From contig NZ_CP036349.1 of the NCBI RefSeq assembly GCF_007753265.1, positions 5,206,862-5,270,861 of the forward strand: a stretch of DNA of 64,000 nucleotides, read 5' to 3'. Origin of the DNA: Botrimarina mediterranea (lineage in GTDB: Bacteria > Planctomycetota > Planctomycetia > Pirellulales > Lacipirellulaceae). The first letter of the stretch is position 1, and each line of letters begins with the position of its first letter. The notes beneath the pieces are model-generated. The model was not told where the DNA came from and did not search any database. It saw nothing but the letters and a program-made list of their open reading frames with translations. A program made the position numbers and the translations under genes. Below are positions 1-64,000 of this stretch, in pieces.

Positions 1-396
1 CGCGTGGCCCGCTGGTTGATCGAAGGGCTTGCCGGCGGCGGTTACCTGCTGGCGGACACCGAGTACGACGCCAACCCGCTCTACGACGCGGCCCAAGCCG
101 AAGGGTTTCAGCTGGTGGCGAAGAAACGCAAGGGGAAAGGCTTGGGCCACCAACGACATTCGCCCAGTCGGCTGCGGAGCATCGAGCTGTTGGGGACGGC
201 GTTCGGGGCGGCTCTCTACCGCCAGCGGACGGCGATCGAGACCTCCTTCGGGACGCTGGTCACCTTCGGCGGCGGGCTCGCCTCGCTCCCCGCCTGGGTC
301 CGACGCTTCCACCGCGTCCGACACTGGGTCCAGGCCAAGCTCCTTATCGCCGGAACCCGCTCGCTCGCAAAGAACCCTCAGCTACTAGTTGCATAA
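1..396 (+). CDS. DDE transposase, C-terminal part (cut by window start)
   Basis: The frame is open at the window edge, so only the last ~131 residues are present and the true start lies upstream. Two DDE-type landmarks are visible: an Asp in 'LLADTEYDAN' (about residue 18 of the fragment), which fits the second catalytic Asp of IS4/IS5-like transposases, and a Glu in 'RTAIETSFG', which fits the catalytic Glu. The end is basic and rich in aromatics, as is usual for these proteins. The gene stops at TAA 394-396. No terminal inverted repeat could be defined after it. The exact IS family is not certain, nor whether the element is intact outside the window. Confidence 0.75.
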   Translation, partial: RVARWLIEGLAGGGYLLADTEYDANPLYDAAQAEGFQLVAKKRKGKGLGHQRHSPSRLRSIELLGTAFGAALYRQRTAIETSFGTLVTFGGGLASLPAWVRRFHRVRHWVQAKLLIAGTRSLAKNPQLLVA

Positions 397-512
397 TCCT
401 GTGACGCTTACGGCTCGCCTGCCTTTGCCATCGCAACCGTTAAAGTTTCGCGCGCCGCCGCGCCGACCACAGACGATGAGCCCCTGTCCTCTCGTCCCTG
501 AGTCGTCCCGCT

Positions 513-1262
513 ATGTGGTGCCGCCACTGCCAGCAAGACACGCCCGCCATCGGCCTGCCCGGCGCGAGCGGCCCGCGCTGTAGCCGCTGCCAACGCACGC
601 CGCCGCCGGCGAGCGAATCGCAGCCGACAGCGAACGCTAACTCGTATGGCGACGACGATGGCGACGAGGCCCGCCGCGCGATCTACCGCACGCTGCGCTC
701 GGCCCACGCCACTGTCTCCGCCGGTGAGGCGTCACGCACTTTCCGCACCGACATCGCCCACACACCCCTGAGCGAAGCGCTCGCGGCGCCGCATCGCGCG
801 CCGGTGCGGCGGGTCGAACACCGCGCTGCGCCGCCGGTGACGCCGATGCCAGCCCGAGCGGCGTTCTCGACGCGCGGTCAGGTGCTCGCCTGGTTGCTCG
901 CATCGACGGGCGCCGCCTGTATCGGCCTCGGTATCGGCCTCGGCGCGTGGTCGCTTATCGGTGGACAAGAAGACCTCTGGAATCCCGCGGTCGCCGCGGC
1001 GCTCGGCGGTCAGGGCCTGTTGATCGTCGGCCTGCTGCAGCTGCTCTCGTCGCTGTGGAACGCGGCCCGCCACGCCGCCGGCAAGCTGTCGCTGATGCAC
1101 GACGAGCTACGCCGCCTCCGCCGCACGACCGAAGAGTCCGCCGCCCGCCACAGTCCGTCCGCCGCGTCGTACTTCGCCGACCTGGCGCGCGAAGCGCCCG
1201 CCGAGATGCTGCTAGGAAACCTCCGCGGTCAACTCGACCACCTCGCCTCACGGCTGCGGTAA
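513..1262 (+). CDS. Zinc-ribbon membrane protein of unknown function
   Basis: This 249-residue protein begins with two CxxC pairs (C3/C6 and C23/C26), a zinc-ribbon-like arrangement. A polar, Arg-rich linker of about 90 residues follows. Two hydrophobic segments (about 125-145 and 150-175) probably cross the membrane as a hairpin, and the C-terminal ~65 residues are charged and probably helical. Planctomycetes carry many proteins of this design, but no specific function is recognised. The ATG at 513 is chosen because it places the first CxxC at the N-terminus. It is followed by the repeat at 1271-1355. Confidence 0.7.
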   Translation: MWCRHCQQDTPAIGLPGASGPRCSRCQRTPPPASESQPTANANSYGDDDGDEARRAIYRTLRSAHATVSAGEASRTFRTDIAHTPLSEALAAPHRAPVRRVEHRAAPPVTPMPARAAFSTRGQVLAWLLASTGAACIGLGIGLGAWSLIGGQEDLWNPAVAAALGGQGLLIVGLLQLLSSLWNAARHAAGKLSLMHDELRRLRRTTEESAARHSPSAASYFADLAREAPAEMLLGNLRGQLDHLASRLR

Positions 1263-1270
1263 GAAGAGTT

Positions 1271-1355
1271 AGCCGCCGATGGACGCAGATGAACGCGGAT
1301 GCGTCATGGTAGGTTGACTCAACTCACCAAGACGCATCCGCGTTTATCTGCGGCT
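1271..1355. repeat. Imperfect inverted repeat, 'GCAGATNNACGCGGAT' family, copy 1
   Basis: The left arm (1271-1305) and right arm (1331-1355) pair imperfectly around 'GACGCA..CGCG..ATCTGCGGCT'. The loop holds 'GGTTGACTCAACTC'. The right side and the sequence after it (to about 1379) closely match 1979-2058 at the glyS 3' end. The repeat lies just after the stop of the zinc-ribbon gene. Confidence 0.7.
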
Positions 1356-1502
1356 GCTTTCCCGTCACGCGGTGTTCGGCTTCGGCCGTCGTGTCACTCG
1401 TTATGGGCAAATGAAGCTCGTAGCTATGGTACCAGCCGAGCACTCGAGATAACGCGGGACTGACAAGATTGTCCCCTCTACTAGCCACCACGAGACTTGA
1501 CG

Positions 1503-1871
1503 ATGGACCAGGATGCCATTGATACGTTGGCTGGGCTGATGGTGCTTAGCGGTATCGCCGCATTTCTTCTTGTGTACGTTGCCGGGAGCTGGAAGGCGTT
1601 CGACAAAGCCCGGGAGCCCGGATGGAGTTGCTTGATTCCGATCTACAACTACTACGCGATGTGCAAGATCGGAGGCAAATCAGGTTGGTGGGTCTTCCTT
1701 CTGGTAATCCCAATTGTCGGCCTTTTTGCGCTGGCTGCAATTTCGATGGGGGTCAGCAGGAACTACGGAAAGAGCGAGCTCTTCGGCTTGGGTCTGGCGT
1801 TTCTTCCGTTCATCTTCTGGCCGATCCTTGGCTTCGATAAATCGGTTTACCAAGGTCCACGGCGCGTCTAG
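1503..1871 (+). CDS. Small DUF5684-like integral membrane protein
   Basis: This ~122-residue protein has a transmembrane helix near residues 8-28, then 'KAFDKAREPGWSCLIPIYNYY' (the W..LIPIYN signature of DUF5684 and signal-peptidase-associated small membrane proteins), then two more hydrophobic segments and a short tail 'DKSVYQ'. A TTG at 1497 is an alternative start two codons upstream, and ATG 1503 is preferred. Its base composition is less GC-rich than its neighbours. The gene sits between two similar ~70 bp repeats (see findings), which suggests a later insertion. The biochemical role is unknown. Confidence 0.7.
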   Translation: MDQDAIDTLAGLMVLSGIAAFLLVYVAGSWKAFDKAREPGWSCLIPIYNYYAMCKIGGKSGWWVFLLVIPIVGLFALAAISMGVSRNYGKSELFGLGLAFLPFIFWPILGFDKSVYQGPRRV

Positions 1872-1950
1872 GACAACGGAGTTGCTATCGACTTCGAGTG
1901 TGTCGAGTCGAGTATCTGTCGCCGTTGCCCTTTCGTGTCGCGGTCTCGCA

Positions 1951-2034
1951 CACGGATAAAGGCCGATGCCCCTTGGCGAGTTGACTCAACTCGCCAAGCG
2001 ACATCCGCGTCTATCTGCGTTTATCTGCGGCTAC
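1951..2034. repeat. Imperfect inverted repeat, 'GCAGATNNACGCGGAT' family, copy 2
   Basis: An inner perfect dyad at 1972-1998 has 13-bp arms around one base (CTTGGCGAGTTGA-C-complement). It is followed by two tandem copies of a 'CGCGT.TATCTGCG' motif and by 'GCGGCTA', which holds the glyS stop codon (2031-2033, minus strand). It forms a possible transcription-end hairpin between the convergent 1503-1871 gene and glyS. Confidence 0.7.
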
Positions 2035-3644
2035 TCCCCCGTCACGCGGCGTTCGATCTCCGCGACCACGTCGTCGAGCTTCAGCCGTACCTGCTCGAGC
2101 GTGTCGCGGTCGCGCATCGTGACCGTGTTGTCTTGCAGCGTTTGACCATCGACCGTGATGCAGTAGGGCGTGCCCGCTTCGTCTTGGCGGCGGTAGCGGC
2201 GGCCCACGGCGCCCTTCTCGTCGTAGAACGCCGGGAACTTCTTCTTGATCGCCCGGTAGAGGTCCTGGGCGACCTCGGGCATGCCGTCCTTCTTCACCAG
2301 CGGGAAGACGGCCGCCTTGATCGGGGCGATCCGCGGGTGGAACTTCATCACCACGCGCGTCTGGTCCTCGCCCTTGTCGTCAGGCGCGGTGTCCTCGGTG
2401 TAGGCCTCGCACAGCAGCGCGAGCACGCCACGGTCGGCGCCGGCGGAGGGCTCGATCACATGCGGCGTGAACCGCTCGTTGGTCATGTCGTCGCGGTACG
2501 TCAGGTCGCGGCCCGAGCCCTTGTGGACCGGTTTGCCGTCCTCGCCGAGCTGCAGCGTGAGCGGACAACTATTCGGGTCGAGCTTGCCCTCCATGTGGCT
2601 GCGGAGGTCGAAGTCGCCACGGTGCGCGATCCCCTCGAGTTCGCCATACTCGCCCTCGGGGAGGAAGGGGAAGGCGTACTCGATGTCGGCCGTGCCGGTG
2701 CTGTAGTGCGAGAGTTCGTCCGGGTGGTGATCGCGGAGGATCAGCCGGTCGCCGGCGAGGCCGATCTCTTGCCACCACTTCATCCGGCGGTCACGCCAGT
2801 ACTTGTACCAGTCGGCCGACTGGCTGGGGTGACAGAAGAACTCGATCTCCATCTGCTCGAACTCGCGCGAACGGAACGTGAAGTTCCGCGGCGTGATCTC
2901 GTTGCGGAAAGACTTTCCGATCTGCGCGATGCCCACCGGCACCTTTACTCGAGAGCTGTCGATGACGTTCTTGAAGTTGACGAAGATGCCCTGCGCCGTT
3001 TCGGGACGCAGAAATGCCCGGCCCTCTTCGCCGGCGAGCGCGCCGATCGTCGTCGGGAACATCAGGTTGAAGTCCCGCGGATCGGTGAACGTGCCGAGCT
3101 CGCTCGCCTCGGGCGCGAGCGCCTTGGTGAAGTCGGCGAGGTCGATCTTGTCGAGCGTCGTCAACGGGCCGTCCCAAGCGAGCTGGTCGGCGTCCTTCGA
3201 GCGGATTTTGAAGTGCTTCAGCGCACGCCGTTCGATCTCGGGGCCTTCATCCTCGGCGACAGTGGTGACGAAAATCTTCTCGCCCTTCGCCTCGACCCAA
3301 CGGCCGCGCACCTGGTCGTAGCGGTAACGCTTCTTGGTCTCGCGGCAGTCGACCATCTTGTCGACGAACAAGTCGAAGTGGCCCGAGCACTTCCACACTT
3401 GCGGATGCATGATGATCGTGCAGTCGAGGCCCGTCATCTCGTACGGGCTCGGCGCGCCGGGGAGCGTCGCCAGATCGTCGTGCGCGCTAACCATGTCGCG
3501 CCACCACGCCTCTTTGACGTTGCGTTTCAGCTCGACGCCCAGCGGGCCGTAGTCCCAGAAGCCGTTGAGCCCGCCGTAGATCTCGCTCGACTGGAAGAGG
3601 ATGCCGCGCCGGCGGCAGAGCGAGACCAGCTTTTCCATTTCCAT
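2031..3644 (-). CDS. glyS: Glycine--tRNA ligase (homodimeric, class II)
   Basis: This enzyme charges tRNA-Gly with glycine in the cytoplasm. The 537-residue chain matches the single-chain alpha2 GlyRS type rather than the alpha/beta tetramer. It starts with 'LCRRRGILFQSSEIYGG...GFWDYGPLG', the N-terminal signature of this type. Class II motif 2 is visible as 'SFRNEITPRNFTFRSREFEQMEIEFF' in two adjacent blocks near residues 245-272, and motif 3 lies near 'GVLALLCEAY'. The C-terminal part is an anticodon-binding domain ('PRIAPIKAAVFPLVKKDG'). Start is the ATG at 3642-3644. It stands alone, convergent with the small membrane gene, and its last codons lie in a repeat. Confidence 0.96.
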   Translation of the reverse strand: MEMEKLVSLCRRRGILFQSSEIYGGLNGFWDYGPLGVELKRNVKEAWWRDMVSAHDDLATLPGAPSPYEMTGLDCTIIMHPQVWKCSGHFDLFVDKMVDCRETKKRYRYDQVRGRWVEAKGEKIFVTTVAEDEGPEIERRALKHFKIRSKDADQLAWDGPLTTLDKIDLADFTKALAPEASELGTFTDPRDFNLMFPTTIGALAGEEGRAFLRPETAQGIFVNFKNVIDSSRVKVPVGIAQIGKSFRNEITPRNFTFRSREFEQMEIEFFCHPSQSADWYKYWRDRRMKWWQEIGLAGDRLILRDHHPDELSHYSTGTADIEYAFPFLPEGEYGELEGIAHRGDFDLRSHMEGKLDPNSCPLTLQLGEDGKPVHKGSGRDLTYRDDMTNERFTPHVIEPSAGADRGVLALLCEAYTEDTAPDDKGEDQTRVVMKFHPRIAPIKAAVFPLVKKDGMPEVAQDLYRAIKKKFPAFYDEKGAVGRRYRRQDEAGTPYCITVDGQTLQDNTVTMRDRDTLEQVRLKLDDVVAEIERRVTGE

Positions 3645-3782
3645 GGGAGGGCGCTTCGCTTGTGAGAGGTGAGGCTTGAGGCGTGAGGAAGTAGTAATCC
3701 CCTCCCCCTTGTGGGGAGGGGGACTAAGTAGACCCGCCAGTCTAGCGGAGCGTTCGCGCCGGCTAGAGGGGGGCCCACTCGG

Positions 3783-4541
3783 CTAAAGGGGGGTAAGCCG
3801 GCCGTCGGTCGGGTTGTAGACCGGGACCACGTCGAGGGCGTCGATGGCTGCACATCTTGCCAGGTCGGCCTCCATGCCGATCGCCAGCAGGTTCTTGGCG
3901 CCGGCCGTGTCGTGAAGTTCGAGCGTGAACTGCTCGCTGGGCTTGCGGCCGAGGGCCCGGGCGGTGGTGAGCAGCTCTTGCCATTCGCCGAGCACCTGAC
4001 GGGCCTGATCATTCAGTTCACGGGGGCCGCGGGTCAGCAGCTCGCTGCCGATCGCCCCGGCGGCGAGCTGGTCTTCGCGCGTGACGTGCCCGTTGGTCCC
4101 CGCGCAGAGCAGATGCACCGCCTCGTCCGCGGCGATGGCGTCCACCACGGCCGACAGGTTCACCGCCGCTCCGACGACGACCTTCGCCGCCAGCCGTGCG
4201 TGCTGCAAAGCGCGAGTGCCGTTAGTGGTCGTGAAGAAGACGCGACGGTCAAAAACCTCGTCCGGCGTGAACTCCGCCGGCGAGTTCCCCAAGTCGAACC
4301 CCTCAATCCGCGTGCAATGCCGCTCGCCTGCCAGCACCAGCTCGGCACGGTCCAGGCCCTCCACCGCGCGGACCACGTCGCCAACCTCCAAAAATGCCGT
4401 CACGTCCCGCGCCCCAGAAGCCAGAGCCTGGCAGATCGTCGTGGACGCCCGCAACAGGTCGATGACGACCACCGTCGCGCCGGCGAGGTCGGTCTCGGCG
4501 ACAAACTGCGGCAAGTAATGGACGGAGAGGCTGTTGGGCAC
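3783..4541 (-). CDS. comB: 2-phosphosulfolactate phosphatase family protein
   Basis: ComB enzymes remove phosphate from (R)-2-phospho-3-sulfolactate, a coenzyme M precursor step in methanogens. The 252-residue length is typical. Family landmarks are 'VVVIDLLRASTTICQAL' (about 25-41), 'GERHCTRIEGFDLGNSP' (about 92-108), 'TTTNGTRAL' (about 124-132) and 'LLCAGTNGHVTREDQLAAG' (about 164-182). Start is GTG 4541. No other coenzyme M or sulfolactate gene is nearby, so the substrate in this organism is uncertain. Orphan comB homologues are widespread in bacteria. Confidence 0.88.
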   Translation of the reverse strand: MPNSLSVHYLPQFVAETDLAGATVVVIDLLRASTTICQALASGARDVTAFLEVGDVVRAVEGLDRAELVLAGERHCTRIEGFDLGNSPAEFTPDEVFDRRVFFTTTNGTRALQHARLAAKVVVGAAVNLSAVVDAIAADEAVHLLCAGTNGHVTREDQLAAGAIGSELLTRGPRELNDQARQVLGEWQELLTTARALGRKPSEQFTLELHDTAGAKNLLAIGMEADLARCAAIDALDVVPVYNPTDGRLTPL

Positions 4542-4578
4542 GGAATTCGGTGGCTACGCAGGTGATTTCGAAGCTTCT

Positions 4579-4664
4579 GAATGACGAAGCACGAATGACG
4601 AACCTGCCGGAGGGACGTGCCGCTGCCGGCAGGTTCGTCATTCGTCATTCGGATTTCGTCATTC
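4579..4664. repeat. Inverted repeat, 'GAATGACGAA' family, between divergent comB and menG
   Basis: The left arm (4579-4610) and right arm (4626-4664) are built of 'GAATGACGAA' units and 'CCTGCCGG'; the innermost part pairs through GCCGGCAGG. It lies in the shared upstream region of comB (-) and menG (+), so here it is not a transcript end. Confidence 0.7.
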
Positions 4665-4778
4665 TCTTCCAACTTCCCCCCCCTTGGCGATCCCTGGCGC
4701 TCATGGCGTCTTGGCGGTTAAACTGGGCAGCCTCCCACGGTTCTTGTGTCGTGCCCTTCCCCTGTAGCCGCCCCTGCC

Positions 4779-5519
4779 ATGTCCAACGTTGCCGCTGTCG
4801 ACAAGTCCGGCGACCGGGTGCGGCGGATGTTTGGCGAAATCGCCCCGCGGTACGACCTGCTGAACCACCTGCTCAGCGGCAACGTCGATCGCTACTGGCG
4901 CTGGCGGACGACGCGGATCGTTCCTCCGGCGACGACCGGACCGCTGGCGGACGCGCCGATCCTCGACTTGTGCACAGGGACGGGCGACCTCGCTTTGGCG
5001 TACGACCGCGCCGCCAGAGGCAAGCTCCGCATCACGGCCGCCGACTTCTGTCCCGAGATGCTCCAGCTCGGCAAGGCCAAAGGCGCCAAACGCGGGCTCA
5101 ACGACCGTATCGAATGGGTCGAAGCCGACGCCAACTCGCTGCCGTTCGCTAGCGACACTTACCAACTCGTCACGGCCGCGTTCGGCCTGCGGAACGTCAG
5201 CGACACCGACGCCGGCCTGCGCGAGATGACCCGCGTCTGCCGCCGCGGCGGCAAGGTTGCGGTGCTCGAGTTCACCACCCCGCGCTGGCAACCTTTCAAA
5301 GCGTTCTACGGCTGGTACTTCCGCAACGTCCTGCCACGCATCGGCCAAGCCGTGATGCGCAACAGCACCGCCGCGTACGAGTATCTCCCCGAGAGCGTCA
5401 AAGGATTCTACGAGTACGAACAACTAACCGAGCGCATGACCTCTGCGGGCTTGGCGAATGTTCGCTACCACCCACTAACCCTCGGCATCGCAACCTTGTA
5501 CGTCGGGGAAAAGAAGTGA
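4779..5519 (+). CDS. menG/ubiE: Demethylmenaquinone / ubiquinone-type C-methyltransferase
   Basis: This SAM-dependent methyltransferase performs the last ring methylation that turns demethylmenaquinone into menaquinone. From ATG 4779 it is 246 residues; an upstream GTG at 4746 would add 11 residues without conserved character. Visible motifs are the UbiE N-terminal signature 'VRRMFGEIAPRYDLLNHLLS' (14-33), SAM motif I 'ILDLCTGTGDLA' (61-72) and the UbiE motif 'VTAAFGLRNVSDTDAGLREM' near 134-153. It heads a plus-strand block with a UbiX-like gene, a UbiA-like gene and mqnE, which supports a menaquinone role. Confidence 0.93.
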   Translation: MSNVAAVDKSGDRVRRMFGEIAPRYDLLNHLLSGNVDRYWRWRTTRIVPPATTGPLADAPILDLCTGTGDLALAYDRAARGKLRITAADFCPEMLQLGKAKGAKRGLNDRIEWVEADANSLPFASDTYQLVTAAFGLRNVSDTDAGLREMTRVCRRGGKVAVLEFTTPRWQPFKAFYGWYFRNVLPRIGQAVMRNSTAAYEYLPESVKGFYEYEQLTERMTSAGLANVRYHPLTLGIATLYVGEKK

Positions 5520-5593
5520 ACCACAAAGGAACAAAGTAACGAAGGAAACGATCCATCAAGCCTTCCTTTGTTCCTTCGTTCCTTTGTGGTTGA
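5517..5593. repeat. Inverted repeat, 'ACCACAAAGGAACNAAGG' family, copy 1
   Basis: The left arm begins within the menG stop region ('TGAACCACAAAGG') and the right arm ends 'CCTTTGTGGTTGA' just before the next gene. The arms are about 30 nt with a 12-nt loop. Related copies occur at 25750-25842 and 31003-31091. Confidence 0.85.
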
Positions 5594-5606
5594 TTTGCAA
5601 GAAGTA

Positions 5607-6293
5607 ATGAGTGAACTCCCAATCATCGTTGGAATCACCGGCGCGAGCGGCGCGGCTTATGCCGTGCGGCTGGTGGATGTGCTACTTCGCGCGGGGCGAG
5701 ACGTGCATCTGGCGATCAGCCCCAGTGGCGCCGCCGTGATCGAGCAAGAGCTGGGCGTGAAGCTCGACCTCAACGACTTCGATGCAGCATCGATCGCCCC
5801 GCATAAATTCCCCCTGCTCCTTCGATCTGAGCCGGTGGCGCAAGCCCTCGGTGCGCCCCACGAACCAACGTCCCAACGCGGAACCCTTTCATACTACCAC
5901 CACCAAAACTTCATGGCCCCGATGGCCAGCGGCTCGTTCCTCTCGGCCGGAATGGCGATCGTCCCGTGCAGCGGCACGACGCTCTCGGCCATCGCCTGCG
6001 GCTCGGCGAGCAACCTGATCCAGCGCGCCGCCGAGGTGCATCTCAAAGAACGCCGCCCGCTGGTGCTCGTCCCGCGCGAGACGCCAGTCTCGCTGACGCA
6101 CATCGACAACATGCGCCGCGCCGCCGAAGCCGGCGCCGTGATCCTGCCGGCGTCCCCGGGCTGGTACCACGGCGTGACGCAGATCGCCGACTTGGTCGAT
6201 TTCGTCGTCGCACGGATCTGCGACCAACTCGGCGTACGGAACGCATTGATGAAACGCTGGGGGGAAGAGCCCCGGAGGGGCGACAGCGCGTAG
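5607..6293 (+). CDS. ubiX: Flavin prenyltransferase, UbiX-like
   Basis: UbiX proteins attach a dimethylallyl group to FMN to make prenylated FMN, the cofactor of UbiD decarboxylases; the futalosine pathway uses such a decarboxylase pair. The chain is 228 residues from ATG 5607 and begins 'IIVGITGASGAAYAVRLV', the typical FMN-binding start. 'GTLSYYHHQNFMAPMASGSF' near 88-107 and 'VPCSGTTLSAIACGSASNLIQRAAEVHLKERRPLVLVPRETP' (in consecutive blocks, about 114-155) match the family. The last residues 'EEPRRGDSA' are encoded by the left arm of the following repeat, so the native C-terminus may have been altered. It lies between menG and the UbiA-like gene. Confidence 0.92.
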   Translation: MSELPIIVGITGASGAAYAVRLVDVLLRAGRDVHLAISPSGAAVIEQELGVKLDLNDFDAASIAPHKFPLLLRSEPVAQALGAPHEPTSQRGTLSYYHHQNFMAPMASGSFLSAGMAIVPCSGTTLSAIACGSASNLIQRAAEVHLKERRPLVLVPRETPVSLTHIDNMRRAAEAGAVILPASPGWYHGVTQIADLVDFVVARICDQLGVRNALMKRWGEEPRRGDSA

Positions 6294-6460
6294 CCAGTGG
6301 CGCAAGCCCCTGGTAACGGCGACGACGAATTCAAAGCCCCGGAGGGGCGACAGCAACGACGCAATCAATAGTGCTGTCGCCCCTCCGGGGCTCCAACGAG
6401 AAACCACCCGCTTTCCAGGGGCTTGCGCCCCTAGCTACGCGCTGCCGCCCCTGCGGGGCT
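6269..6460. repeat. Nested inverted repeat, 'CCCGGAGGGGCGACAGC' family
   Basis: There are two tiers. An inner pair, 6335-6355 with 6372-6392, is a perfect 21-bp arm match around 16 nt. An outer pair, about 6269-6294 with 6433-6460, pairs imperfectly. Between the tiers are the matching halves 'GGCGCAAGCCCCTGG' and 'CCAGGGGCTTGCGCC'. The element fills the whole ubiX-ubiA spacer and could fold into a cruciform or long RNA hairpin. Confidence 0.88.
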
Positions 6461-6464
6461 TTTG

Positions 6465-7496
6465 ATGTTCAAGACCGTCTCCCACCTCCTGTCGCTCATC
6501 CGCTTCAGCCACACGCTGTTCGCGCTGCCGTTCGCGCTGTTGGCGGCGCTGATGGCTTGGACGCTTACGGCCGACAAACTACTTGAAGGCTTGGGTAAAC
6601 CTTACGTTACAACTGAATCAGGCGGTCAGATCAGAATCGCTTACAGGCCAGAGATGGCAATCAATGGCATGAGAATGCCGGATGAGATTGCTCACTTATC
6701 GATGGTTGGATTTATAGACACTGCTTTGAAGCAGCTTGTCGGCATCCTCCTCTGCATGGTCTTCGCCCGCAGCGCCGCGATGGCGTTCAACCGGCTGGTG
6801 GACCGCAAGCTCGACGCCGCGAATCCGCGCACCGCGAGGCGCCACCTACCGGCAGGCATTCTGAGCGTTGGGGCTGTCACGGCATTCACCCTACTAAGTT
6901 CACTCGGCTTCATCGCCAGCACACTGCTGTTCCTCCCCAACTGGCTGCCGCTCGCTCTCAGCGTCCCCGTGCTCGCCTGGCTGTGCGGTTACAGCTACGC
7001 GAAGCGGTTCACGTCGCTGGCACATTTCTGGCTCGGGGCGGCGCTGGGGATGTCGCCGATTGCGGCTTGGATCGCGATCCGCGGCGAGGCGGTGATGGCT
7101 GATCCGCTTGATCTGCTGCCTGCCGCGGTGCTTGGCGCCGCGGTGCTGGCTTGGGTCGGCGGCTTCGACATCCTTTACGCCTGCCAGGACTACGAGTACG
7201 ACAAGTCGGTCGGCCTGCGGAGCGTCCCCGCTAAGCTCGGCGTCCGCGGCGCCCTGCGGCTCGCTGCGGCTTGCCACGCCGTCGCCGTCGTGCTGCTAGC
7301 CCTCGTGCCGCTGGTCTACCCACCCTTCGGCGTGGTCTACTGGTGCGGCGTCGCCGCCGTAGCGGGCCTGCTCGTCTACGAGCACTCGCTAGTGCGACCC
7401 GACGACCTCGCGCGCGTCAACCAAGCGTTCTTCCACGTCAACGCCGTGATCAGCCTCGGCCTGCTCGCGGTTGGAACGCTAGACCTAATAATTTAA
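6465..7496 (+). CDS. mqnP: UbiA-family prenyltransferase (menaquinone pathway, MqnP-like)
   Basis: This membrane enzyme transfers a polyprenyl chain to an aromatic acid in quinone synthesis. It is 343 residues from ATG 6465. The first Asp-rich motif is 'AFNRLVDRKLDAANPRTA' and the second is 'DILYACQDYEYDKSVGLRS', both as in UbiA/MqnP. Hydrophobic segments are compatible with 7-9 helices. Between helix 1 ('LFALPFALLAALMAWTLT') and helix 2 it carries about 45 extra polar residues encoded by AT-richer DNA (about 6570-6715), which the family normally lacks. Neighbouring menG, ubiX and mqnE support the MqnP assignment over UbiA itself; the symbol is inferred from this context. Confidence 0.88.
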   Translation: MFKTVSHLLSLIRFSHTLFALPFALLAALMAWTLTADKLLEGLGKPYVTTESGGQIRIAYRPEMAINGMRMPDEIAHLSMVGFIDTALKQLVGILLCMVFARSAAMAFNRLVDRKLDAANPRTARRHLPAGILSVGAVTAFTLLSSLGFIASTLLFLPNWLPLALSVPVLAWLCGYSYAKRFTSLAHFWLGAALGMSPIAAWIAIRGEAVMADPLDLLPAAVLGAAVLAWVGGFDILYACQDYEYDKSVGLRSVPAKLGVRGALRLAAACHAVAVVLLALVPLVYPPFGVVYWCGVAAVAGLLVYEHSLVRPDDLARVNQAFFHVNAVISLGLLAVGTLDLII

Positions 7497-7501
7497 AAAC
7501 A

Positions 7502-7582
7502 GGAACCACAGATGAACGCGGATCAACACAGATAGTCCCGCCGCTATCCCATCCGTGTGCATCTGTGTTCATCTGTGGTTCC
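7502..7582. repeat. Inverted repeat, 'GCAGATNNACGCGGAT' family, copy 3
   Basis: The left arm (7502-7534) reads 'GGAACCACAGATGAACGCGG...' and the right arm (7549-7582) reads '...CATCTGTGGTTCC'. It lies between the UbiA-like gene and mqnE and ends 18 nt before the mqnE start codon. Confidence 0.85.
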
Positions 7583-7599
7583 AAATGAATGAGTAAGAG

Positions 7600-8745
<1,146 letters not shown>

Positions 8746-8748
8746 TTA

Positions 8749-8817
8749 GTAGGTCTGGCTGTGCCTGACGATCTACCCCACAACGATTGGCAGGGCGTCA
8801 GGCACAGCCTGACCTAC
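8749..8817. repeat. Inverted repeat after mqnE
   Basis: The arms are 8749-8770 and 8796-8817 (22 nt, one mismatch), built of 'GTAGGT' and 'GGCTGTGCCTGACG', with a 25-nt loop. It lies between convergent mqnE and the 8823-9134 gene. There is no T-tract, so it is not a classical intrinsic terminator. Confidence 0.8.
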
Positions 8818-8822
8818 TTCAC

Positions 8823-9134
8823 TCAAGTTACATCACGACAATCATCGGGGTCTTCAACGAACCCACTTAATTCGTCCACTGACGTGATGAATCCCGTAAC
8901 TTCGTCACCCGAAATGAGTTCGGAGCGTTCATCAATGGACAGAATCCTGAGCAGCTCCCATATCACCTCATCGCCTTCCGCCCCTTCGTACGAAAAGGGG
9001 TGCTGCGAATGGATCGCAGCTCGAACGTTTTCCTTCGACTCGGCAAGAAAATAGTAGGCCGACACATCAATCGAACCTGTTGGCTTGCCGGCGACGACGG
9101 CCCGCTGCACGACAATGGCATAGTAGTTCTTCAT
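8823..9134 (-). CDS. Hypothetical 103-residue acidic protein
   Basis: No family is recognised. The start ATG (9132-9134) follows an 'AGGGGG' purine stretch at good spacing, a rare clear ribosome site in this window. The protein starts with a beta-like stretch 'YYAIVVQRAVV', then 'SAYYFLAESKENVRAAI', and is strongly acidic toward the C-terminus ('DELSGFVEDPDDCRD'). No membrane segment or signal peptide is visible. It is less GC-rich than its neighbours. It lies between mqnE and the ABC ATPase gene, and context gives no functional hint. Confidence 0.6.
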   Translation of the reverse strand: MKNYYAIVVQRAVVAGKPTGSIDVSAYYFLAESKENVRAAIHSQHPFSYEGAEGDEVIWELLRILSIDERSELISGDEVTGFITSVDELSGFVEDPDDCRDVT

Positions 9135-9242
9135 TCAGGACCCCCTAACGCCGACCGATTCGAGACGGCAATAGTAGGCCGGACCCTGCGCTGATTTCGG
9201 CCGACCTACTCTATTCCGCAATCCGCAATCCGAACTCCGCAA

Positions 9243-10169
9243 TCAAGTCACCAACCCCTTCGTCACCATCATAAACACGTCCTCGAGCGTCGGCTCCTTG
9301 TCGGCGAACGACACCAACCCCACCTGCCCCGCGGCGAGCGTCTGCATCAGCCGGGCGACGTCCGTCTCCCCGCCGCTGTACTCGATCGTCACGCCGCGCG
9401 GGCCCTCTTGCAGCGAGCGCACGTGCGGGTCGCTCCGCACCAGGCTCACGCCCGCCGCCGGGTCGCCGGTGAAGCGGATCTCGAGCCGCCGGTGCTGCTG
9501 GATCTTGCGGTAGACGCTCTCGATCGGCCCGTGCAGCAGCAGCTTGCCGCGTTCGATGATACCGATGCTCGTGCAGATGTCGGCCAGCTCGGTGAGGATG
9601 TGGCTGGAGATGAGGATCGTCTTCCCCATCTTCCGCAGCTCCTTGAGCAGCGCCTTCACCTCGAGCCGCGCGCGCGGGTCGAGGCCGCTGGCCGGTTCGT
9701 CGAGGATCAGCACCGGCGGGTCGTGGACGAGTGTCTTCGCCAAACACAACCGCTGCTTCATGCCGCGCGACAGGCCGTTGACGTAGTCGTCGCGTTTGTG
9801 TGTCAGGTCCAATAGTTCGAGCACGTCGCCGATGATCGCCTTCCGCTGATTGCGTGGCACCTCGTAGGCGACGGCGAAGAAGTCGAGGAACTCCCACACC
9901 TTCATGCCGTCGTACACGCCGAACATGTCGGGCATGTAACCGATGCTCCGCCGCACGGCGATCGGGTCGTCGGTGACACTGTGCCCCGCGACGGTCGCCT
10001 CGCCGTGCGTCGGTCGCAAGAGCGTGGCGAGGAATCGAATGGTCGTGCTCTTGCCGGCGCCATTGGGGCCGATGAAGCCGAAGAGTTCCCCCTTGCCGAT
10101 CGACAGGTTAAGGTTCTCAACCGCGACAAAGTCGCCGTAGTGCTTGCCGAAGTTGCGGATCTCGATCAT
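9243..10169 (-). CDS. ABC transporter ATP-binding protein
   Basis: This 308-residue cytoplasmic ATPase presumably drives an export-type or gliding-type ABC system. Walker A is 'GFIGPNGAGKSTT' (about 31-43), the Q-loop lies near 'GYMPDMFGVYD', the signature is 'LSRGMKQRL' (about 133-141) and Walker B with catalytic Glu is 'PPVLILDEPASGLDP' (about 150-164), followed by the H-loop 'ISSHIL'. The C-terminal ~90 residues ('LEIRFTGDP...VTIEYSGGETDVARLMQTL') form the regulatory domain common in ABC-2 exporters. The gene upstream on the same strand encodes a membrane-anchored protein; no ABC-2 permease is adjacent. Confidence 0.92.
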   Translation of the reverse strand: MIEIRNFGKHYGDFVAVENLNLSIGKGELFGFIGPNGAGKSTTIRFLATLLRPTHGEATVAGHSVTDDPIAVRRSIGYMPDMFGVYDGMKVWEFLDFFAVAYEVPRNQRKAIIGDVLELLDLTHKRDDYVNGLSRGMKQRLCLAKTLVHDPPVLILDEPASGLDPRARLEVKALLKELRKMGKTILISSHILTELADICTSIGIIERGKLLLHGPIESVYRKIQQHRRLEIRFTGDPAAGVSLVRSDPHVRSLQEGPRGVTIEYSGGETDVARLMQTLAAGQVGLVSFADKEPTLEDVFMMVTKGLVT

Positions 10170-10186
10170 GCGCTTGTTTTAGACTT

Positions 10187-10295
10187 TAAGAATGGGACGC
10201 AGATTTACGGGGATTGAATGGATTGACGAGGATGACGCTTGAAATCTAATCCAACGGAATCCGTTACATCCGCGTAAATCCGCGTCCCATTCTTA
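10187..10295. repeat. Inverted repeat, 'GCAGATTTACGCGGAT' family, copy 4
   Basis: The left arm (10187-10214) reads 'TAAGAATGGGACGCAG...' and the right arm (10268-10295) ends '...GCGTCCCATTCTTA'. The loop is 53 nt. It fills the spacer between the 10301-12964 gene and the ABC ATPase gene on the minus strand. Confidence 0.85.
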
Positions 10296-10300
10296 GAGGC

Positions 10301-12964
10301 TCAGTTAACGTCCAGGGGACCATTGATGTCTTGCCGCGGCGCCGGCAGCGGGCCGTAGCCGAGGGCGCCGACGACGAGCGTCGCCCCCTTCTTCTGCGAA
10401 GCGCTCGGCGTCACCTCCAGGCCCGGCATCACCTGCGACACCCGCGCCACGACGCGCCGTTCGCCGGGCTCGAAGTGCTTCGGGTCGAGCGCCAGCCGCA
10501 ACAGGTTGTCGAGGTTGAGCCGCGCTGGGGCGTCGTCATCGCGGAGTTTCGCGGCGGCGCGGCGCTGTTCGACGAAGGGCAGCTCGCCACCGCTCGTTGA
10601 AGCCGTCGGCAGGAAGACGACGTTCGCCACGCTCCCGGGTTCCAAGTCCCCGAGCCAACACCCCTCGAGGTGCGGCTCGCCCTTGAGTCCGTCCGGCCGG
10701 CCAACGACGACCACGTCCTCCAGGAGCCAACCCGTGCGGTTCTCGAGCCGCGGCCCGCCGCTGGGGTTCTTCGCCAGGCGAATCGCGCCCGGCGTGCTCG
10801 ACCCGGCGATGCTCGCGGCGCCGACGTCGAACATCTCTTCGCTACGCACGAACTCCGTCGTCGCCGACGACGCCGCCAAGTCGCGGAGCCGCGTTTTGTC
10901 CTGGCGCACGAACGCCACAATCGACGGCGTGCTTACCATCGAGTCTTTCTCATCGCGCTCACGGCTCGGGAACGGCGCGGCGACGGTGGGGGCGTCGAAC
11001 TCGAGCTCATAGATCGTCGACAGCGAGCTGTAGAGCGCCGTGTAACGCGTCAGCAAGCCCCGCGGCGTGTCGGGTTGCAATTCCAGAACGCCGATCTCCG
11101 TTTGCGCCCGCACGAACCCGATGTCGAGCTGCGCCTGCTGGATGACGACCCAGCCGGCGGCGAGCGCGATCAGCGGCGCGGCGACCCACGCCAACTCGGG
11201 CCGGCGAATCGCGGCGAAGAAGCCCCAGTTGGCGGGCACCAGGACGAAGAGATACACGGCCAAGCAACCGATGACGAAGCTCGCCCCGGGGACCGACACG
11301 CCCGCCGACTCGCGGAGCGTCGCCCGCACGGCGCTCGACACGGCGCCAAAGTCATTGGTCGCGCCAGCGCCGCCGGGCACGGGCGCCGGCTTGAGGTTGG
11401 CGAACTCGATCGCCTCACCGGAGGAATTGTAAATCGACGCCGCCTCGTCGTCGGCAGCGAGCGTCAGCGCAAGTTGCTCGGGATCGGCGTGGGTGTCGCG
11501 CACGAATCCCCGCCAGCCCGTGTTGCGGAGCGGGTCGAGACGCACCGGCTCGCCCTCGGCCCAGACGACCGCGATCGGCGAGGCTTCTGGCTCTTCGCCT
11601 TCGACCTCCTCCAACCCATAGTCGTTAAAAGCCGGGTCGCGCGGCACGAAGCGTCGCGGCGGGCGGCGCAAGACAGCGGCGTTGAAGAAGTTGTCGTAGC
11701 CCTTCGACCACCTGAGCAGCCGGCGATCGGCAAGTTGCATCGCGGTGACGACGACGCGACCGCGACCGACGCGGCGCTCCACCAGCAGCCCCGCCGTGCC
11801 ACGCACGGGCTGCGCGCCGTCGGCGAGCACGAGGGCGACGCCGGACCAAGCACCCTCCTTGTTCAGCGGCGAGCCGCGGTCGCCGATGGAAAAGCCCTGC
11901 TCTAGTTCGTTGAGCCGCTTGGCGGTGATCTCCTCGGCGCCATCGGCCATCGCCGGCAGCAGCGGCTCCAAGAAGCTGCCGCGCAATTGGTCAAGCGAGT
12001 CGGGCCCATTGATGACGAGCTGCCCGCCCCAGTTGAGCCAGTCGATCAACGCCTCCCGTTGCGCCGGCTGCAGCGACTCGGGATCGACCTCGTCCCAGAC
12101 CACGTACGCGATCGACGTCCAAGCGAGCGCGTTGTCGGGAAGCGCCACCTCGCCCGAAGGCACGTCGGCCGGCACGGCGACGACGCGGTAGTTCTTGTCC
12201 GCCTTCAGACGGCCCTTGGCGCCGTCGATCGCCGTCGGGTCGATCGCGCTGGGGAGCGTCGCCGTCACCGAACGGAGCGAATCCATGAACGCGTAACGCT
12301 GCGGCTCCTTCGCCAGCACCACGAGGTGGTACTGATGGTCCGCCAACGGCCGCAGGGCCGGGGTCACGTCTTGCAGCTGGGAGTCGGTGCGGCGCTGGCG
12401 GACGATCGAACGCAGGTAGGGCGTCTCGCCCCCCGTCGGTGGGCAATAGAAGAGGGCGTCCACCGTCTTCCGCGACTCGCGGGCGACGACCAGCGGCCGC
12501 CGGCTGACGAGCCGCAGCGGAGACCCCTGGGTGTCGAACGAGGCGTTGTCCTTGCCGACCACCTCGTAGCTGACTGTGCCGTCAAAGTCCTCGGCGTTGG
12601 CCTTGGCGGGCTGGAGCACCGCGTTCCAGTGGCCGGGCTTAGCGAACAAAGCGGCGGCCCCCTCTCCGGCAGACCCCTCTCCGGCAGACCCCTCTCCGGC
12701 AGGCAGCGTCCGGGCCGGTTCCAGCACCAGCGGCCGGCGGCGTTGCTCTTCCTCGAGCCGCTTCTCCTCCAGGGCGATCTTCTCGGCCCGCTCCTTGGCG
12801 AGCCGGGCGGCCTTCTCGGCGGGCGTCTCGCTGCGGCAGCTGCACCCCCCCGACTGCAAAGCAGCGATCGCCAGCAGCAGCGTCACGACCCACCAGCGGC
12901 GGCGGCCAGCCGACCACCAGCGGCAGCAAGCGGGGCGGTCGAGGCGGTCGGGGCAGTTTGCCAT
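10301..12964 (-). CDS. Large membrane-anchored protein paired with ABC ATPase
   Basis: About 887 residues from ATG 12964 (a TTG at 12979 is possible). A hydrophobic segment ends at 'LQSGGCSCRS', which resembles a lipobox with Cys near 41. A charged coiled-coil-like stretch and an SAGEG tandem repeat follow (12658-12705). The middle region around 'YVVWDEVDPESLQPAQREAL' and 'WGGQLVINGPDS' resembles the glutamine-amidotransferase-like fold seen in GldG-type and DUF4159-type proteins. Two further membrane segments lie near 'FVIGCLAVYLFVLVPANW' and 'VAAPLIALAAGWVVI' (about 570-625), with a periplasmic C-terminus. A substrate-binding or accessory role with the downstream ATPase is inferred from order only. 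Confidence 0.75.
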   Translation of the reverse strand: MANCPDRLDRPACCRWWSAGRRRWWVVTLLLAIAALQSGGCSCRSETPAEKAARLAKERAEKIALEEKRLEEEQRRRPLVLEPARTLPAGEGSAGEGSAGEGAAALFAKPGHWNAVLQPAKANAEDFDGTVSYEVVGKDNASFDTQGSPLRLVSRRPLVVARESRKTVDALFYCPPTGGETPYLRSIVRQRRTDSQLQDVTPALRPLADHQYHLVVLAKEPQRYAFMDSLRSVTATLPSAIDPTAIDGAKGRLKADKNYRVVAVPADVPSGEVALPDNALAWTSIAYVVWDEVDPESLQPAQREALIDWLNWGGQLVINGPDSLDQLRGSFLEPLLPAMADGAEEITAKRLNELEQGFSIGDRGSPLNKEGAWSGVALVLADGAQPVRGTAGLLVERRVGRGRVVVTAMQLADRRLLRWSKGYDNFFNAAVLRRPPRRFVPRDPAFNDYGLEEVEGEEPEASPIAVVWAEGEPVRLDPLRNTGWRGFVRDTHADPEQLALTLAADDEAASIYNSSGEAIEFANLKPAPVPGGAGATNDFGAVSSAVRATLRESAGVSVPGASFVIGCLAVYLFVLVPANWGFFAAIRRPELAWVAAPLIALAAGWVVIQQAQLDIGFVRAQTEIGVLELQPDTPRGLLTRYTALYSSLSTIYELEFDAPTVAAPFPSRERDEKDSMVSTPSIVAFVRQDKTRLRDLAASSATTEFVRSEEMFDVGAASIAGSSTPGAIRLAKNPSGGPRLENRTGWLLEDVVVVGRPDGLKGEPHLEGCWLGDLEPGSVANVVFLPTASTSGGELPFVEQRRAAAKLRDDDAPARLNLDNLLRLALDPKHFEPGERRVVARVSQVMPGLEVTPSASQKKGATLVVGALGYGPLPAPRQDINGPLDVN

Positions 12965-12979
12965 CAGCTTCGCGGTCAA

Positions 12980-13473
12980 TTGGCTTCTAGGTCTCGCTCT
13001 CGTGCCGTCGCCGCGCCGGCGCCTGCTTTTGCTTAGGGACGTAACTCGTTTCGCAAGTGCGTATTATAAGCGATCGCCAATCGGCCCCCGAATCGTTTTA
13101 GCCACTAATCGCCACAATCCGCGGGCGAACCAGGCACGCTGCTCCCGGCGGTAGAGCCAATCCCGCGCGAGTTTCCTTGCATCTCGTTGGCCGGATCGCT
13201 AGTTTGCAGATAGCCGTGGGGTCGCCATTTGCTTAGCGATCTCACGGCCAGCTCATCAACCAATGCCGTAGCGACTCAGATCAACGACTGGGATCGAGCT
13301 GCGATCGATGGCAGCCGAAGCGTTGCGTACGAAGGCTCCACAACACTTGGCGTGACGGGGAAGAGGCAACCTACTCCCTTATCCGCCTAACGTCTTCGCA
13401 GGTCTAACTTCATCGCAAGTTAGTAGCGCCCCTCCGGCGCGCCCGCGGCTGACGCTGTTGGAGAGCAGTTACC
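12980..13473. other. Intergenic region, about 0.5 kb
   Basis: This is the divergent spacer between the minus-strand 887-residue gene and the plus-strand zinc-ribbon gene. I see no convincing ORF, RNA gene or terminator. A purine stretch 'GGAGAG' at about 13460-13465 is a plausible ribosome site for the 13474 gene. Confidence 0.5.
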
Positions 13474-13836
13474 ATGGGCATTAAAGTCGAGTGTTCCAAC
13501 GGGCACACTTTCAAGGTCAAAGACAAGTACGCCGGCCGGAAGGGCCTCTGCCCTCGCTGTCAGGTCGTCGTCTTGGTGCCTGACCTGTTGACTTCCCAGG
13601 AAACCGAAGCCAGCTACCGACGGGCGGTCGCCGAGGAGGTCCGCGCCCACAACGCGTCACCCGCCGACTACGCCTCCTCGGTCCTCGACGACGCGTTGCA
13701 CGACGACGCCAGCAGCAGCGGCAGCCTGCTGGGCTCGTCAGTGATTCGCCACCACACCAAGTGCAAGTGCGGCCATGCCGTGCCGATGTGGTTCGCGAAG
13801 TGCCCCGCCTGCGGGAACTACATGCCGCAGCGCTAG
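13474..13836 (+). CDS. Small protein with two zinc-ribbon-like knuckles
   Basis: The 120-residue protein has an N-terminal 'CSNGH...CPRCQ' element (C7, C27, C30) and a C-terminal 'CKCGH...CPACG' element (about residues 93-115). Together they resemble paired zinc knuckles of the kind found in planctomycete MJ0042-like and double zinc-ribbon proteins. The linker is acidic and Ser-rich ('DDALHDDASSSGS'). No membrane segment is present. The function is unknown; binding of nucleic acid or protein is typical for such modules but is not shown here. Confidence 0.75.
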   Translation: MGIKVECSNGHTFKVKDKYAGRKGLCPRCQVVVLVPDLLTSQETEASYRRAVAEEVRAHNASPADYASSVLDDALHDDASSSGSLLGSSVIRHHTKCKCGHAVPMWFAKCPACGNYMPQR

Positions 13837-13993
13837 CTAGCACCAGGTGGAGCTCGTTCGTGACTTCGCCGTTCGACTGCTGTGGCGGTCGATGAGCCGC
13901 TTTGCTACGGTCCCGCCGCTTGCCGGCGTGCGCCGAGGTTCCGCCTCTTGCGCCGGCGCCCCGACTCCGAGCCTCCGGCAGGGCCCGCGCTCT

Positions 13994-14680
13994 ATGCGAC
14001 TTTCGACACCGACTCCGCTCGTCCTTCTCGCCGCCGTCGCTATGACGGGCTGCCAGTCTGGCGGTCCGCGGATGGCTGGACTGAATCCGTTCTATCAACC
14101 GGAACGGACCACCTACGTCGTCGCCGCCAAGCGGATGGACGAGATCCGTAAGCTCGCCGAGAAGTCCACCGGCGAAGACACCCCCGATCAGCAGACGATC
14201 GTTCAGGACTTGGTCAAGCCGCTCGAGAAAGAAACCGATCCGCTCGTGCGGCAGGCGACTCTCGAAACGGCCGCCAAGTTCAACACAACGCTCGCCGGCA
14301 AGACGTTGATCGCCGGCCTCTCGGACGAGAGCCCCTTCGTGCGCGAAGCGGCCTGCCGCCTACTCGCCAGCCGCCCGACCGCGGGCGCGGTCGAGCCGCT
14401 CACAGGCGTTGTTCGACAAGACGAGTCCTTCGACGTCCGCGTCGCTGCGGCACAGGCGCTAGAACCCAACGGCGCCAAACCCGAACAACTGCTTGCGCTA
14501 TTGGAAGACCCGAATCCCGCGATGCAACTGGTCGGCGTCGAAGCGATGCGCAACGCCACCGGCAAAGACTACGGCGGCGATGTCGCCGCCTACGTTGCGC
14601 TAGCACGCGGCGAAGCCCCGCCCGCGCGAGAGCCGACCTCTGTCGCTGCTCGCGTTCCTGACTGGGTTCCCTTCTTCTAG
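13994..14680 (+). CDS. HEAT-repeat lipoprotein
   Basis: From ATG 13994 the 228-residue protein starts with a lipoprotein signal peptide, 'TPTPLVLLAAVAMTGCQSG', whose lipobox Cys is near residue 19. The longer reading from 13847 lacks any signal-peptide logic and was not used. The mature part has about three HEAT/PBS-lyase-like helical pairs, for example 'DPLVRQATLETAAKF', 'SPFVREAACRLLASR' and 'SFDVRVAAAQAL'. It is likely an envelope scaffold or binding protein; the partner is unknown. Confidence 0.8.
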   Translation: MRLSTPTPLVLLAAVAMTGCQSGGPRMAGLNPFYQPERTTYVVAAKRMDEIRKLAEKSTGEDTPDQQTIVQDLVKPLEKETDPLVRQATLETAAKFNTTLAGKTLIAGLSDESPFVREAACRLLASRPTAGAVEPLTGVVRQDESFDVRVAAAQALEPNGAKPEQLLALLEDPNPAMQLVGVEAMRNATGKDYGGDVAAYVALARGEAPPAREPTSVAARVPDWVPFF

Positions 14681-14923
14681 CGCGCCGCTTTTCCCGGTCT
14701 GCTCAAACCACGCCATCGACGCGGTAGGCAGGCTCGCGCACTCCGCCGCGCTGAATTACGGCGTGCGACAATCCGCGACGGTTGAATGACTGTCGTCAGA
14801 GGACGCTCCGTCCGATACCCCAAGCTAGGCGCGTCAGACCTTGCGCCCAGTGGAGCCGTTGTCGGCTTTACTGCTAGCAGAGTCAGCGGACTAGCGTCGC
14901 ATCAAAGTGGGGGCTGCGGGCCG

Positions 14924-16930
14924 ATGCATTTCACCGAACGCTTTGCGCCGGTCGGTCAGGTTTTCCGTTTCGCGGCGTCGCGTCGCGTCGTTCGTGCCGT
15001 GCTAGCGGTCGCGCTCGCACCGTCGTGGGCGATGGCGGTCGAAGGCCCCGTGCTGGCGACGCCTCACCAGGACTTGGCCGACGTCGTTCCGCTTAAAGTC
15101 CTAGACGAGATCGACCTCTCCGGCGCAACGCCGAAGATCGCGTCGAAGCCATCGCTCAGCTGGCGTCCGGCGACAAGCGAGCCCCAACCGGCGCCTGCCG
15201 CTGCTACGAAGGCAGCCGCGCCAAGCACGCCCGATGCGAAAGAGCCGAAGCAGCTCGAAACCGAGCCGCACCTGAAGCCCCTCGTGACGGCCCCAACGCT
15301 GGTCGCCCCACAAGTCCGTGAGACGCAGCCGGCGCCACCCGCCTCCCCGACGCCCGGCAACAACACATCCCCCGCGGAGGAGTCGGCGCCTCTCGACGAT
15401 CAGGACGCCGAGGACTCCGAGGAGGTCGATTCGATCAAGGCCGCTGACGCGCCGATGCTGCCGCTGCGCGCCCACCGCCCTTCGCCCGGGACCGCAGCGG
15501 CGACGCCGGCCGCCCCGCTTACAGATCGGGGCCCCGCCAACAAAGGCCTCGCCGATAAGGGCCCGGTCGCAACACTGGCGCCGGTCGAAAAGCCGACGTT
15601 CCAGCCCTTCGTCGAGCCCCCCAACGACAAGCAGGTCGCCGACAAGCCAGTCACCCCAAAGCCCGCTGCACCCAAGCCCGCAGCGGCCCCAACCACGCAA
15701 GCCGCTGCACAGCCACAGCCTCAAGCTGAACCGCAAGCCCAACAACAAGCGCCGACGCGCCCGCTCGCCGCGGCGCCCGCCGTCGCTCCGCCGCAGGCGA
15801 TCCAGCCGCCAGCGCCGCTCAGTCGCAACATGCGTAACCTGCGTTCGCGACTCCGAACGGTGCTTTCGTTCTACTACCGCAAGCCGCTCAACACGGTCGA
15901 GCACGACCCGTGGGAGTTGATGCACGCGATGCTGGGCTACGAACTGCACAGCCGCGTGCGTGACGGCGGCCCCAACGGCCCCTACATGACGCTGGTGGGT
16001 CATCTCTGCTTCAACCGCCCGTCGAAGCGGCAGCAGCTGATGATCATCAACCGCGACGGCAAGCTCGAGGCAGAGGTCGGTGTCGGCGTGCAGGGGCACC
16101 GAGGCCAGTTCCTGGCCATGCTCGCCCAGTGCAACGTGAGCCCCGATTACCCGATCCGAGTCGGCGGCAAGGAGTTCACGATCAGCGACCTGATCGAGTC
16201 CGAACAGCGCAGCTGCTACGCCAAGACCGAGCTGACGTTCAAGCTGATCGGCCTGGGGCACTACTTGGCGTCGGACGCCACCTGGGTCAACGACCAGGGC
16301 GAGACCTGGGACATCCCGCGGCTGATCAAAGAAGAACGCACCCAGCCGATCCGTGGCGCCGCGTGCGGCGGCACCCACCGGTTGACGGGCCTGAGTCTGG
16401 CTTACCGCCGGCGCGAGGCCCGTGGCGAGCCGCTCGACGGCGAATACGCCGAGGCGGCACGCTTCGTGAACCAGTACCAAGCCTACGCCTTCCAACTACA
16501 GAACGAGGACGGCAGCCTCAGCACCGAGTGGTTTGCGGGCCGCGGCGCCGAGGAAGACCTCGAGCGCCGGCTCCGCACAACGGGGCATATCCTCGAATGG
16601 CTTGCCTACACCCAGAATGACGAAGAGTTACAGTCGTACCGCACCGTCCGCGCCGTGAACTACCTCACCGAGCTACTGGCGAGCAACGCCGACAAGGACT
16701 GGCATCTGGGCTCGATCGGCCACGCGCTTCACGCCCTGGTGCTGTACGACAAGCGGGTCTTCCGGCCGCACGACACCGAGAACGCCCAGGTCCTCGCCGC
16801 CGTTGACCCGACGGGGAGCCTGTACCGCGAGTACCCGATTTATCGTGGCGTGATGCGCAACAGCCCGCCGCAGCCGTCCGGCTTCCTGGGGCTGTTCGGC
16901 CCGTCGAGGTCGTCGAACAACCGGCGGTAG
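14924..16930 (+). CDS. Secreted protein with Pro/Ala-rich linker and helical C-terminal domain
   Basis: From ATG 14924 it is 668 residues and begins with a probable signal peptide ('VVRAVLAVALAPSWAMAVEG'). Residues about 80-300 are low-complexity Pro/Ala/Glu/Lys, probably a disordered spacer. Residues about 310-650 form a conserved-looking domain with helical repeats 'GGTHRLTGLSLAYRRR', 'TTGHILEWLAYTQND' and 'LGSIGHALHALVLYD', which suggests an alpha/alpha toroid as in terpene-cyclase-like folds. No catalytic motif can be named. It may be an envelope-associated structural protein; the function is unknown. Confidence 0.7.
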   Translation: MHFTERFAPVGQVFRFAASRRVVRAVLAVALAPSWAMAVEGPVLATPHQDLADVVPLKVLDEIDLSGATPKIASKPSLSWRPATSEPQPAPAAATKAAAPSTPDAKEPKQLETEPHLKPLVTAPTLVAPQVRETQPAPPASPTPGNNTSPAEESAPLDDQDAEDSEEVDSIKAADAPMLPLRAHRPSPGTAAATPAAPLTDRGPANKGLADKGPVATLAPVEKPTFQPFVEPPNDKQVADKPVTPKPAAPKPAAAPTTQAAAQPQPQAEPQAQQQAPTRPLAAAPAVAPPQAIQPPAPLSRNMRNLRSRLRTVLSFYYRKPLNTVEHDPWELMHAMLGYELHSRVRDGGPNGPYMTLVGHLCFNRPSKRQQLMIINRDGKLEAEVGVGVQGHRGQFLAMLAQCNVSPDYPIRVGGKEFTISDLIESEQRSCYAKTELTFKLIGLGHYLASDATWVNDQGETWDIPRLIKEERTQPIRGAACGGTHRLTGLSLAYRRREARGEPLDGEYAEAARFVNQYQAYAFQLQNEDGSLSTEWFAGRGAEEDLERRLRTTGHILEWLAYTQNDEELQSYRTVRAVNYLTELLASNADKDWHLGSIGHALHALVLYDKRVFRPHDTENAQVLAAVDPTGSLYREYPIYRGVMRNSPPQPSGFLGLFGPSRSSNNRR

Positions 16931-17141
16931 CGGTTCGAAAGAGCATGGTTCGAGTTTGCTATGGTGGCGATTCACCGGTGTGACTCGAAGCGAGCCGCGC
17001 TCTCGGATTGATTGCCCCGACTCGGATCGGGTATGGTTGGCTGGTGGAACGGAGCGGCTTCCCGGCGCGGGATTTGCCCGCGTTCCGCGCGGGTCGTTCG
17101 CTCTGGCGACCCCACGGACGTGAGTCGGCTACCAAGATCGA

Positions 17142-18245
17142 ATGGCGCCCCCGAGAGCTACCGCACCCCGTCGGTTCACGCCCCAACTCGAGGGCTTCTG
17201 CGCCGCTGCGTCGGGTCTCGCCGACCAGCACTCGGCCGACGCCATCCTGTTCCTCGCCGAACGGCCCATCGATTGGGCCAAGCTCCAAGAAGCTTTTGGC
17301 AGCCGCACGCTGCTGGTGGCGGCGGACTCCGAGGACCAGCTGGCGGGCGCCCACGACGACGACAACGGCCCCGGATTCGACACGATCCTCCTGGGCATGA
17401 ATGACGCCCCGGTCTTCGAGCGGCTCACCCAGGCCCTCCTCGAAGCGGTCGCGGACGAGCTGCTGGAGCCCGGCTCCAAGGTCGTCACTCTCTACAGCAG
17501 CTACGACCCGGGCGTCATCGATTCACTCAGCCTGATCCACCTCGACGAGCACCTCGGCCGCCTCACCGTGCGCGACTTGCGGCGGATCGAGACCAAGATC
17601 CCGATGGAGACCATCCGCGCGGTCATCGACTTGGCGGTCGAGATCGGCCGCGAAGGGCGTGAGGGGAAGCCGATCGGCACGCTGATGGTCGTTGGCGACC
17701 ACAAGCGCACGCTCGAACTGTCGAAGCCGATGGGCTTCGACCCGGTGAAGGGCTACCCCGCGTCGGAACGCAGCATCTCGGACGCCAAGGTCCGCGACGG
17801 CGTCAAAGAGATCGCCCAGATGGACGGCGCTTTCATCATCTCAGCAAACGGCACGGTGGTGGCCGCCGCCCAGCACATCACCGCCCCGGCCTCGACCGAC
17901 ATCACGCTGTCCAAGGGCCTCGGCGCCCGCCACTGGACCGCCGCGCAGATCACCAAGGCGACCGAAGCCATCGCCGTCGCGGTGAGCAGTTCGGGCGGCA
18001 CCGTGCGTGTCTTCCAAGGGGGCGAGGTCGTCCTCCGCATCGAGCCGCTCGAACGGGCGATGACCTGGCGCGAGTTCGAGTCCGAGCACGACGGCGACAA
18101 AGAAAAGGCCGCCGCGACCGCCGACGCCAAGAAGCCGACCGAGAAGAAGGCCTCGAAGGTGCGGTCGAAGACGCCCCGCGGCAAGGCCGCCAAGGCGGCC
18201 GCCGAGACCAAGCCCGACGACGCCGCTGCCGACGCGGGCGGGTGA
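17142..18245 (+). CDS. Diadenylate cyclase (DisA_N/DAC domain) with basic tail
   Basis: DAC domains make cyclic di-AMP from two ATP. In this 367-residue protein the DAC domain covers about 170-310. The DGA motif is D228-G-A in 'AQMDGAFIISANG' and the second motif is 'LGARHWTAA' (R263-H264-W265), where most family members have RHR. The N-terminal ~165 residues are an unassigned alpha/beta domain, and the last ~50 are Lys/Ala-rich, possibly nucleic-acid-binding or disordered. It lacks the HhH DNA-binding part of DisA and the membrane helices of CdaA. The gene is monocistronic, facing convergent purC. Confidence 0.82.
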   Translation: MAPPRATAPRRFTPQLEGFCAAASGLADQHSADAILFLAERPIDWAKLQEAFGSRTLLVAADSEDQLAGAHDDDNGPGFDTILLGMNDAPVFERLTQALLEAVADELLEPGSKVVTLYSSYDPGVIDSLSLIHLDEHLGRLTVRDLRRIETKIPMETIRAVIDLAVEIGREGREGKPIGTLMVVGDHKRTLELSKPMGFDPVKGYPASERSISDAKVRDGVKEIAQMDGAFIISANGTVVAAAQHITAPASTDITLSKGLGARHWTAAQITKATEAIAVAVSSSGGTVRVFQGGEVVLRIEPLERAMTWREFESEHDGDKEKAAATADAKKPTEKKASKVRSKTPRGKAAKAAAETKPDDAAADAGG

Positions 18246-18249
18246 ATGA

Positions 18250-18327
18250 GTGGAGGCGTCGCTTGTGGGACGCTCTGGTCGATAGGGTGCGCCGAATCGG
18301 CGTCGGAGACGCCTCCTACAGGTTCGT
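18250..18327. repeat. Inverted repeat, 'GGAGGCGTCTCNAGACGCC' family, copy 1
   Basis: 'GTGGAGGCGTCGC' on the left and 'GGCGTCGGAGACGCCTCCTAC' (split by a few mismatches) on the right flank 'GCGCCGAATCGG'. It lies between the convergent diadenylate cyclase and purC genes. Relatives are at 54027-54113 and 60501-60590. Confidence 0.75.
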
Positions 18328-19217
18328 CACCACGCAAACGTCTCCCCCGTCAGCCGCTCGTACGCCTCGACGTACTTGGCCCGCGTCCGCTGGACGATGT
18401 CGTCCGGTAGCATTGGCGGCGGGCTCTCTCGGTCCCAATCGGACTGTAGCAGCCAGTCGCGCACGAACTGCTTGTCGAACGAGGGCTGCGCCCCGCCTGG
18501 TTGGTACCTGTCGGCGGGCCAGAAGCGGCTGCTGTCGGGCGTCAGTAGCTCATCGATCAGCAACAGCTCGCCGTCGGGCGTTTGGCCGAACTCGAACTTC
18601 GTGTCCGCGATGAGCAGGCCGCACGTCGCGGCGTGCTCGGCGCCGGCTGAGTAGATCGCTAGCGTCGCGTCGCGGAGCTGCCTAGCCAAGCCTTCGCCCA
18701 GGTCTCGCTGCATGCGGTCGTAGGAGACGTTCTCGTCGTGCTCGCCCAACTCGGCCTTGGTGGCCGGGGTGAAGATCGGCTCGGGGAGGCGGTCGCTCTC
18801 CACCAGCCCGGCCGGCAACGCGACGCCGCAGACGGCGCCGCCCGACCGGTACTCGTTCCAGCCCGACCCCGAAAGATAGCCGCGGGCGACGCACTCGAAC
18901 GGCACGACGCTTGTCTTGCGGCACAGCATCGACCGGCCGGCGAGCCGCTCGAGATTGGCGCCCTCGGGAAGCCGCATCGCCTCGACGTCGCAGGTCACGA
19001 GGTGATGGCCCACCGGCGCCGCGACGCCGAGGCGGCCGAACCAGAACCGGCTGAGCTGCGTCAGGACGCGGCCCTTGTCGGGGATCGCCGTCGGCAACAC
19101 CCAGTCGAAGGCGCTGATGCGGTCGCTCGCCACGAGGAGGACATGCTCGCCAAGGTCATAAACGTCGCGAACTTTTCCGCGGCGGGGTTCGTAGCCGGGC
19201 AGGTCGGAGGAAGACAC
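18327..19217 (-). CDS. purC: Phosphoribosylaminoimidazole-succinocarboxamide synthase
   Basis: PurC condenses CAIR with aspartate using ATP in purine synthesis. The 296-residue chain is the longer type, as in yeast Ade1. Family blocks include 'GKVRDVYDLGEHVLLVASDR' with 'ISAFDWVLPTAIPDKGRVLTQ' following (about 13-53), 'VPFECVARGYLSGSGWNEY' (about 106-124) and 'IADTKFEFG' (about 202-210), which are ATP- and CAIR-binding regions. Start is GTG 19217. It is a single gene with no other pur gene nearby. Confidence 0.95.
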   Translation of the reverse strand: MSSSDLPGYEPRRGKVRDVYDLGEHVLLVASDRISAFDWVLPTAIPDKGRVLTQLSRFWFGRLGVAAPVGHHLVTCDVEAMRLPEGANLERLAGRSMLCRKTSVVPFECVARGYLSGSGWNEYRSGGAVCGVALPAGLVESDRLPEPIFTPATKAELGEHDENVSYDRMQRDLGEGLARQLRDATLAIYSAGAEHAATCGLLIADTKFEFGQTPDGELLLIDELLTPDSSRFWPADRYQPGGAQPSFDKQFVRDWLLQSDWDRESPPPMLPDDIVQRTRAKYVEAYERLTGETFAW

Positions 19218-19425
19218 GGGGGCGGAGAGGCTGGAGGTTGGAGCCTAGAGGATGGGAAGACACGCACGGCTTCCCGCGGGGCGGTTGTTACTGTGGTATC
19301 CGCCTACTAACGTATTTGCTAGACAGCACTTGCGCAGGCGCCCCGGCGGGGCCGACCCGCGAGTCCCCCTGCCGCTGCCCGCCCCGCCGAGAATTGGCCC
19401 ACCTTCGCCCATAGAGTTCGCCCCG

Positions 19426-20922
19426 ATGGGCCTGATGCGGTTTGTCGCCGACGACCAAAGCCTGCTGACCGAAGACAGGCTTGCGCGGGCCTACGTCGCC
19501 GGCATCGATGAGGGTCCGACCTTCGGACGCACCATCCTCAGCGGCAACCAGATCGTCGTCGAACGCCCCGAGGACTCCTCGGGCAGCTTCTCGATCCCCT
19601 GGCCAATCCCGGGGCATGGCGACTGGCTGGTGGGCACGTCGTCGCTCATGGAGCGCGAGAAGCCTTACCATCTCGAGGTCGAGCTCGCACGCGGCCTAGT
19701 GTTCCGCCTCCGCGACCAGCTCGCCGCCTGGGAGATGCTCGGACTCCGCACGACCGAGTCCGTGTTGGGGGCGATCCGCGACGCGACGCGCAACGTCGGC
19801 CGCGCCGCGGTGTCGCAGTCCGTCGACCCCGCCTCCGCGGCCGTGCGGGCACGGACCGCTCTGAAGATCGCGGCCGATGCTTGCTGCCAGCTAGCGGAAC
19901 TCTACGCCGAGCAAGCGCTCGCCATGCGGATGCAGGATGGCCAGCGACTCACGACCCTCTTGGGAGTGCGGCTGGGAGACCGGGCGCCGCGCGGCACGAA
20001 GGCCCGCAAGATCGCCGAGACCTTCAACCTCGCCAACGTGTCGGCCGGCTGGGGCGTCATCGAACCGAGCGAGGGCCGCCGCGACTGGACCGACATCGAC
20101 AAGCCGCTCGAGTGGGCGCGATCGTCGGGCATGCGGGTCTGCCTCGGGCCGCTGCTGGAGTTCGACGACAAGCTCGTCCCCGACTGGGCCTACCTCTGGG
20201 AGGGCGACGTCGAGACGCTCACCACCCTCATGCTCGGCCACGTCCGCGCCACCGTCCAGCGCTACCGCGGCAAGGTCCAGCTCTGGCACATCGCCTCGAA
20301 GATCAACCGCGACCGGGTCCTGTCACTCTCCGACGAGCAGCGGCTGCAGATCGTCGCGAGCGCCGTGCGGCTCGTGCGGCAACTCGACCCTTCGACGCCC
20401 GTCGTCGTCGGCGTTGAGCAACCGTGGGGCGAGTACCGCGCCACCAAGCCCACCGAACTTTCGCCGCTCGACTTCGCTGACGCGCTCGAACGCGCCGACC
20501 TCGGCATCGCCGGCTTCGACCTGGAGATGAACATCGGCTACCGGCCGTTCGGGACCGAACTCCGCAACCCGCTGGCCTTCAGCCGGCTCGTGGACCTGTG
20601 GAACATGCGGCTTGAGTCGCCGCTGATGCTGTCGATCGCCTTCCCTAGTGACACGCTCGAAGACCCCGCGGCGGACTCGCGTTTCGAAGTCGTTGCTGCG
20701 AACGAAGAGGACAAGCTACTCACGCCCGACTTCCAAGCCGAGTGGGCGCGGCGCCGGCTGCCAATGCTGATCGCCAAGAACGCGGTGCAGGTGGTCGTCT
20801 GGTCACAACTGACCGACAGCGGCCCGCACCGCTTGCCAAATGGCGGGCTCTACCATCGCACGAAAGCGGAGAACCCGATCGTCGGGGTGCTCAAAGACCT
20901 GCGCAAGCGATTGCTGCACTAG
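19426..20922 (+). CDS. GH10-like (xylanase-fold) protein lacking catalytic Glu residues
   Basis: From ATG 19426 it is 498 residues; the longer frame from 19252 is Arg/Pro-rich and not protein-like. The first ~150 residues include a carbohydrate-binding-like beta region. The second half follows a GH10 barrel: 'FNLANVSAGWGVIEPSEGRR' (compare FN..T.EN.MKW), 'LWHIASKINRD' at the position of WD.VNE, 'GIAGFDLEMNIGY' at beta-6 and 'PLMLSIAFPSD' where the ITELD strand is expected. Both usual catalytic Glu therefore seem replaced. No signal peptide is visible. The function may be carbohydrate binding rather than hydrolysis. Confidence 0.72.
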   Translation: MGLMRFVADDQSLLTEDRLARAYVAGIDEGPTFGRTILSGNQIVVERPEDSSGSFSIPWPIPGHGDWLVGTSSLMEREKPYHLEVELARGLVFRLRDQLAAWEMLGLRTTESVLGAIRDATRNVGRAAVSQSVDPASAAVRARTALKIAADACCQLAELYAEQALAMRMQDGQRLTTLLGVRLGDRAPRGTKARKIAETFNLANVSAGWGVIEPSEGRRDWTDIDKPLEWARSSGMRVCLGPLLEFDDKLVPDWAYLWEGDVETLTTLMLGHVRATVQRYRGKVQLWHIASKINRDRVLSLSDEQRLQIVASAVRLVRQLDPSTPVVVGVEQPWGEYRATKPTELSPLDFADALERADLGIAGFDLEMNIGYRPFGTELRNPLAFSRLVDLWNMRLESPLMLSIAFPSDTLEDPAADSRFEVVAANEEDKLLTPDFQAEWARRRLPMLIAKNAVQVVVWSQLTDSGPHRLPNGGLYHRTKAENPIVGVLKDLRKRLLH

Positions 20923-20928
20923 CTGAAT

Positions 20929-20960
20929 GGCGAGCCGGCGATGTTCGTCGCCGGCTCGCC
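20929..20960. repeat. Perfect 13-bp hairpin, 'GGCGAGCCGGCGA' family
   Basis: Arms 20929-20941 and 20948-20960 pair perfectly around 'TGTTCG'. It lies 6 nt after the GH10-like stop and 6 nt before the STAS gene stop (convergent), so it could end both transcripts, although it has no T-tract. Relatives are at 28285-28310, 42091-42165 and 62984-63059. Confidence 0.85.
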
Positions 20961-20966
20961 TCAAAG

Positions 20967-21449
20967 TCACTTCGCGTGCGGCCGCGGCGGCGTACGCCAA
21001 GTCTCTTCGTCGAACCGCGCGTGAACGGTTTGCTCGGCGGCCGTATCGCCGTCGCAGCGTGGACCGCACCACACGGCGTCGTGGGTCGTGGCGTGGTTGT
21101 GCAGCCGCGGGCAGCCCGACTCGCTGACCACCACGTGGGCCGCTTCGGGCGACAGTCCGCACAGCCTCAGGGCGCCACCCCGTTCGATGAGACGGTCGCA
21201 CAGCGCGCCGAGCTCGTGCCCCAGCTTGCTGCCATACACCGCGTCGGCGTGTGCGTCGGCGTTGAACTCAACGACCAAGCGGTAAACGAACTGGCTCCGG
21301 GCGATCTCCCACAACCGATCGCCTACGCCGCACGGCTCGCCGCTAAGCTCGACACGAACGAACAACCAGTTGGGTCCACGCTCTACGACTTCGCAACGGC
21401 AGGTTGGCGCCAACGTGGCCGCGCCAGGGGCTTTCTCGATAACGCTCAT
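20967..21449 (-). CDS. STAS-like domain protein
   Basis: The 160-residue protein has a STAS-like alternation of strands and helices: 'WLFVRVELSG', 'YRLVVEFNADAHADAVYGSKLG' (split in two blocks), 'LCDRLIERGGALRLCGLSPEA' (split) and 'AHVVVSESGCPRLH'. This resembles anti-sigma-factor antagonists of the SpoIIAA type. The usual phosphorylatable Ser before helix 1 is not evident; the segment has D/A/H residues instead. Start is ATG 21447-21449. No kinase or phosphatase partner is nearby. The assignment is by pattern only. Confidence 0.6.
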   Translation of the reverse strand: MSVIEKAPGAATLAPTCRCEVVERGPNWLFVRVELSGEPCGVGDRLWEIARSQFVYRLVVEFNADAHADAVYGSKLGHELGALCDRLIERGGALRLCGLSPEAAHVVVSESGCPRLHNHATTHDAVWCGPRCDGDTAAEQTVHARFDEETWRTPPRPHAK

Positions 21450-21749
21450 AACGCACCTCCGCCTGGAGTGAACGCGCCGGTACAGACCTCAAGCGCGCTG
21501 GGACGAGTGTCGCTGCATGGGTGATCCCGCGCAACGTGCAACCGAAGACCTGCCTCCGCGGGAGGTGTCTCCAGTGAAAGGAACCGCCGTTCGCTCTATC
21601 TCAACGATAGCGCTTCGGCGCGCCCTAATTCAAGCGCAACCGACGCGACTTTTCGGCGCAGCGAACTTTGGCGAGCTGTTCCATCCCTTCGAAAGTTCAA
21701 AACGTTCGCCAACACTGCACTGCTGGCGCCCAGCTTGATCGTTACCGGC
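21450..21749. other. Intergenic region, 0.3 kb
   Basis: The spacer between alaS and the STAS-like gene (both minus strand) holds a short palindrome CCTCCGCGGGAGG at 21553-21565. I see no gene or terminator. Confidence 0.45.
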
Positions 21750-24593
21750 TCATGCGCCGAGCATCGGGACGATCGTTTCGCGGGCCGTGAGAATCGCTTC
21801 GGCGATCTTGCTCGGGTCCTTGCCGCCGGCTTGGGCCAGGTCGGGACGCCCGCCGCCGCCGCCGCCGACCGCCTTCGCCACCGGGCCGATCCACTTGCCG
21901 GCGCTGACGCCGCGGTCTTGGAGGTCCTTGGTAATCCCGGCAATGAGCGTGACCTTGTCGTCTCCTTCGGCGGATGCGAGCAGCACCGCGGCGGGCTGCG
22001 TCTTTTGGCGCACCGCGTCGATCAACTGCCGCATCAACGGCGCCGCGACGCCCGGCGTCTCGGCGATGAGGATCGTCACGCCGTTGATGACCTCGGCCTT
22101 CGCCAAGAGCGAGTCGGCGTCGAGCGGGCCGGCCGCGTCACGCTGCTTCACCTGCGCTTCGAGCTTCTCGATCTCCGCCATCAGCGCGGCACAACGCGGG
22201 GCGACCTCCGCCGGAGCGACCGATAGTTGCCGCGCGGCGTCCATCAACGCGGCTCGCCGCTTGGCGTAAGTGTCGAGCTTGGCGCCACGCAGCTGCGCCT
22301 CCTCGGCCTTCACCGCCCCGCCGCCCGAAAGTTTCTTCTTGAGCACCCGTTGCCGCGCGAGCAGTCGGCCAACCGCTTCGACAACGGTCTCTTGCTGCAC
22401 GCCGAGCGTCTTCGCCGTTTCAGCGAGCGCGGCTTCGACTTCCTTGCGGTTCGCTTCGGCACGCTCACCAGTCAGCGCCGTGATGCGGCGTGTGCCGGCG
22501 GAGACGCCTTCTTCCGAAAGCAGCTCGAAGACGCCCACCTGGCCGGTGCTGGTGAGGTGCGTACCGCCGCATAGCTCGCGGCTGAACGATGAGCCATCGG
22601 CGAGCGGGCCCATCGAGACCATCCGCACCGGGTCGGGATACTTTTCGCCGAAGAGCATCATCGCGCCTTGCTTGCGCGCGTCGGCGAGCGGCAGTGTCTC
22701 GCACTGCACGGCGCCGGCGGCGGCGACACAGGCTTCGACGTCGGCTTCGATCGTCGCCAGTTGCTCGGGCTCGACGGCCGAGAGGTTCGTGAAGTCGAAC
22801 CGCAGCCAGTCGGCGTCGACCTTCGATCCCTGCTGCTGCGCGTGCGAGCCGAGCGTCTTCTGTAGCGCCCAATGCAACAGGTGCGTGGCCGAGTGTGCGC
22901 GGCGGATCGCGTCGCGACGCGAGGTATCGACGATGGCCTTCGCCTTCACGCCCTCGCGGACAACGCCCGACTTCAGATGCCCGAGGTGGACGAACAGGTT
23001 GCCGTCCTTCTGCGTGTCTTGCACGGTGAACTCGAAGCCATCGCCCTTGATGACGCCGATGTCACCCACCTGACCGCCGCTCTCGCCGTAGAACGGCGTC
23101 TGGTCGAGAACGAGGCGCACGGGGTTCTCGTGGCCGATCTCTTCCATCGTGTCGCACAGGCGATCGTCCGGCGCGACGCCCGCGACGATCCCGACCACGG
23201 TGACGTCGGCTTCGGTCTTGTCGTAGCCGAGGAACTTCGTCGAGTGGACGGCTTGCTTGAGCGAGTCGATCGGTCCCTTCGCGCCCATCACGGTATGAAC
23301 GAGCTTACCAGAGGCTTCGCTGTGCCCCTCCATCGCCCGTTTGTAGCCGTCCCAGTCGAACGCCAAGTTGTGCTCGGCGGCGAGGCTTTCGAACAACTCG
23401 GGCGGCACGCCGAAGGTCTGGTACAGCTCGGCCGCGACGCCGCCATCGACCGTCGTGCGGTTGCCCTGGCGCATGTCGTCGAAGACGCGCTCGATGCGAT
23501 TAAGGCCGCCGTCGATCGTGCCGAAGAAGTTCGACTCTTCTTTCTGGATGACGTCGGCGACGCGCTTGGAGGTTTCCAGCAGCTCGGGGTAAACCGACTT
23601 GGTCAACTCGGCGACCATCGGCACGAGCTTGTGCAGAAACGGCTCGTGCACGCCGATCTGATGCCCGTCGAGCACCGCGCGGCGGAGCAGCCGTTTAACA
23701 ACGTATTTCTCTTTGTTCGGGCCGGGGTAGACGTTCTCGTGGACGGCGAAAGTACACGCGCGGACGTGGTCGGCGATGCGTCGGAGGCGGCGGCCGTCTT
23801 CGCTAGTAAGCTCATACTTGGCGCCGCACACCTCGGCTGCGGCCTGCACCAGCGGGAAGAGCGAGTCGATGTGGTAGTTCGTCGGCACGCCCTGCAGCAC
23901 CGCGGCGGTGCGCTCGAGGCCCATGCCGGTGTCGATGTTCTTACTCGGCAGCGGCTGGAGGTTGTTCGGCGGGTCGCCGACGCGGTTGAACTGCGTAAAG
24001 ACGAGGTTCCAGATCTCCAGCGGCTCGGCGAAGCCACCCTCGGCGAGTGGCGCCGTGTAGTAGATCTCGCTGCACGGGCCGCAGACGCCGTCGGGCCCCT
24101 GGCTGGGGGCGCTGGCGGGCCAGAAGTTCTCGTCCTCTTCCTCGAAGCTGATCCGCGACATCGGTAGGCCGATCTCTTCGTTCCAGATCTTCGCGGCCTC
24201 TTTGTCGTCCTTGTAGACCGTCACCGAGAGCTGTGCGCTGGGCAGCCCCAGCCAGCGCTTGTCGGTCAGAAACTCCCACGCCCAGTGGATGGCGTCCCGC
24301 TTGAAGTAGTCGCCGAAGCTGAAGTTGCCCAGCATCTCGAAGAACGTGTGGTGCCGCGGCGTGCGGCCGACGTTGTCGATGTCGCCCGTGCGGAGGCACT
24401 TCTGGCAGGTCGCAGCGCGCGTGTACTCGAGCTTCACTTTGCCAAGGAAGTGGTCCTTGAACTGGTTCATCCCCGCCGGGGTGAACAGCACCGAGGGGTC
24501 CCAAGTCGGCACCAGAACGTCGCTGGCGACGCGCGTGTGGCCCTTGGACTCAAAGAACGCTAGGTACTTCTCGCGGAGCTCGTCGGTTTTCAT
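21750..24593 (-). CDS. alaS: Alanine--tRNA ligase
   Basis: This 947-residue enzyme charges tRNA-Ala and edits misacylated tRNA; it is longer than the E. coli enzyme (876). The N-terminal class II core begins 'LREKYLAFFESKGHTRV' with 'PTWDPSVLFTPAGMNQF' and motif 'RHHTFFEMLGNFSFGDYFK'. The editing-site zinc ligands are visible as HxxxH in 'RAHSATHLLHW' and CxxxH in 'ELCGGTHLTSTG'. The C-terminal Gly-rich 'GGGGGGRPDLAQAGG' is typical of the C-Ala domain. It is a single gene; its upstream neighbour is the DUF2617 gene on the same strand. Confidence 0.97.
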   Translation of the reverse strand: MKTDELREKYLAFFESKGHTRVASDVLVPTWDPSVLFTPAGMNQFKDHFLGKVKLEYTRAATCQKCLRTGDIDNVGRTPRHHTFFEMLGNFSFGDYFKRDAIHWAWEFLTDKRWLGLPSAQLSVTVYKDDKEAAKIWNEEIGLPMSRISFEEEDENFWPASAPSQGPDGVCGPCSEIYYTAPLAEGGFAEPLEIWNLVFTQFNRVGDPPNNLQPLPSKNIDTGMGLERTAAVLQGVPTNYHIDSLFPLVQAAAEVCGAKYELTSEDGRRLRRIADHVRACTFAVHENVYPGPNKEKYVVKRLLRRAVLDGHQIGVHEPFLHKLVPMVAELTKSVYPELLETSKRVADVIQKEESNFFGTIDGGLNRIERVFDDMRQGNRTTVDGGVAAELYQTFGVPPELFESLAAEHNLAFDWDGYKRAMEGHSEASGKLVHTVMGAKGPIDSLKQAVHSTKFLGYDKTEADVTVVGIVAGVAPDDRLCDTMEEIGHENPVRLVLDQTPFYGESGGQVGDIGVIKGDGFEFTVQDTQKDGNLFVHLGHLKSGVVREGVKAKAIVDTSRRDAIRRAHSATHLLHWALQKTLGSHAQQQGSKVDADWLRFDFTNLSAVEPEQLATIEADVEACVAAAGAVQCETLPLADARKQGAMMLFGEKYPDPVRMVSMGPLADGSSFSRELCGGTHLTSTGQVGVFELLSEEGVSAGTRRITALTGERAEANRKEVEAALAETAKTLGVQQETVVEAVGRLLARQRVLKKKLSGGGAVKAEEAQLRGAKLDTYAKRRAALMDAARQLSVAPAEVAPRCAALMAEIEKLEAQVKQRDAAGPLDADSLLAKAEVINGVTILIAETPGVAAPLMRQLIDAVRQKTQPAAVLLASAEGDDKVTLIAGITKDLQDRGVSAGKWIGPVAKAVGGGGGGRPDLAQAGGKDPSKIAEAILTARETIVPMLGA

Positions 24594-24699
24594 TGGGGAG
24601 CAGGCAGTCGGCAGTGGGCAGTGGGCAGAAACGCCGCCAAGCCGGACAGTCTACCGGATCGATCCCCCTTTCCGCGACGGGGACCACCTACGAAGTGAA

Positions 24700-24780
24700 A
24701 TCACCAATGACCAAGCCCCAATGACCAATGAGGAGCTTCCGCTCCGCCCGCATTGGTCATTGGGACTTGGTCATTGGGAT
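24700..24780. repeat. Inverted repeat, 'AATGACCAAGCCCCAATGACCAATG' family, copy 1
   Basis: The left arm (24700-24730) consists of 'CCAATGACCAAG' units and the right arm (24751-24780) is its near complement. It lies between alaS and the DUF2617 gene, just downstream of the latter. Copies 2 and 3 are at 46261-46355 and 55892-55977. Confidence 0.85.
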
Positions 24781-24785
24781 TTCCG

Positions 24786-25457
24786 TTACCCCGGCAGCCG
24801 GAAAACGCTTTCGGTCTTCACGATCGCGCAGTCGTCAGGGAAGGTGTGCAACGCCCGGACCCGTAACGAGCGGTCACGGGACTGGATATCGACGAAGCTG
24901 AGGGCGCCCATCGAGAGGCCGGCTCGGCCGCTGGCTTCGAAGCGGTGCAGGAGGCCATTGCTATCGCCCCCTTCGCCCAAGGGGAGCGCGCCCCCCTGGA
25001 GGTTCATCAGGTCGAACTCGTGCTGGTAGGCGTACAACGCCTCCGAAGACGCCGTCTCGAGCGCCAGCGAGGTCTCGTAGACGATGCCGCCCCGGCACTC
25101 GACGCGGTCACTCCGCTCGCCTTCCACGCGGTGCGACATCAACCGCCGACGCTGTGGCAGCGGCTGGTGTGACGACGCGCACACCTCGGTCAGCGTCAGG
25201 CCACGGTGACGCCAGTGGACGACATGCCCGGCGCTGGTGATGGCGACGATCGCCTCGTAGCCGTCGGCCTCGGGGTCGATTTCGCCACTCACGCCAGCAG
25301 GGGCTACCCCGTCGCTGGCGGCGATCGATCGCGGCGGCGGCGCCACCTTGCCGCGTTCCAGCCGCTTCTGCGCAAAGACCTCGAACAGCTCCGGGTGGAG
25401 CGCTCGGCCGTAGAGCTGCATCACGAGCTCGGCGATCTTTGGACGGACTGACAGCAC
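24786..25457 (-). CDS. DUF2617-family protein
   Basis: The 223-residue protein begins 'MLSVRPKIAELVMQLYGRALHPELFEVF' (two consecutive blocks), the recognisable DUF2617 start. Later blocks are 'VAITSAGHVVHWRHRGLTLTE' (split) and 'GIVYETSLALETASSEALYA'. There is no signal peptide or membrane segment. DUF2617 has no assigned biochemical role. Start is GTG 25457. It lies upstream of alaS, separated by a repeat. Confidence 0.8.
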   Translation of the reverse strand: MLSVRPKIAELVMQLYGRALHPELFEVFAQKRLERGKVAPPPRSIAASDGVAPAGVSGEIDPEADGYEAIVAITSAGHVVHWRHRGLTLTEVCASSHQPLPQRRRLMSHRVEGERSDRVECRGGIVYETSLALETASSEALYAYQHEFDLMNLQGGALPLGEGGDSNGLLHRFEASGRAGLSMGALSFVDIQSRDRSLRVRALHTFPDDCAIVKTESVFRLPG

Positions 25458-25883
25458 GACCCGGGCCTTCGGTAAGTAGCTTTGGAAATGGACGAAGCGT
25501 CGCGTTCGACAAGGAACACGACGCCTCTTTCAATACAACGCGGGCCCGCAATCATTGCCGGAGCTAAGCCGACCATTGCGTGATCGTCGGTTGGTCCTCC
25601 GTGCCCGCTGCCTCGATTATACCTTCGACGCGAAGAGGTCAAAGAGAGAAACGCGAAGGTCGCAGAAGTCGAAAAATGCGGCTTGACTTTTATGCCGAAG
25701 GGAACCCGATCTCCTCAGACGACGAACACTACCGACGAATCAGAAGAGAGAACCACAAAGGAACGAAGGAACAAAGGCTCTGTTTGAGAATCGGTTTGCT
25801 TCCGAGCAAGAAAACTTCGTTCCTTTGTTCCTTGGTGGTTCAAAAACTGATCGCGTTGAATCCAGCAATAAGCCTTATCGCTT
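25458..25883. other. Intergenic region, 0.4 kb, with a large inverted repeat
   Basis: This divergent spacer between the DUF2617 gene (-) and the glycosylase gene (+) holds the second 'ACCACAAAGGAAC' repeat (25750-25842). No other gene is supported. Confidence 0.5.
25750..25842. repeat. Inverted repeat, 'ACCACAAAGGAACNAAGG' family, copy 2
   Basis: The left arm 'GAACCACAAAGGAACGAAGG' begins at 25750 and the right arm 'CCTTTGTTCCTTGGTGGTTC' ends near 25842. The loop is about 35 nt. It is upstream of the glycosylase start codon. Confidence 0.8.
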
Positions 25884-26576
25884 GTGTCCACGATCCGACT
25901 CGCATACCGCTTGCTCCACGACGCCTACGGCCCGCAAGGCTGGTGGCCTGCGGCGACTCGCTCCGGTGTTGCTGACGCGTGGGAGATCGCGGTCGGCGCG
26001 GTGCTGGTGCAGCACACTTCGTGGAAGAACGTCGTGCGGGCGATCGCGAATCTTGAATCAGCCGGCGCCATGTCGTTCACGGCGATTGACGCGATCGAAC
26101 CTGAAGCGCTCGCGCAGATCATCCGCTCCGCCGGCCCGCCGAATGTCAAAGCGAAGCGGCTCAAGGCGTTTGCTAGGTTCCTCGTCGAATCGCACGGCGG
26201 TTCGATGGACGCGTTGCTCGATGGCGTGGTTGATCGCAAGATCGCCCTCGAACGCCGCTCGCAGCTGCTGGGCGTTCACGGCGTCGGGCCCGAGACGGCC
26301 GACGCGATCCTGCTCTACGCCGGCGGCGCGCCGCTCTTCGTCGTGGACGCCTACAAGCGCCGCGTCATGCGCCGGCATGGTTGGGGCGACTCGACGGCGA
26401 AGTACGACGAGGTCGCCGCCTTCTGGCGCAAGCGATTGCCGAACGACGTCAAAACTTACGCCGAGACGCACGCGCTGCTGGTGCGTGTCGGCATCGAGCA
26501 TTGCCATGCTTCGAGAGCGAAGTGCGAGGGTTGCCCGCTGCAAGCACTGCTGCCAAACAGCGGGCCGCTCGAATAG
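25884..26576 (+). CDS. HhH-GPD DNA glycosylase (endonuclease III-like, COG2231 type)
   Basis: The 230-residue base-excision-repair enzyme starts at GTG 25884. The helix-hairpin-helix is 'LLGVHGVGPETADAIL' (about 127-142), and the catalytic Asp is D155 in 'FVVDAYKRR'. The Lys that gives endonuclease III its lyase activity is replaced by Glu in 'GPETAD', so a monofunctional glycosylase is expected. The cysteines C207, C214 and C217 match the first three ligands of the Nth [4Fe-4S] loop (CX6CX2CX5C), but the fourth position is Leu. This fits the HP0602/MagIII-like group better than Nth; substrate unknown. Confidence 0.85.
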   Translation: MSTIRLAYRLLHDAYGPQGWWPAATRSGVADAWEIAVGAVLVQHTSWKNVVRAIANLESAGAMSFTAIDAIEPEALAQIIRSAGPPNVKAKRLKAFARFLVESHGGSMDALLDGVVDRKIALERRSQLLGVHGVGPETADAILLYAGGAPLFVVDAYKRRVMRRHGWGDSTAKYDEVAAFWRKRLPNDVKTYAETHALLVRVGIEHCHASRAKCEGCPLQALLPNSGPLE

Positions 26577-26733
26577 CGAGTCACTCAAAGATCGCCGGCT
26601 CGCCTGCTAGCTACAGACCGGTAACTGGCATGGCCGCACTTCGGCCATTCGCCTACTTTCCGCCGCAAAGTGGTTCTGCGCGCTTTCAGTTCGGCGCGCT
26701 CTCAACTGGCTCACTCAGCTCAAACGATCCCCG

Positions 26734-28041
26734 ATGAGCACGATCCGCCCCCTCGCTACGATCGCCGTGCTAGCCGTGCTCGGCGTGTTTCTGGCGCGCA
26801 AGATCAACGAAGGCCCACCCCCCGTTGCGTTCAACAGCGAGTGGAACGGCGCCGAGATCACGAGCGAAGAGCCGCCCGCCTGGGACGGAGGTGCTTCCGG
26901 CTCGACACCCGACACGACGCTCGCTGCGCGGACGGCGCCGAGTTGGGCCGATTCGGCCCCAGCCGCGGTGGAGACCAAACCAGAAGCCGCCGCGTCTGGG
27001 TTCCCCGCGATGCCCGCGATGCCTAGCGGCGATACGCCTGCGACAACGCCGCCGCAGCCGACGCTTCCGACGTCGAACAGCCAACCCACGGCTAACCACC
27101 AAGCGTTAGCCCTCCCGGCGTCGATCCCCACAGCCCAATACGGCAAGGACGCAACGACCGTCACATCGCCCACCATCAACGGCCGCGTCCCATCGATGCA
27201 GGCCGTGCAGGACAGCGCGACCAGGCCTGAGCCATCGCAAGTTGCCGAAGCTCCCGAGTCACCGTTCCCGACGACGGAGACTTTGTCGTCCGCACCGACT
27301 CCACCGGAAGCAACTCTGACAGAAGCAACCGCGTCCCCAACGACGCGACCGACAGCGACGGTTCCCCCCGCCGCGCCCGGCTTCGCCGCCGCGTGGCAGG
27401 CGGTCGAGATGGCGCTAGAGCGCGACGAGCTGACCCGCGCGCACCGGATGCTCTCGCAGTGGCGCGCCGAGCCGGGTCTCTCTGCCGAAGAGTACGCCAA
27501 GGTTGAGGACCTCTTGAGCCAGCTCGCGGGGTCGGTTGTCTACTCGAACGAGCACCGGCTTGAGCCTGCTTATGTCGTCCAGCCGGGCGAGACGCTCGCG
27601 ACGATCGCCGAGGATTACGACGTCCCTTGGCAACTCTTGGCGAAGATCAACGGTTTAGAGACCGTTGACGCCGTCCAGCCGGGCCAGCAACTCAAAGTGA
27701 TCCGTGGCCCCTTCAATGCCGAGGTGGACCTCGCGCGGGGTGAAGTCGTGCTGCTGCTCGACGACCGCTACGCCGGTCGCTTCCCGGTCCAGGTCGAAGG
27801 CCAGGCGCCGACCAGCGGCGAGTGGCGCGTCGGCCAGAAGCGCCTCGACGCCCCCAATCAGCCCGTGGTTGGTGAGGGCCAGAAAGTCGTCCTCGAGAAC
27901 CCGACGGGCGAGCAGGTCGAGCTCAGCGCCGGCCCGACGCCGCCGCTGGGCGCTCGTGGCCGCCTGACGATCGCCTCCAACGACATGGCCGACCTCTACG
28001 ACATCCTGTCGGTGGGTTCGGCGGTGACCGTAAGAAGGTGA
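26734..28041 (+). CDS. LysM protein with degenerate L,D-transpeptidase (YkuD) domain
   Basis: This 435-residue protein has an N-terminal signal-anchor ('LATIAVLAVLGVFLA', 7-21), a long Pro/Ala/Thr-rich region (about 25-215), a helical segment ('LERDELTRAHRMLSQWRA'), a LysM domain ('YVVQPGETLATIAEDYDVPW', about 282-325) and a C-terminal beta domain. That domain tracks YkuD to the end ('IASNDMADLYDILSVGSAVTV', compare SNEDV.ELY..V..GTPV), but 'GARGRLTI' stands where SHGC[IV]R should be, so the catalytic Cys and His are missing. It probably binds peptidoglycan without cross-linking it. Confidence 0.8.
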   Translation: MSTIRPLATIAVLAVLGVFLARKINEGPPPVAFNSEWNGAEITSEEPPAWDGGASGSTPDTTLAARTAPSWADSAPAAVETKPEAAASGFPAMPAMPSGDTPATTPPQPTLPTSNSQPTANHQALALPASIPTAQYGKDATTVTSPTINGRVPSMQAVQDSATRPEPSQVAEAPESPFPTTETLSSAPTPPEATLTEATASPTTRPTATVPPAAPGFAAAWQAVEMALERDELTRAHRMLSQWRAEPGLSAEEYAKVEDLLSQLAGSVVYSNEHRLEPAYVVQPGETLATIAEDYDVPWQLLAKINGLETVDAVQPGQQLKVIRGPFNAEVDLARGEVVLLLDDRYAGRFPVQVEGQAPTSGEWRVGQKRLDAPNQPVVGEGQKVVLENPTGEQVELSAGPTPPLGARGRLTIASNDMADLYDILSVGSAVTVRR

Positions 28042-28092
28042 GAGTTGCGTTGAAGGGGAGGGATTCCGCAATCGGTCAAAGGGCTTGTCGAC

Positions 28093-28278
28093 ATGGGTGT
28101 ACGGCGGTTTCTATTCGGATTGCTGGCCGTCCTGGCGGCGGCGTCTGGGTGCCGGGGGTATGACGCCCTCTTTGGGGTGCTGGGAAACCATTACACTGAC
28201 GAGGGTGGCAACGTCTTCGACAAGCAGCATCACTTCGAGAGCCGCGTTGAGGCGATGCAGCGTGAGGGCGTCCGTTAG
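28093..28278 (+). CDS. Small lipoprotein, hypothetical
   Basis: The 61-residue protein starts with a clear lipoprotein signal, 'RRFLFGLLAVLAAASGCRG', with the lipobox Cys at 20. The mature ~40 residues end 'HHFESRVEAMQREGVR', charged and probably helical. It follows the LysM gene by about 50 nt on the same strand and may be co-transcribed with it. The function is unknown. Confidence 0.7.
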   Translation: MGVRRFLFGLLAVLAAASGCRGYDALFGVLGNHYTDEGGNVFDKQHHFESRVEAMQREGVR

Positions 28279-28284
28279 TTCCCT

Positions 28285-28346
28285 CCCCCGATTAACATCG
28301 GGGGCTCGCCTGCCCCTAGCCCCTAGTCCCTAGCCCCTTTCCCCTC
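28285..28346. repeat. Hairpin plus short direct repeats upstream of pyrE
   Basis: The dyad CCCCCGAT-TAAC-ATCGGGGG (28285-28304) followed by CTCGCC belongs to the 'GGCGAGCC' family. It is followed by about four imperfect 'CCCCTAG' units up to the pyrE start at 28351. Confidence 0.75.
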
Positions 28347-28350
28347 CCCG

Positions 28351-28914
28351 ATGTACGACCGCGACGCGCTCGCCAAGCTGATCAAGAACGCCGCCCTCGA
28401 GTTCGGCGACTTCACGCTCGCCTCGGGCAAGAAGGCGTCCTACTACCTCGACTGCCGTCGCGTGACGCTCGACGCCCGGGGCGCTCGACTCATCGGCGAG
28501 GGGATGATCGACCTCATCGGCGAGATGCGTTTGAAGATGGGTCAAGGACCCAAGCTCGTGGGCGGCATGGCCATCGGCGCCGACCCGATCACCGCCGCGA
28601 TCCTCACCACCGCCGGCATCAAAGGCTACTCGCTCCGCGGCGTCATGGTCCGCAAAGAACCGAAGGAGCACGGCAAAGGGAAGCAGGTCGAAGGCCCTTA
28701 TAGCTCGGGCGAATCGCTCGTCATCGTCGAAGACGTCGTGACAACCGGCGCGTCGAGCCTCAAGGCCATCGAGCTGTGCGAAGCCGAGGGGCTCAAGGTC
28801 GAGCGCGTGCTGGCGATCGTCGATCGCCTCGAAGGCGGCCGCGAGGCGTTTAAGGCCGCGGGCTACGAACTGACGACGCTGTTCACGGTTGAGGACCTTG
28901 GGGTGAGGCGTTAG
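28351..28914 (+). CDS. pyrE: Orotate phosphoribosyltransferase
   Basis: PyrE joins orotate to PRPP to form OMP in pyrimidine synthesis. At 187 residues it has normal length. The PRPP-binding motif is 'SLVIVEDVVTTGASSLKAIE' (about 126-145). Other family features are 'FTLASGKKASYYLDCRRV' (about 20-37) and 'VGGMAIGADPITAAI' (about 70-84), followed by the flexible loop 'RKEPKEHGKGKQVEGP'. It is transcribed with the upstream lipoprotein gene or alone. Confidence 0.95.
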   Translation: MYDRDALAKLIKNAALEFGDFTLASGKKASYYLDCRRVTLDARGARLIGEGMIDLIGEMRLKMGQGPKLVGGMAIGADPITAAILTTAGIKGYSLRGVMVRKEPKEHGKGKQVEGPYSSGESLVIVEDVVTTGASSLKAIELCEAEGLKVERVLAIVDRLEGGREAFKAAGYELTTLFTVEDLGVRR

Positions 28915-28920
28915 TTAAGA

Positions 28921-28972
28921 GGCGCTAGGCGCTAGTTCTCGGACGCCTGCTCAACAACTAGCGCCTAGCGCC
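28921..28972. repeat. Perfect 17-bp inverted repeat after pyrE
   Basis: Arms 28921-28937 and 28956-28972 (GGCGCTAGGCGCTAGTT and complement) surround 18 nt. Each arm itself contains the direct repeat GGCGCTA. It lies between pyrE and the 28990 gene. Confidence 0.85.
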
Positions 28973-28989
28973 TTCCAATTTGCGCCTCA

Positions 28990-29679
28990 ATGGAAACGAG
29001 CCTCCACCAACAGCTTAAAGCCCACTACGCCGGCGACGACGGCGAGGTCGAGGTGCGGCGTGGGCGCTACCGCATCGACGCGGTGCGCGGCGACCTGCTG
29101 ATCGAAGTCCAACACGCAGGGCTCGCCGCCATCCGCGATAAGATCCGCACGCTCTGCGAAGAACACCGAGTGCTCGTGGTCAAGCCGATCGTCGCCAGGC
29201 GGCGGATCATCAAGCTCGACCGTCCCGGCGGCGAGATCGTCAGCCAGCGATGGAGCCCCAAGCGCGGCGCGACCTACGACTTGTTCGATGACTTGGTCCA
29301 CTTCACACGGACGTTCCCCCACCCGCGGCTCACGATCGAGACGCCGCTGGTAGAAGTCGTAGAGGTCCGCTGCCCCGGCCACGGCCGTAAACGGCGTTGG
29401 CGGGCCAACGATCACGTCGTCGAGGACCAGCGGCTGTCGAGCGTCGGCGCGGTCATGCGTTTCACGAAGGCGGCGGACCTCTGGCAGTTGGTCCCCGGCA
29501 AACTGCCCAAAGAGTTCGACACCGCCGAACTCGCCACGGCGATGGGCGCCCCACGCTGGCTCGCCCAACGCGCCGCCTACGCCCTGCGAGAAATGGGCGC
29601 CGTCCGCCAAATCGGCAAACGCGGCGGAGCATGGCTCTACGAGCGCGTGGGCCGCCCCCGCCGCCGCAAAGCGGCCTAG
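28990..29679 (+). CDS. Hypothetical protein, possible PD-(D/E)XK nuclease fold
   Basis: The 229-residue basic protein has the series 'YRIDAVRGDLLIEVQHAGLAAIRDKI' (in two blocks, about 29-54). A single Asp, then a strand with E-V-Q and a following helix, recalls PD-(D/E)XK endonucleases. The central region has a strongly basic stretch near 'CPGHGRKRRWRAND', and the C-terminal ~70 residues look like a winged-helix ('DTAELATAMGAPRWLAQRAA' and 'YALREMGAVRQIGKRGGAWLY'). It may act on DNA, but no family name is recognised. Confidence 0.65.
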   Translation: METSLHQQLKAHYAGDDGEVEVRRGRYRIDAVRGDLLIEVQHAGLAAIRDKIRTLCEEHRVLVVKPIVARRRIIKLDRPGGEIVSQRWSPKRGATYDLFDDLVHFTRTFPHPRLTIETPLVEVVEVRCPGHGRKRRWRANDHVVEDQRLSSVGAVMRFTKAADLWQLVPGKLPKEFDTAELATAMGAPRWLAQRAAYALREMGAVRQIGKRGGAWLYERVGRPRRRKAA

Positions 29680-29953
29680 CCTTCAGGCGCGAGCCGTGGA
29701 GTCCCTGCCCCCGGCGCAGCGGGTACTAGCTCACTTCTTAGTAAAGAGTCGCAGGGCAGCTGGCGCCCGCTGACTAGCGACTCTGCTGGCGACTCTGGAG
29801 GCACTGAAAAGTCGGTACCCACCTCTGCCGTGGGCGGGACGCCATGGCTCCCAGCGGCTCGCTGCGCAAGCGTCTCGGGGTTGCCGCCCCCCGCCTTCTC
29901 CCCGTAGGTTGCTCGATTCGCCCTAGCTTCGCGAGTTTGCTCCCCCGCCCCGC

Positions 29954-30991
29954 ATGTCCGACGTTCTGCAACACCTTCAACGCGGCCCCCTGTTCCAGCT
30001 CACGGGTGTCCGCATCGCCGGGACGGGGAGCTGCGTGCCCGACTTGGTTGTCACGAACGAAGACCTAGGGCGCCTCGGCTGCGACCCCGAGTGGATTTCG
30101 CAGCGGACCGGCATCCACGAGCGCCGCCACGCCCCGCCGGGGCTCTCGACCAGCCACCTCGCCGCCGGCGCCGCACGGCAAGCGATCGCCGCGGCGGAAA
30201 TCGATCCGGCCGACATCGACCTGATCCTCCTGGCGACGTTTACACCCGATCGGTTGTTGCCACAGACCGCCACCGCGGTGCAGCAGCAGCTCGGCCTCAA
30301 GTGCCCCGCGATGGACCTTGTAGCGGCTTGTGCGGGGTTCATGTACGCCCTGATCACCGGCGCGCAGTTCGTCGCGACGGGGTCGATGCGGAACGTGTTG
30401 GTGATCGGCGCCGACACCAACACGCGCGTCCTCAATCCCGACGACAAGAAGACCTTCCCGCTCTTCGGGGACGGCGCCGGCGCGGTGATCCTGACGCGTG
30501 GTAGTTCTGAGCAGGGCCTGCTCGCCGCGACGCTCGGCGCCGATGGCGGCGGGACCGACCTGCTGACGCGGCGCGTCGGCGGCGTCGAACGGCCCTTCTC
30601 GCTCGACTGCCCGGCGGAGCCTGGTGTTGAGGGGGGCATCCCGTGGCTGATGGAGATGGACGGCCGGCCCGTTTTCAAATGGGCCGTGCGTCTGCTTGAG
30701 GACACCTTCGAACACGTCCTCACCGCCGCGGGCCGCGACAAAGAAGCGGTCAAGCTCTGGCTCTTGCATCAAGCGAACGCCCGCATCCTCGACGCGGCGA
30801 CCGACTCGATGGGCGTGCCGCGCGAGCGCGTCGTCAAACACCTCGACCGCTACGGCAACACGTCGGCGGGATCGATCCCGATCGCCCTCGACGAATCGGT
30901 TCGTGCGGGCCTCGTCAAGTCAGGCGATGAGTTGATGATGTGCGGCTTCGGCGCCGGCCTCTCCTGGGGCACGGCACTTTGGAAGTGGTGA
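29954..30991 (+). CDS. fabH: 3-oxoacyl-ACP synthase III
   Basis: FabH starts fatty-acid chains by condensing acetyl-CoA or a branched acyl-CoA with malonyl-ACP. The 345-residue protein has the thiolase fold with catalytic Cys126 in 'DLVAACAGFMYAL', His in 'WLLHQANARILD' (about 263) and Asn in 'YGNTSAGSIPIALDE' (about 293). 'TGIHERRHAPPG' matches the CoA entry region. The ending 'GFGAGLSWGTALWKW' is typical. No other fab gene is adjacent, so a role in a specialised lipid cannot be excluded. Confidence 0.93.
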   Translation: MSDVLQHLQRGPLFQLTGVRIAGTGSCVPDLVVTNEDLGRLGCDPEWISQRTGIHERRHAPPGLSTSHLAAGAARQAIAAAEIDPADIDLILLATFTPDRLLPQTATAVQQQLGLKCPAMDLVAACAGFMYALITGAQFVATGSMRNVLVIGADTNTRVLNPDDKKTFPLFGDGAGAVILTRGSSEQGLLAATLGADGGGTDLLTRRVGGVERPFSLDCPAEPGVEGGIPWLMEMDGRPVFKWAVRLLEDTFEHVLTAAGRDKEAVKLWLLHQANARILDAATDSMGVPRERVVKHLDRYGNTSAGSIPIALDESVRAGLVKSGDELMMCGFGAGLSWGTALWKW

Positions 30992-31002
30992 TTCAGTATT
31001 TT

Positions 31003-31091
31003 TGAACCACGAAGGAACGAAGGAACAAAGGAGGACGACGAAGGCGTTTCATTATTTGATTTCCTTCGTTCCTTAGTTCCTTTGTGGTGAA
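31003..31091. repeat. Inverted repeat, 'ACCACAAAGGAACNAAGG' family, copy 3
   Basis: The left arm begins 'TGAACCACGAAGGAACGAAG' just after the fabH stop and the right arm ends 'TTCCTTTGTGGTGAA', 25 nt before pepF. The loop is about 30 nt. Confidence 0.85.
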
Positions 31092-31115
31092 TCCTTTTTA
31101 GAACAAGTAGCACGC

Positions 31116-32909
31116 ATGAAGAAGCTGCCGACTCGCGATAAGGTCAAGGTTGCCGACACCTGGAACCTCGACTCGCTCTTCGCCACCGACGCCGCGTGGG
31201 AGAAGGCGTTTGTCGTTTGGGAGAAGCAGATCTCCAAGTACGCCGCCTTTAAGGGGAAGCTCGCGGAGCCGGCGGAGCTCGCCAAGTGCTTCAAGTTCGA
31301 CGGCAAGTTCGACCGCGATGGCGAGCGGCTCGGCTACTACGCGATGCTGAAGACCACCGAGGACCAGGCCAACAGCGATTACCAGGCGATGGTCGGCCGC
31401 TTGCAGAACGCCGCCAGCCGCGCCGCGCAGGCCGCGAGCTACATCCGCCCGGAAATCCTCTCGCTCTCCGACGCGAAGCTCAAGAAGCTTATGGCCGCCA
31501 AGGAGTTGGCGCCGTACAAGCTCAAGCTCGAGCGCATGGCGCGCTACAAGCCGCACACGCTCAGCGACGGCGAAGAGCGCCTGCTGGCGATGCAGACCGA
31601 GATGGCGGGCTCGCCGGGCCAGATCTTCCGCCAGCTCACCGACGCCGACCTCAAGTTTGGCGAAGTCGAGGACGAGCAGGGCAAGAAGGCCGAGCTCAAC
31701 CAGTCGAGCTTCAGCGTCTTCCTGCATTCTCCCAGCCGCAAAGTCCGCAAGGCCGCGTTCCACCAGTTCTACGAAGAGTTCGCCGACCACGAGAACGCGC
31801 TCGCCGCGTCGCTCAAGGGATCGATCCTCACCGACGTTTACTACGCGCAAGCGCGGAACTACCCGTCGGCGCGCGAGGCGTCGCTGTTCAGCGACAACGT
31901 GCCCGTGAGCGTTTACGACAACCTCGTCAGCGCGGTGCGGTCGAAGCTGCCGGCGGTCCACAAGTACTTCGAGCTGCGTCGCCGCAAGATGAAGCTCAAG
32001 GACCTCCACCACTACGACACCTACGTGCCGATCTTGTCAGAACTCGACAAGCGGCACACCTGGGACCAAGCCGTGAAGGCGGTGATCGCCTCGCTCGAAC
32101 CGCTCGGCAAGGAGTACGGCGACGTCCTCAAGAAGGGCCTTACCACCGCGCGGTGGTGCGACCGGTATCCCAACAAGGGGAAGAACTCCGGCGCGTTCTC
32201 GGCCGGTTCGTACGACGGGCTGCCGTACATCTTGATGAACTACCAGCCAGACGTGCTCGACCACGTCTTCACGCTGACGCACGAGGCGGGCCACTCGATG
32301 CACAGCTGGTACTCGTCGAAGTCCCAGCCCTTCGAGTACTACAGCTACACCATTTTCGTCGCCGAAGTGGCCAGCACGTTCAACGAGCAGCTGCTGAGCC
32401 GCTACTTAATGGAGAACGCCAAGAGCGACGAGGAGCGCGCCTACCTGATCAACCGCGACATCGACGCCATCCGCGGCACGATCATCCGTCAGACGATGTT
32501 CGCCGAGTTCGAGCACCGCACGCACGCGATGGCCGAGGCGGGCGAGCCGCTCACCCTGGAGTCGTTCCGCAAGGTCTACCGCGAGCTGCTCGACGCGTAC
32601 TTCGGCGAGCAGTTCGTCGTCGATGATTGTCTAGAACTGGAGTGCTTGCGGATCCCGCACTTCTACAACGCGTTCTACGTCTATAAGTACGCGACGGGCC
32701 TCTCGGCAGCGATCGCGCTGTCGCAGCGTGTGCTGACCGGCGGCGATCCGGCGCTCGACGCGTACCTCGGCTTCCTCAAGGGCGGTTGCAGCAAGCACCC
32801 GCTCGACCTCTTGCGAGACGCCGGAGTCGATATGGAGAGCCCCGAGCCCGTGCAGACGGCGCTCGATCACTTCGAGAACCTCGTCGATCAACTGGATGGG
32901 CTCTTGTAG
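31116..32909 (+). CDS. pepF: Oligoendopeptidase F (M3 metallopeptidase)
   Basis: PepF cuts short peptides in the cytoplasm. The 597-residue length is typical of the family. The zinc-binding HExxH is H389-E390-A-G-H393 in 'LTHEAGHSMHSWYSS', with the third ligand Glu expected in 'FVAEVASTFNEQLL' about 25 residues later. The N-terminal helical domain and the ending 'YKYATGLSAAIALSQRVL' and 'FLKGGCSKHPLDLLRDAGVD' match the family. It is followed by a convergent gene across a 17-bp inverted repeat. Confidence 0.95.
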   Translation: MKKLPTRDKVKVADTWNLDSLFATDAAWEKAFVVWEKQISKYAAFKGKLAEPAELAKCFKFDGKFDRDGERLGYYAMLKTTEDQANSDYQAMVGRLQNAASRAAQAASYIRPEILSLSDAKLKKLMAAKELAPYKLKLERMARYKPHTLSDGEERLLAMQTEMAGSPGQIFRQLTDADLKFGEVEDEQGKKAELNQSSFSVFLHSPSRKVRKAAFHQFYEEFADHENALAASLKGSILTDVYYAQARNYPSAREASLFSDNVPVSVYDNLVSAVRSKLPAVHKYFELRRRKMKLKDLHHYDTYVPILSELDKRHTWDQAVKAVIASLEPLGKEYGDVLKKGLTTARWCDRYPNKGKNSGAFSAGSYDGLPYILMNYQPDVLDHVFTLTHEAGHSMHSWYSSKSQPFEYYSYTIFVAEVASTFNEQLLSRYLMENAKSDEERAYLINRDIDAIRGTIIRQTMFAEFEHRTHAMAEAGEPLTLESFRKVYRELLDAYFGEQFVVDDCLELECLRIPHFYNAFYVYKYATGLSAAIALSQRVLTGGDPALDAYLGFLKGGCSKHPLDLLRDAGVDMESPEPVQTALDHFENLVDQLDGLL

Positions 32910-33072
32910 GGTCCGCTGTGCGGACCGTTCTCACCGGGCTCGTAGTACGCGATGGCATGCGTATGCGTAAGGCCACCCGCGGCTAGCGCCGACGGCTCAT
33001 GTTGCTGCGCAAGCAATTTTGACGGCGAGCCGGGGACGTTAGTCGTGGCGACCGTTCCGCACAGCGGACCCT
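32908..33072. repeat. Widely spaced 17-bp inverted repeat between pepF and a PEP-CTERM gene
   Basis: Arms 32908-32924 and 33056-33072 (AGGGTCCGCTGTGCGGA and complement) are perfect, about 131 nt apart. The left arm overlaps the pepF stop and the right arm lies inside the last codons of the convergent gene. A partial 'GGCGAGCCGG.GACGTTAGTCGT' element lies between them (33024-33046). Confidence 0.8.
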
Positions 33073-34319
33073 GCGATAAGCGTCAACAGCAGAAGCGCTG
33101 ACGAGGGCTCGGGGATATCAACGCGGACGATGTCTTGCAAGTAAGCGGCGCCGGCGCGGAGGCCGAAGTCGCTGTCGAACGAAGAGCCGACGATCATCGT
33201 GCCGTTCTCGTAGGCCAGCGAAATGCCGAGGTTGTCGCCCTGCTCGCGGTCAATCAGCACGAGCCGGCCGATCTCAAGACCGGTGGCCACGTCGTAGGCG
33301 TAGACCGCGCCGGTAACGATGCCGTCAGCCGTGGCGCTACTGGCGCCGACCAATGCGAGGCCGTCCTCAATCGCCACCGAGACGCCGAAGTTGAACCCCA
33401 TGGCGCCGTCACCGGGAGTGAGAACATGCAACTCGTCACCGGTCGTGGCGTCGAACAGATACGCGGCGCCAGTCCCGCCGTTGCCGCGCGAAGCGCCCAC
33501 CAGAGCAACGTTGTCGTCCAGTGCGATTGACTCGCCGAAGCGGTCCCCGGCCGTGGCGTTGCTCGGCGTGGACTTGGCTAGTTGCGAGCCGGTGGTCCAG
33601 TCAAAGAAGTAAACCGAACCTGTGCCGAGTGGCGTGCCATCATCAAGTCGCGACGTAACTGCCGCGATAGATTCGTCGAGCGCGGTTGCGTAGCCAAACT
33701 GAGCGGAGGCTGTTAAATCTCCAGGCGCGAACTTGTGAAGCTGCACCCCCGTCATGGCGTTGAAGAAATAGGCGGCGCCACTGGCGTTGCCAAAGTCATC
33801 GTCGCCAGGAGCGCCAATGAGGGCGTGAATCCCAGCAGTGTCTAGCGAGTCTCCAAAGCGGTCCCCGGCGGCGCCATCAGCTGCGACTAACTTGTTCACC
33901 TGCTCGCCAGAGCGATTGTAGACGTAGGCGGCGCCAGCGCCATCGTGGCCGTTGAAGGCTCCGACTAGCGAGTATGGTCTGCCAATCGCGACCGCATCGC
34001 CGAAGCGATCGCCCGCGAGCCCGTCGGATGGGACCAACTCGGGTCCGAACATCCCCGTGGCAATGTTGAACGTATACACCGAGCCGGAACCGATCCCACT
34101 ATCGCTGCCGCCCAGGCGGGTCCCAACGATCGCGGTCGCCCCGTCGGTATCCACTGCGGCGCCGAAGTTGAATCCCGGGGACGGCACGGGCTCGGTGAGC
34201 TGATTGCCCCAGAACTCAAGAGTGAGAGTCGCCGCCGGCGCAACGGCGGCAGCTGCCAGGGCCCCTGCTACAAAAGAAAGCCGTAGCCCGGCGAGAAGGA
34301 CGGCGATGGTGCGGCTCAT
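33039..34319 (-). CDS. Secreted FG-GAP repeat protein with PEP-CTERM anchor
   Basis: The 426-residue protein has a signal peptide ('LSFVAGALAAAAVAPAATL'), then about seven repeats of some 50 residues with the FG-GAP-like core 'AGDRFGDAVAIG...ALVGA...GAAYVY', and a C-terminal PEP-CTERM sorting signal: 'IPEPSS', a hydrophobic stretch, then the tail 'RNGRHD'. Beta-propeller-like repeats suggest surface binding. The C-terminal 'GSAVRNGRHD' is encoded by a repeat arm, which may have replaced the usual Arg-rich tail. Confidence 0.82.
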   Translation of the reverse strand: MSRTIAVLLAGLRLSFVAGALAAAAVAPAATLTLEFWGNQLTEPVPSPGFNFGAAVDTDGATAIVGTRLGGSDSGIGSGSVYTFNIATGMFGPELVPSDGLAGDRFGDAVAIGRPYSLVGAFNGHDGAGAAYVYNRSGEQVNKLVAADGAAGDRFGDSLDTAGIHALIGAPGDDDFGNASGAAYFFNAMTGVQLHKFAPGDLTASAQFGYATALDESIAAVTSRLDDGTPLGTGSVYFFDWTTGSQLAKSTPSNATAGDRFGESIALDDNVALVGASRGNGGTGAAYLFDATTGDELHVLTPGDGAMGFNFGVSVAIEDGLALVGASSATADGIVTGAVYAYDVATGLEIGRLVLIDREQGDNLGISLAYENGTMIVGSSFDSDFGLRAGAAYLQDIVRVDIPEPSSALLLLTLIAGSAVRNGRHD

Positions 34320-34724
34320 TAGGCGACTCGAACGTGTTCCGGGAAGAGCGATCGATCAGCGGCTCTAGAGTGAGTTTGTACGGATTACGCGGGCAGGTCA
34401 AACACTAGGCGGACCCGCCCGCCGGGCCCGAGAGCCCGCGGAGCTGGGCCTTGGCTTCACGGATCGGCCTGCTGAATGGCTTCGCTACGCCGGCGGCGGA
34501 TTCTTCCCTCCGCGGGAAACCGCTGGCCGCTCGGACACTCTTCCCGTTCGGGAAAGCCGCCAGTGCCCGCCTGGGAAAGGTGCAAGCGGCCCGAGTTCTG
34601 GTTAGACTGCAAGCTTGCCGCCGCTGGCCGGCCCCGCTGGGGGTATGCGCCGTCGGGCGGCTGGCGGAAGGGCGCGGGCCCGCTCCGCCCCCGGAACATC
34701 CCACCGCGAAGAGGGCAAAACGCC
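34320..34724. other. Intergenic region, 0.4 kb
   Basis: This divergent spacer lies between the FG-GAP gene and pilT. The reading frame upstream of pilT (34476-34724) stays open but looks like non-coding GC-rich DNA. No promoter could be named with confidence. Confidence 0.45.
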
Positions 34725-35873
34725 ATGTCGATCGTCGCCGACGCCGTCAAAAGCGGTTTCATGCCGATCAACACCGAGCTGGAGGTCAACAAGCTCTTCC
34801 GTGCCTGCGTTAAGTACGAGGCGAGCGATCTCCACCTGAAAGTCGGCAAACCCCCCTTGGTCCGCGTCGGCGGCACCATCCGTGAGCTGCAGCGCGGACC
34901 GATCAGCGACGAGGAGATGGTCAGTCTCCTCTTGCCGCTGATGAACGACCGCAACCGCAAGATCTTCGAGCGTGACGGCGGCGCCGACTTCGCCCACACG
35001 GTGAAGGTGGACGAGACCACGTGGCGGTTCCGTGTGAATCTGCTGCAGCAGCTCGGGCACATGGGCCTGGTGGCGAGGCGCGTCAACGCCTTCATCCCCA
35101 ACTTTGAGGGGCTGTACCTCCCCCCCACGATGAAGGACCTCTGCGTCTACGACCAAGGGATGATCCTGCTGGCGGGCGTTACGGGCTCGGGCAAGTCGAC
35201 CACGATCGGCTCGATGCTCAATTGGATCAACGCCAACTACCGCAAGCACATCCTCACGCTCGAAGACCCGATCGAGTTCGTCTTCACCGAGGACAAGTGC
35301 CTGATCAACCAGCGTGAGATCGGCTTCGATGTCATCGACTTCGAGGTCGGGATGAAGCACGCGGTTCGTGAAGACCCGGACATCATCCTGGTCGGCGAAA
35401 TGCGTGACAAAGAGACGTTCATGACGGCGATCCACGCCGCGGAGACGGGTCACCTCGTGTTCGGGACGATCCACGCCTCGAGCGCGCCGTCGACGATCGG
35501 CCGTATCCTCGACCTCTTCCCGCAGGAGATGCACCCCGCGCTGCGCAGCGCGATCGCCTTCAACATGAAGGGGATTGTCGCCCAGAAGCTGCTCAAGAGC
35601 ATCAAGCCGGGCGTGTCGCGGGTGCCGACGGTCGAGATCATGAATTTCACGCCGACGATCCGCAAACTTATCCTCGAAGAGCAAGACGAGAAGCTCGGCG
35701 ACGCGATCCGCATCGGCGCCGAGGACGGCATGCAGGACTTCACGCAGAGCCTCAAGGGCCTCGTGGACAAAGAACTGATCGACCGTGAGACGGCGATGGA
35801 GGTCGCGCCCAACCGCGAGGCCCTCAAGATGGCCCTCAAGGGCATCTCCGTGAACCAGGGCGGCATCCTTTAA
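34725..35873 (+). CDS. pilT: PilT-type retraction ATPase
   Basis: PilT is a cytoplasmic hexameric ATPase that retracts type IV pili. From ATG 34725 the protein is 382 residues, matching the family; the longer frame from 34476 adds a non-conserved stretch. Walker A is 'LAGVTGSGKSTTIGS' (about 148-162), the Asp box is 'ILTLEDPIEFVF', Walker B is 'PDIILVGEMRDKETFMTA' and the His box is 'GHLVFGTIHA'. The N-terminal 'KYEASDLHLKVGKPP' is also typical. The gene is followed by a degenerate relative (35920-37857). Confidence 0.93.
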   Translation: MSIVADAVKSGFMPINTELEVNKLFRACVKYEASDLHLKVGKPPLVRVGGTIRELQRGPISDEEMVSLLLPLMNDRNRKIFERDGGADFAHTVKVDETTWRFRVNLLQQLGHMGLVARRVNAFIPNFEGLYLPPTMKDLCVYDQGMILLAGVTGSGKSTTIGSMLNWINANYRKHILTLEDPIEFVFTEDKCLINQREIGFDVIDFEVGMKHAVREDPDIILVGEMRDKETFMTAIHAAETGHLVFGTIHASSAPSTIGRILDLFPQEMHPALRSAIAFNMKGIVAQKLLKSIKPGVSRVPTVEIMNFTPTIRKLILEEQDEKLGDAIRIGAEDGMQDFTQSLKGLVDKELIDRETAMEVAPNREALKMALKGISVNQGGIL

Positions 35874-35919
35874 TTCACAACCTTCCCTGTAGCGTTCTTT
35901 CGATAAGGCAACCGAGTTG

Positions 35920-37857
35920 ATGGCATCGGGAATGGTTCGAGTCAGTTGGCGGCGCGCGGCGCTCGCGATGGCGTTTGCCGTGGGTTTGACGTTTGGCGTC
36001 GGCGTGGCCTCTGCGCAAGTGGGGCTCGGCGAAGTCTTAGAGACCCAGAACATCCGTAACGAGATGGCCGGTGGCGGCCGCGATGAGCGCGGCGCCAATC
36101 AAGCCAATGACCAAGCGGCGGACGCCGCCCCGCCGGCCGACGGCGCCGACGGCGATCTGCCCGCTGTCGCCCGCACGGGCATCGACAAGTGGGACGACAC
36201 TCACTCGATCTTCCGTCAGCGTGAGGCGTCACTGAACTGGCTGAAGATGCTGCCGGTCGCGCTGCTGCTACTCGTCTGGGTCCGCTCCGCCGACTGGATC
36301 AATCGCGACGCCCAGATCTTCAACCTCAACCACAACGCCTGGAACCCGGCGATCGTCGCGCCGTTCGTCATTGCCTTTGTCGTGATGCTGCTGATCCCGA
36401 ACTACGTGATCGGGATCATCCTGCTGTCGCTGGCTTGGCTTGTGCCGTTCGTCGCTTACGCGGTCCACCACAACAAATCGGTCGAACCGCACCAGTCGGT
36501 CTTCACCGGCAGCTGGTTCCGTCACCAAGTCTCCGAAGCGGGCGCCTTGGTGGGCCTCAAGATCGGCTCGGAGAAGAAGGCCGACTACCTCCGCGGCCCC
36601 GAGGTGGACCTTGTCGCGCAGGGGGGCGACGAACGCACCAACCAAGCGAACCTGCTCACCGCCCGGCAGTCGCCCGGCTACGTGCACGTCAAAGAACTGG
36701 TCGCCGACATGGTCACCCGCGGCTCGGCGCGCGTGCTGCTCGATTACTCGGCCGAGGTCGTCACCGCGCGGCACATGATCGACGGCGTCTGGCACAACGG
36801 CGAGCCCCGCGACCGCGAGTCGGGCGACGTCATGCTCGCCGTGATGAAGCAACTGGCGAACCTCAACGTCTCGGAGCGGCGCAAGAAGCAGGACGGCGAG
36901 TTCGGCGCCACCTACCAAAACAAGAAGTACGCCTGCGAGCTCACCAGCCAAGGCGTCAAGACCGGCGAACGCGTCATCGTCACGCTCCACGGCAGCACCA
37001 AGCAATCGGGCATCAAGACGCTCGAGCAGCTCGGCATGCGGGAGAAGCTCCGCGACCAGTGGCTGGAGATCATGAACGCCGACCGCGGTCTGGTCGTCAT
37101 GTCGGCGATGCCCGAGGGCGGCCTGACAACGATGTTCGACGTGGCGCTGCTGGACTGCGACCGCCTGATGCGCGACTTCGTCGCCATCGAGGACGCGGCC
37201 GCCCCCGAGACCGAGATCGAGAACGTCCCGGCGAGCTTCTACGACGCCGCGAAGGGCGATTCGCCCTCCCAGCTGATCCCCAGCCTCTCGCGCAAGTACC
37301 CGAACGTCTGGGTGGTCCGCGACTTCGTCGACGCCGAGACCGCTAAGCTGTTGATGGAGGAGATTGACCTCGACCGCCTTGTCGTCACGTCGTGCCACGC
37401 CCAGGACGCCGCCGAGGCGTGCCTGCGGATGTTGCAGAAAAAGACGCCCCACAAGGAGTTCGCCCGCGAACTCATCGGCGTGCTCAACACGCGTCTGATC
37501 CGCAAGCTCTGCACCGGTTGCCGCGTCGAGTACGAGGCCACCCCGGCGCTACTGAAAAAGCTCGGCATCCCGGCGGGCAAAGTGACGAAGTTCTACCGCG
37601 TCCCCAAGGGCGAGGAGATCGAGAAGCCGTGCAAGGTCTGCTCGGGCCTGGGCTACCGCGGCCGGACCGCGATCTTCGAGCTCTTGCAGCCCGACGACCA
37701 GTTCCGCCAGAAGCTGCTCAAGGAACCGAAGATCGACGTGCTGCGCAAGGCCGCCCGCGCCGCCGGCATGCGGACCCTCCAAGAAGAGGGAATCCTCCTC
37801 GTGGCCAAGGGAGTCACCTCCCTCCAAGAACTGCAACGCGTCCTCTCCGGCTCCTAG
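35920..37857 (+). CDS. Membrane-bound GspE/PilB-like protein with degenerate ATPase site
   Basis: From ATG 35920 (a TTG at 35917 precedes it) it is 645 residues. A signal-peptide-like segment (about 5-33) is followed by an acidic linker and two or three membrane helices (about 108-180). The rest follows the secretion-ATPase C-terminal layout: 'LNVSERRKKQDGEFGA' (compare the N2 DiaERR.PQDG), 'LEQLGM', the CxxC pair 'CTGCRVEY...CKVCSGLGYRGRTAIFE' and 'TLQEEGILLVAKGVTSLQEL'. However 'VMSAMPEGGLTTMFD' replaces Walker A (no GK[T/S]), and 'VWVVRDFVDAETA' replaces the GE.RD box. It is probably not an ATPase. It follows pilT by 46 nt. Confidence 0.82.
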   Translation: MASGMVRVSWRRAALAMAFAVGLTFGVGVASAQVGLGEVLETQNIRNEMAGGGRDERGANQANDQAADAAPPADGADGDLPAVARTGIDKWDDTHSIFRQREASLNWLKMLPVALLLLVWVRSADWINRDAQIFNLNHNAWNPAIVAPFVIAFVVMLLIPNYVIGIILLSLAWLVPFVAYAVHHNKSVEPHQSVFTGSWFRHQVSEAGALVGLKIGSEKKADYLRGPEVDLVAQGGDERTNQANLLTARQSPGYVHVKELVADMVTRGSARVLLDYSAEVVTARHMIDGVWHNGEPRDRESGDVMLAVMKQLANLNVSERRKKQDGEFGATYQNKKYACELTSQGVKTGERVIVTLHGSTKQSGIKTLEQLGMREKLRDQWLEIMNADRGLVVMSAMPEGGLTTMFDVALLDCDRLMRDFVAIEDAAAPETEIENVPASFYDAAKGDSPSQLIPSLSRKYPNVWVVRDFVDAETAKLLMEEIDLDRLVVTSCHAQDAAEACLRMLQKKTPHKEFARELIGVLNTRLIRKLCTGCRVEYEATPALLKKLGIPAGKVTKFYRVPKGEEIEKPCKVCSGLGYRGRTAIFELLQPDDQFRQKLLKEPKIDVLRKAARAAGMRTLQEEGILLVAKGVTSLQELQRVLSGS

Positions 37858-37876
37858 CCCCCCCACGCCAAGAAGG

Positions 37877-37911
37877 CCTCTAGCCTCTAGCCTCTAGCCT
37901 CTAGCCTCTCC
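37877..37911. repeat. Tandem 7-bp repeat (CCTCTAG) upstream of the CvpA-like gene
   Basis: About five units of CCTCTAG stand directly before the ATG at 37914. A similar 'CCCCTAG' series stands before pyrE. It may be a variable leader, but no ribosome site is visible in it. Confidence 0.8.
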
Positions 37912-37913
37912 CA

Positions 37914-38531
37914 ATGTTCTACGCCATCGCCGGCATCATCTTCTTCGCCACGCTCGCGATGATGGTGCAGCACGGCATCTGGAGCAACCTGGTCAACCTG
38001 CTGGCGATCGTCATTGGCGGGATCACGGCCTTCGGCGTCCATCAGCCGCTGGTCGTGATGATCGACGAGCGCACCGACGGCTCGTACACCTACCTGCTCG
38101 ACTTCTTCGTGCTGTGGTTGGTGTTCGCGATCGTCGTGGGCGTTCTGAAGCTCGTCGCCGGTTACCTGTCGAAGAACCGGGTGAACTTCCCCGATCAAGT
38201 CGACAACTTCGGCGGCGCGGCGCTGGCGGCGTTCGCCGGGTATGTGATGATGTGCTTCGCGATGTCCACGTTCCACGCGGCGCCGCTCGGCTACGACGTG
38301 CTCAGCAGCGCCTACGAGTACGGGGACTCGCCCGAAGCGGCCGAGTCGGCGATGGCGGATAAGTTCGCCCCGATGGCGCCGACGATCGCTTGGCTGCGAT
38401 TGTGCGACTCCGTGCTCGCTCCCGAGGCCTTCGGCGGCGCGGGCTTTAGCTCCAAGATCTTCGTCGCCGAGCACGGCAAGCACCGCAAGGCGTACGCCGC
38501 GGCGGACACGGCGATCATGAAGCGGGGCTGA
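37914..38531 (+). CDS. CvpA-like integral membrane protein
   Basis: The 205-residue protein has about four hydrophobic segments in the first 125 residues ('MFYAIAGIIFFATLAMMV', 'LVNLLAIVIGGITAFGV', 'LLDFFVLWLVFAIVVGVL', 'GGAALAAFAGYVMMCFAM'), the arrangement of the CvpA / colicin V production family. The C-terminal ~80 residues are soluble and end 'KHRKAYAAADTAIMKRG'. It follows the degenerate GspE-like gene closely and may be co-transcribed with it. The function is not established. Confidence 0.7.
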   Translation: MFYAIAGIIFFATLAMMVQHGIWSNLVNLLAIVIGGITAFGVHQPLVVMIDERTDGSYTYLLDFFVLWLVFAIVVGVLKLVAGYLSKNRVNFPDQVDNFGGAALAAFAGYVMMCFAMSTFHAAPLGYDVLSSAYEYGDSPEAAESAMADKFAPMAPTIAWLRLCDSVLAPEAFGGAGFSSKIFVAEHGKHRKAYAAADTAIMKRG

Positions 38532-38601
38532 TTCTCTCCGCCCCCTTCCCTCATTCGCAGCAGCTCCGCCTTACCGACTCAAGCAAAGATTCAAGCCTGG
38601 C

Positions 38602-39342
38602 ATGGATGATCGGCCCCAATCGATAACCGGCGGTATGGGTCTCTCCGACACGCTCGACGACGAAGTGGTCGCCTACCGGCCGGTCAGTTCGCTGGCGGTG
38701 ATCGGCGCCGTCCTTGCGGCGGCGTCGCTGCTCGCGCTGGCGACGCCGTGGCTGGCCTTTTTGCCCGCCGTGGCGGCGGTCTTGTGCGGCGTGGCCGCCC
38801 ATCGGGTGCGACGCGACCCCGACGCGCAGAGCGGCCAGGGGATCGCCATGGCGGGGCTCGCCCTCTCGCTGCTGGTCCTCGGCGCGCTGCTCGCGCAGCG
38901 GCCCATGACGCAGCGGCTCCATATGGCGTCCGCCACCGCCGTCGCCGATCGGTTTATCGAGCTGATCGCCGAGGAGGACCTCGTCGGCGCCGTGGAGCTG
39001 ATGGTCCCTTACGCCGACCGCCGACCGACTCCCGAGCTGGCCAAGGTTCTCTACGAAGGCAACGAAGAGGCGAAGCAGCGGCTGGACGATTTCGCCGCAA
39101 AGGACGCCGTACAGCGCGTCGCCGGGGGCGAAACGCCCCGGCTGAGTGGGCCCAACGTTATCGGCAGCCTGTCGTTCCGGCGGGTCGTCGCGTACCTGCG
39201 GTACGACGTCCCCGCACGTGCCGGCAAAGAGGCCGCGACCGTTCAGGTCGAACTCGAGCGTTCCCCGTCGGGAAGGCCCGGAGCCGTCGCTTGGCGGGTC
39301 ACCGGTTTCGACTTCCCTCCCCCCGCCCCGGCCGGCGGCTGA
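38602..39342 (+). CDS. DUF4190-like membrane protein of unknown function
   Basis: The 246-residue protein has two or three hydrophobic helices (about 28-60 and 82-98: 'VSSLAVIGAVLAAASLLAL', 'FLPAVAAVLCGVAAHRV', 'GIAMAGLALSLLVLGALLA'), the DUF4190-like core in which a Gly-rich helix pair carries 'G.GIA.AGL'. The remaining ~145 residues are a soluble alpha/beta domain with 'AVADRFIELIAEEDLVGAVE', perhaps a cystatin- or NTF2-like fold. It lies in a plus-strand row after the CvpA-like gene. Confidence 0.65.
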   Translation: MDDRPQSITGGMGLSDTLDDEVVAYRPVSSLAVIGAVLAAASLLALATPWLAFLPAVAAVLCGVAAHRVRRDPDAQSGQGIAMAGLALSLLVLGALLAQRPMTQRLHMASATAVADRFIELIAEEDLVGAVELMVPYADRRPTPELAKVLYEGNEEAKQRLDDFAAKDAVQRVAGGETPRLSGPNVIGSLSFRRVVAYLRYDVPARAGKEAATVQVELERSPSGRPGAVAWRVTGFDFPPPAPAGG

Positions 39343-39635
39343 GATAAACTGCGGCGACTTTGCCGGCTGGCCTTTGCGCGGTCGTCGGGTCTCACCGACC
39401 GGCGTTTCGGTATATCCCGCAAAGCTTCTCATCTTACGCCCGTTATCACCGCTTTTCGCGGTTCGCGGCGGCTCTGGACGTACACGTCCCCGACTCTGCG
39501 CGTCGATTAACACGATCGATCAGGCGAACCAATTCGGGCCGAGCGACGTGCGGTGCGTCGTCCGGCGATCGCACTTCCCGTTCGCTCGCCAACTCGAACG
39601 GACGCGAGCTTTCCCCCCAGAAGGAGCTGATGGTA

Positions 39636-41003
39636 ATGACTCTGCGATGGACCATGGGCGTTGCTCTGGTCGCCTTCGGTGGCGCGACCGCGTCCGCCGA
39701 AACGGCGATCGAGTCGGCGTTCGACTACCAGTTGATTTGTTGTGAAGAGACGACCGGCTGCTGCGACGAGCCATCGTGCGGCTGTGCGGACCCGAGCTGT
39801 GGCTGTGACGATGGCTTTGCTTGTGCTTCCGACTGCGGTTGCGATCCGTCGTGCGGATTGGGCGGCGGCTGCGGCGACGCCTGCGGTTGCGGCTCGACGT
39901 GCGGCCTGTTGGGCGACTGCTGCCTGGGCGACCCCTGGACGCTCCAGGGTTACCTCGACCCGTGCGGCTGCAGCCCGATTACGTTCGGCGGTTGGACCCA
40001 GATCGGTTTCCACACGCAGAACACCCGCTTCTCGCGTGACGACAACGACGCCTTCGCGTTCAACGACCACCCCGGCCGCCTGAACCTGCACCAGCAGTGG
40101 TTCTACGCCGAGAAGGTCGCCGAGGCGCCTTGCTGCGGCGTCGACTGGGGCTTCCGCGCCGACCTGATGTACGGCACCGACGCGATCAAGACCCAGTCGT
40201 TCGGCAACCCGGCCGGCTCGTGGGACTTCCAGAACGGCTGGGACGAGGGCGCCGGCTACGGCTGGGCCATGCCGCAGCTGTACGGCGAAGTCGCCTGGGG
40301 CGATTGGTCGGTGAAGGTCGGCCACTTCTTCACGCTGATCGGTTACGAAGTCGTTACCGCCCCGGATAACTTCTTCTACAGCCACGCGTTCACGATGTTC
40401 AACAGCGAGCCGTTCACGCACACCGGCGCCATCGCGACCTACAACGGTTTCGACGACGTCACGCTGTACGGCGGTTGGACCGCGGGCTGGGACACGGGCT
40501 TCGACAGCTTCAACGACGGCAGCAACTTCCTCGGTGGTTTCAGCACCGGCCTCACCGACGACATCACCTTCACCTACATGCTGACCGCCGGCAACTTCGG
40601 CAAGCGCAGTGCGGGTGGTGACGGCTACAGCCACTCGGTGGTGGTGGACTTCGCCCTGACCGACGACCTGAACTACGTCCTGCAGTCGGACCTGGTGGAC
40701 ATCGACGACCAGAACGGCAACGTGACGGCGAACGATCAGGTCGGCATCAACCAGTACCTGTTCTACACGATGAACGACTGCTGGGCCGTTGGCGCCCGGC
40801 TCGAGTGGTGGAAGACCGACGGCTTCTCGTACCAAGAGATGACCTACGGCCTCAACTACCGCCCGCACGCCAACGTCGTGATCCGCCCCGAGATCCGCTA
40901 CGACTGGACCGCCAGCGACGCCGCCGCCAACAACGTCGGCTTCGCGGACGCCGAAGAGTTCAACAGCGCTAAGTTCGGCATGGACGCGATCTTCACGTTC
41001 TGA
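39636..41003 (+). CDS. Outer-membrane porin-like barrel with Cys-rich N-terminal segment
   Basis: From ATG 39636 it is 455 residues. The sequence AAGGAG at 39621-39626 stands 9 nt upstream, which fixes this start (ATG 39630 is a weaker option). A signal peptide ends near 'GATASAE'. Next comes a segment of about 78 residues with 20 cysteines ('GCADPSCGCDD', 'CGCDPSCGLGG'), then a barrel of amphipathic strands ('FGGWTQIGFHTQNTRF', 'GLNYRPHANVVIRPEIRYDW') ending in the aromatic 'FTF'. It belongs to the planctomycete BBP2-like porins and probably allows diffusion across the outer membrane. An intrinsic terminator follows. Confidence 0.82.
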   Translation: MTLRWTMGVALVAFGGATASAETAIESAFDYQLICCEETTGCCDEPSCGCADPSCGCDDGFACASDCGCDPSCGLGGGCGDACGCGSTCGLLGDCCLGDPWTLQGYLDPCGCSPITFGGWTQIGFHTQNTRFSRDDNDAFAFNDHPGRLNLHQQWFYAEKVAEAPCCGVDWGFRADLMYGTDAIKTQSFGNPAGSWDFQNGWDEGAGYGWAMPQLYGEVAWGDWSVKVGHFFTLIGYEVVTAPDNFFYSHAFTMFNSEPFTHTGAIATYNGFDDVTLYGGWTAGWDTGFDSFNDGSNFLGGFSTGLTDDITFTYMLTAGNFGKRSAGGDGYSHSVVVDFALTDDLNYVLQSDLVDIDDQNGNVTANDQVGINQYLFYTMNDCWAVGARLEWWKTDGFSYQEMTYGLNYRPHANVVIRPEIRYDWTASDAAANNVGFADAEEFNSAKFGMDAIFTF

Positions 41004-41035
41004 TCCGAGCGACGCTGCGAGCAGTGAGCTAACGA

Positions 41036-41072
41036 CCGCGGGCCGTCCGAAAGGGCGGCCCGCGGCTTTTTT
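41036..41072 (+). terminator. Intrinsic terminator of the porin gene
   Basis: A 13-bp stem (CCGCGGGCCGTCC at 41036-41048 with 41053-41065, one G-U) closes on a GAAA tetraloop and is followed by six T. It is a textbook Rho-independent terminator 32 nt after the stop. Confidence 0.92.
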
Positions 41073-41086
41073 GTTTCAGGGGGTCA

Positions 41087-41240
41087 GCAGTTAGGGGTCA
41101 GTGGTCAGGATTTACAGAGCGAAGCGTAGGCGAGCCGGGAGCGTCAGCGACCGGAGTGAAGCGAGATTCCGTCGCAACTCCGGTCGCTGACGCTCCCGGC
41201 TCGCTGACTCCTAACTTCTGACCCCTGTCTACTGACTCCT
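41087..41240. repeat. Nested inverted repeat with perfect 27-bp arms
   Basis: The inner arms 41131-41157 and 41177-41203 are exact complements over 27 bp around 19 nt. The outer flanks ('GGGTCAGCAGTTAGGGGTCAG' in part, and 'CTGACTCCTAACTTCTGACCCC' in part) pair loosely. It lies between the porin terminator and yceH. Confidence 0.88.
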
Positions 41241-41305
41241 GCCACAGCGCCTTACGATACGCGTTCCCCCCCCCAGGAACCCGATCCCGAGAACAGGCGC
41301 TCTCC

Positions 41306-42058
41306 ATGTCCACAGCCATTGACTCCGGCCCCACCCATCCCGGCCCGCTCAGTTCCCTCGAGCGCCGCGTGCTAGGCGTTCTCGTCGAGAAGGCGAAGAC
41401 CACGCCCGACGCCTATCCGTTGTCGCTCAACGCGCTGCGAACGGGGTGCAACCAGAAGAACAACCGCTACCCACAGATGGAGCTCGACGACGATCAGGTC
41501 GAGCGCGCCGCCGACTCGTTGCGGCAGAAGGGGGCGCTGACGCTCGTTCAAGGCGACTCGCGCGTCGAGCGTTATCGCCACCGGATGTACGAGTGGCTGG
41601 GCGTTGAGAAGGCCGAGCTGGCCGTGGTGGCGGAGTTGTTGCTCCGCGGCGCGCAGACCGTGGGCGACCTCCGCGGCCGTGCGGCGCGGATGGAGCCCAT
41701 CCCCGGGCTCTCTGAGCTGACGCCGATCGTCGATGCGCTCGTCGCCAAGGGCTTCGTTGAGTACCTCAGCCCCCCCGGCCGTGGCGCGGTGGTGACGCAC
41801 ACGTTCTATTCCGAGAACGAACGCGACAAGGTGTGTCGGGAGTTTGGCGTCGGAGGCGCGACCCCGGTAGCGTCGCGACAGGCTGTGGCGGCGCCCGCGG
41901 CTAGCGCCGACGGCTCACAAGGTGGGCCAGCCGATACCCGTCCGGCGACGGGAGGCGATTGGGAGCTGGAGCTGCTGACGCTCCGGGAAGAATTGACCAC
42001 CCAGATCAGCGAACTCCGGAACGAGGTCGAGCGGCTGCGGCAGCGCGTCGAGGGTTGA
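41306..42058 (+). CDS. yceH: YceH family (DUF480) protein
   Basis: The 250-residue protein has two winged-helix-like halves. It begins 'LSSLERRVLGVLVEKAKTTPD' in two blocks, then 'YPLSLNALRTGCNQKNNR' (about 33-50), the DUF480 signature, and 'ELAVVAELLLRGAQTVGDLRGR' (split) opens the second half. The C-terminus ends in a coiled coil ('LTLREELTTQISELRNEVER'). Bacterial YceH proteins are conserved, and their role is not established. It is probably cytoplasmic. Confidence 0.88.
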   Translation: MSTAIDSGPTHPGPLSSLERRVLGVLVEKAKTTPDAYPLSLNALRTGCNQKNNRYPQMELDDDQVERAADSLRQKGALTLVQGDSRVERYRHRMYEWLGVEKAELAVVAELLLRGAQTVGDLRGRAARMEPIPGLSELTPIVDALVAKGFVEYLSPPGRGAVVTHTFYSENERDKVCREFGVGGATPVASRQAVAAPAASADGSQGGPADTRPATGGDWELELLTLREELTTQISELRNEVERLRQRVEG

Positions 42059-42090
42059 ACTAGGCTAGCGGTGTGAGCACCGAAAAAGTC

Positions 42091-42165
42091 GGCGAGCCCC
42101 CGATGTTCATTGGGGGTGGAACCGGGTACCCGCTTCGCACCCCCGATTAACATCGGGGGCTCGCC
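42091..42165. repeat. Inverted repeat, 'GGCGAGCCCCCGATG' family
   Basis: Outer arms 42091-42105 and 42151-42165 pair perfectly over 15 bp. An inner pair 'TTGGGGGTG'/'CACCCCCGA' sits within. The element fills the spacer between yceH and the BASS gene and ends 15 nt before its start. Confidence 0.88.
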
Positions 42166-42180
42166 TTCGAGTCGCCACGC

Positions 42181-43227
42181 ATGCCCTCACCGACCCCCGA
42201 CAACTCGCCCCCGCCGCCCGGCGCCTCTTTGGCGGCGTGGCTGCGGCGGTGGCTGGTGTGGCTGCTGTTGGGGTCGTACGTCCTGGCGGCTCTCGTCCCC
42301 GCGCCGGGGACCTGGCTGACGGGCCTCCGCAGCGGGGAGGGCGTCAGCTTCTCGCTCGTGATGGTCGGCGTCTTGCTGCTGACCGGGGCGATGGCGGTCA
42401 ACGTCGGCAAGCTGCGGGAATTGCCCCGTCACCCAGTAGCCCTTCTGACGGCCCTAGCGGGCGTTTGGGGGCCTCCTGTCGTGGTGGTGGCACTTTGGTC
42501 GATCCTCGCGCCGGCGTGCCTTCCTGGGCCCCTGGCGGCCTCCCTGGGGGCCGGTATGGCCTTCGCCGGGGCGATGCCCGTCGCCAACTCCGCCGTCGCC
42601 TGGACGCACCAGTCGGGCGGCAGCCTGGCGTGGGCCCTGGGCCTCGTCGTGCTGTCGATCTGCCTCTGCCCCTGGGTGACGCCGCTGGTGCTCGGGCTGA
42701 TGGGCCAGACCCTCGCCGGCGCCAGCGCCGCCGAGGCCGACCTGCTCGTCTCGCGGTTCAGCGGGGCGGTGTTCGTCGTCTGGGTGCTCGTGCCGACCCT
42801 GCTCGGGCTCGGGCTTCACGCCGCCCTGGGCGGCCGCCGCGTCGAGAAGCTCGCCCCGCGGCTCACCATCGCCTCGGCGGCGGCGCTGCTGCTGTTGAAC
42901 TACGCCAACGCCGCGACGGCCCTCCCGAACGTACTCGCTGAGCCTGACTGGCGGTTATTGGGGACGACACTCGTCGCGGCCGTGACGCTGCCAGTCGCCG
43001 GCGCCGCGGTGGCGTGGCCGCTGTCGCTGCTAGGGCGGGTGTCGAGGCGCGGCCGCGTGGCGTGGGCCTACTCGCTAGGGATGAAGAACACGGGGCTCGC
43101 GCTGGGGCTCGTGGGCGCGACGCTCGGCGACCAACCCGTCGCGATCCTGGTGATCCTCGCCGTAACGCTGATGCAACACGTCGTCGCGGGAGCGGTGCAT
43201 GCGATTGCAGCACGCAGCGAGGGTTAA
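42181..43227 (+). CDS. BASS-family transporter (bile acid:sodium symporter-like)
   Basis: This 348-residue inner-membrane protein has about nine to ten hydrophobic segments. 'GMAFAGAMPVANSAVAWTH' near 120-138 and 'WAYSLGMKNTGLALGLVGA' near 298-316 are the conserved helix-break regions that in ASBT and related BASS members bind sodium and substrate. The protein belongs to the BASS superfamily; bacterial members move organic anions such as bile acids, pyruvate or pantoate, and the substrate here cannot be read. Start is ATG 42181. Confidence 0.85.
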   Translation: MPSPTPDNSPPPPGASLAAWLRRWLVWLLLGSYVLAALVPAPGTWLTGLRSGEGVSFSLVMVGVLLLTGAMAVNVGKLRELPRHPVALLTALAGVWGPPVVVVALWSILAPACLPGPLAASLGAGMAFAGAMPVANSAVAWTHQSGGSLAWALGLVVLSICLCPWVTPLVLGLMGQTLAGASAAEADLLVSRFSGAVFVVWVLVPTLLGLGLHAALGGRRVEKLAPRLTIASAAALLLLNYANAATALPNVLAEPDWRLLGTTLVAAVTLPVAGAAVAWPLSLLGRVSRRGRVAWAYSLGMKNTGLALGLVGATLGDQPVAILVILAVTLMQHVVAGAVHAIAARSEG

Positions 43228-43396
43228 CGTCCAAGGCTCCGATCGAACGCACGACGGGGGTCCCACAGCGTCTTGGTCATCGTTCGCGGCGCGCTCCCAC
43301 GACCTGCATCGAGGGCTCTCGATGCAACGGGTTGGTTGACGCTTCTCGCATCGCCTCAGCCGCAGGCGGCAGCCCGCGGCGGCCCCTCGGACCGAC

Positions 43397-46162
43397 TTAC
43401 GGCGCCGGCGTCTGCACAATCACCACCCAAGGCCCGCGCGGGTCTTCGCCCAACGTCTTAGGCGCCACCTCCGCGACAGCGCCGAGGTACTTCAACCCGG
43501 GTCGACCGAGGATGTCGTCGTACGAACCGAGGAAATTGCCGCGCGTCGCGCTGCGGCTATTGGCGGTCGCGGTCAGCAGACTCTCGCTGAGCCGCACCGG
43601 GTCGCTCGGCCGGCTGTAGGACGACAGCTCCCGATGGTGCAGCACCAGCCCTTTGCGAAGGTCGTCTTCGATGTCGTCGGCGCCGGTATCCGCCAGCAGG
43701 ATCTCGTGGCCGCCGGTCGCCTCGAGCTCGTTGAACTCGGCGAAATCGCCTAGCGACGACGAGATCGCCAGCACCCCGATCACCCGTTGCCGCCCGGCCT
43801 CTTGTGAGTCGCCGTAGATCGGCACGGAGAACGCCACTTTCAGATCACCCTTCGCGGTGGTGCTGCCATAGACCGCCGAGCGGTGCGGCTCGCGCAGCGG
43901 TTGGATGTCGTCCTCCTCGATGTCGTCCGGCAGGTTGGTCCCTTGGCCGTGGAAGTAGTCGCGGATGGCGTAACGCTGACCCATCGAGGCCGGCGAGTAC
44001 GGCGCCCGAGCGACTTGCAAGCCCTTGGCGTCGGTGACGAACCAGCTGCTAGAGCGGAAGCCGAGCTTCTCGTCGCCGCGGCTGCGTTGATCGACGATCC
44101 ATTGCTGAAGCGGGTGTTGGCGGTCCCCGAGCGCGGGCGCGTCGGGCGCGTTGGGCCCCTGCCCTGTCAGCCAGCCTTGCAGACGGGGGTCGTCCGCCGC
44201 CGACTGGAGGATCTGAATACGCCGGTCGATGGCGATCGAAAGCTCTCGCGCCGTCAGGCCGGCGACCGACTCGAGCTTCTCGGCCACCAGCGCCGGGTTC
44301 CCCGTCGATGGCAACAACCACACCGCCAGCACCGCCGCGCAGGCCGCCGCGGCCGCCATCGTCGCCACCAGCCAGCCGAACCGCTTGCCCGGCGTCGCCA
44401 ACGCCGCGCTGCCGATGAGGGTGCGGTTGAGGCGAGCGCTGGTTTCTTGCGTATCGATGCGGTCGGGATGTGTCTCGGCGCGGCTGAGGCGACGCTCCAC
44501 AGCGCCATCGACCTTGAGCCGCGTGACGCGTTCCGCCAGATGGGCGCCAACCGCAAACGGCGCGAGCGCCTCGGCCACTTCGAGCGGCGTCTGCGGGCGG
44601 TCCTTGGGGTCCTTAGCGAGCATCCGCTCGACCAGGGCGGTTAGCTCGCGCGGCGCGCCGCAGGCGGGCCGCAGCGGCGGGATCGGCGCGGTGGCGTGGG
44701 CGCGTTCGGGCTTGAGGTCGGACCTCGAGAACGGCGGCTCACCCATCAGCAGGCAGTAGAGCGTGCAGCCGAGGCTGTAGATGTCGGCCCGGATATCGAC
44801 CGACGTGGTGCGCCACTGCTCGGGGGGCATGTAGTAGGCCGTCCCCATTCCGCCGCGGTCGAAGCGGGTGAGCCGTTCCTCGTCGCCACCGACCAGCAGC
44901 GCGAGCCCCAGGTCCATCAGCTTCACCACCGCCAGCTTCCTCGCCGATGAGAGCGGGGCGCCAGAACTGCGGTAGCTGCCGCTCTCGCCGACTTGCAGGT
45001 GCGGGCTGCTGGTGAGCGCCACCATCAGGTTCGACGGCTTCACGTCGCGATGAACGAGGCCCTGCTCGTGCAGATGCTCGAGGCCCAGCGCCGCTTGCCG
45101 GGCGATCTCGCAGGCGTCGGCCACCGGCAGCGGCCCCTCGGCGTCGAGCAGCCGATCGACGCTGACGCCATCGACGTACTCCATCACGAGGTAGTGCTCG
45201 TAATCGTCGGGGCTCGACGAGTCGATCGCCACCACAAGGTTCGGGTGCTCCAGCGCCCCGGTCGCGCGGACCTCTTGGTAGAACCGCCGCACGACCGAGT
45301 CGCCGCCCGCTTCCACAAGGTCGGGGCGGATGATTTTCACGGCCCGCGGGCGGTCGAACTGCGCGTGGCGGGCCTTGTAGACGTTGCCCATGCCGCCGGC
45401 GCCGATCAGCTCCAAGAGCTCGTAATTGCCGATCCGCCGCTGCCGCACAGCGGTCGCCGAATCAGAGGGCGATCGCCGCCGGGTCGAAGCGCTCCCCGAC
45501 TGAGCCGCGTACTCGGTGAGGCCCATCGTCCGCGGCAGGACGCTCCATTCGCGCGGCGGCTGGTCGTTGAACTCTTCGTCCGGGCTGCGACGCGGGAGCG
45601 TTGGCGAACGGCCCGTGTAGAGCACTTCGTAGAGCTCCGCCGAGCCGATGCCGCGGAGTTCGCAGGCGCCGTGGGCGTGGAGCCAAACGCCGTCGAGCAC
45701 GCCGTCCTCGATCAGCGCCGCCGTGGTGCGCGAGACGAGGATCTGCCCGCCCTGGGCGTGGTCGGCGAGGCGCGAGGCGTAATCGACCGCCCGGCCGACG
45801 AAGTTGTCGGGGTCGTGCGGATCGGGCTGCGGCGCCCCGGCGTGCATGCCAATGCGGACCTCGGCGGTGGGGGCGTCTTCGCCGGCGTTGATCGGCGTTT
45901 CGTGGTGGGCACGCACCACGTCGATTGCCCAGCGCGTCGCCCGGGCTGTGTCCGGGAACACCAGGAAATGCCCATCGCCGGCGGTCGAGACGACACGCCC
46001 CTCCGCGGCCGCCAAGCCCGCCTCGATCAGCGCCCGATGCGGCTGCAACACCCGCTCGACGTAAGCCGCGTCACGCGCCGCCGCATCGCCGCCCGGCATC
46101 CGGCCCTTGAGCGCCACGGAGCCCACCAGGTCGGTGAACACAAACGTGGTGAGCTGGGCCAT
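43397..46162 (-). CDS. Class III nucleotide cyclase / Ser-Thr kinase / Cache fusion
   Basis: This 921-residue protein has a class III cyclase domain first (about 1-185): metal Asp in 'FVFTDLVGS', second Asp in 'VSTAGDGHFLVF', and 'VGRAVDYASRLA', where the usual VN is VD. A Hanks-type kinase follows (about 245-525) with 'IGAGGMGNVY', Lys in 'RAVKII', 'HRDVKPSNLMV', DLG in 'LMDLGLALL' and 'GTAYYMPPEQW'. A single membrane helix ('WLVATMAAAAACAAVLAVWLL', in part) leads to a C-terminal extracytoplasmic region that reads as a Cache-like sensor ('GYAxxY' type turns, 'MGQRYAIRDYFHGQG'). It may link an external signal to phosphorylation and possibly cAMP. Confidence 0.88.
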   Translation of the reverse strand: MAQLTTFVFTDLVGSVALKGRMPGGDAAARDAAYVERVLQPHRALIEAGLAAAEGRVVSTAGDGHFLVFPDTARATRWAIDVVRAHHETPINAGEDAPTAEVRIGMHAGAPQPDPHDPDNFVGRAVDYASRLADHAQGGQILVSRTTAALIEDGVLDGVWLHAHGACELRGIGSAELYEVLYTGRSPTLPRRSPDEEFNDQPPREWSVLPRTMGLTEYAAQSGSASTRRRSPSDSATAVRQRRIGNYELLELIGAGGMGNVYKARHAQFDRPRAVKIIRPDLVEAGGDSVVRRFYQEVRATGALEHPNLVVAIDSSSPDDYEHYLVMEYVDGVSVDRLLDAEGPLPVADACEIARQAALGLEHLHEQGLVHRDVKPSNLMVALTSSPHLQVGESGSYRSSGAPLSSARKLAVVKLMDLGLALLVGGDEERLTRFDRGGMGTAYYMPPEQWRTTSVDIRADIYSLGCTLYCLLMGEPPFSRSDLKPERAHATAPIPPLRPACGAPRELTALVERMLAKDPKDRPQTPLEVAEALAPFAVGAHLAERVTRLKVDGAVERRLSRAETHPDRIDTQETSARLNRTLIGSAALATPGKRFGWLVATMAAAAACAAVLAVWLLPSTGNPALVAEKLESVAGLTARELSIAIDRRIQILQSAADDPRLQGWLTGQGPNAPDAPALGDRQHPLQQWIVDQRSRGDEKLGFRSSSWFVTDAKGLQVARAPYSPASMGQRYAIRDYFHGQGTNLPDDIEEDDIQPLREPHRSAVYGSTTAKGDLKVAFSVPIYGDSQEAGRQRVIGVLAISSSLGDFAEFNELEATGGHEILLADTGADDIEDDLRKGLVLHHRELSSYSRPSDPVRLSESLLTATANSRSATRGNFLGSYDDILGRPGLKYLGAVAEVAPKTLGEDPRGPWVVIVQTPAP

Positions 46163-46260
46163 GGCTACGAGTGAGTTCTAGAGATGGCGACGCCGGTCGT
46201 GGGTGGAATCTTAAGCGATCAAGCGGCCGCTGTGCGAATGATCAATGACCAAATGCTTCG

Positions 46261-46355
46261 AATGACCAATGACCAACGACCAAGCCCCAATGACCAATGC
46301 TGCTGCGCAGCTCGGGGCGGCAGCCCCCTCATTGGTCATTGGGGCTTGGTCATTG
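46261..46355. repeat. Inverted repeat, 'AATGACCAAGCCCCAATGACCAATG' family, copy 2
   Basis: The left arm (46261-46299) consists of 'AATGACCAATGACCAACGACC' in part and 'AAGCCCCAATGACCAATG'; the right arm (46330-46355) is its complement 'CATTGGTCATTGGGGCTTGG' and onward. The loop is 30 nt. Confidence 0.88.
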
Positions 46356-46361
46356 CGGCTT

Positions 46362-46404
46362 CTAAAAAACAAGGGCTGGCGACGCCGAAATGCGTCGCCA
46401 GCCC
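46362..46404 (-). terminator. Minus-strand intrinsic terminator in the gene-poor gap
   Basis: A perfect 13-bp stem (46373-46385 with 46392-46404) has a 6-nt loop. Read on the minus strand it is followed by TTGTTTTTTAG. It implies a minus-strand transcript that begins above 46404, away from the cyclase-kinase gene. Confidence 0.85.
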
Positions 46405-46433
46405 GTGGGTTGGTTATCTCAACAAGAACGGCG

Positions 46434-46535
46434 TCATGCGCCGCGTTGCGATTGGATAAGTTCGTTCAGCTCCTGCTGGAGGAATTGGGAATGGTTTCGC
46501 GGGATGCGTGCGGCGACGTCGCCGGCGCTTAGCAA
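46434..46535 (-). CDS. Possible 33-residue small protein before the terminator
   Basis: This is a short frame with TTG start (46535) and an AGGA stretch 4 nt upstream, ending with TGA 30 nt before the terminator. The product, 'LSAGDVAARIPRNHSQFLQQ' followed by 'ELNELIQSQRGA', is amphipathic and protein-like. There is no known family. The assignment depends on the adjacent terminator, and it may equally be part of a non-coding RNA. Confidence 0.3.
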   Translation of the reverse strand: MLSAGDVAARIPRNHSQFLQQELNELIQSQRGA

Positions 46536-47323
46536 AGTTCCTGATCAGCCCGCGCCGTGCTTCGGCTCTGAGCGGGCGGCTGCAAACCCTCTCGCAGGGA
46601 GAGGACGCCGGGCGGCTTTTTCAGGGCCACCGGGCAGGCGAGCACGCCTCGGTGAAGGTCGCGGTTGATCGGGCGCCTCGCGGCGCCGTCGGTCGCCGTC
46701 ACGCCCGACGTTACAGGCGGCACACAGCCCCTTGCGAGGGCTACCGGCCGCAGGAACACGGACGAAAACAAACGAACGAGCGGTTATCGGTTCTCCAGGA
46801 TCAGGTGTGATGAGAGGCGGCGAACCCACAGCGAGGGACGCTTCCCCTCCTGATACGCAATCACGGTCGAGGCAGTTCCACTCCGTGAGGAGATGGCTCC
46901 AGGATCGCCGCAGCGAGTCGCCGGAGTTGCGAAGAGCGAGCTGGCCAGCCCTCCCTCTTCCTGTCGTCTCGACAAGTGTTGTGTTACTCCTCTTGGACGA
47001 GGCGAGTCAAAGCAATTTGGCTCAATTTCGAGCCTAGCTCAGAAGTTTTCCCAACGGCGGGTCGGCGCATGCCGATCGGCGAAAATCTGCCGTTTTCGGC
47101 CTCCGGAATAGCGCGCGGCGCCCCGGACGAACCCCTTCCAGCCGCACGACCGCGCCCCGCCGTCCGGCCAACCGCGACAACCCCTGCAAACCCCCCGCAA
47201 AGCGGCTGTTTCGCTAGGCCGGATGCTCGCCGAATCGGGCCGCCGGCGGTTAATCTGGGGATTATGGCGAAGAGACGCCGCCATCGAACCGCACACCATT
47301 CGTACCCCGGTCTACCACCGCAT

Positions 47324-47352
47324 TTAGCCCCCGGTCATTGACCGGGGGCTAA
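47324..47352. repeat. Perfect 14-bp palindrome upstream of a PEP-CTERM gene
   Basis: TTAGCCCCCGGTCA, one T, then its exact complement. It ends 31 nt before the ATG at 47384. A half-copy 'TAGCCGGGGGCCA' follows. It could be an operator or a hairpin in the leader. Confidence 0.85.
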
Positions 47353-47383
47353 GTCGGTAGCCGGGGGCCAAATAGAGACCCCT

Positions 47384-48367
47384 ATGACGAAGCCCCTCAC
47401 GCTGCTGATCGCTCTCGCCGCGTCGCTTGCCGCCGTGACGACGCAAGCCGGCACGATCGACCTACGGCTCGACGTCAACTACACCGGCGCCAACCCCTCC
47501 GCGGGCGGCACGTGGAAGCTGTTCGCGAAGACCGACGAGTTCGGCCTCTTCTCGCTCACCGCGCCGCTGTCGGGCATCAACGCCTCGGTCACCAACGAGC
47601 TACCACGCGGCCGCGTTAACGGCAGCGCCACCAACAACGCGGGCTTCTCGCTCGAAATCAATCGGGACCGCGGCTCCTACCGCCAGCTCACCTACAACCA
47701 ACAAATCACCCCCGCCGGCGCCGGCCAGCAAGGCGTTTTCTACGGCGTCGGCACGCTCGACAACGGCTCGCCCAACTTCCCCGGGCGCGTGGCAAACACC
47801 AATTTCCTCGGCCCCAACATCACATCGCTCACCAGCGTTCAAGACGTGCCGTGGGCGTTGGAAGACCCGCTATGGGCGACGGGCGTCACCGTCGCCAGCG
47901 GCTCCTTCGCCGCCGGCGCCACGCCCGCGTTCGCAACGGCAACGGGTGAACTTCAAGGTTCACTGCTCACGAGCATCGGCTCAATCTCCACACCGGGCGA
48001 TACGACGCTCGAGAACACGATCAACACTTCGGTCCGCACCAACCTGGGCTTCGGCGTTGCGACGGGCGATTACACCGGCGATGGCCGCGTCGACGCCGCG
48101 GACTACACGTTCTGGCGGGACAGGCTGAACCAAACCGTCCCCGCCCTCACCAGCGCCGATGGCAATGGCGACGGGGTCGTCAACGGGGCCGACTGGAACG
48201 TCTGGCGTAACAACTACGGGACGGTTTCGGCCCCGGCGGCCGCCGTTTCGATCCCCGAACCTGCTAGCGTCTTTTTGACGGGTTTTTCCTTACTGCTGCT
48301 CGCACGCCGTCGCAGAGCTAGCTGCGGGCGGCGGGGAAATGCGAAACTCTTTGGAGGGATTGCTTGA
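47384..48367 (+). CDS. PEP-CTERM protein with dockerin-type repeats
   Basis: The 327-residue secreted protein has a signal peptide ('LLIALAASLAAVTTQA'). A beta-rich domain of about 190 residues follows ('GTWKLFAKTDEFGLFSL'). Next are two dockerin-type calcium loops ('GDYTGDGRVDAADYTFWRDR' and 'DGNGDGVVNGADWNVWRNN'), then a PEP-CTERM signal 'IPEPASVFLTGFSLLLLARR' and a longer tail than usual ('RRRASCGRRGNAKLFGGIA'). In planctomycetes the pair probably marks surface or matrix proteins sorted by exosortase; no exosortase is in this window. It forms a local cluster with the next two genes. Confidence 0.85.
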   Translation: MTKPLTLLIALAASLAAVTTQAGTIDLRLDVNYTGANPSAGGTWKLFAKTDEFGLFSLTAPLSGINASVTNELPRGRVNGSATNNAGFSLEINRDRGSYRQLTYNQQITPAGAGQQGVFYGVGTLDNGSPNFPGRVANTNFLGPNITSLTSVQDVPWALEDPLWATGVTVASGSFAAGATPAFATATGELQGSLLTSIGSISTPGDTTLENTINTSVRTNLGFGVATGDYTGDGRVDAADYTFWRDRLNQTVPALTSADGNGDGVVNGADWNVWRNNYGTVSAPAAAVSIPEPASVFLTGFSLLLLARRRRASCGRRGNAKLFGGIA

Positions 48368-49041
48368 CAGTTCGGGGGATTCCGAACATATTCGATGCTG
48401 ATCGGGGGTCCGCCCCCGAGGACTTGTCCCAGCGATCCGCCGCGATCGCCCTTGCCGCTCGGCAGTCGAAGCCGGCCCCCTGGCCGAACGACTCGATTCC
48501 TTGCGAGAAGGGTTTTGCCTCAAGCTTTTTTGGGGTGAATAGGCCTTCGCGGGGCACAGGGCTCTTTCCTGACAGCGCCCATTCGCCCTGGTGAATCGGC
48601 AATTGTGAGGATAGCGCAAAAAACTCACCAATTTCGGACAACAAGCTTGAAAGGGGTCGCGACGCCGAGTTGAATACGCGTAAGGACGGCCCCGGAGGTT
48701 TTCCTTGCTCAACCGACAACAGACGGTCGCCTCAATCGAGGGACGTCCTAAGGCCGAGCACGACACCAAACGAAGAGACACCAAACTAACGGCTACGCGG
48801 CACGGACGAGTTCTCACCGCTGACCAACGTCGGTTCGCTGACTAAAGTCGGTTGATGAGCATCCCAGCAGTAGGACACTGCTAACAGCGATTGGCGACTG
48901 GTCCGGGTGACTGGTCACCGGCGCCGCAGTTCAGATCCCGATTGTCGATTTTCCTTTCTTTGAGTTTTCCGCAGGGCTAGAGCAACTTCCCGCTCGGCAA
49001 CTCTGGTAAATCTCATTTCTCAAGTGGGTGGAGAGAAACGA
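48368..49041. other. Intergenic region, 0.67 kb, with a promoter-like motif
   Basis: A perfect -35 (TTGACA, 48364-48369) is followed by 17 nt and CATATT (48387-48392). The dyad GTTCGG-6nt-CCGAAC (48370-48387) lies within the spacer. The -35 overlaps the stop of the previous gene. No protein gene is supported here; minus-strand frames in 48290-48817 are not convincing. Confidence 0.35.
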
Positions 49042-49782
49042 ATGTCCTGGAAGAGCATTGCTTGTGTTGCCGCACTCGGCGCCATGGCGGCGCCGGCTCT
49101 GGCGCTACCGACCATTGAAGTTGTCGATAACGGCAGCGGCATGGGTTCGATCAACATCATCACGACGGACGCCGGTTCGATCGGCGCCGAAATCGCCCTT
49201 GAGCTGACGGGCGCGACCCTGACGGGCGCCACGATCAACTCGGCGGTCTTCGACACCGCCAACCCTGGCGACAACCCGTACATCGCTGGTTCGCCGATCG
49301 CCGGCGACACCACGGGCCTGGGCCTCGACCTGCCCAACAACCGCCTGTTCGCCTCGTACGGCTCGGGCGACGTCGCTGCCGGCAGCCACAAGCTGCTCGA
49401 CTTCACGTACACCGGCACCGGCACCGGCACCGCCTTCGGTGTGGTGGGCTCGGTTGGCCTACTCGAAGAAGGTCTAAACACCGGTGCGGTGGACCTTGGC
49501 AGTGGTCCTGATCCTCTCGCCGGTGACTTTGATGGAAGTGGCGCCGTTGGTGACGGCGACCTCACCCTTCTGCTCTCGAACTGGGGCGCCGCGGTTCCGC
49601 CAGTTCCCGCTGGTTGGACTGGTACGCAGCCGACCGCTCCGGGCGTCGGCGACGATGAGTTGACCGGCCTGCTCAGCACTTGGGGTCAGAGCAGCTCGTC
49701 CGCTGTCGCTGTTCCTGAACCGACCGCCGCTCTGCTTGGCTTGATCGGTGTTGCGTGCCTGAGCTTCCGTCGCTCGGCCTGA
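49042..49782 (+). CDS. PEP-CTERM protein with partial dockerin-like repeat
   Basis: From ATG 49042 (preceded by GGTGGAGAG at 49028-49036) it is 246 residues. It has a signal peptide ('IACVAALGAMAAPALA'), a cohesin- or NEAT-like beta domain up to about 145 ('GSIGAEIALELTGATL', 'AAGSHKLLDFTYTGTG'), one dockerin-like calcium loop ('GDFDGSGAVGDGDLTLLLSN') with a second degenerate copy ('GVGDDELTGLLSTWG'), and the PEP-CTERM end 'VPEPTAALLGLIGVACLSFR'. It is probably exported to the surface. It is less GC-rich than most neighbours. Confidence 0.82.
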   Translation: MSWKSIACVAALGAMAAPALALPTIEVVDNGSGMGSINIITTDAGSIGAEIALELTGATLTGATINSAVFDTANPGDNPYIAGSPIAGDTTGLGLDLPNNRLFASYGSGDVAAGSHKLLDFTYTGTGTGTAFGVVGSVGLLEEGLNTGAVDLGSGPDPLAGDFDGSGAVGDGDLTLLLSNWGAAVPPVPAGWTGTQPTAPGVGDDELTGLLSTWGQSSSSAVAVPEPTAALLGLIGVACLSFRRSA

Positions 49783-49997
49783 AGTCTATTTGTTGCCATC
49801 GGCGATGGCCCCTTCGCGGGCCGTCGCTTCGATGGCAGGGAATGAAATGCATTACTAGGGAGATGGGTTGCTAATGCCGCAGTGAGTGTGACACCAAGTC
49901 CACTATCTCATTAAGAGTTTAACTTCAGCTATATCCGAGACGATCTCGGGCATTCCCAAGCACGCAATTCACTCAAGAATACAAGAGCAAAACAACC

Positions 49998-50633
49998 ATG
50001 CGTAAAATCCTTCTCGCTGCATTGTTCACTGTGACGGCTACGGTCGCCAACGCCGCCATCATCGGCGGCGGTCCCCAAGTTGTTCAACGCACTGTTGGCG
50101 GCGCCCCCGCCGGCACTGTTGTCAACGCCATCCAGATCAGCTTCGACGAGCAGCTTTTCGGTCAGCAGATGGTAGTTCAGCTGGATAGCGGTTCGATCTT
50201 CCAGCAGGCGACCTTCGGCGGAGAGACGGCGCCGAATGACGCGCTTATCGGCGCTTTCCCGGATGTCGAGGCCGATACGTTTGTCTCGATTGGTGGTCTC
50301 ACGCTGAATACGTCGTCCAGCACGCTAGTCGTCGGTGGTTCGACGGAACTCGGCATGAACGGCCCCAAGCAGATCGATACCGCTGGTATTAACATCGCCT
50401 GGGCTCCTTCTCCGGGCGTGGTGATCCCCAGCGGCACCGATTTCCCGATCGCTCAGGTTACCCTGTCTGGCGACGCCAACGGCAGCGTATTCCTGTTCAG
50501 CAACTCGGGCGGTACCGGGCAGATCTTTGAAGGATCTGTTCGCAACGGTGTCGTCAGCTTCATCCCCGAGCCCACCACCTGCGTGCTCGCCGGTCTGGCT
50601 CTGGTTGGCTTCGCGGCTCGCCGTCGCGTCTGA
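49998..50633 (+). CDS. PEP-CTERM protein, 211 residues
   Basis: It has a signal peptide ('ILLAALFTVTATVANAA'). A beta-rich domain of about 165 residues follows ('NAIQISFDEQLFGQQMVVQL' and 'GNGSVFLFSNSG'-like pattern), with no recognised family name. The C-terminal signal is 'FIPEPTTCVLAGLALVGFAA' with the Arg-rich end RRRV. It is followed 44 nt later by a strong terminator, so it ends its transcript. Confidence 0.82.
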   Translation: MRKILLAALFTVTATVANAAIIGGGPQVVQRTVGGAPAGTVVNAIQISFDEQLFGQQMVVQLDSGSIFQQATFGGETAPNDALIGAFPDVEADTFVSIGGLTLNTSSSTLVVGGSTELGMNGPKQIDTAGINIAWAPSPGVVIPSGTDFPIAQVTLSGDANGSVFLFSNSGGTGQIFEGSVRNGVVSFIPEPTTCVLAGLALVGFAARRRV

Positions 50634-50677
50634 GTTGACGCTGCTCTCGTAGCAGCTCGATAAAAGTTGAAAACGAC

Positions 50678-50720
50678 AAAGAGGCCCGTGGGTTTGACCC
50701 GCGGGCCTCTTTTGTTTTTT
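50678..50720 (+). terminator. Intrinsic terminator after the PEP-CTERM gene
   Basis: A 15-bp stem (AAAGAGGCCCGTGGG at 50678-50692 with 50698-50712, one G-U) with a 5-nt loop is followed by TTTGTTTTTT. Confidence 0.93.
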
Positions 50721-50907
50721 GGCTTGCTGACTTTGCGGTCTGGGGGGACCTGCCGGGTGATGGGTGGTTCCGCGGGCTGGCGGGCGGGCGGGCGTCGATC
50801 CAGTCTTCGGGAGACCGTCCGATCGTAGCGGTGGCGCCGGCTGTGCTAGCGGGTGCTGCGTGGCGATCGAGGCGGGAATCAAGGGATCGATTCCTCTGCC
50901 ACCGCCG

Positions 50908-53900
50908 ATGGACCGCCACGCCAACCGCACCACTGACCGAGAGGCCGCCCGTCGTTGGACGCTGGTGGTGTTGGGCGTTGTCGCCATCGTGATGGCGGGC
51001 CGGGCCGTGTGGCTGGCGACTCACCCAAGAACGGCGACCGTGGTAGCCGGGGACTCGCACCGGGCCCCAACCCCCTCGGTTGTGGCGGACGCTATCGCCG
51101 AGCGGCCCCCGTGCCCGACGATCGACACGTGCCTCACGGTCGAGGAGTACGCGGCGATCGCGGGGCTCTGCCCCACGGCGCTGGACGAGCTCCCCGTGTC
51201 GATGCTGCCGCCCGCCGTCCGCGCCGCGACGGAAGCGTCGCCACCATCGCACAGCAAGACATCGCCCGGCGTTAGCTTGCCGAAGCTGACCCCGCCTCAC
51301 CAGCTGACGGCGGTTCGAGAGGGTGATCAGCCCGCCGGCCGACTCACCGGCATCCGCCTCGCCTCGCGCGGGACGGCGATGCCGCTGGGTGTTGTCGCGG
51401 AGCGCGTCGCCCAAACGGAAGCCGCGGAGGACGGCTGGCTCGTGTCACCCGACTCGTGGTTCGTTCCCGAAGACGGGGCGGCCGCGACTCCGGCAGAGGC
51501 CCCCGCGGCCCCAACCGTTGAGGCCCCACCCGCTGAGGCATTGATTGAGCCCACGACGGAGGCCTCACCGATTGAGCCCGCCCGTGAGGCGCCGCAAGGC
51601 GAAGCCGCCGACGCGGTGACCGACGCCGAGGAGCCGCCGGCATCGACCGCGCCAAGCACACCGTGGCCCGTCGATACCGCACCCAAGTCGCCTTATCCCG
51701 ACACGAGCGACCCGGCCACCGAGCGGCAGTTGCACAGCGGCTTCGATGCCGGCCCCGCCTTCGCCCCGCCCGGTGTCGTAACTCCCGATCCGACCGACTC
51801 AACAGCGGCGCCAGCGGTCTCGAACGATGCCGGTCTGACAGAACTAACGCCGACGACCGAGCCACGTCCCGAGATTCCGGCGGCGGAGCCAGCTGAGCAA
51901 CCGACGCTCCCCGAGCCCACCGAACCGGCGTGGACTGGGCGCTTCGACTCGGTGGTCCCGGAAGGGGCCGAGGACATCGAAGCGACGACCGATTCGATGG
52001 CGCCGCTCGACACGCCCGAGCCTCCGCCTTCGGAAGTGATCGAATCGCCGCAGCAGGAACGCGTCTTCGAGCCGCCAACACCGCAGCCCGAGCCGACGCC
52101 TGACGAGCCGGCAACGACGGAAGAAGCGCTCATCGCGCCGCAGCCCGTCGCGGAGCCCGTTGCACCTCAACCTGCGCCGATCGCTCCGGCGCCGCAGCCA
52201 ACCACATCGCCATCAACGACGCCGCCGAGCTCGCTGTTCACCCCGCCGAAGGCCGCGCACCCCGGCGGCGGCGCCCAGGCGGCGGCCGAGGCGAAACAGG
52301 CGGCCGGCGGCAAGTCGGCGGACGAGTCGCACCGCGAGCTGTTCGCCAAGCACAACTACCCGTCGGCCCTGCAATGCGCGGAGTGCCATCAGCGGATCTA
52401 CGACGAGTGGAGCGTCTCGAGCCACGCCTACGCGTATGTCTCGCCGATGTTCCATAAGTTCGAGCAGACGATCACCAACCTCAGCAACGGCACGGTCGGC
52501 CACTTCTGCACGCGCTGCCACTCGCCGGTCGCGGTGGCGATGAACGAGCCGCGGAGCATGCCGCTAGGGCACATGGCGATGTCGGCGCGCGAGGGCGTCA
52601 CGTGCATCGTCTGCCACCGGGTGAACCAGCGCTGGGGCAAGAGCAACGGGGAACGCCGCATCGAGCCGGGCGACATCTACGCGCCGGTCTACGGCGGCGT
52701 CGGTGGTGACGGCGTCGCGGAAGTGGTCGCGAAGGCTAAAGAGTTCAAGGTGAAGACATCGCCCGAAGACAAAGGCCCCGGCGTCGAGATGCACACCGAG
52801 GGTCGGTTCTTCGATCAGCTCACCGTCGCCGAGGCTTGCACGAGCTGCCACCAGGTGGCGGTCCACCCGGGCGTCAAGCTCGAGGTGGTGTGGGAGCAGT
52901 ACCGTGCGTCGCCGGCGTGCAAGAAGGGCGTCACCTGCCAAGAGTGCCACATGGGCCGCGTGCCGGGCCTGCCGGGCGGCTACAACATGGGCCCGATCGC
53001 GGAGATCAACGGCAAGGCCGTCAACAACCACCGCCGGCAATCGAGCCACGTCTTCTACGGACCGGGCTACTCGATCGCGCATCCCGGCGTCTTCCCCCAG
53101 CATAAGGACGCGCAGAAGTGGACCGTCGAAGAGTGGATGCACTACGACTGGCGGGCGGGCTGGGGGACGGATGAGTTCGAAGAGAAGATCGAAGAGCAAG
53201 AAGACAACGGTGTTGATACGGCGCAGTGGTTCCCGCCGGTTTGGGCCGATATCGACGACCGCTACGACGCGCGGGAGATCATCGAGGACAACCTCGAACG
53301 CCTGGCGACCAAGCGGCGCTACCGCGAGCTGGTGATGGAGAACGGCTCGAAGGTCGATGGCCCCTTCTTCCGCCAGCAGCCGACCGCCGGGCGTGACCTC
53401 GTGTTCGACTACGTCGTCACGAACATGAACGAGGGGCACAATCTGCCGACCGCGTCGCTCGGCGCGCAGCCGCAGTTGTGGGCGAATGTGGTGCTGATCG
53501 CCCCCGACGGGCGCCGGGTGTGGGAGTCGGGCTATACCGACTCGAACGGCGACCTCTGCGACATCCACTCGGTCGATGTCCGTGAAGGCCGCGCGCCGTT
53601 CGACAAGCAGTTGTTCAACTTGCAAACGATGTTCTTGATCACCGGCGCCACGGGAACCGACCGCGAGTTCTACCTGCCGGTGAACCTTGATTTCGACCAG
53701 GTCGCGCAGCTCCGCCCCGGCGCGCAGCCGATCAGCGTGCTCAACCACCCGCCGTTTATCCGCATGGAGAGCCGCTCGCTGGCGCCGCTGGGGCGCAAGC
53801 GGGTGAAGTACACGGTGCCGGCCGAGCTGCTGCGGCAGCCGGGGCGTTACCGTCTCAGCTTCCGCCTTCGGAACCGCACCGAGCCGATGTACTTTATGCG

Positions 53901-53991
53901 GCTCTGCGAATCGACGCCGGAAATGCTGCGAGCGATGACCGAGGGGACCATCGACATCCATCCGCAGAGCGTTGAATTCGACGTTTATTGA
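50908..53991 (+). CDS. Pentaheme c-type cytochrome with long Pro-rich spacer
   Basis: From ATG 50908 (the upstream frame from 50764 is not protein-like) it is 1027 residues. It has an N-terminal membrane anchor ('TLVVLGVVAIVMAGRAVWLA', about 17-36), then about 430 residues of Pro/Ala/Glu/Thr-rich spacer. A domain with five CxxCH motifs follows: CAECH, CTRCH, CIVCH, CTSCH, CQECH (about residues 488-675), similar in layout to cytochrome c554-type multiheme proteins. The last ~300 residues are beta-rich with no heme. It probably lies in the periplasm, bound to the membrane, and carries electrons. Confidence 0.85.
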   Translation: MDRHANRTTDREAARRWTLVVLGVVAIVMAGRAVWLATHPRTATVVAGDSHRAPTPSVVADAIAERPPCPTIDTCLTVEEYAAIAGLCPTALDELPVSMLPPAVRAATEASPPSHSKTSPGVSLPKLTPPHQLTAVREGDQPAGRLTGIRLASRGTAMPLGVVAERVAQTEAAEDGWLVSPDSWFVPEDGAAATPAEAPAAPTVEAPPAEALIEPTTEASPIEPAREAPQGEAADAVTDAEEPPASTAPSTPWPVDTAPKSPYPDTSDPATERQLHSGFDAGPAFAPPGVVTPDPTDSTAAPAVSNDAGLTELTPTTEPRPEIPAAEPAEQPTLPEPTEPAWTGRFDSVVPEGAEDIEATTDSMAPLDTPEPPPSEVIESPQQERVFEPPTPQPEPTPDEPATTEEALIAPQPVAEPVAPQPAPIAPAPQPTTSPSTTPPSSLFTPPKAAHPGGGAQAAAEAKQAAGGKSADESHRELFAKHNYPSALQCAECHQRIYDEWSVSSHAYAYVSPMFHKFEQTITNLSNGTVGHFCTRCHSPVAVAMNEPRSMPLGHMAMSAREGVTCIVCHRVNQRWGKSNGERRIEPGDIYAPVYGGVGGDGVAEVVAKAKEFKVKTSPEDKGPGVEMHTEGRFFDQLTVAEACTSCHQVAVHPGVKLEVVWEQYRASPACKKGVTCQECHMGRVPGLPGGYNMGPIAEINGKAVNNHRRQSSHVFYGPGYSIAHPGVFPQHKDAQKWTVEEWMHYDWRAGWGTDEFEEKIEEQEDNGVDTAQWFPPVWADIDDRYDAREIIEDNLERLATKRRYRELVMENGSKVDGPFFRQQPTAGRDLVFDYVVTNMNEGHNLPTASLGAQPQLWANVVLIAPDGRRVWESGYTDSNGDLCDIHSVDVREGRAPFDKQLFNLQTMFLITGATGTDREFYLPVNLDFDQVAQLRPGAQPISVLNHPPFIRMESRSLAPLGRKRVKYTVPAELLRQPGRYRLSFRLRNRTEPMYFMRLCESTPEMLRAMTEGTIDIHPQSVEFDVY

Positions 53992-54026
53992 ATCACGAAG
54001 GAAACCCTCACCAGAGACAAGGCTTT

Positions 54027-54113
54027 GTAGGAGGCGTCTCCAGACGCCGATGACGCGCACCACGCCGGGATTCGGCCAGGACACCGTAATCGGCGTCTGG
54101 AGACGCGTCCCAC
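54027..54113. repeat. Inverted repeat, 'GGAGGCGTCTCNAGACGCC' family, copy 2
   Basis: Left arm 'GTAGGAGGCGTCTCCAGACG' begins at 54027, right arm 'GGCGTCTGGAGACGCGTCCC' ends at 54113, around 'GATTCGGCC'. It lies in the spacer between the pentaheme cytochrome gene and the barrel gene. Confidence 0.85.
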
Positions 54114-54149
54114 AAGATTATGAACCACGGAAAACACCGATAAGCACGG

Positions 54150-55883
54150 ATGACGTTGGCGCTGCGAACCGCTGTGATGACGCTGGCCCTGGTTGGGGCT
54201 AGTGTTGGCGTACGCGCGCAGGACGCGTTGTTTGCTCCGCCGACTCGCATCGACGGCTCCCGGTCGAACGATGTTGTGAGTGGTGAACCGCTGCGGGTGG
54301 CTTGGTCTTGTGGGGTTTCTTCGCCGGGGCAGCCGGTGGTGGGGCGGTTTGGTTTGTTTCCTCCGCCGCCCGCCGAGGGGTCGGCGCCTTCGACGCATGG
54401 CTATGAGTGCGTGGCGCCTGTCGACGAGAAGAGCCCTCCTGACGACAAGAGCAAGGGAAAAAAAGAAGCTGCACTGCCGCCGGTCGAACAGCACCCGCAT
54501 TGCATCGATCCGCGAGCTTGCGAGACGGCGGTCGATACGGGCGACTTCAGCGCGGACGCCTTCTTCGCGCCGTACGACGGCTGCGGTGAGGTGGGCGTCT
54601 ACAACGGCAAGTACGAAGTCCCCACGCAAAGGCCGCTCGTCGAATGGGGCATGCCCTTCTACGGTCCCGGGCCGTGGGCGATCGGCAGCGAGGTGATCGG
54701 GCCCACGAACTTGGTCGTGCCGAAGTTCTACGTTTACGGCGACTACCGCGCCGGACTCGCGCAGAACGACCTCGTCAACGACGAGCAGACGGTGCTTGCC
54801 CACCGACTCAACCTCGAGCTCGACTACTGGTTCACCTCGACCGAGCGCGTTCACGGCTTCCTCGGGCCGTTCCAGAAAGACGCCCGGTTCATGCGTGTCG
54901 TCGATGGCGAGTACATCGAAGAGCTCGACTTCTTCCAGGCCGAGACCGACACGCTGTTCTTCGAGGGAGACCTCGGGCAGATGCTCGGCGGCATCGAGGG
55001 GCGCTACGCGTCGTTCGATATGCCGATAACCTTCGGTCTCGTGCCGCTGGTGTTCCAAAACGGCATCTGGATGCAGGACGCGATCGTCGGCGGCGCCGTG
55101 ACGCTGCCGGCGAAGAACTCGCCGCTCTTCGACTGGTCGAACTTCGACGTCACGTTCTTCGGCGGCATCGACCGCATTTCGTCGGGCGCCTTCGGCTTCG
55201 ACGAAGACGCCGCGGCCCTCGTCGGCGCGACGACGTTCATCGAAGCGCGGGGTGGTTACTTCGAACTCGGCTATGGCTTTGTTGAGGATCAAGAGAACGG
55301 CGGCCGCAGCTACCACAACCTCGGCGTCAGCTACACCCGGCGTTACGCGAACCTCGTGTCGAACTCGGTCCGCGCGATCGTCAACGCCGGTCAAGACCCG
55401 CACGACGGCCAGCGGACCGCGGATGGCGTGCTGCTGCTGATCGAGAACACCTTCCTCACGAAGAACCCCTACAACGTGATGCCGTACTTCAACGTCTTCG
55501 CCGGCTTCGATACGCCGCAACCGCTCGCGCGGGCTGGGGCGTTTGGCGGCGTCTTGTTCAACACGGGCATCCTGTTCCAGAGCGACTTGCTCACCGGCTA
55601 CCCCACGCTCGACGCCACCGGCAACAACACGTACGGCGCCGCCATCGGTGTGGACCTGCTATCGCCGGCGTTCGATCAACAGCTGATCCTCGAGATGGCG
55701 GCCTTGAAGACCATGTCGATCGCAAGCAACCGCGTCGCGGCGGGCGACCAAGTCGGCGTCGGGGCCCGCTGGCAGAAGAAGCTCTCCACCGCCACGCTCA
55801 TCCGCGCCGACGCAATGGTCGGCATGCTCGATAACTCCGACGACATCAGCGGCGTGCGGTGCGAGTACCGGTGGAAGTTCTGA
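54150..55883 (+). CDS. Predicted outer-membrane beta-barrel protein
   Basis: The 577-residue protein has a signal peptide ('AVMTLALVGASVGVRAQD'), then a low-complexity Pro/Lys part to about residue 130. A barrel follows, rich in amphipathic strands and aromatic ends ('FYVYGDYRAGLAQND', 'LNLELDYWFTSTERVHGF', 'GGYFELGYGFVEDQ'). It ends 'GVRCEYRWKF', a C-terminal Phe typical of barrel insertion. No porin family can be named. It follows the pentaheme cytochrome and faces the decaheme cytochrome gene, so an electron-conduit role is possible. Confidence 0.72.
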   Translation: MTLALRTAVMTLALVGASVGVRAQDALFAPPTRIDGSRSNDVVSGEPLRVAWSCGVSSPGQPVVGRFGLFPPPPAEGSAPSTHGYECVAPVDEKSPPDDKSKGKKEAALPPVEQHPHCIDPRACETAVDTGDFSADAFFAPYDGCGEVGVYNGKYEVPTQRPLVEWGMPFYGPGPWAIGSEVIGPTNLVVPKFYVYGDYRAGLAQNDLVNDEQTVLAHRLNLELDYWFTSTERVHGFLGPFQKDARFMRVVDGEYIEELDFFQAETDTLFFEGDLGQMLGGIEGRYASFDMPITFGLVPLVFQNGIWMQDAIVGGAVTLPAKNSPLFDWSNFDVTFFGGIDRISSGAFGFDEDAAALVGATTFIEARGGYFELGYGFVEDQENGGRSYHNLGVSYTRRYANLVSNSVRAIVNAGQDPHDGQRTADGVLLLIENTFLTKNPYNVMPYFNVFAGFDTPQPLARAGAFGGVLFNTGILFQSDLLTGYPTLDATGNNTYGAAIGVDLLSPAFDQQLILEMAALKTMSIASNRVAAGDQVGVGARWQKKLSTATLIRADAMVGMLDNSDDISGVRCEYRWKF

Positions 55884-55891
55884 AAGCAGCA

Positions 55892-55977
55892 AATGACCAA
55901 TGACCAAGCCTCAATGACCAATGAGATGCTGCCGCACCATTGCGGTTTCTAGCTCAACTCATTGGTCATTGGGGCTT
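55892..55977. repeat. Inverted repeat, 'AATGACCAAGCCCCAATGACCAATG' family, copy 3
   Basis: Arms 55906-55925 and 55958-55977 match with one mismatch; an extra half-unit lies at 55892-55905. It lies between convergent genes, and its right arm encodes the last residues and stop of the decaheme cytochrome. Confidence 0.88.
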
Positions 55978-57933
55978 AATGGCTTGCACGTGATAGTTGT
56001 GACACTTCGTGCACGAGTCGCCCGCCGCGTGGGGCTGGTGGCATTGGACGCAGCTCGACTTGGAGATCGCCGCGAACTCGCTGGCGGGGCGTGAAGCGTC
56101 GTAGCTGGCGTAGGCGCTGCGGGGGTCGGCGGTCGAATCGATGCGGTGACAATGCGTGCAGTTGGCGAGTTCGGGTTGCACGAGGTGCGGACGGTGCGAG
56201 AACTTCGTGAAGCCGCGGGGCTCGGTGAGGCGGTCGCGACCACGCCAGTTGATCGCGAGGCCGGTCGATGTCTGGTCGATGCTATGGCACTCGAAACACA
56301 TGCCCGGCGCGCCGGGGCGACGGAACTCGGCAAGGCAGGCGTCGCGGATGTCGGCGTGCTCCGCAGGGAGCGCGACGATCGCGTCGAGCCACGCCCGCAC
56401 GAGTGGATCGTCGTGGCCCGTTGGGCGATACAGCAGCGCGAGGCGATCGTCGTCCACCAACCAGCCGCCGCCGGTGCGACGGTCTTCGATCGCGTCGAAC
56501 TGCTCCGGCGGCGCCGCGTCGCCGAGCCAAGTGGCTTGGATGCGGTCGATGAGCTCGACGGGAAGGCGACCAACATAGTCGGCGTCGGGCTTTGCGTCGT
56601 CGCCGACGAGCGACCGTAGGCGGTAGGCGATAGCGCCGTGCCCTTCTTCTTGGGTCTCGGCAAGCAACCGCTTGAGGGCGCCGACGAGAGTCGCGGCGGC
56701 GGCGACTTGGTCCTCGTCATCGGGATCGACATCGAAGAACGAGAAGTCGGCGCCAAGCGTCTTCATGGCTTTAGTAGCTGCGGGATCGGCGGCGAGCAAC
56801 AGCTTGGTGAAGGCCGGCAGGTCGCCATCGAAGTCACCGGTGGCGCGCTCGGGCCATTTTCCGGCGTCGATGGCCTCGGTGTCGATCGTCGGCAGCGAAA
56901 GCATCGCGAGGCCGGCGCCGAAGCTGTTGTTGATGTCGGCGTCGTGGCACTCGGCGCAGCTGGCGTGGTAGTCTACCCGCAGGGTGAGGTCGCCCGCCGC
57001 GTCCTCTAAGTGGCACGAACGGCAGTCGAACTTCTGATTCGCCTTGGTGAAGTGCTGCTCGCTGTGCGATGCGTGGTTGAACGCGATACGGGTCCGCCGC
57101 GCGACGGGCCAGGCGCCGAAGTCGGGGTGGTCGGTCGCAAAGCTGTGGAACTGCTCGGCGTGGCAGGCTTGGCAACGGGCGTCGGTGATGGTCTTCAGAT
57201 CATGCTTGGCGCCGTGGTGCTCTTGATGACACGCCGCGCAGGCGAGTGGCTCACTCGCCGACATGCCATGCGCCGGCGTCGCAACGGACGGCAGCGAAAA
57301 GCTGGCCGCCGAAACCAACGCCACTCGCGGCTTAGCGGCGCGCGGCAATGCATCGGTCGGTAGACCATGCGCCAGCAACGGCTCACGCCCCGCCGTCGCC
57401 ATCTCCCTATGGCACTCAAGGCACAACGCCGACTGCGTCACGCCGCCCGCCTTACCGCTGCCGTGCCACGCCATCGCAAACCACGCTGTGGGCCCTTCAT
57501 TCGCGCCGGGATGGCACGTCGCGCAACGGTTGGACCATTCCGCGCGAGCGATCACTTGAGCGTGGTGCGATGACAAGGCGCCCGGCGCCAACAGATCGTT
57601 TCGCAGGCTGCCGCCTAACAACATCAGCACCGCGCCCACCGTGAAGAGCGCCGCCCCACGCAACCAGCGGCCGCGGATCGCGCGGAGCGATCGCTTTGGT
57701 TTGCAATGTTTGACTTGGCAACAAGCGCCGTCGGGGCTTGGGCCGCCTTCGCAGGGACCGCCGCGGCCATCGCTACGGTTGCAGAGCCAGCGGTCGCCGT
57801 CACGGATCGGCGTGCACTCGCCCAGCGTGGGGCAACGGCCACCGCAACTGGGGCCTACGGCGCACGGCGTGCCTGCGGACTCGAGCCCGCATTGCCAGAG
57901 GTCGTGCGGTCGGTCGTACTGCTTGCGTTTCAC
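55966..57933 (-). CDS. Decaheme c-type cytochrome with Cys-rich N-terminus
   Basis: The start is GTG at 57933, which overlaps the upstream TGA by 4 nt (GTGA). The 655-residue protein has about 70 cytoplasmic residues with 10 cysteines ('CGLESAGTPCAVGPSCGGRC' and on), a membrane helix ('ALFTVGAVLMLLGGSL') and a periplasmic part with ten CxxCH motifs: CATCH, CLECH, CAACH, CQACH, CRSCH, CAECH, CFECH, CTHCH, CVQCH, CTKCH. The c-heme spacing recalls the cytochrome c3/c7 superfamily. An electron-transfer role is clear; the partner is unknown. The last codons come from a repeat. Confidence 0.87.
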   Translation of the reverse strand: MKRKQYDRPHDLWQCGLESAGTPCAVGPSCGGRCPTLGECTPIRDGDRWLCNRSDGRGGPCEGGPSPDGACCQVKHCKPKRSLRAIRGRWLRGAALFTVGAVLMLLGGSLRNDLLAPGALSSHHAQVIARAEWSNRCATCHPGANEGPTAWFAMAWHGSGKAGGVTQSALCLECHREMATAGREPLLAHGLPTDALPRAAKPRVALVSAASFSLPSVATPAHGMSASEPLACAACHQEHHGAKHDLKTITDARCQACHAEQFHSFATDHPDFGAWPVARRTRIAFNHASHSEQHFTKANQKFDCRSCHLEDAAGDLTLRVDYHASCAECHDADINNSFGAGLAMLSLPTIDTEAIDAGKWPERATGDFDGDLPAFTKLLLAADPAATKAMKTLGADFSFFDVDPDDEDQVAAAATLVGALKRLLAETQEEGHGAIAYRLRSLVGDDAKPDADYVGRLPVELIDRIQATWLGDAAPPEQFDAIEDRRTGGGWLVDDDRLALLYRPTGHDDPLVRAWLDAIVALPAEHADIRDACLAEFRRPGAPGMCFECHSIDQTSTGLAINWRGRDRLTEPRGFTKFSHRPHLVQPELANCTHCHRIDSTADPRSAYASYDASRPASEFAAISKSSCVQCHQPHAAGDSCTKCHNYHVQAIKPQ

Positions 57934-58715
57934 GGCGTCGGCCCTCCGCGAAACGCCAGCGCCATCACGCCATGGCCGGCGCCGAGCAGCAGCAACGCCC
58001 AAGTCAGGCTGATGTGGGCGAAGAGCCACGCCTTCAGCACGCCTTGTTTGGCGGCATGGAAGTCGAGGTCGTCTTTCCGCCGTACCAGACCGAACAGCTT
58101 CTCTGCGGCCGAACGTTCGGGTTCCGTGAGGTAGCGATCGACCGCGTTCAACTCATTGAAGAGCCGCTTGCGTGCTTTCGTCGTCGGACGCAACGTGTAA
58201 CGCAGCGCCCGTGGGCGACGGAAGAAGCCGTGCAGTCGGTCGGCGTAGAAGTCGGCAAGCGTCGTCGCGCCCGTGGCGTGGACGGCTTCGAGCACCACGG
58301 CACGCGCATCGCCTTGCACAACGCTGCGGAGCCGCGGGATACGCTCGAAGATGAACTGCTCGCCGGTGCGGGCCAGCTGCTTGGGGATAGTGCGAGTCAG
58401 GTAGAAGCCGATGACGCCGCTGACGAAGGCCCCGGCATAGAGCATGGCGAGCGTCCCTTCGACGGCGCCATTGGGCCAACGGCCGCCGATATGCAAGTAG
58501 AACAAGACGCTGGAGGCGAACGCCACTACGAGGTGGGCCTGCAACCACGCCTTGCTTGTCCCCAGCGGAAAGCCGGGGAGCTTCTTGCGGAGTTGGTACG
58601 CCGCCAGGAAGACGACAGCGCCGTACATCGCGTAACCCGTCGCGTAGGCCGTTCGGGCCAGCGAGGCGTTCAACTGCGACGCCCACAGCGCGCACGCTAT
58701 GGCGACGCCGATCAC
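57930..58715 (-). CDS. b-type membrane cytochrome with two His pairs
   Basis: The 261-residue protein has about five hydrophobic segments. Four His could bind two b hemes: H61 and H75 in 'AHLVVAFASSVLFYLHIG', and H234 and H248 in 'AHISLTWALLLLGAGHG'. Both pairs are 14 residues apart, the spacing of cytochrome b in bc complexes. A polar domain (about 105-225) separates them, so the layout is not a classical cytochrome b fold. The start is GTG 58715; it lies between the CNB-ferredoxin gene and the decaheme gene and overlaps the latter by 4 nt. Confidence 0.72.
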   Translation of the reverse strand: MIGVAIACALWASQLNASLARTAYATGYAMYGAVVFLAAYQLRKKLPGFPLGTSKAWLQAHLVVAFASSVLFYLHIGGRWPNGAVEGTLAMLYAGAFVSGVIGFYLTRTIPKQLARTGEQFIFERIPRLRSVVQGDARAVVLEAVHATGATTLADFYADRLHGFFRRPRALRYTLRPTTKARKRLFNELNAVDRYLTEPERSAAEKLFGLVRRKDDLDFHAAKQGVLKAWLFAHISLTWALLLLGAGHGVMALAFRGGPTP

Positions 58716-58758
58716 AAGCGTGGCGTTGCGGTAGCGGCGGCGGACCTGGGCCTTGCGG

Positions 58759-60450
58759 TTAATGTTGGCTCCAAGCGGCGAGCGTCGTCGGCGTCGTCAG
58801 GTTGACGCGGACCAGGGCGTCGTGCGGGCAGGCGTGCTGACACGCCGGGCCGGTGGGGACGTCGACGCACAGGTCGCACTTCGTCGCACGCAGCAGCGGC
58901 TGACCGGTCGCTTCGTCGATCACGATAGCGCCAGCCGGCTCGCGGATCTCGACCATCTGGATCGCGCTATATGGGCAACTGTTGGCGCAGGTCCCGCAAC
59001 CGACGCACGTTCCGTCGTTGATCCGCACAGCGCCGGTCTCTTCGTCACGATGGATGGCGCCGGTGGGGCAGCCGATCATGCAGACCGGATCGACGCAGTG
59101 CATGCACGCCTGTGCGAACTGCAACTGATCGTGGAGCAGGCCCTCGCGCGTGAAACGCGGGTTGCCGTCGTGCGTGGCGGCGCAGGCGCGGAGACAGTCG
59201 TCGCAGCGCGTGCAGCGGTCGAGGTCGATGACCATCGACTGCGTGCCGTTCACGAGCCGGCGATCGACGAGATAATCGAGCGTCCGTGAAGAGGGGGCGC
59301 CGGGCGAAGGTTGATAGACTGAGTCTTCATGCCGTGATCGCTCTCGCCAGCGGCTACGCTGCGATTCGGAGATCGTCGGCGCCACTTCGGTCAGGAATAC
59401 GTCGGGCGGAATCGCGATCGCGTCGAGCCGCCCCACGGCGCGCAAGGAGCGACGCCAGATCGCCGGCTCGTTCCGTTCGTCGGCGAGGCAAAGCTCCTCG
59501 GCGCCAAGCGTGCGGCCTTTACCCAGGTAAGCAATCGTACGGTGCGCCTCGCCCAGCGCGCTGGTGAGCCGTCCCACTCCGCCGCGCACCAGGAGTACGG
59601 ATTCAACCGGCGTCCCTTCCTCGACAACGATCGGTTCGCGACGGAGGCGTTCGATTGGATCCGACGTCGCGTCGAGCTTTGCCGTCGCCGACCAGTCGAA
59701 CGAGCCGAACGACACGAACGACACGGAGTCCTTGACCCGCGCCAACGCGGCCGCGTCGAGATTCGCCAGCAGCGGCGTATTACGCAAATGACCATCGAGA
59801 TGGTTCTGATAGAAGAGCAAGTCGATGTGCTGCCGCAACGCCGGGGTGCATTGCATCAAGTCCCGCAGACCCTGCCAGCGAATCTCTAGGAGAACGCAGT
59901 CGGTCTCGGCAATGATTGTCGCCGTGTGCGGCGACCGGGTGATGGCCGCTTGCTCACCGAACAGCTCGCCCGGCCCGAGTGCGACGGCGCGAGTCGCTTC
60001 GATCACAGCCGGCAGGTCTTGCACGAACACCCCGACGCCGGGGTGCGTCGGCGATACGGACACCGAATCGATCGCACGAACTTCCGGCGGGCCCTGACGC
60101 TTAAGCAGTCGGGCGACGGCGCGGGCCATTGCGGCGCCACGGCGCATCGGCGTGCGGCCGAGCGTCGTCGGAGGAAGGCTTTCGAGCGTGGCTCGAACCA
60201 GCCCATCGAGCACGAGGAGCGCCGACGAACCGTAGTCCCCTTCCCGGACAACGATCTCGCCAGGCTTGAATGGCACAACGCGCGTGTCGTTGCGCAGAAT
60301 CTCACGTAACGGCGTCGAGCGAGGGAACGCCGCAGGGTCCATCGCCACGAATGGCGGCACGCCCAAGAGCCGATCGACCATGCGCGTTGACATGGCCGCG
60401 TCTAGCGGCTTGTCCCAGCGCTCCGGGCGTGGTCGGGCGACTTCGAGCAT
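58759..60450 (-). CDS. Cyclic-nucleotide-binding domain fused to four-cluster ferredoxin
   Basis: From ATG 60450 (a later upstream start at 60537 is not favoured) it is 563 residues. Two CNB-like domains occupy about 50-190 ('FKPGEIVVREGDYGSSALLV' and, after an insertion, 'ALGPGELFGEQAAITRSPHTAT') and about 205-360 ('VVEEGTPVESVLLVRGGVGR'). The C-terminal ~150 residues hold 16 Cys in four sets (CTRCDDCLRAC, CMHC...CMIGC, CVGCGTCANSC, CDLC...CQHAC), as in DmsB/NrfC. It is cytoplasmic by its lack of signal peptide. A role as a cAMP- or cGMP-gated electron carrier is inferred. Confidence 0.85.
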   Translation of the reverse strand: MLEVARPRPERWDKPLDAAMSTRMVDRLLGVPPFVAMDPAAFPRSTPLREILRNDTRVVPFKPGEIVVREGDYGSSALLVLDGLVRATLESLPPTTLGRTPMRRGAAMARAVARLLKRQGPPEVRAIDSVSVSPTHPGVGVFVQDLPAVIEATRAVALGPGELFGEQAAITRSPHTATIIAETDCVLLEIRWQGLRDLMQCTPALRQHIDLLFYQNHLDGHLRNTPLLANLDAAALARVKDSVSFVSFGSFDWSATAKLDATSDPIERLRREPIVVEEGTPVESVLLVRGGVGRLTSALGEAHRTIAYLGKGRTLGAEELCLADERNEPAIWRRSLRAVGRLDAIAIPPDVFLTEVAPTISESQRSRWRERSRHEDSVYQPSPGAPSSRTLDYLVDRRLVNGTQSMVIDLDRCTRCDDCLRACAATHDGNPRFTREGLLHDQLQFAQACMHCVDPVCMIGCPTGAIHRDEETGAVRINDGTCVGCGTCANSCPYSAIQMVEIREPAGAIVIDEATGQPLLRATKCDLCVDVPTGPACQHACPHDALVRVNLTTPTTLAAWSQH

Positions 60451-60500
60451 GAGGAGTGGGTTAGGACGGTAGGTGGGTAGTACGATAGGGAAGGTCTGTT

Positions 60501-60590
60501 GTGGGAGGCGTCTCCCGACGCCGATTACGGTGTCCATACCGAATCGGCGTGGTGCGCGTAATCGGCGTCTGGAGACGCCTCCTACAGGTT
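60501..60590. repeat. Inverted repeat, 'GGAGGCGTCTCNAGACGCC' family, copy 3
   Basis: Left 'GTGGGAGGCGTCTCCCGACG' from 60501 and right 'GGCGTCTGGAGACGCCTCCT' to about 60590 pair imperfectly. It lies between the tetraheme cytochrome gene and the CNB-ferredoxin gene (both minus). Confidence 0.85.
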
Positions 60591-60593
60591 CGA

Positions 60594-61598
60594 TTACTTG
60601 TATTTGTTCGGTGGTGGCAGCAGGTCGTCGATTGCGGCGAGGCGGGCGCCGTCGGCGCGTTCGGCGTACGCGTAGGCGGCGTCGCTGATGGCGTCGGCGG
60701 CCTTGTTGATCTCGGCGGCGTTGCCGAGTTTGAGTTCGAGTGTCGATACGGCGTCGAGCGCGGGCTGGATCATTGGGTCATCGAGACGCCGTTGTACTTC
60801 CCACAGCGCTTGCTTGCGCGCGGCGGCGCGGGCGGCGGCGGTGCGGGCGAACGTTCCGCTGCCCGTGGCTTTGCTGACGGCGCGGAGGCTGTATTCGAGG
60901 TCGGTCATCAGGCCGACAACGTGCATCACGCGCACGCGTGGTAAGGCGCTGGGCTCGTTCGTCGTTCCGTTCGAACGAACGAAGTTGTGCCGAACCATGC
61001 CTTGTGACCAGGCGACGAGTTCGAAGTCGGTGCTGCCGGCAGGGTGGCCGCCCACGTCGACAAGCTGCTCGTCGGGCGTCGTGTGGCAGTCGAGGCACTG
61101 CCGGGCGATCAGGTAGAGATTCGAGGGGTTGTTCATCCCGGCCGAGATGCTCGCCAACCGTCGCTGTTGGCGGGCGGTGGGCGATTCCGTCTCACGTGTC
61201 ACGCCGGGCCCATACTCGGCGTGTAGTTGCACCCAGTCCGTCGCCGGGCCGTGGCACGACTCACAAGACACGCCCGAGTCGATCCGCACGCGGCCGCGCT
61301 CTTCGCGCTCGGTGTAGTGGCAGCGGACACAGGTCTCGTTGCGTTTGACGCTGCGGATGCCGAGCCGGTCGGCGATCGCCTTGGCCTCGGGCTTGCGATG
61401 GAGCGTATCGATCGTTTGGGCGTGCGGCGTACGCAGCCATTGATCGACCTCGGCCGCATGGCACTTTTTGCACCCATCGGCGCCGATGACTTTAGCCGGA
61501 TCGAAGTGCTGCTCCTGTGGCGGCTGCGCGATCGCCGCCGTGGCGCACGCCACGACGATCGTGAGGAACAACGCCGCTTGTAAGCGTGTAAGTTTCAC
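60594..61598 (-). CDS. Tetraheme c-type cytochrome, c554-like
   Basis: From GTG 61598, which overlaps the upstream TGA by 4 nt, it is 334 residues. A signal peptide ('LQAALFLTIVVACATAAIAQ') leads to a domain with four CxxCH motifs: CKKCH, CVRCH, CESCH and CLDCH. The block 'GADGCKKCHAAEVDQWLRTP' with 'HA' following is the usual start of cytochrome c554-type domains. The C-terminal ~150 residues lack hemes. A periplasmic electron carrier is likely. It is translated with the reductase upstream. Confidence 0.87.
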   Translation of the reverse strand: MKLTRLQAALFLTIVVACATAAIAQPPQEQHFDPAKVIGADGCKKCHAAEVDQWLRTPHAQTIDTLHRKPEAKAIADRLGIRSVKRNETCVRCHYTEREERGRVRIDSGVSCESCHGPATDWVQLHAEYGPGVTRETESPTARQQRRLASISAGMNNPSNLYLIARQCLDCHTTPDEQLVDVGGHPAGSTDFELVAWSQGMVRHNFVRSNGTTNEPSALPRVRVMHVVGLMTDLEYSLRAVSKATGSGTFARTAAARAAARKQALWEVQRRLDDPMIQPALDAVSTLELKLGNAAEINKAADAISDAAYAYAERADGARLAAIDDLLPPPNKYK

Positions 61599-62896
61599 GG
61601 GTTCCTTCCCCCCTTTGCCGGAACGGCGTCGGCGTCGAGCACGACGGGTCCTTCGGGCAGGCTGATGCACGCCAGGCATTCGCCTGAGGTGAGCACGACG
61701 CCCGGCTTGCGGAGTGCGTTGACCTTGCCGTCGAGGATGCGAACTCGGCACGCGCCGCAGTTGCCCGCGCGGCAACCGGCGCCGATCGGCACGCCCGCGG
61801 CCTCGGCCATTTCGAGCAGCGAGCCCTTGGCGCCGTCCCAGACAATTGGCGTCGTCCCTGCACCGAAGCAAACCGGACTACCGAGCGCCTTCTCGATTAG
61901 CGAGGCGCCCGACTTCGTCGTGACGCTGGCGGGGCCAAACGCCTCGAAGTGGATGCTGTCCTCCGGGACGCCCCAGTCGAGCAGTTCCGGAACAAGCGTT
62001 TGCATCATGCGCCCGGGTCCGCAGAGGTAGTAGTCGAAGTTGTTCGAGGGGAGCTCACGTCGCAGCAGCTCGAGCGAGACATGGCCGCGCGAGTGATAAT
62101 GGACGCCGAGGCGATCGTTCTCTGAGGGCTTCGAATAGGCGTAATGCGGCCGCACGAGTGGATTGGCCTCGGCGATTGCGTTGACGGCGTCGGCGAAGAG
62201 ATGCGAGGCGCCGTCGCGGAATCCGAAGAAGGCGTAGGTCGGCGTGTTGATGCGCGCGTGCTGCACCGCTTCTAGCATCGACACCAGCGGCGTCACGCCT
62301 ACGCCGGCGCCGATCAGTACGGCGGGCCGGGGCTCGCCGGGGTTGTAGAAAAACGCGCCCTTGGGCGCCTCGCACTCGATCGTCATGCCGACGCGCGCGT
62401 GGCGGTGCAGCCAACAGCTCGCGACCCCGGCGGGCACGTCGGGTGGGTTCGGCGGGGCGTCCTGACGGCGGATCGAGAGGCGGTAGTATTCGGGCCGCGG
62501 TCGGTCCGAGAGCGAGTAGCAACGCACCACTTCGTTGCCGCCCGGCCCCGCCGGAAGCGAGAGCGTCAGGTACTGACCCGGGATGAAACGCGGCAGCGGC
62601 CGGGCGTCGGGGCTGGTGAGGAACAGCGACTTCACGTCGGCAGTTTCATCAACGACTGCCGAGACGCGCAGCGGGCGGCGGCCGTCCCAAGCGAGCTTGC
62701 GTGCGAGCCGCGCGCGAGCCGACTCGGCGGCGGCGTGGACCTCGATGCGAAACGCCTCCGCGTCGGCGTCGCTTTGCAATCGCCGCTGGAGGCGCGAACG
62801 CCATACTCCCGCCGCGCCAATCGCCGCTTGCCCCGCGACGACGAGGCACATCGCGGCGCCGCTGTAGAACAGCAGCGGGTCGCCGGGTGAAGGCAT
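61595..62896 (-). CDS. FAD/NAD(P)H reductase with plant-type [2Fe-2S] domain
   Basis: The 433-residue protein has an N-terminal hydrophobic segment ('GAAMCLVVAGQAAIGAAGVW'). The FAD part holds 'RCYSLSDRP' (the RxYS motif, about 126-134) and the NAD(P) part holds 'GAGVGVTPLVSMLEA' and 'YLCGPGRMMQTLV' (about 205-300). A C-terminal [2Fe-2S] domain has 'CRAGNCGACR' and a last Cys in 'GECLACI', the plant ferredoxin pattern. It resembles HCR/Hmp-type NAD(P)H electron donors. It starts the minus-strand redox series and is coupled by GTGA to the tetraheme gene. Confidence 0.9.
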   Translation of the reverse strand: MPSPGDPLLFYSGAAMCLVVAGQAAIGAAGVWRSRLQRRLQSDADAEAFRIEVHAAAESARARLARKLAWDGRRPLRVSAVVDETADVKSLFLTSPDARPLPRFIPGQYLTLSLPAGPGGNEVVRCYSLSDRPRPEYYRLSIRRQDAPPNPPDVPAGVASCWLHRHARVGMTIECEAPKGAFFYNPGEPRPAVLIGAGVGVTPLVSMLEAVQHARINTPTYAFFGFRDGASHLFADAVNAIAEANPLVRPHYAYSKPSENDRLGVHYHSRGHVSLELLRRELPSNNFDYYLCGPGRMMQTLVPELLDWGVPEDSIHFEAFGPASVTTKSGASLIEKALGSPVCFGAGTTPIVWDGAKGSLLEMAEAAGVPIGAGCRAGNCGACRVRILDGKVNALRKPGVVLTSGECLACISLPEGPVVLDADAVPAKGGRNP

Positions 62897-62983
62897 AGAC
62901 GCAATGGGGCGGGACGGAAGACGGACAGGGAGCGTCGTCTTTTAGCACCCGAAGCGGTTTGCCAGCAACACGAGCAAGACAAA

Positions 62984-63059
62984 GGCGAGCCGGCGACGTT
63001 AGTCGTCGGTGTGAAGCGGGTACTCAGGTTCCACCGACGAATAATGTCGCCGGCTCGCC
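62984..63059. repeat. Inverted repeat, 'GGCGAGCCGGCGA' family
   Basis: Left arm from 62984 ('GGCGAGCCGGCGACGTTAGT') and right arm to 63059 ('GTCGCCGGCTCGCC') pair, with a second paired part 'CGTCGGTG'/'CACCGACG'. It lies between the edge gene and the reductase gene. Confidence 0.85.
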
Positions 63060-63081
63060 AGATCGCTAGCTTCGCTAGCGA

Positions 63082-64000
63082 TTACTTCGACGACATCCCC
63101 GGCAGACGGCTCGCCATCTCAATAGCGCCGGCCGTAGCCGGGAGCTCGGCAACTTCATCGGGGCGCCAGGCTTGTACGAGGCGCTGCACCGGTAGCGGAC
63201 GCAGGCTGGGCTGTTTGAGGAGGGCTTCGCCGTCGTGCTCGACGACGGCGTGGGCGACGGCGCCGCTGCGTGTCTCGCCGTCGATCTCGCCACAGCCGGC
63301 GACGATGATGAGGCCGTTCCTGTCGAGTTCGACTTCGCACGCCAGCTGGGTAAATTCAAACCATGCATGCTGGGTGGGGTCCTGGTATCGATCCCAAAGG
63401 GGTTGAAACACGTCCATCGATAGATGACGGCTCATGCCTTCGACAAGCGGACGAGCCAGCCAGCCATCGCGCAAGTCGAGGCGACCTGCGAAGCGTTCAA
63501 TCTTCTCGCCGTGCCAAGTGAGCTCAAACGCGTCGACGGCGCCGCGCTCCGCTTTGAGGCAGTCAAAGCCGATCGAGTGAAGTTCCAAGCGACCGTCGAT
63601 GGCGCCGGAGACGGGGCCGCCGTCGAGCGGCGTTGTTGCGGTAAGCGTGCCGGCAAAGCTATGGCGCTGAACAGCAATGGCGTGCAGCGACCGACAAGGA
63701 ATCCAGACCACGGCGACGGGGCGCGATGCTTGAAGCTCGGCGTTACAGACGCCATTATCGATCTTGGCGACGAGCGTGTCGCCGCCTGCGCAAGCGAGTT
63801 CTGCGACGCCCCGCGCAAGCGAGGCGGTCACTCGTTGGTAGTCGTCGCAGCCATCGACCGAGAGCGTGGCGATCTGGCCTTCCGCGACAACGCCCGACTG
63901 GAGCATCTGCAGGGCCCAAGCGTCGGCGGGTTGCCGGACCGAGACGCTCTTCGCGGCAAACTGCACGCCACCGTTGCCCAACGTCACTCTCACTGCGTCA
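63082..64000 (-). CDS. Hypothetical protein, C-terminal part (cut by window end)
   Basis: The frame stays open to the window edge, so the visible ~305 residues are probably the C-terminus of a larger protein; GTG 63993 is only the first possible start seen. It is rich in beta-strand pattern ('GTLTATTPLDGGPVSGAIDG', 'GCGEIDGETRSGAVAHAVVE'), in the way of AsmA- or translocation-module-like proteins, but no family is named. The end 'SRLPGMSSK' is polar. Confidence 0.6.
   Translation of the reverse strand, partial: DAVRVTLGNGGVQFAAKSVSVRQPADAWALQMLQSGVVAEGQIATLSVDGCDDYQRVTASLARGVAELACAGGDTLVAKIDNGVCNAELQASRPVAVVWIPCRSLHAIAVQRHSFAGTLTATTPLDGGPVSGAIDGRLELHSIGFDCLKAERGAVDAFELTWHGEKIERFAGRLDLRDGWLARPLVEGMSRHLSMDVFQPLWDRYQDPTQHAWFEFTQLACEVELDRNGLIIVAGCGEIDGETRSGAVAHAVVEHDGEALLKQPSLRPLPVQRLVQAWRPDEVAELPATAGAIEMASRLPGMSSK

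Follow-up and report, generated by a model that had tools for sequence, protein, structure and literature searches.

Gating of electron flow by cAMP or cGMP at the first of two cyclic-nucleotide-binding (CNB) domains, fused in one chain to a four-cluster ferredoxin, is the best reading for the protein family described here when all steps are taken together, and the sequence comparisons lean towards it. One member is encoded in the window, the whole stretch of 64,000 nucleotides of Botrimarina mediterranea DNA that was analysed. In this organism the cyclic-nucleotide gating has probably been lost or altered, as judged from its sequence. The gene and the parts of its product are as follows.

58759-60450, minus strand: CNB-CNB-ferredoxin gene, 563 aa; the frame is open to 60537
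59797-60408, minus strand: first CNB domain (CNB1) including an insertion, residues about 15-218, matched by structure to the MloK1 CNB domain
59989-60186, minus strand: insertion in CNB1, residues about 89-154, from the structure model
59908-59970, minus strand: phosphate-binding cassette of CNB1, residues 161-181; Glu166 is kept and the Arg175 position is His (59926-59928)
59311-59823, minus strand: second CNB domain (CNB2) with a degenerate cassette, residues about 210-380, from a structure match
58762-59238, minus strand: ferredoxin part, residues about 405-563, with 16 Cys in four clusters of four

Orthologue comparison revealed that the Met at 60450 is the start shared with the nearest orthologues. 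The stretch 60500-60586, which overlaps the long upstream frame, is part of a dispersed genomic repeat. The 563 aa product starting at this Met is thus the likely protein. The upstream stretch 60451-60537 was rejected as a part of it, since orthologues lack it and it overlaps the repeat. That the fusion results from an artefact of the frame or the assembly was ruled out, as 23 of the 59 relative genomes, every one of them from the window's family group, have a full-length orthologue. Three of these genomes were assigned by identical sequence to Lacipirellula limnantheis, Adhaeretor mobilis and Bythopirellula polymerisocia.

In Pfam searches the window protein matched PF00027 (E 2.6e-21) and several Fer4 families (PF13247, E 3e-10). 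A structure model was built with 57 sequences (mean pLDDT 85.7, pTM 0.80). Model residues 18-217 aligned with the MloK1 CNB domain (3cl1; Z 15.4, 130 residues aligned, rmsd 2.5, 25% identity) and residues 210-380 with CNB-B of PKG II (5bv6; Z 17.4, 143 aligned, rmsd 2.7, 16% identity), which indicates two CNB folds in the protein. A preliminary description of the window had noticed two CNB-like regions in one chain with a ferredoxin and had proposed structure prediction as a check; the model shows both regions as CNB folds, and Pfam, model and orthologues agree on the fusion. The gene end given there, 60450, coincides with the Met shared by the orthologues, and the insertion, put there at about 60 residues, measures about 66. 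Its blocks at 101-140 have pLDDT 52-75, and in the family alignment Glu 123 is invariant and Arg 125 mostly conserved. The fold of both CNB domains is shared with the MloK1 channel and with PKA/PKG regulatory subunits, and the FGE...PR[ST]AT signature of these proteins is found in CNB1 of most of the family. Unlike them, the window protein has a four-cluster ferredoxin as its output, a 66-residue insertion, a degenerate CNB2 cassette and a CNB1 that lacks the Arg. A short RPxRWDxP motif is also present at the N-terminus (60400-60450, minus strand), in which Pro9, Arg11 and Trp12 are invariant in 57 sequences.

The C-terminal ferredoxin with 16 Cys was borne out, all 16 being invariant in 57 aligned sequences. 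In the set of 116 sequences, 13 of the Cys positions are invariant and the other three are Cys in 114. The comparison with DmsB/NrfC ferredoxins made in the preliminary description stands for the cysteine pattern, which together with sequence similarity is common to the window protein and DmsB/NrfC/HydN-type four-cluster ferredoxins. It does not extend to location. No hydrophobic or signal segment was found in a scan of the protein sequence, so that the protein is most likely cytoplasmic. Unlike in those ferredoxins, the domain is fused to CNB domains, and its partners are not a molybdopterin reductase but a b-type membrane protein and c-type cytochromes encoded by genes of an envelope-spanning conduit. 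The curated family cut-offs were missed by a wide margin (DmsB 58.7 bits vs 214.1; NrfC 45.4 vs 377.6). The partner genes are listed below.

61595-62896, minus strand: RED, a FAD/NAD(P) reductase with a 2Fe-2S domain at the C-terminus and a single hydrophobic segment at the N-terminus, encoded upstream of the tetraheme cytochrome
60594-61871, minus strand: C554, a tetraheme c-type cytochrome with 4 CXXCH; the true start is probably near 61600
57930-58715, minus strand: IMP, an inner-membrane protein with two WX3HX13H motifs and SGXXG, from a motif and segment scan
55966-58029, minus strand: CYT, with ten CXXCH, one hydrophobic segment and a Cys-rich N-terminus; the likely start is GTG 57933
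54150-55883, plus strand: POR, an outer-membrane beta-barrel protein, from structure model, Foldseek and HMM
50764-53991, plus strand: MHC, a five-CXXCH cytochrome with a long N-terminal region; the start is uncertain

IMP directly follows the CNB-ferredoxin gene in the window, and profiles grown from the window's neighbours gave the recurring order RED, C554, CNB-ferredoxin, IMP, CYT. There are 55 loci, the window's among them, that have 7.5 kb or more of sequence on either side; IMP and CYT were each found there 54 times, RED 47 and C554 46 times; a POR homologue lay within 10 kb in 24 of these 55 and MHC in 22. Within reach in the Rhodopirellula-Stieleria-Rubripirellula-Roseimaritima group are only the ferredoxin, IMP and CYT. 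The W and both H of the two WX3HX13H motifs are kept in 83/83 IMP sequences, as are both Gly of SGXXG, the first position of which is Ser in 78/83 and Thr in 5/83. Hydrophobic segments of IMP number five in the averaged alignment and three on the window sequence alone at a stricter cut. The POR model is a beta barrel (mean pLDDT 74), with MOMP, AlgE and OprD-type barrels as best Foldseek matches.

In the main text of He et al. (2017, PMC5566968), PCC4 Subgroup II consists of a porin, cytochromes with 4, 5 and 10 hemes, IMP, an Fe-S gene and a redox gene. The pfam13247 Fe-S gene lies there upstream of IMP and the redox gene upstream of the tetraheme cytochrome; the IMP has WX3HX13H twice, SGXXG and five transmembrane helices, and Planctomycetes are among the named holders. 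Electrons are drawn inward, for Fe(II) oxidation, and extracellular electron transfer by the cluster is proposed in that text, not proved. The window cluster agrees with this type in content and order: porin, 4-, 5- and 10-CXXCH cytochromes, IMP motifs, PF13247 gene and redox gene. The window CNB-ferredoxin is the Fe-S subunit, most likely cytoplasmic, of a cluster of this type. The cluster type is thus already described, and the CNB annotation of such proteins is known as well.

From these components an electron path can be proposed. Electrons would pass, in one direction or the other, between NAD(P)H and the cell surface by way of RED (FAD, 2Fe-2S), the CNB-ferredoxin, IMP, CYT/C554, and POR with MHC. 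RED and the CNB-ferredoxin would be cytoplasmic, IMP would use two b hemes to pass electrons across the inner membrane, and CYT, C554, MHC and POR would lead onward to the surface. Two remote relatives fit this path. The Sphingobium plasmid protein WP_231568103.1 (L030), annotated as 'cyclic nucleotide-binding domain-containing protein', is a CNB-CNB-ferredoxin followed, as in the window, by genes for an IMP-like protein and a ten-CXXCH cytochrome. It differs from the window protein in having an N-terminal pyridine nucleotide oxidoreductase in the same chain and canonical cassettes in both CNB domains. That a flavoprotein using NAD(P)H is fused into this chain speaks for NAD(P)H as the partner in electron exchange. 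In L027 (8398-10890) an N-terminal 2Fe-2S/4Fe-4S segment (Fer2_4, Fer4_Nqo3) precedes the CNB-CNB-ferredoxin, and IMP, decaheme and tetraheme cytochrome genes are present at the locus in a different order. The Cys-rich segment of CYT (57690-57933, minus strand), several Cys of which are kept in about 55 of 71 sequences, lies before the hydrophobic segment and is therefore probably cytoplasmic; electrons may enter the cytochrome there.

A scan of named genomes gave at least 547 relatives, of which the best-scoring 80 were kept, so that near relatives are over-represented among these 80 loci. They belong to Planctomycetota, Verrucomicrobiota and Alphaproteobacteria and to MAGs labelled Myxococcales, Nitrospinae, SAR324, Poribacteria and Mariprofundus. 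Of 294 genomes drawn evenly from the phylum, 37 had a match at 1e-60, and some of these matches are partial. Cultured planctomycetes are among the holders.

The phosphate-binding cassette of CNB1 was compared across the family for the conserved Glu and Arg. The window cassette reads GELFGEQAAITRSPHTAT, with the Glu present and His where Arg is expected. A sequencing error at the His codon was ruled out, as the same His occurs in three genomes. The Glu is kept in all 116 distinct family sequences and the Arg in 111, window included; the five replacements are His in the window, L124 (G001), L126 (G003) and L065, and Gln in L076. Residue 172, three positions before the cassette Arg, is also an Arg, without exception in 57 sequences. 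The cassette set had been brought from 107 rows to 101 by removal of six duplicates, and to 97 by removal of the four remote relatives L027-L030, which all carry the Arg. Both Glu and Arg are kept in 20/20 genomes of a later set (19 of them new; L169 repeats L089), which had been found with a profile that contains the cassette columns. A canonical cassette is absent from CNB2 in the window, and the family pattern of CNB2 lacks the Glu-Arg pair throughout the family proper; in the remote relatives L028, L029 and L030 the cassettes of both CNB domains are canonical.

These patterns bear on what CNB1 binds. In most of the family it would bind cAMP or cGMP, and CNB2, its fold kept, would serve for coupling or docking. 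CNB1, and perhaps CNB2, could instead have a different small molecule such as a nucleoside as its ligand, by analogy with the trypanosome PKA regulatory subunits that do not depend on cAMP. Those subunits are among the structural matches (6hyq, 6h4g), and the canonical Arg is missing from the window's CNB1 and from CNB2. Most of the family, however, has retained the canonical cyclic-phosphate cassette in CNB1, and the linked genes encode nucleotide cyclases; this alternative is improbable in our view.

A total of 36 genomes were searched with PF00211. A class III cyclase was found within 7 kb (3.5-6.2 kb) of the CNB-ferredoxin gene in 13 of 22 window-family genomes against 0.117 expected from random placement, a count of related genomes, hence no independent test, made without G021 (contig of 4.3 kb) and without kinase-fused matches. 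In these 13 genomes the cyclase gene is divergent and upstream of RED. A divergent cyclase occupies the same place in 28 of 80 family loci with enough upstream sequence, and the later genomes have a linked cyclase in 8/20. Among 54 loci with 8 kb on both sides, some cyclase lies within 10 kb in 23 and none in 31. A Verrucomicrobia subdivision-3-like clade has a CHASE2-type cyclase downstream (scanned in L080; at the same place in L084, L090 and L107). The nearby cyclase is of CHASE2 type in L104 and of 7TMR-DISM type in L064; with at least 68 cyclase matches in that genome, the latter linkage may be due to chance. Two cyclase matches also lie within about 10 kb of the remote relative in G056.

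Both metal-binding Asp are kept in all aligned linked cyclases except L082, a weak match (2.5e-13) whose catalytic stretch did not align, and the Asn/Arg pair is present in most. Asp stands at the position of the usual base-recognising Lys, which leaves the product of these enzymes unsure. No class I cyclase match was obtained in 7 genomes; each of the 7 has one CYTH protein, so a class IV cyclase may be a source of cyclic nucleotide.

The retention of the cassette and the linkage have to be weighed against a purely structural role, in which both CNB domains dock the ferredoxin to its membrane partners and bind no ligand. The CNB2 cassette that is degenerate throughout the family proper, the His in the window and two sisters, the replacements in L065 and L076, and the many loci without a nearby cyclase would all agree with such a role. 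It does not explain why Glu and Arg are so nearly universal in CNB1, the halves of which have a mean conservation of only 0.62-0.67 in the family alignment, nor a cyclase linkage far above random placement, and we regard it as unlikely. The preliminary description had itself named absence of the cassette residues in homologues as the sign of a merely structural domain. Since Glu and Arg are kept across the family and cyclases are linked, this does not apply to CNB1; it does apply to CNB2, and to the Arg in the window and two sister species. Its proposal of a second messenger gating electron flow thus gains support in the family and loses it in the window protein, with His for Arg, no linked cyclase and a degenerate CNB2.

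Cyclic-nucleotide gating at CNB1 would then proceed as follows. The nucleotide would be made in many lineages by the cyclase encoded beside the cluster, and the bound state of CNB1 would switch how well the ferredoxin passes electrons. A stronger form of this mechanism is a tentative possibility: the nucleotide from the neighbouring cyclase would directly, at the post-translational level, open or close the whole conduit that leads from NAD(P)H across both membranes, by means of the ferredoxin switch, cyclases with varied sensors having been placed beside it in several phyla, and the window lineage would be a natural loss of the switch with the conduit intact. CNB domains act as switches of both assembly and conformation in protein kinases. 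The nucleotide might thus control assembly, location or stability of the conduit, not electron flow itself. Flow and assembly are not separated by the present evidence and nothing specific speaks against such control, but with a redox domain fused directly to the CNB domains an effect on electron transfer is the simpler interpretation, and we give assembly control only a slight chance.

The window's own lineage differs from its near relatives at the cyclase locus.

62897-63081, no strand: gap between RED and the next gene; a divergent cyclase gene is at the same place in the sister genome G002

In a quick tree with SH-aLRT support only, the window, G001 and G003 form one clade (support 100), all with His and without a linked cyclase, and the sister G002 of the same genus has the Arg and a cyclase between the same flanking genes (support 96). 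The window clade, with its changed cassette Arg and lost linked cyclase, counts as one event. With both changes, the conduit of this lineage would probably be constitutive or answer another signal. Over the second half of CNB1 the window is 60% identical to G002 and 62% to G007, and G002 is 75% identical to G007; for the ferredoxin part the same pairs give 75, 72 and 74%. These values fit a ligand site under relaxed constraint in a conduit that has been retained. A general rule that cyclase loss goes with Arg loss was not borne out: cyclase matches number 2 and 13 in the genomes of the Arg-less L065 (His) and L076 (Gln), and none was obtained at 1e-6 in the genome of L053, which has the Arg. 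Six family genomes without a linked cyclase keep the Arg (G005, G008, G013, G018, G020, G029), and each has at least one other cyclase.

The gene at 43397-46162 (minus strand) encodes a Ser/Thr protein kinase whose N-terminal domain resembles class III cyclases. This domain had E 1.2e-4 in one search and 7.9e-4, below the cut-off, in another; both metal Asp are present and the catalytic Asn is Asp. It is an uncertain candidate for the window's missing cyclase. The kinase-fused domain is the only PF00211 match in G000 and G003, and G001 has one more, weak match (7.9e-6). Such matches recur in family genomes, often 12-31 kb from the ferredoxin gene, the kinase-fused class being set by frame length and profile start, with a Pfam check on the window's one only. 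The only other PF00027 protein of the window genome was considered as a second cAMP receptor and rejected: it is a Crp-like regulator, and the canonical Arg-Ser/Thr-Ala is absent from its cassette region. The same is true of the other PF00027 proteins that were read in G000, G001 and G003.

Control of outer-membrane electron conduits is usually described at the level of gene expression, for example by cAMP-CRP in Shewanella. If gating is correct, the conduit's own redox subunit would respond to a second messenger and so give respiration or electron uptake a fast valve. In the open-licence full texts that were searched, no report was found of the CNB1 cassette conservation, the linked cyclases or their loss in the window lineage. 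The linked cyclase seen here beside CNB-ferredoxin genes is unmentioned in the section of PMC5566968 that describes this cluster type, and 'cyclic nucleotide' does not occur in the main text of the paper. The size of the family, its spread over Planctomycetota, Verrucomicrobiota, Proteobacteria and others, and its cultured planctomycetes make the idea testable, and the window clade is a ready negative control, with the same conduit, His for Arg and no linked cyclase.

Two PEP-CTERM-type proteins are encoded beside the cluster, at 47384-48367 and 49998-50633 (both plus strand); the former has a dockerin-like domain and a PEP-CTERM match that falls short of the cut-off. Between C554 and the ferredoxin gene (60500-60586), and once more between MHC and POR (54026-54114), lies a palindromic repeat of about 86-89 bases with a predicted hairpin of -62.8 kcal/mol. 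Its arm is present in 208 copies in the genome (94 forward, 114 reverse, at most 2 mismatches) vs 0 for the reversed control.
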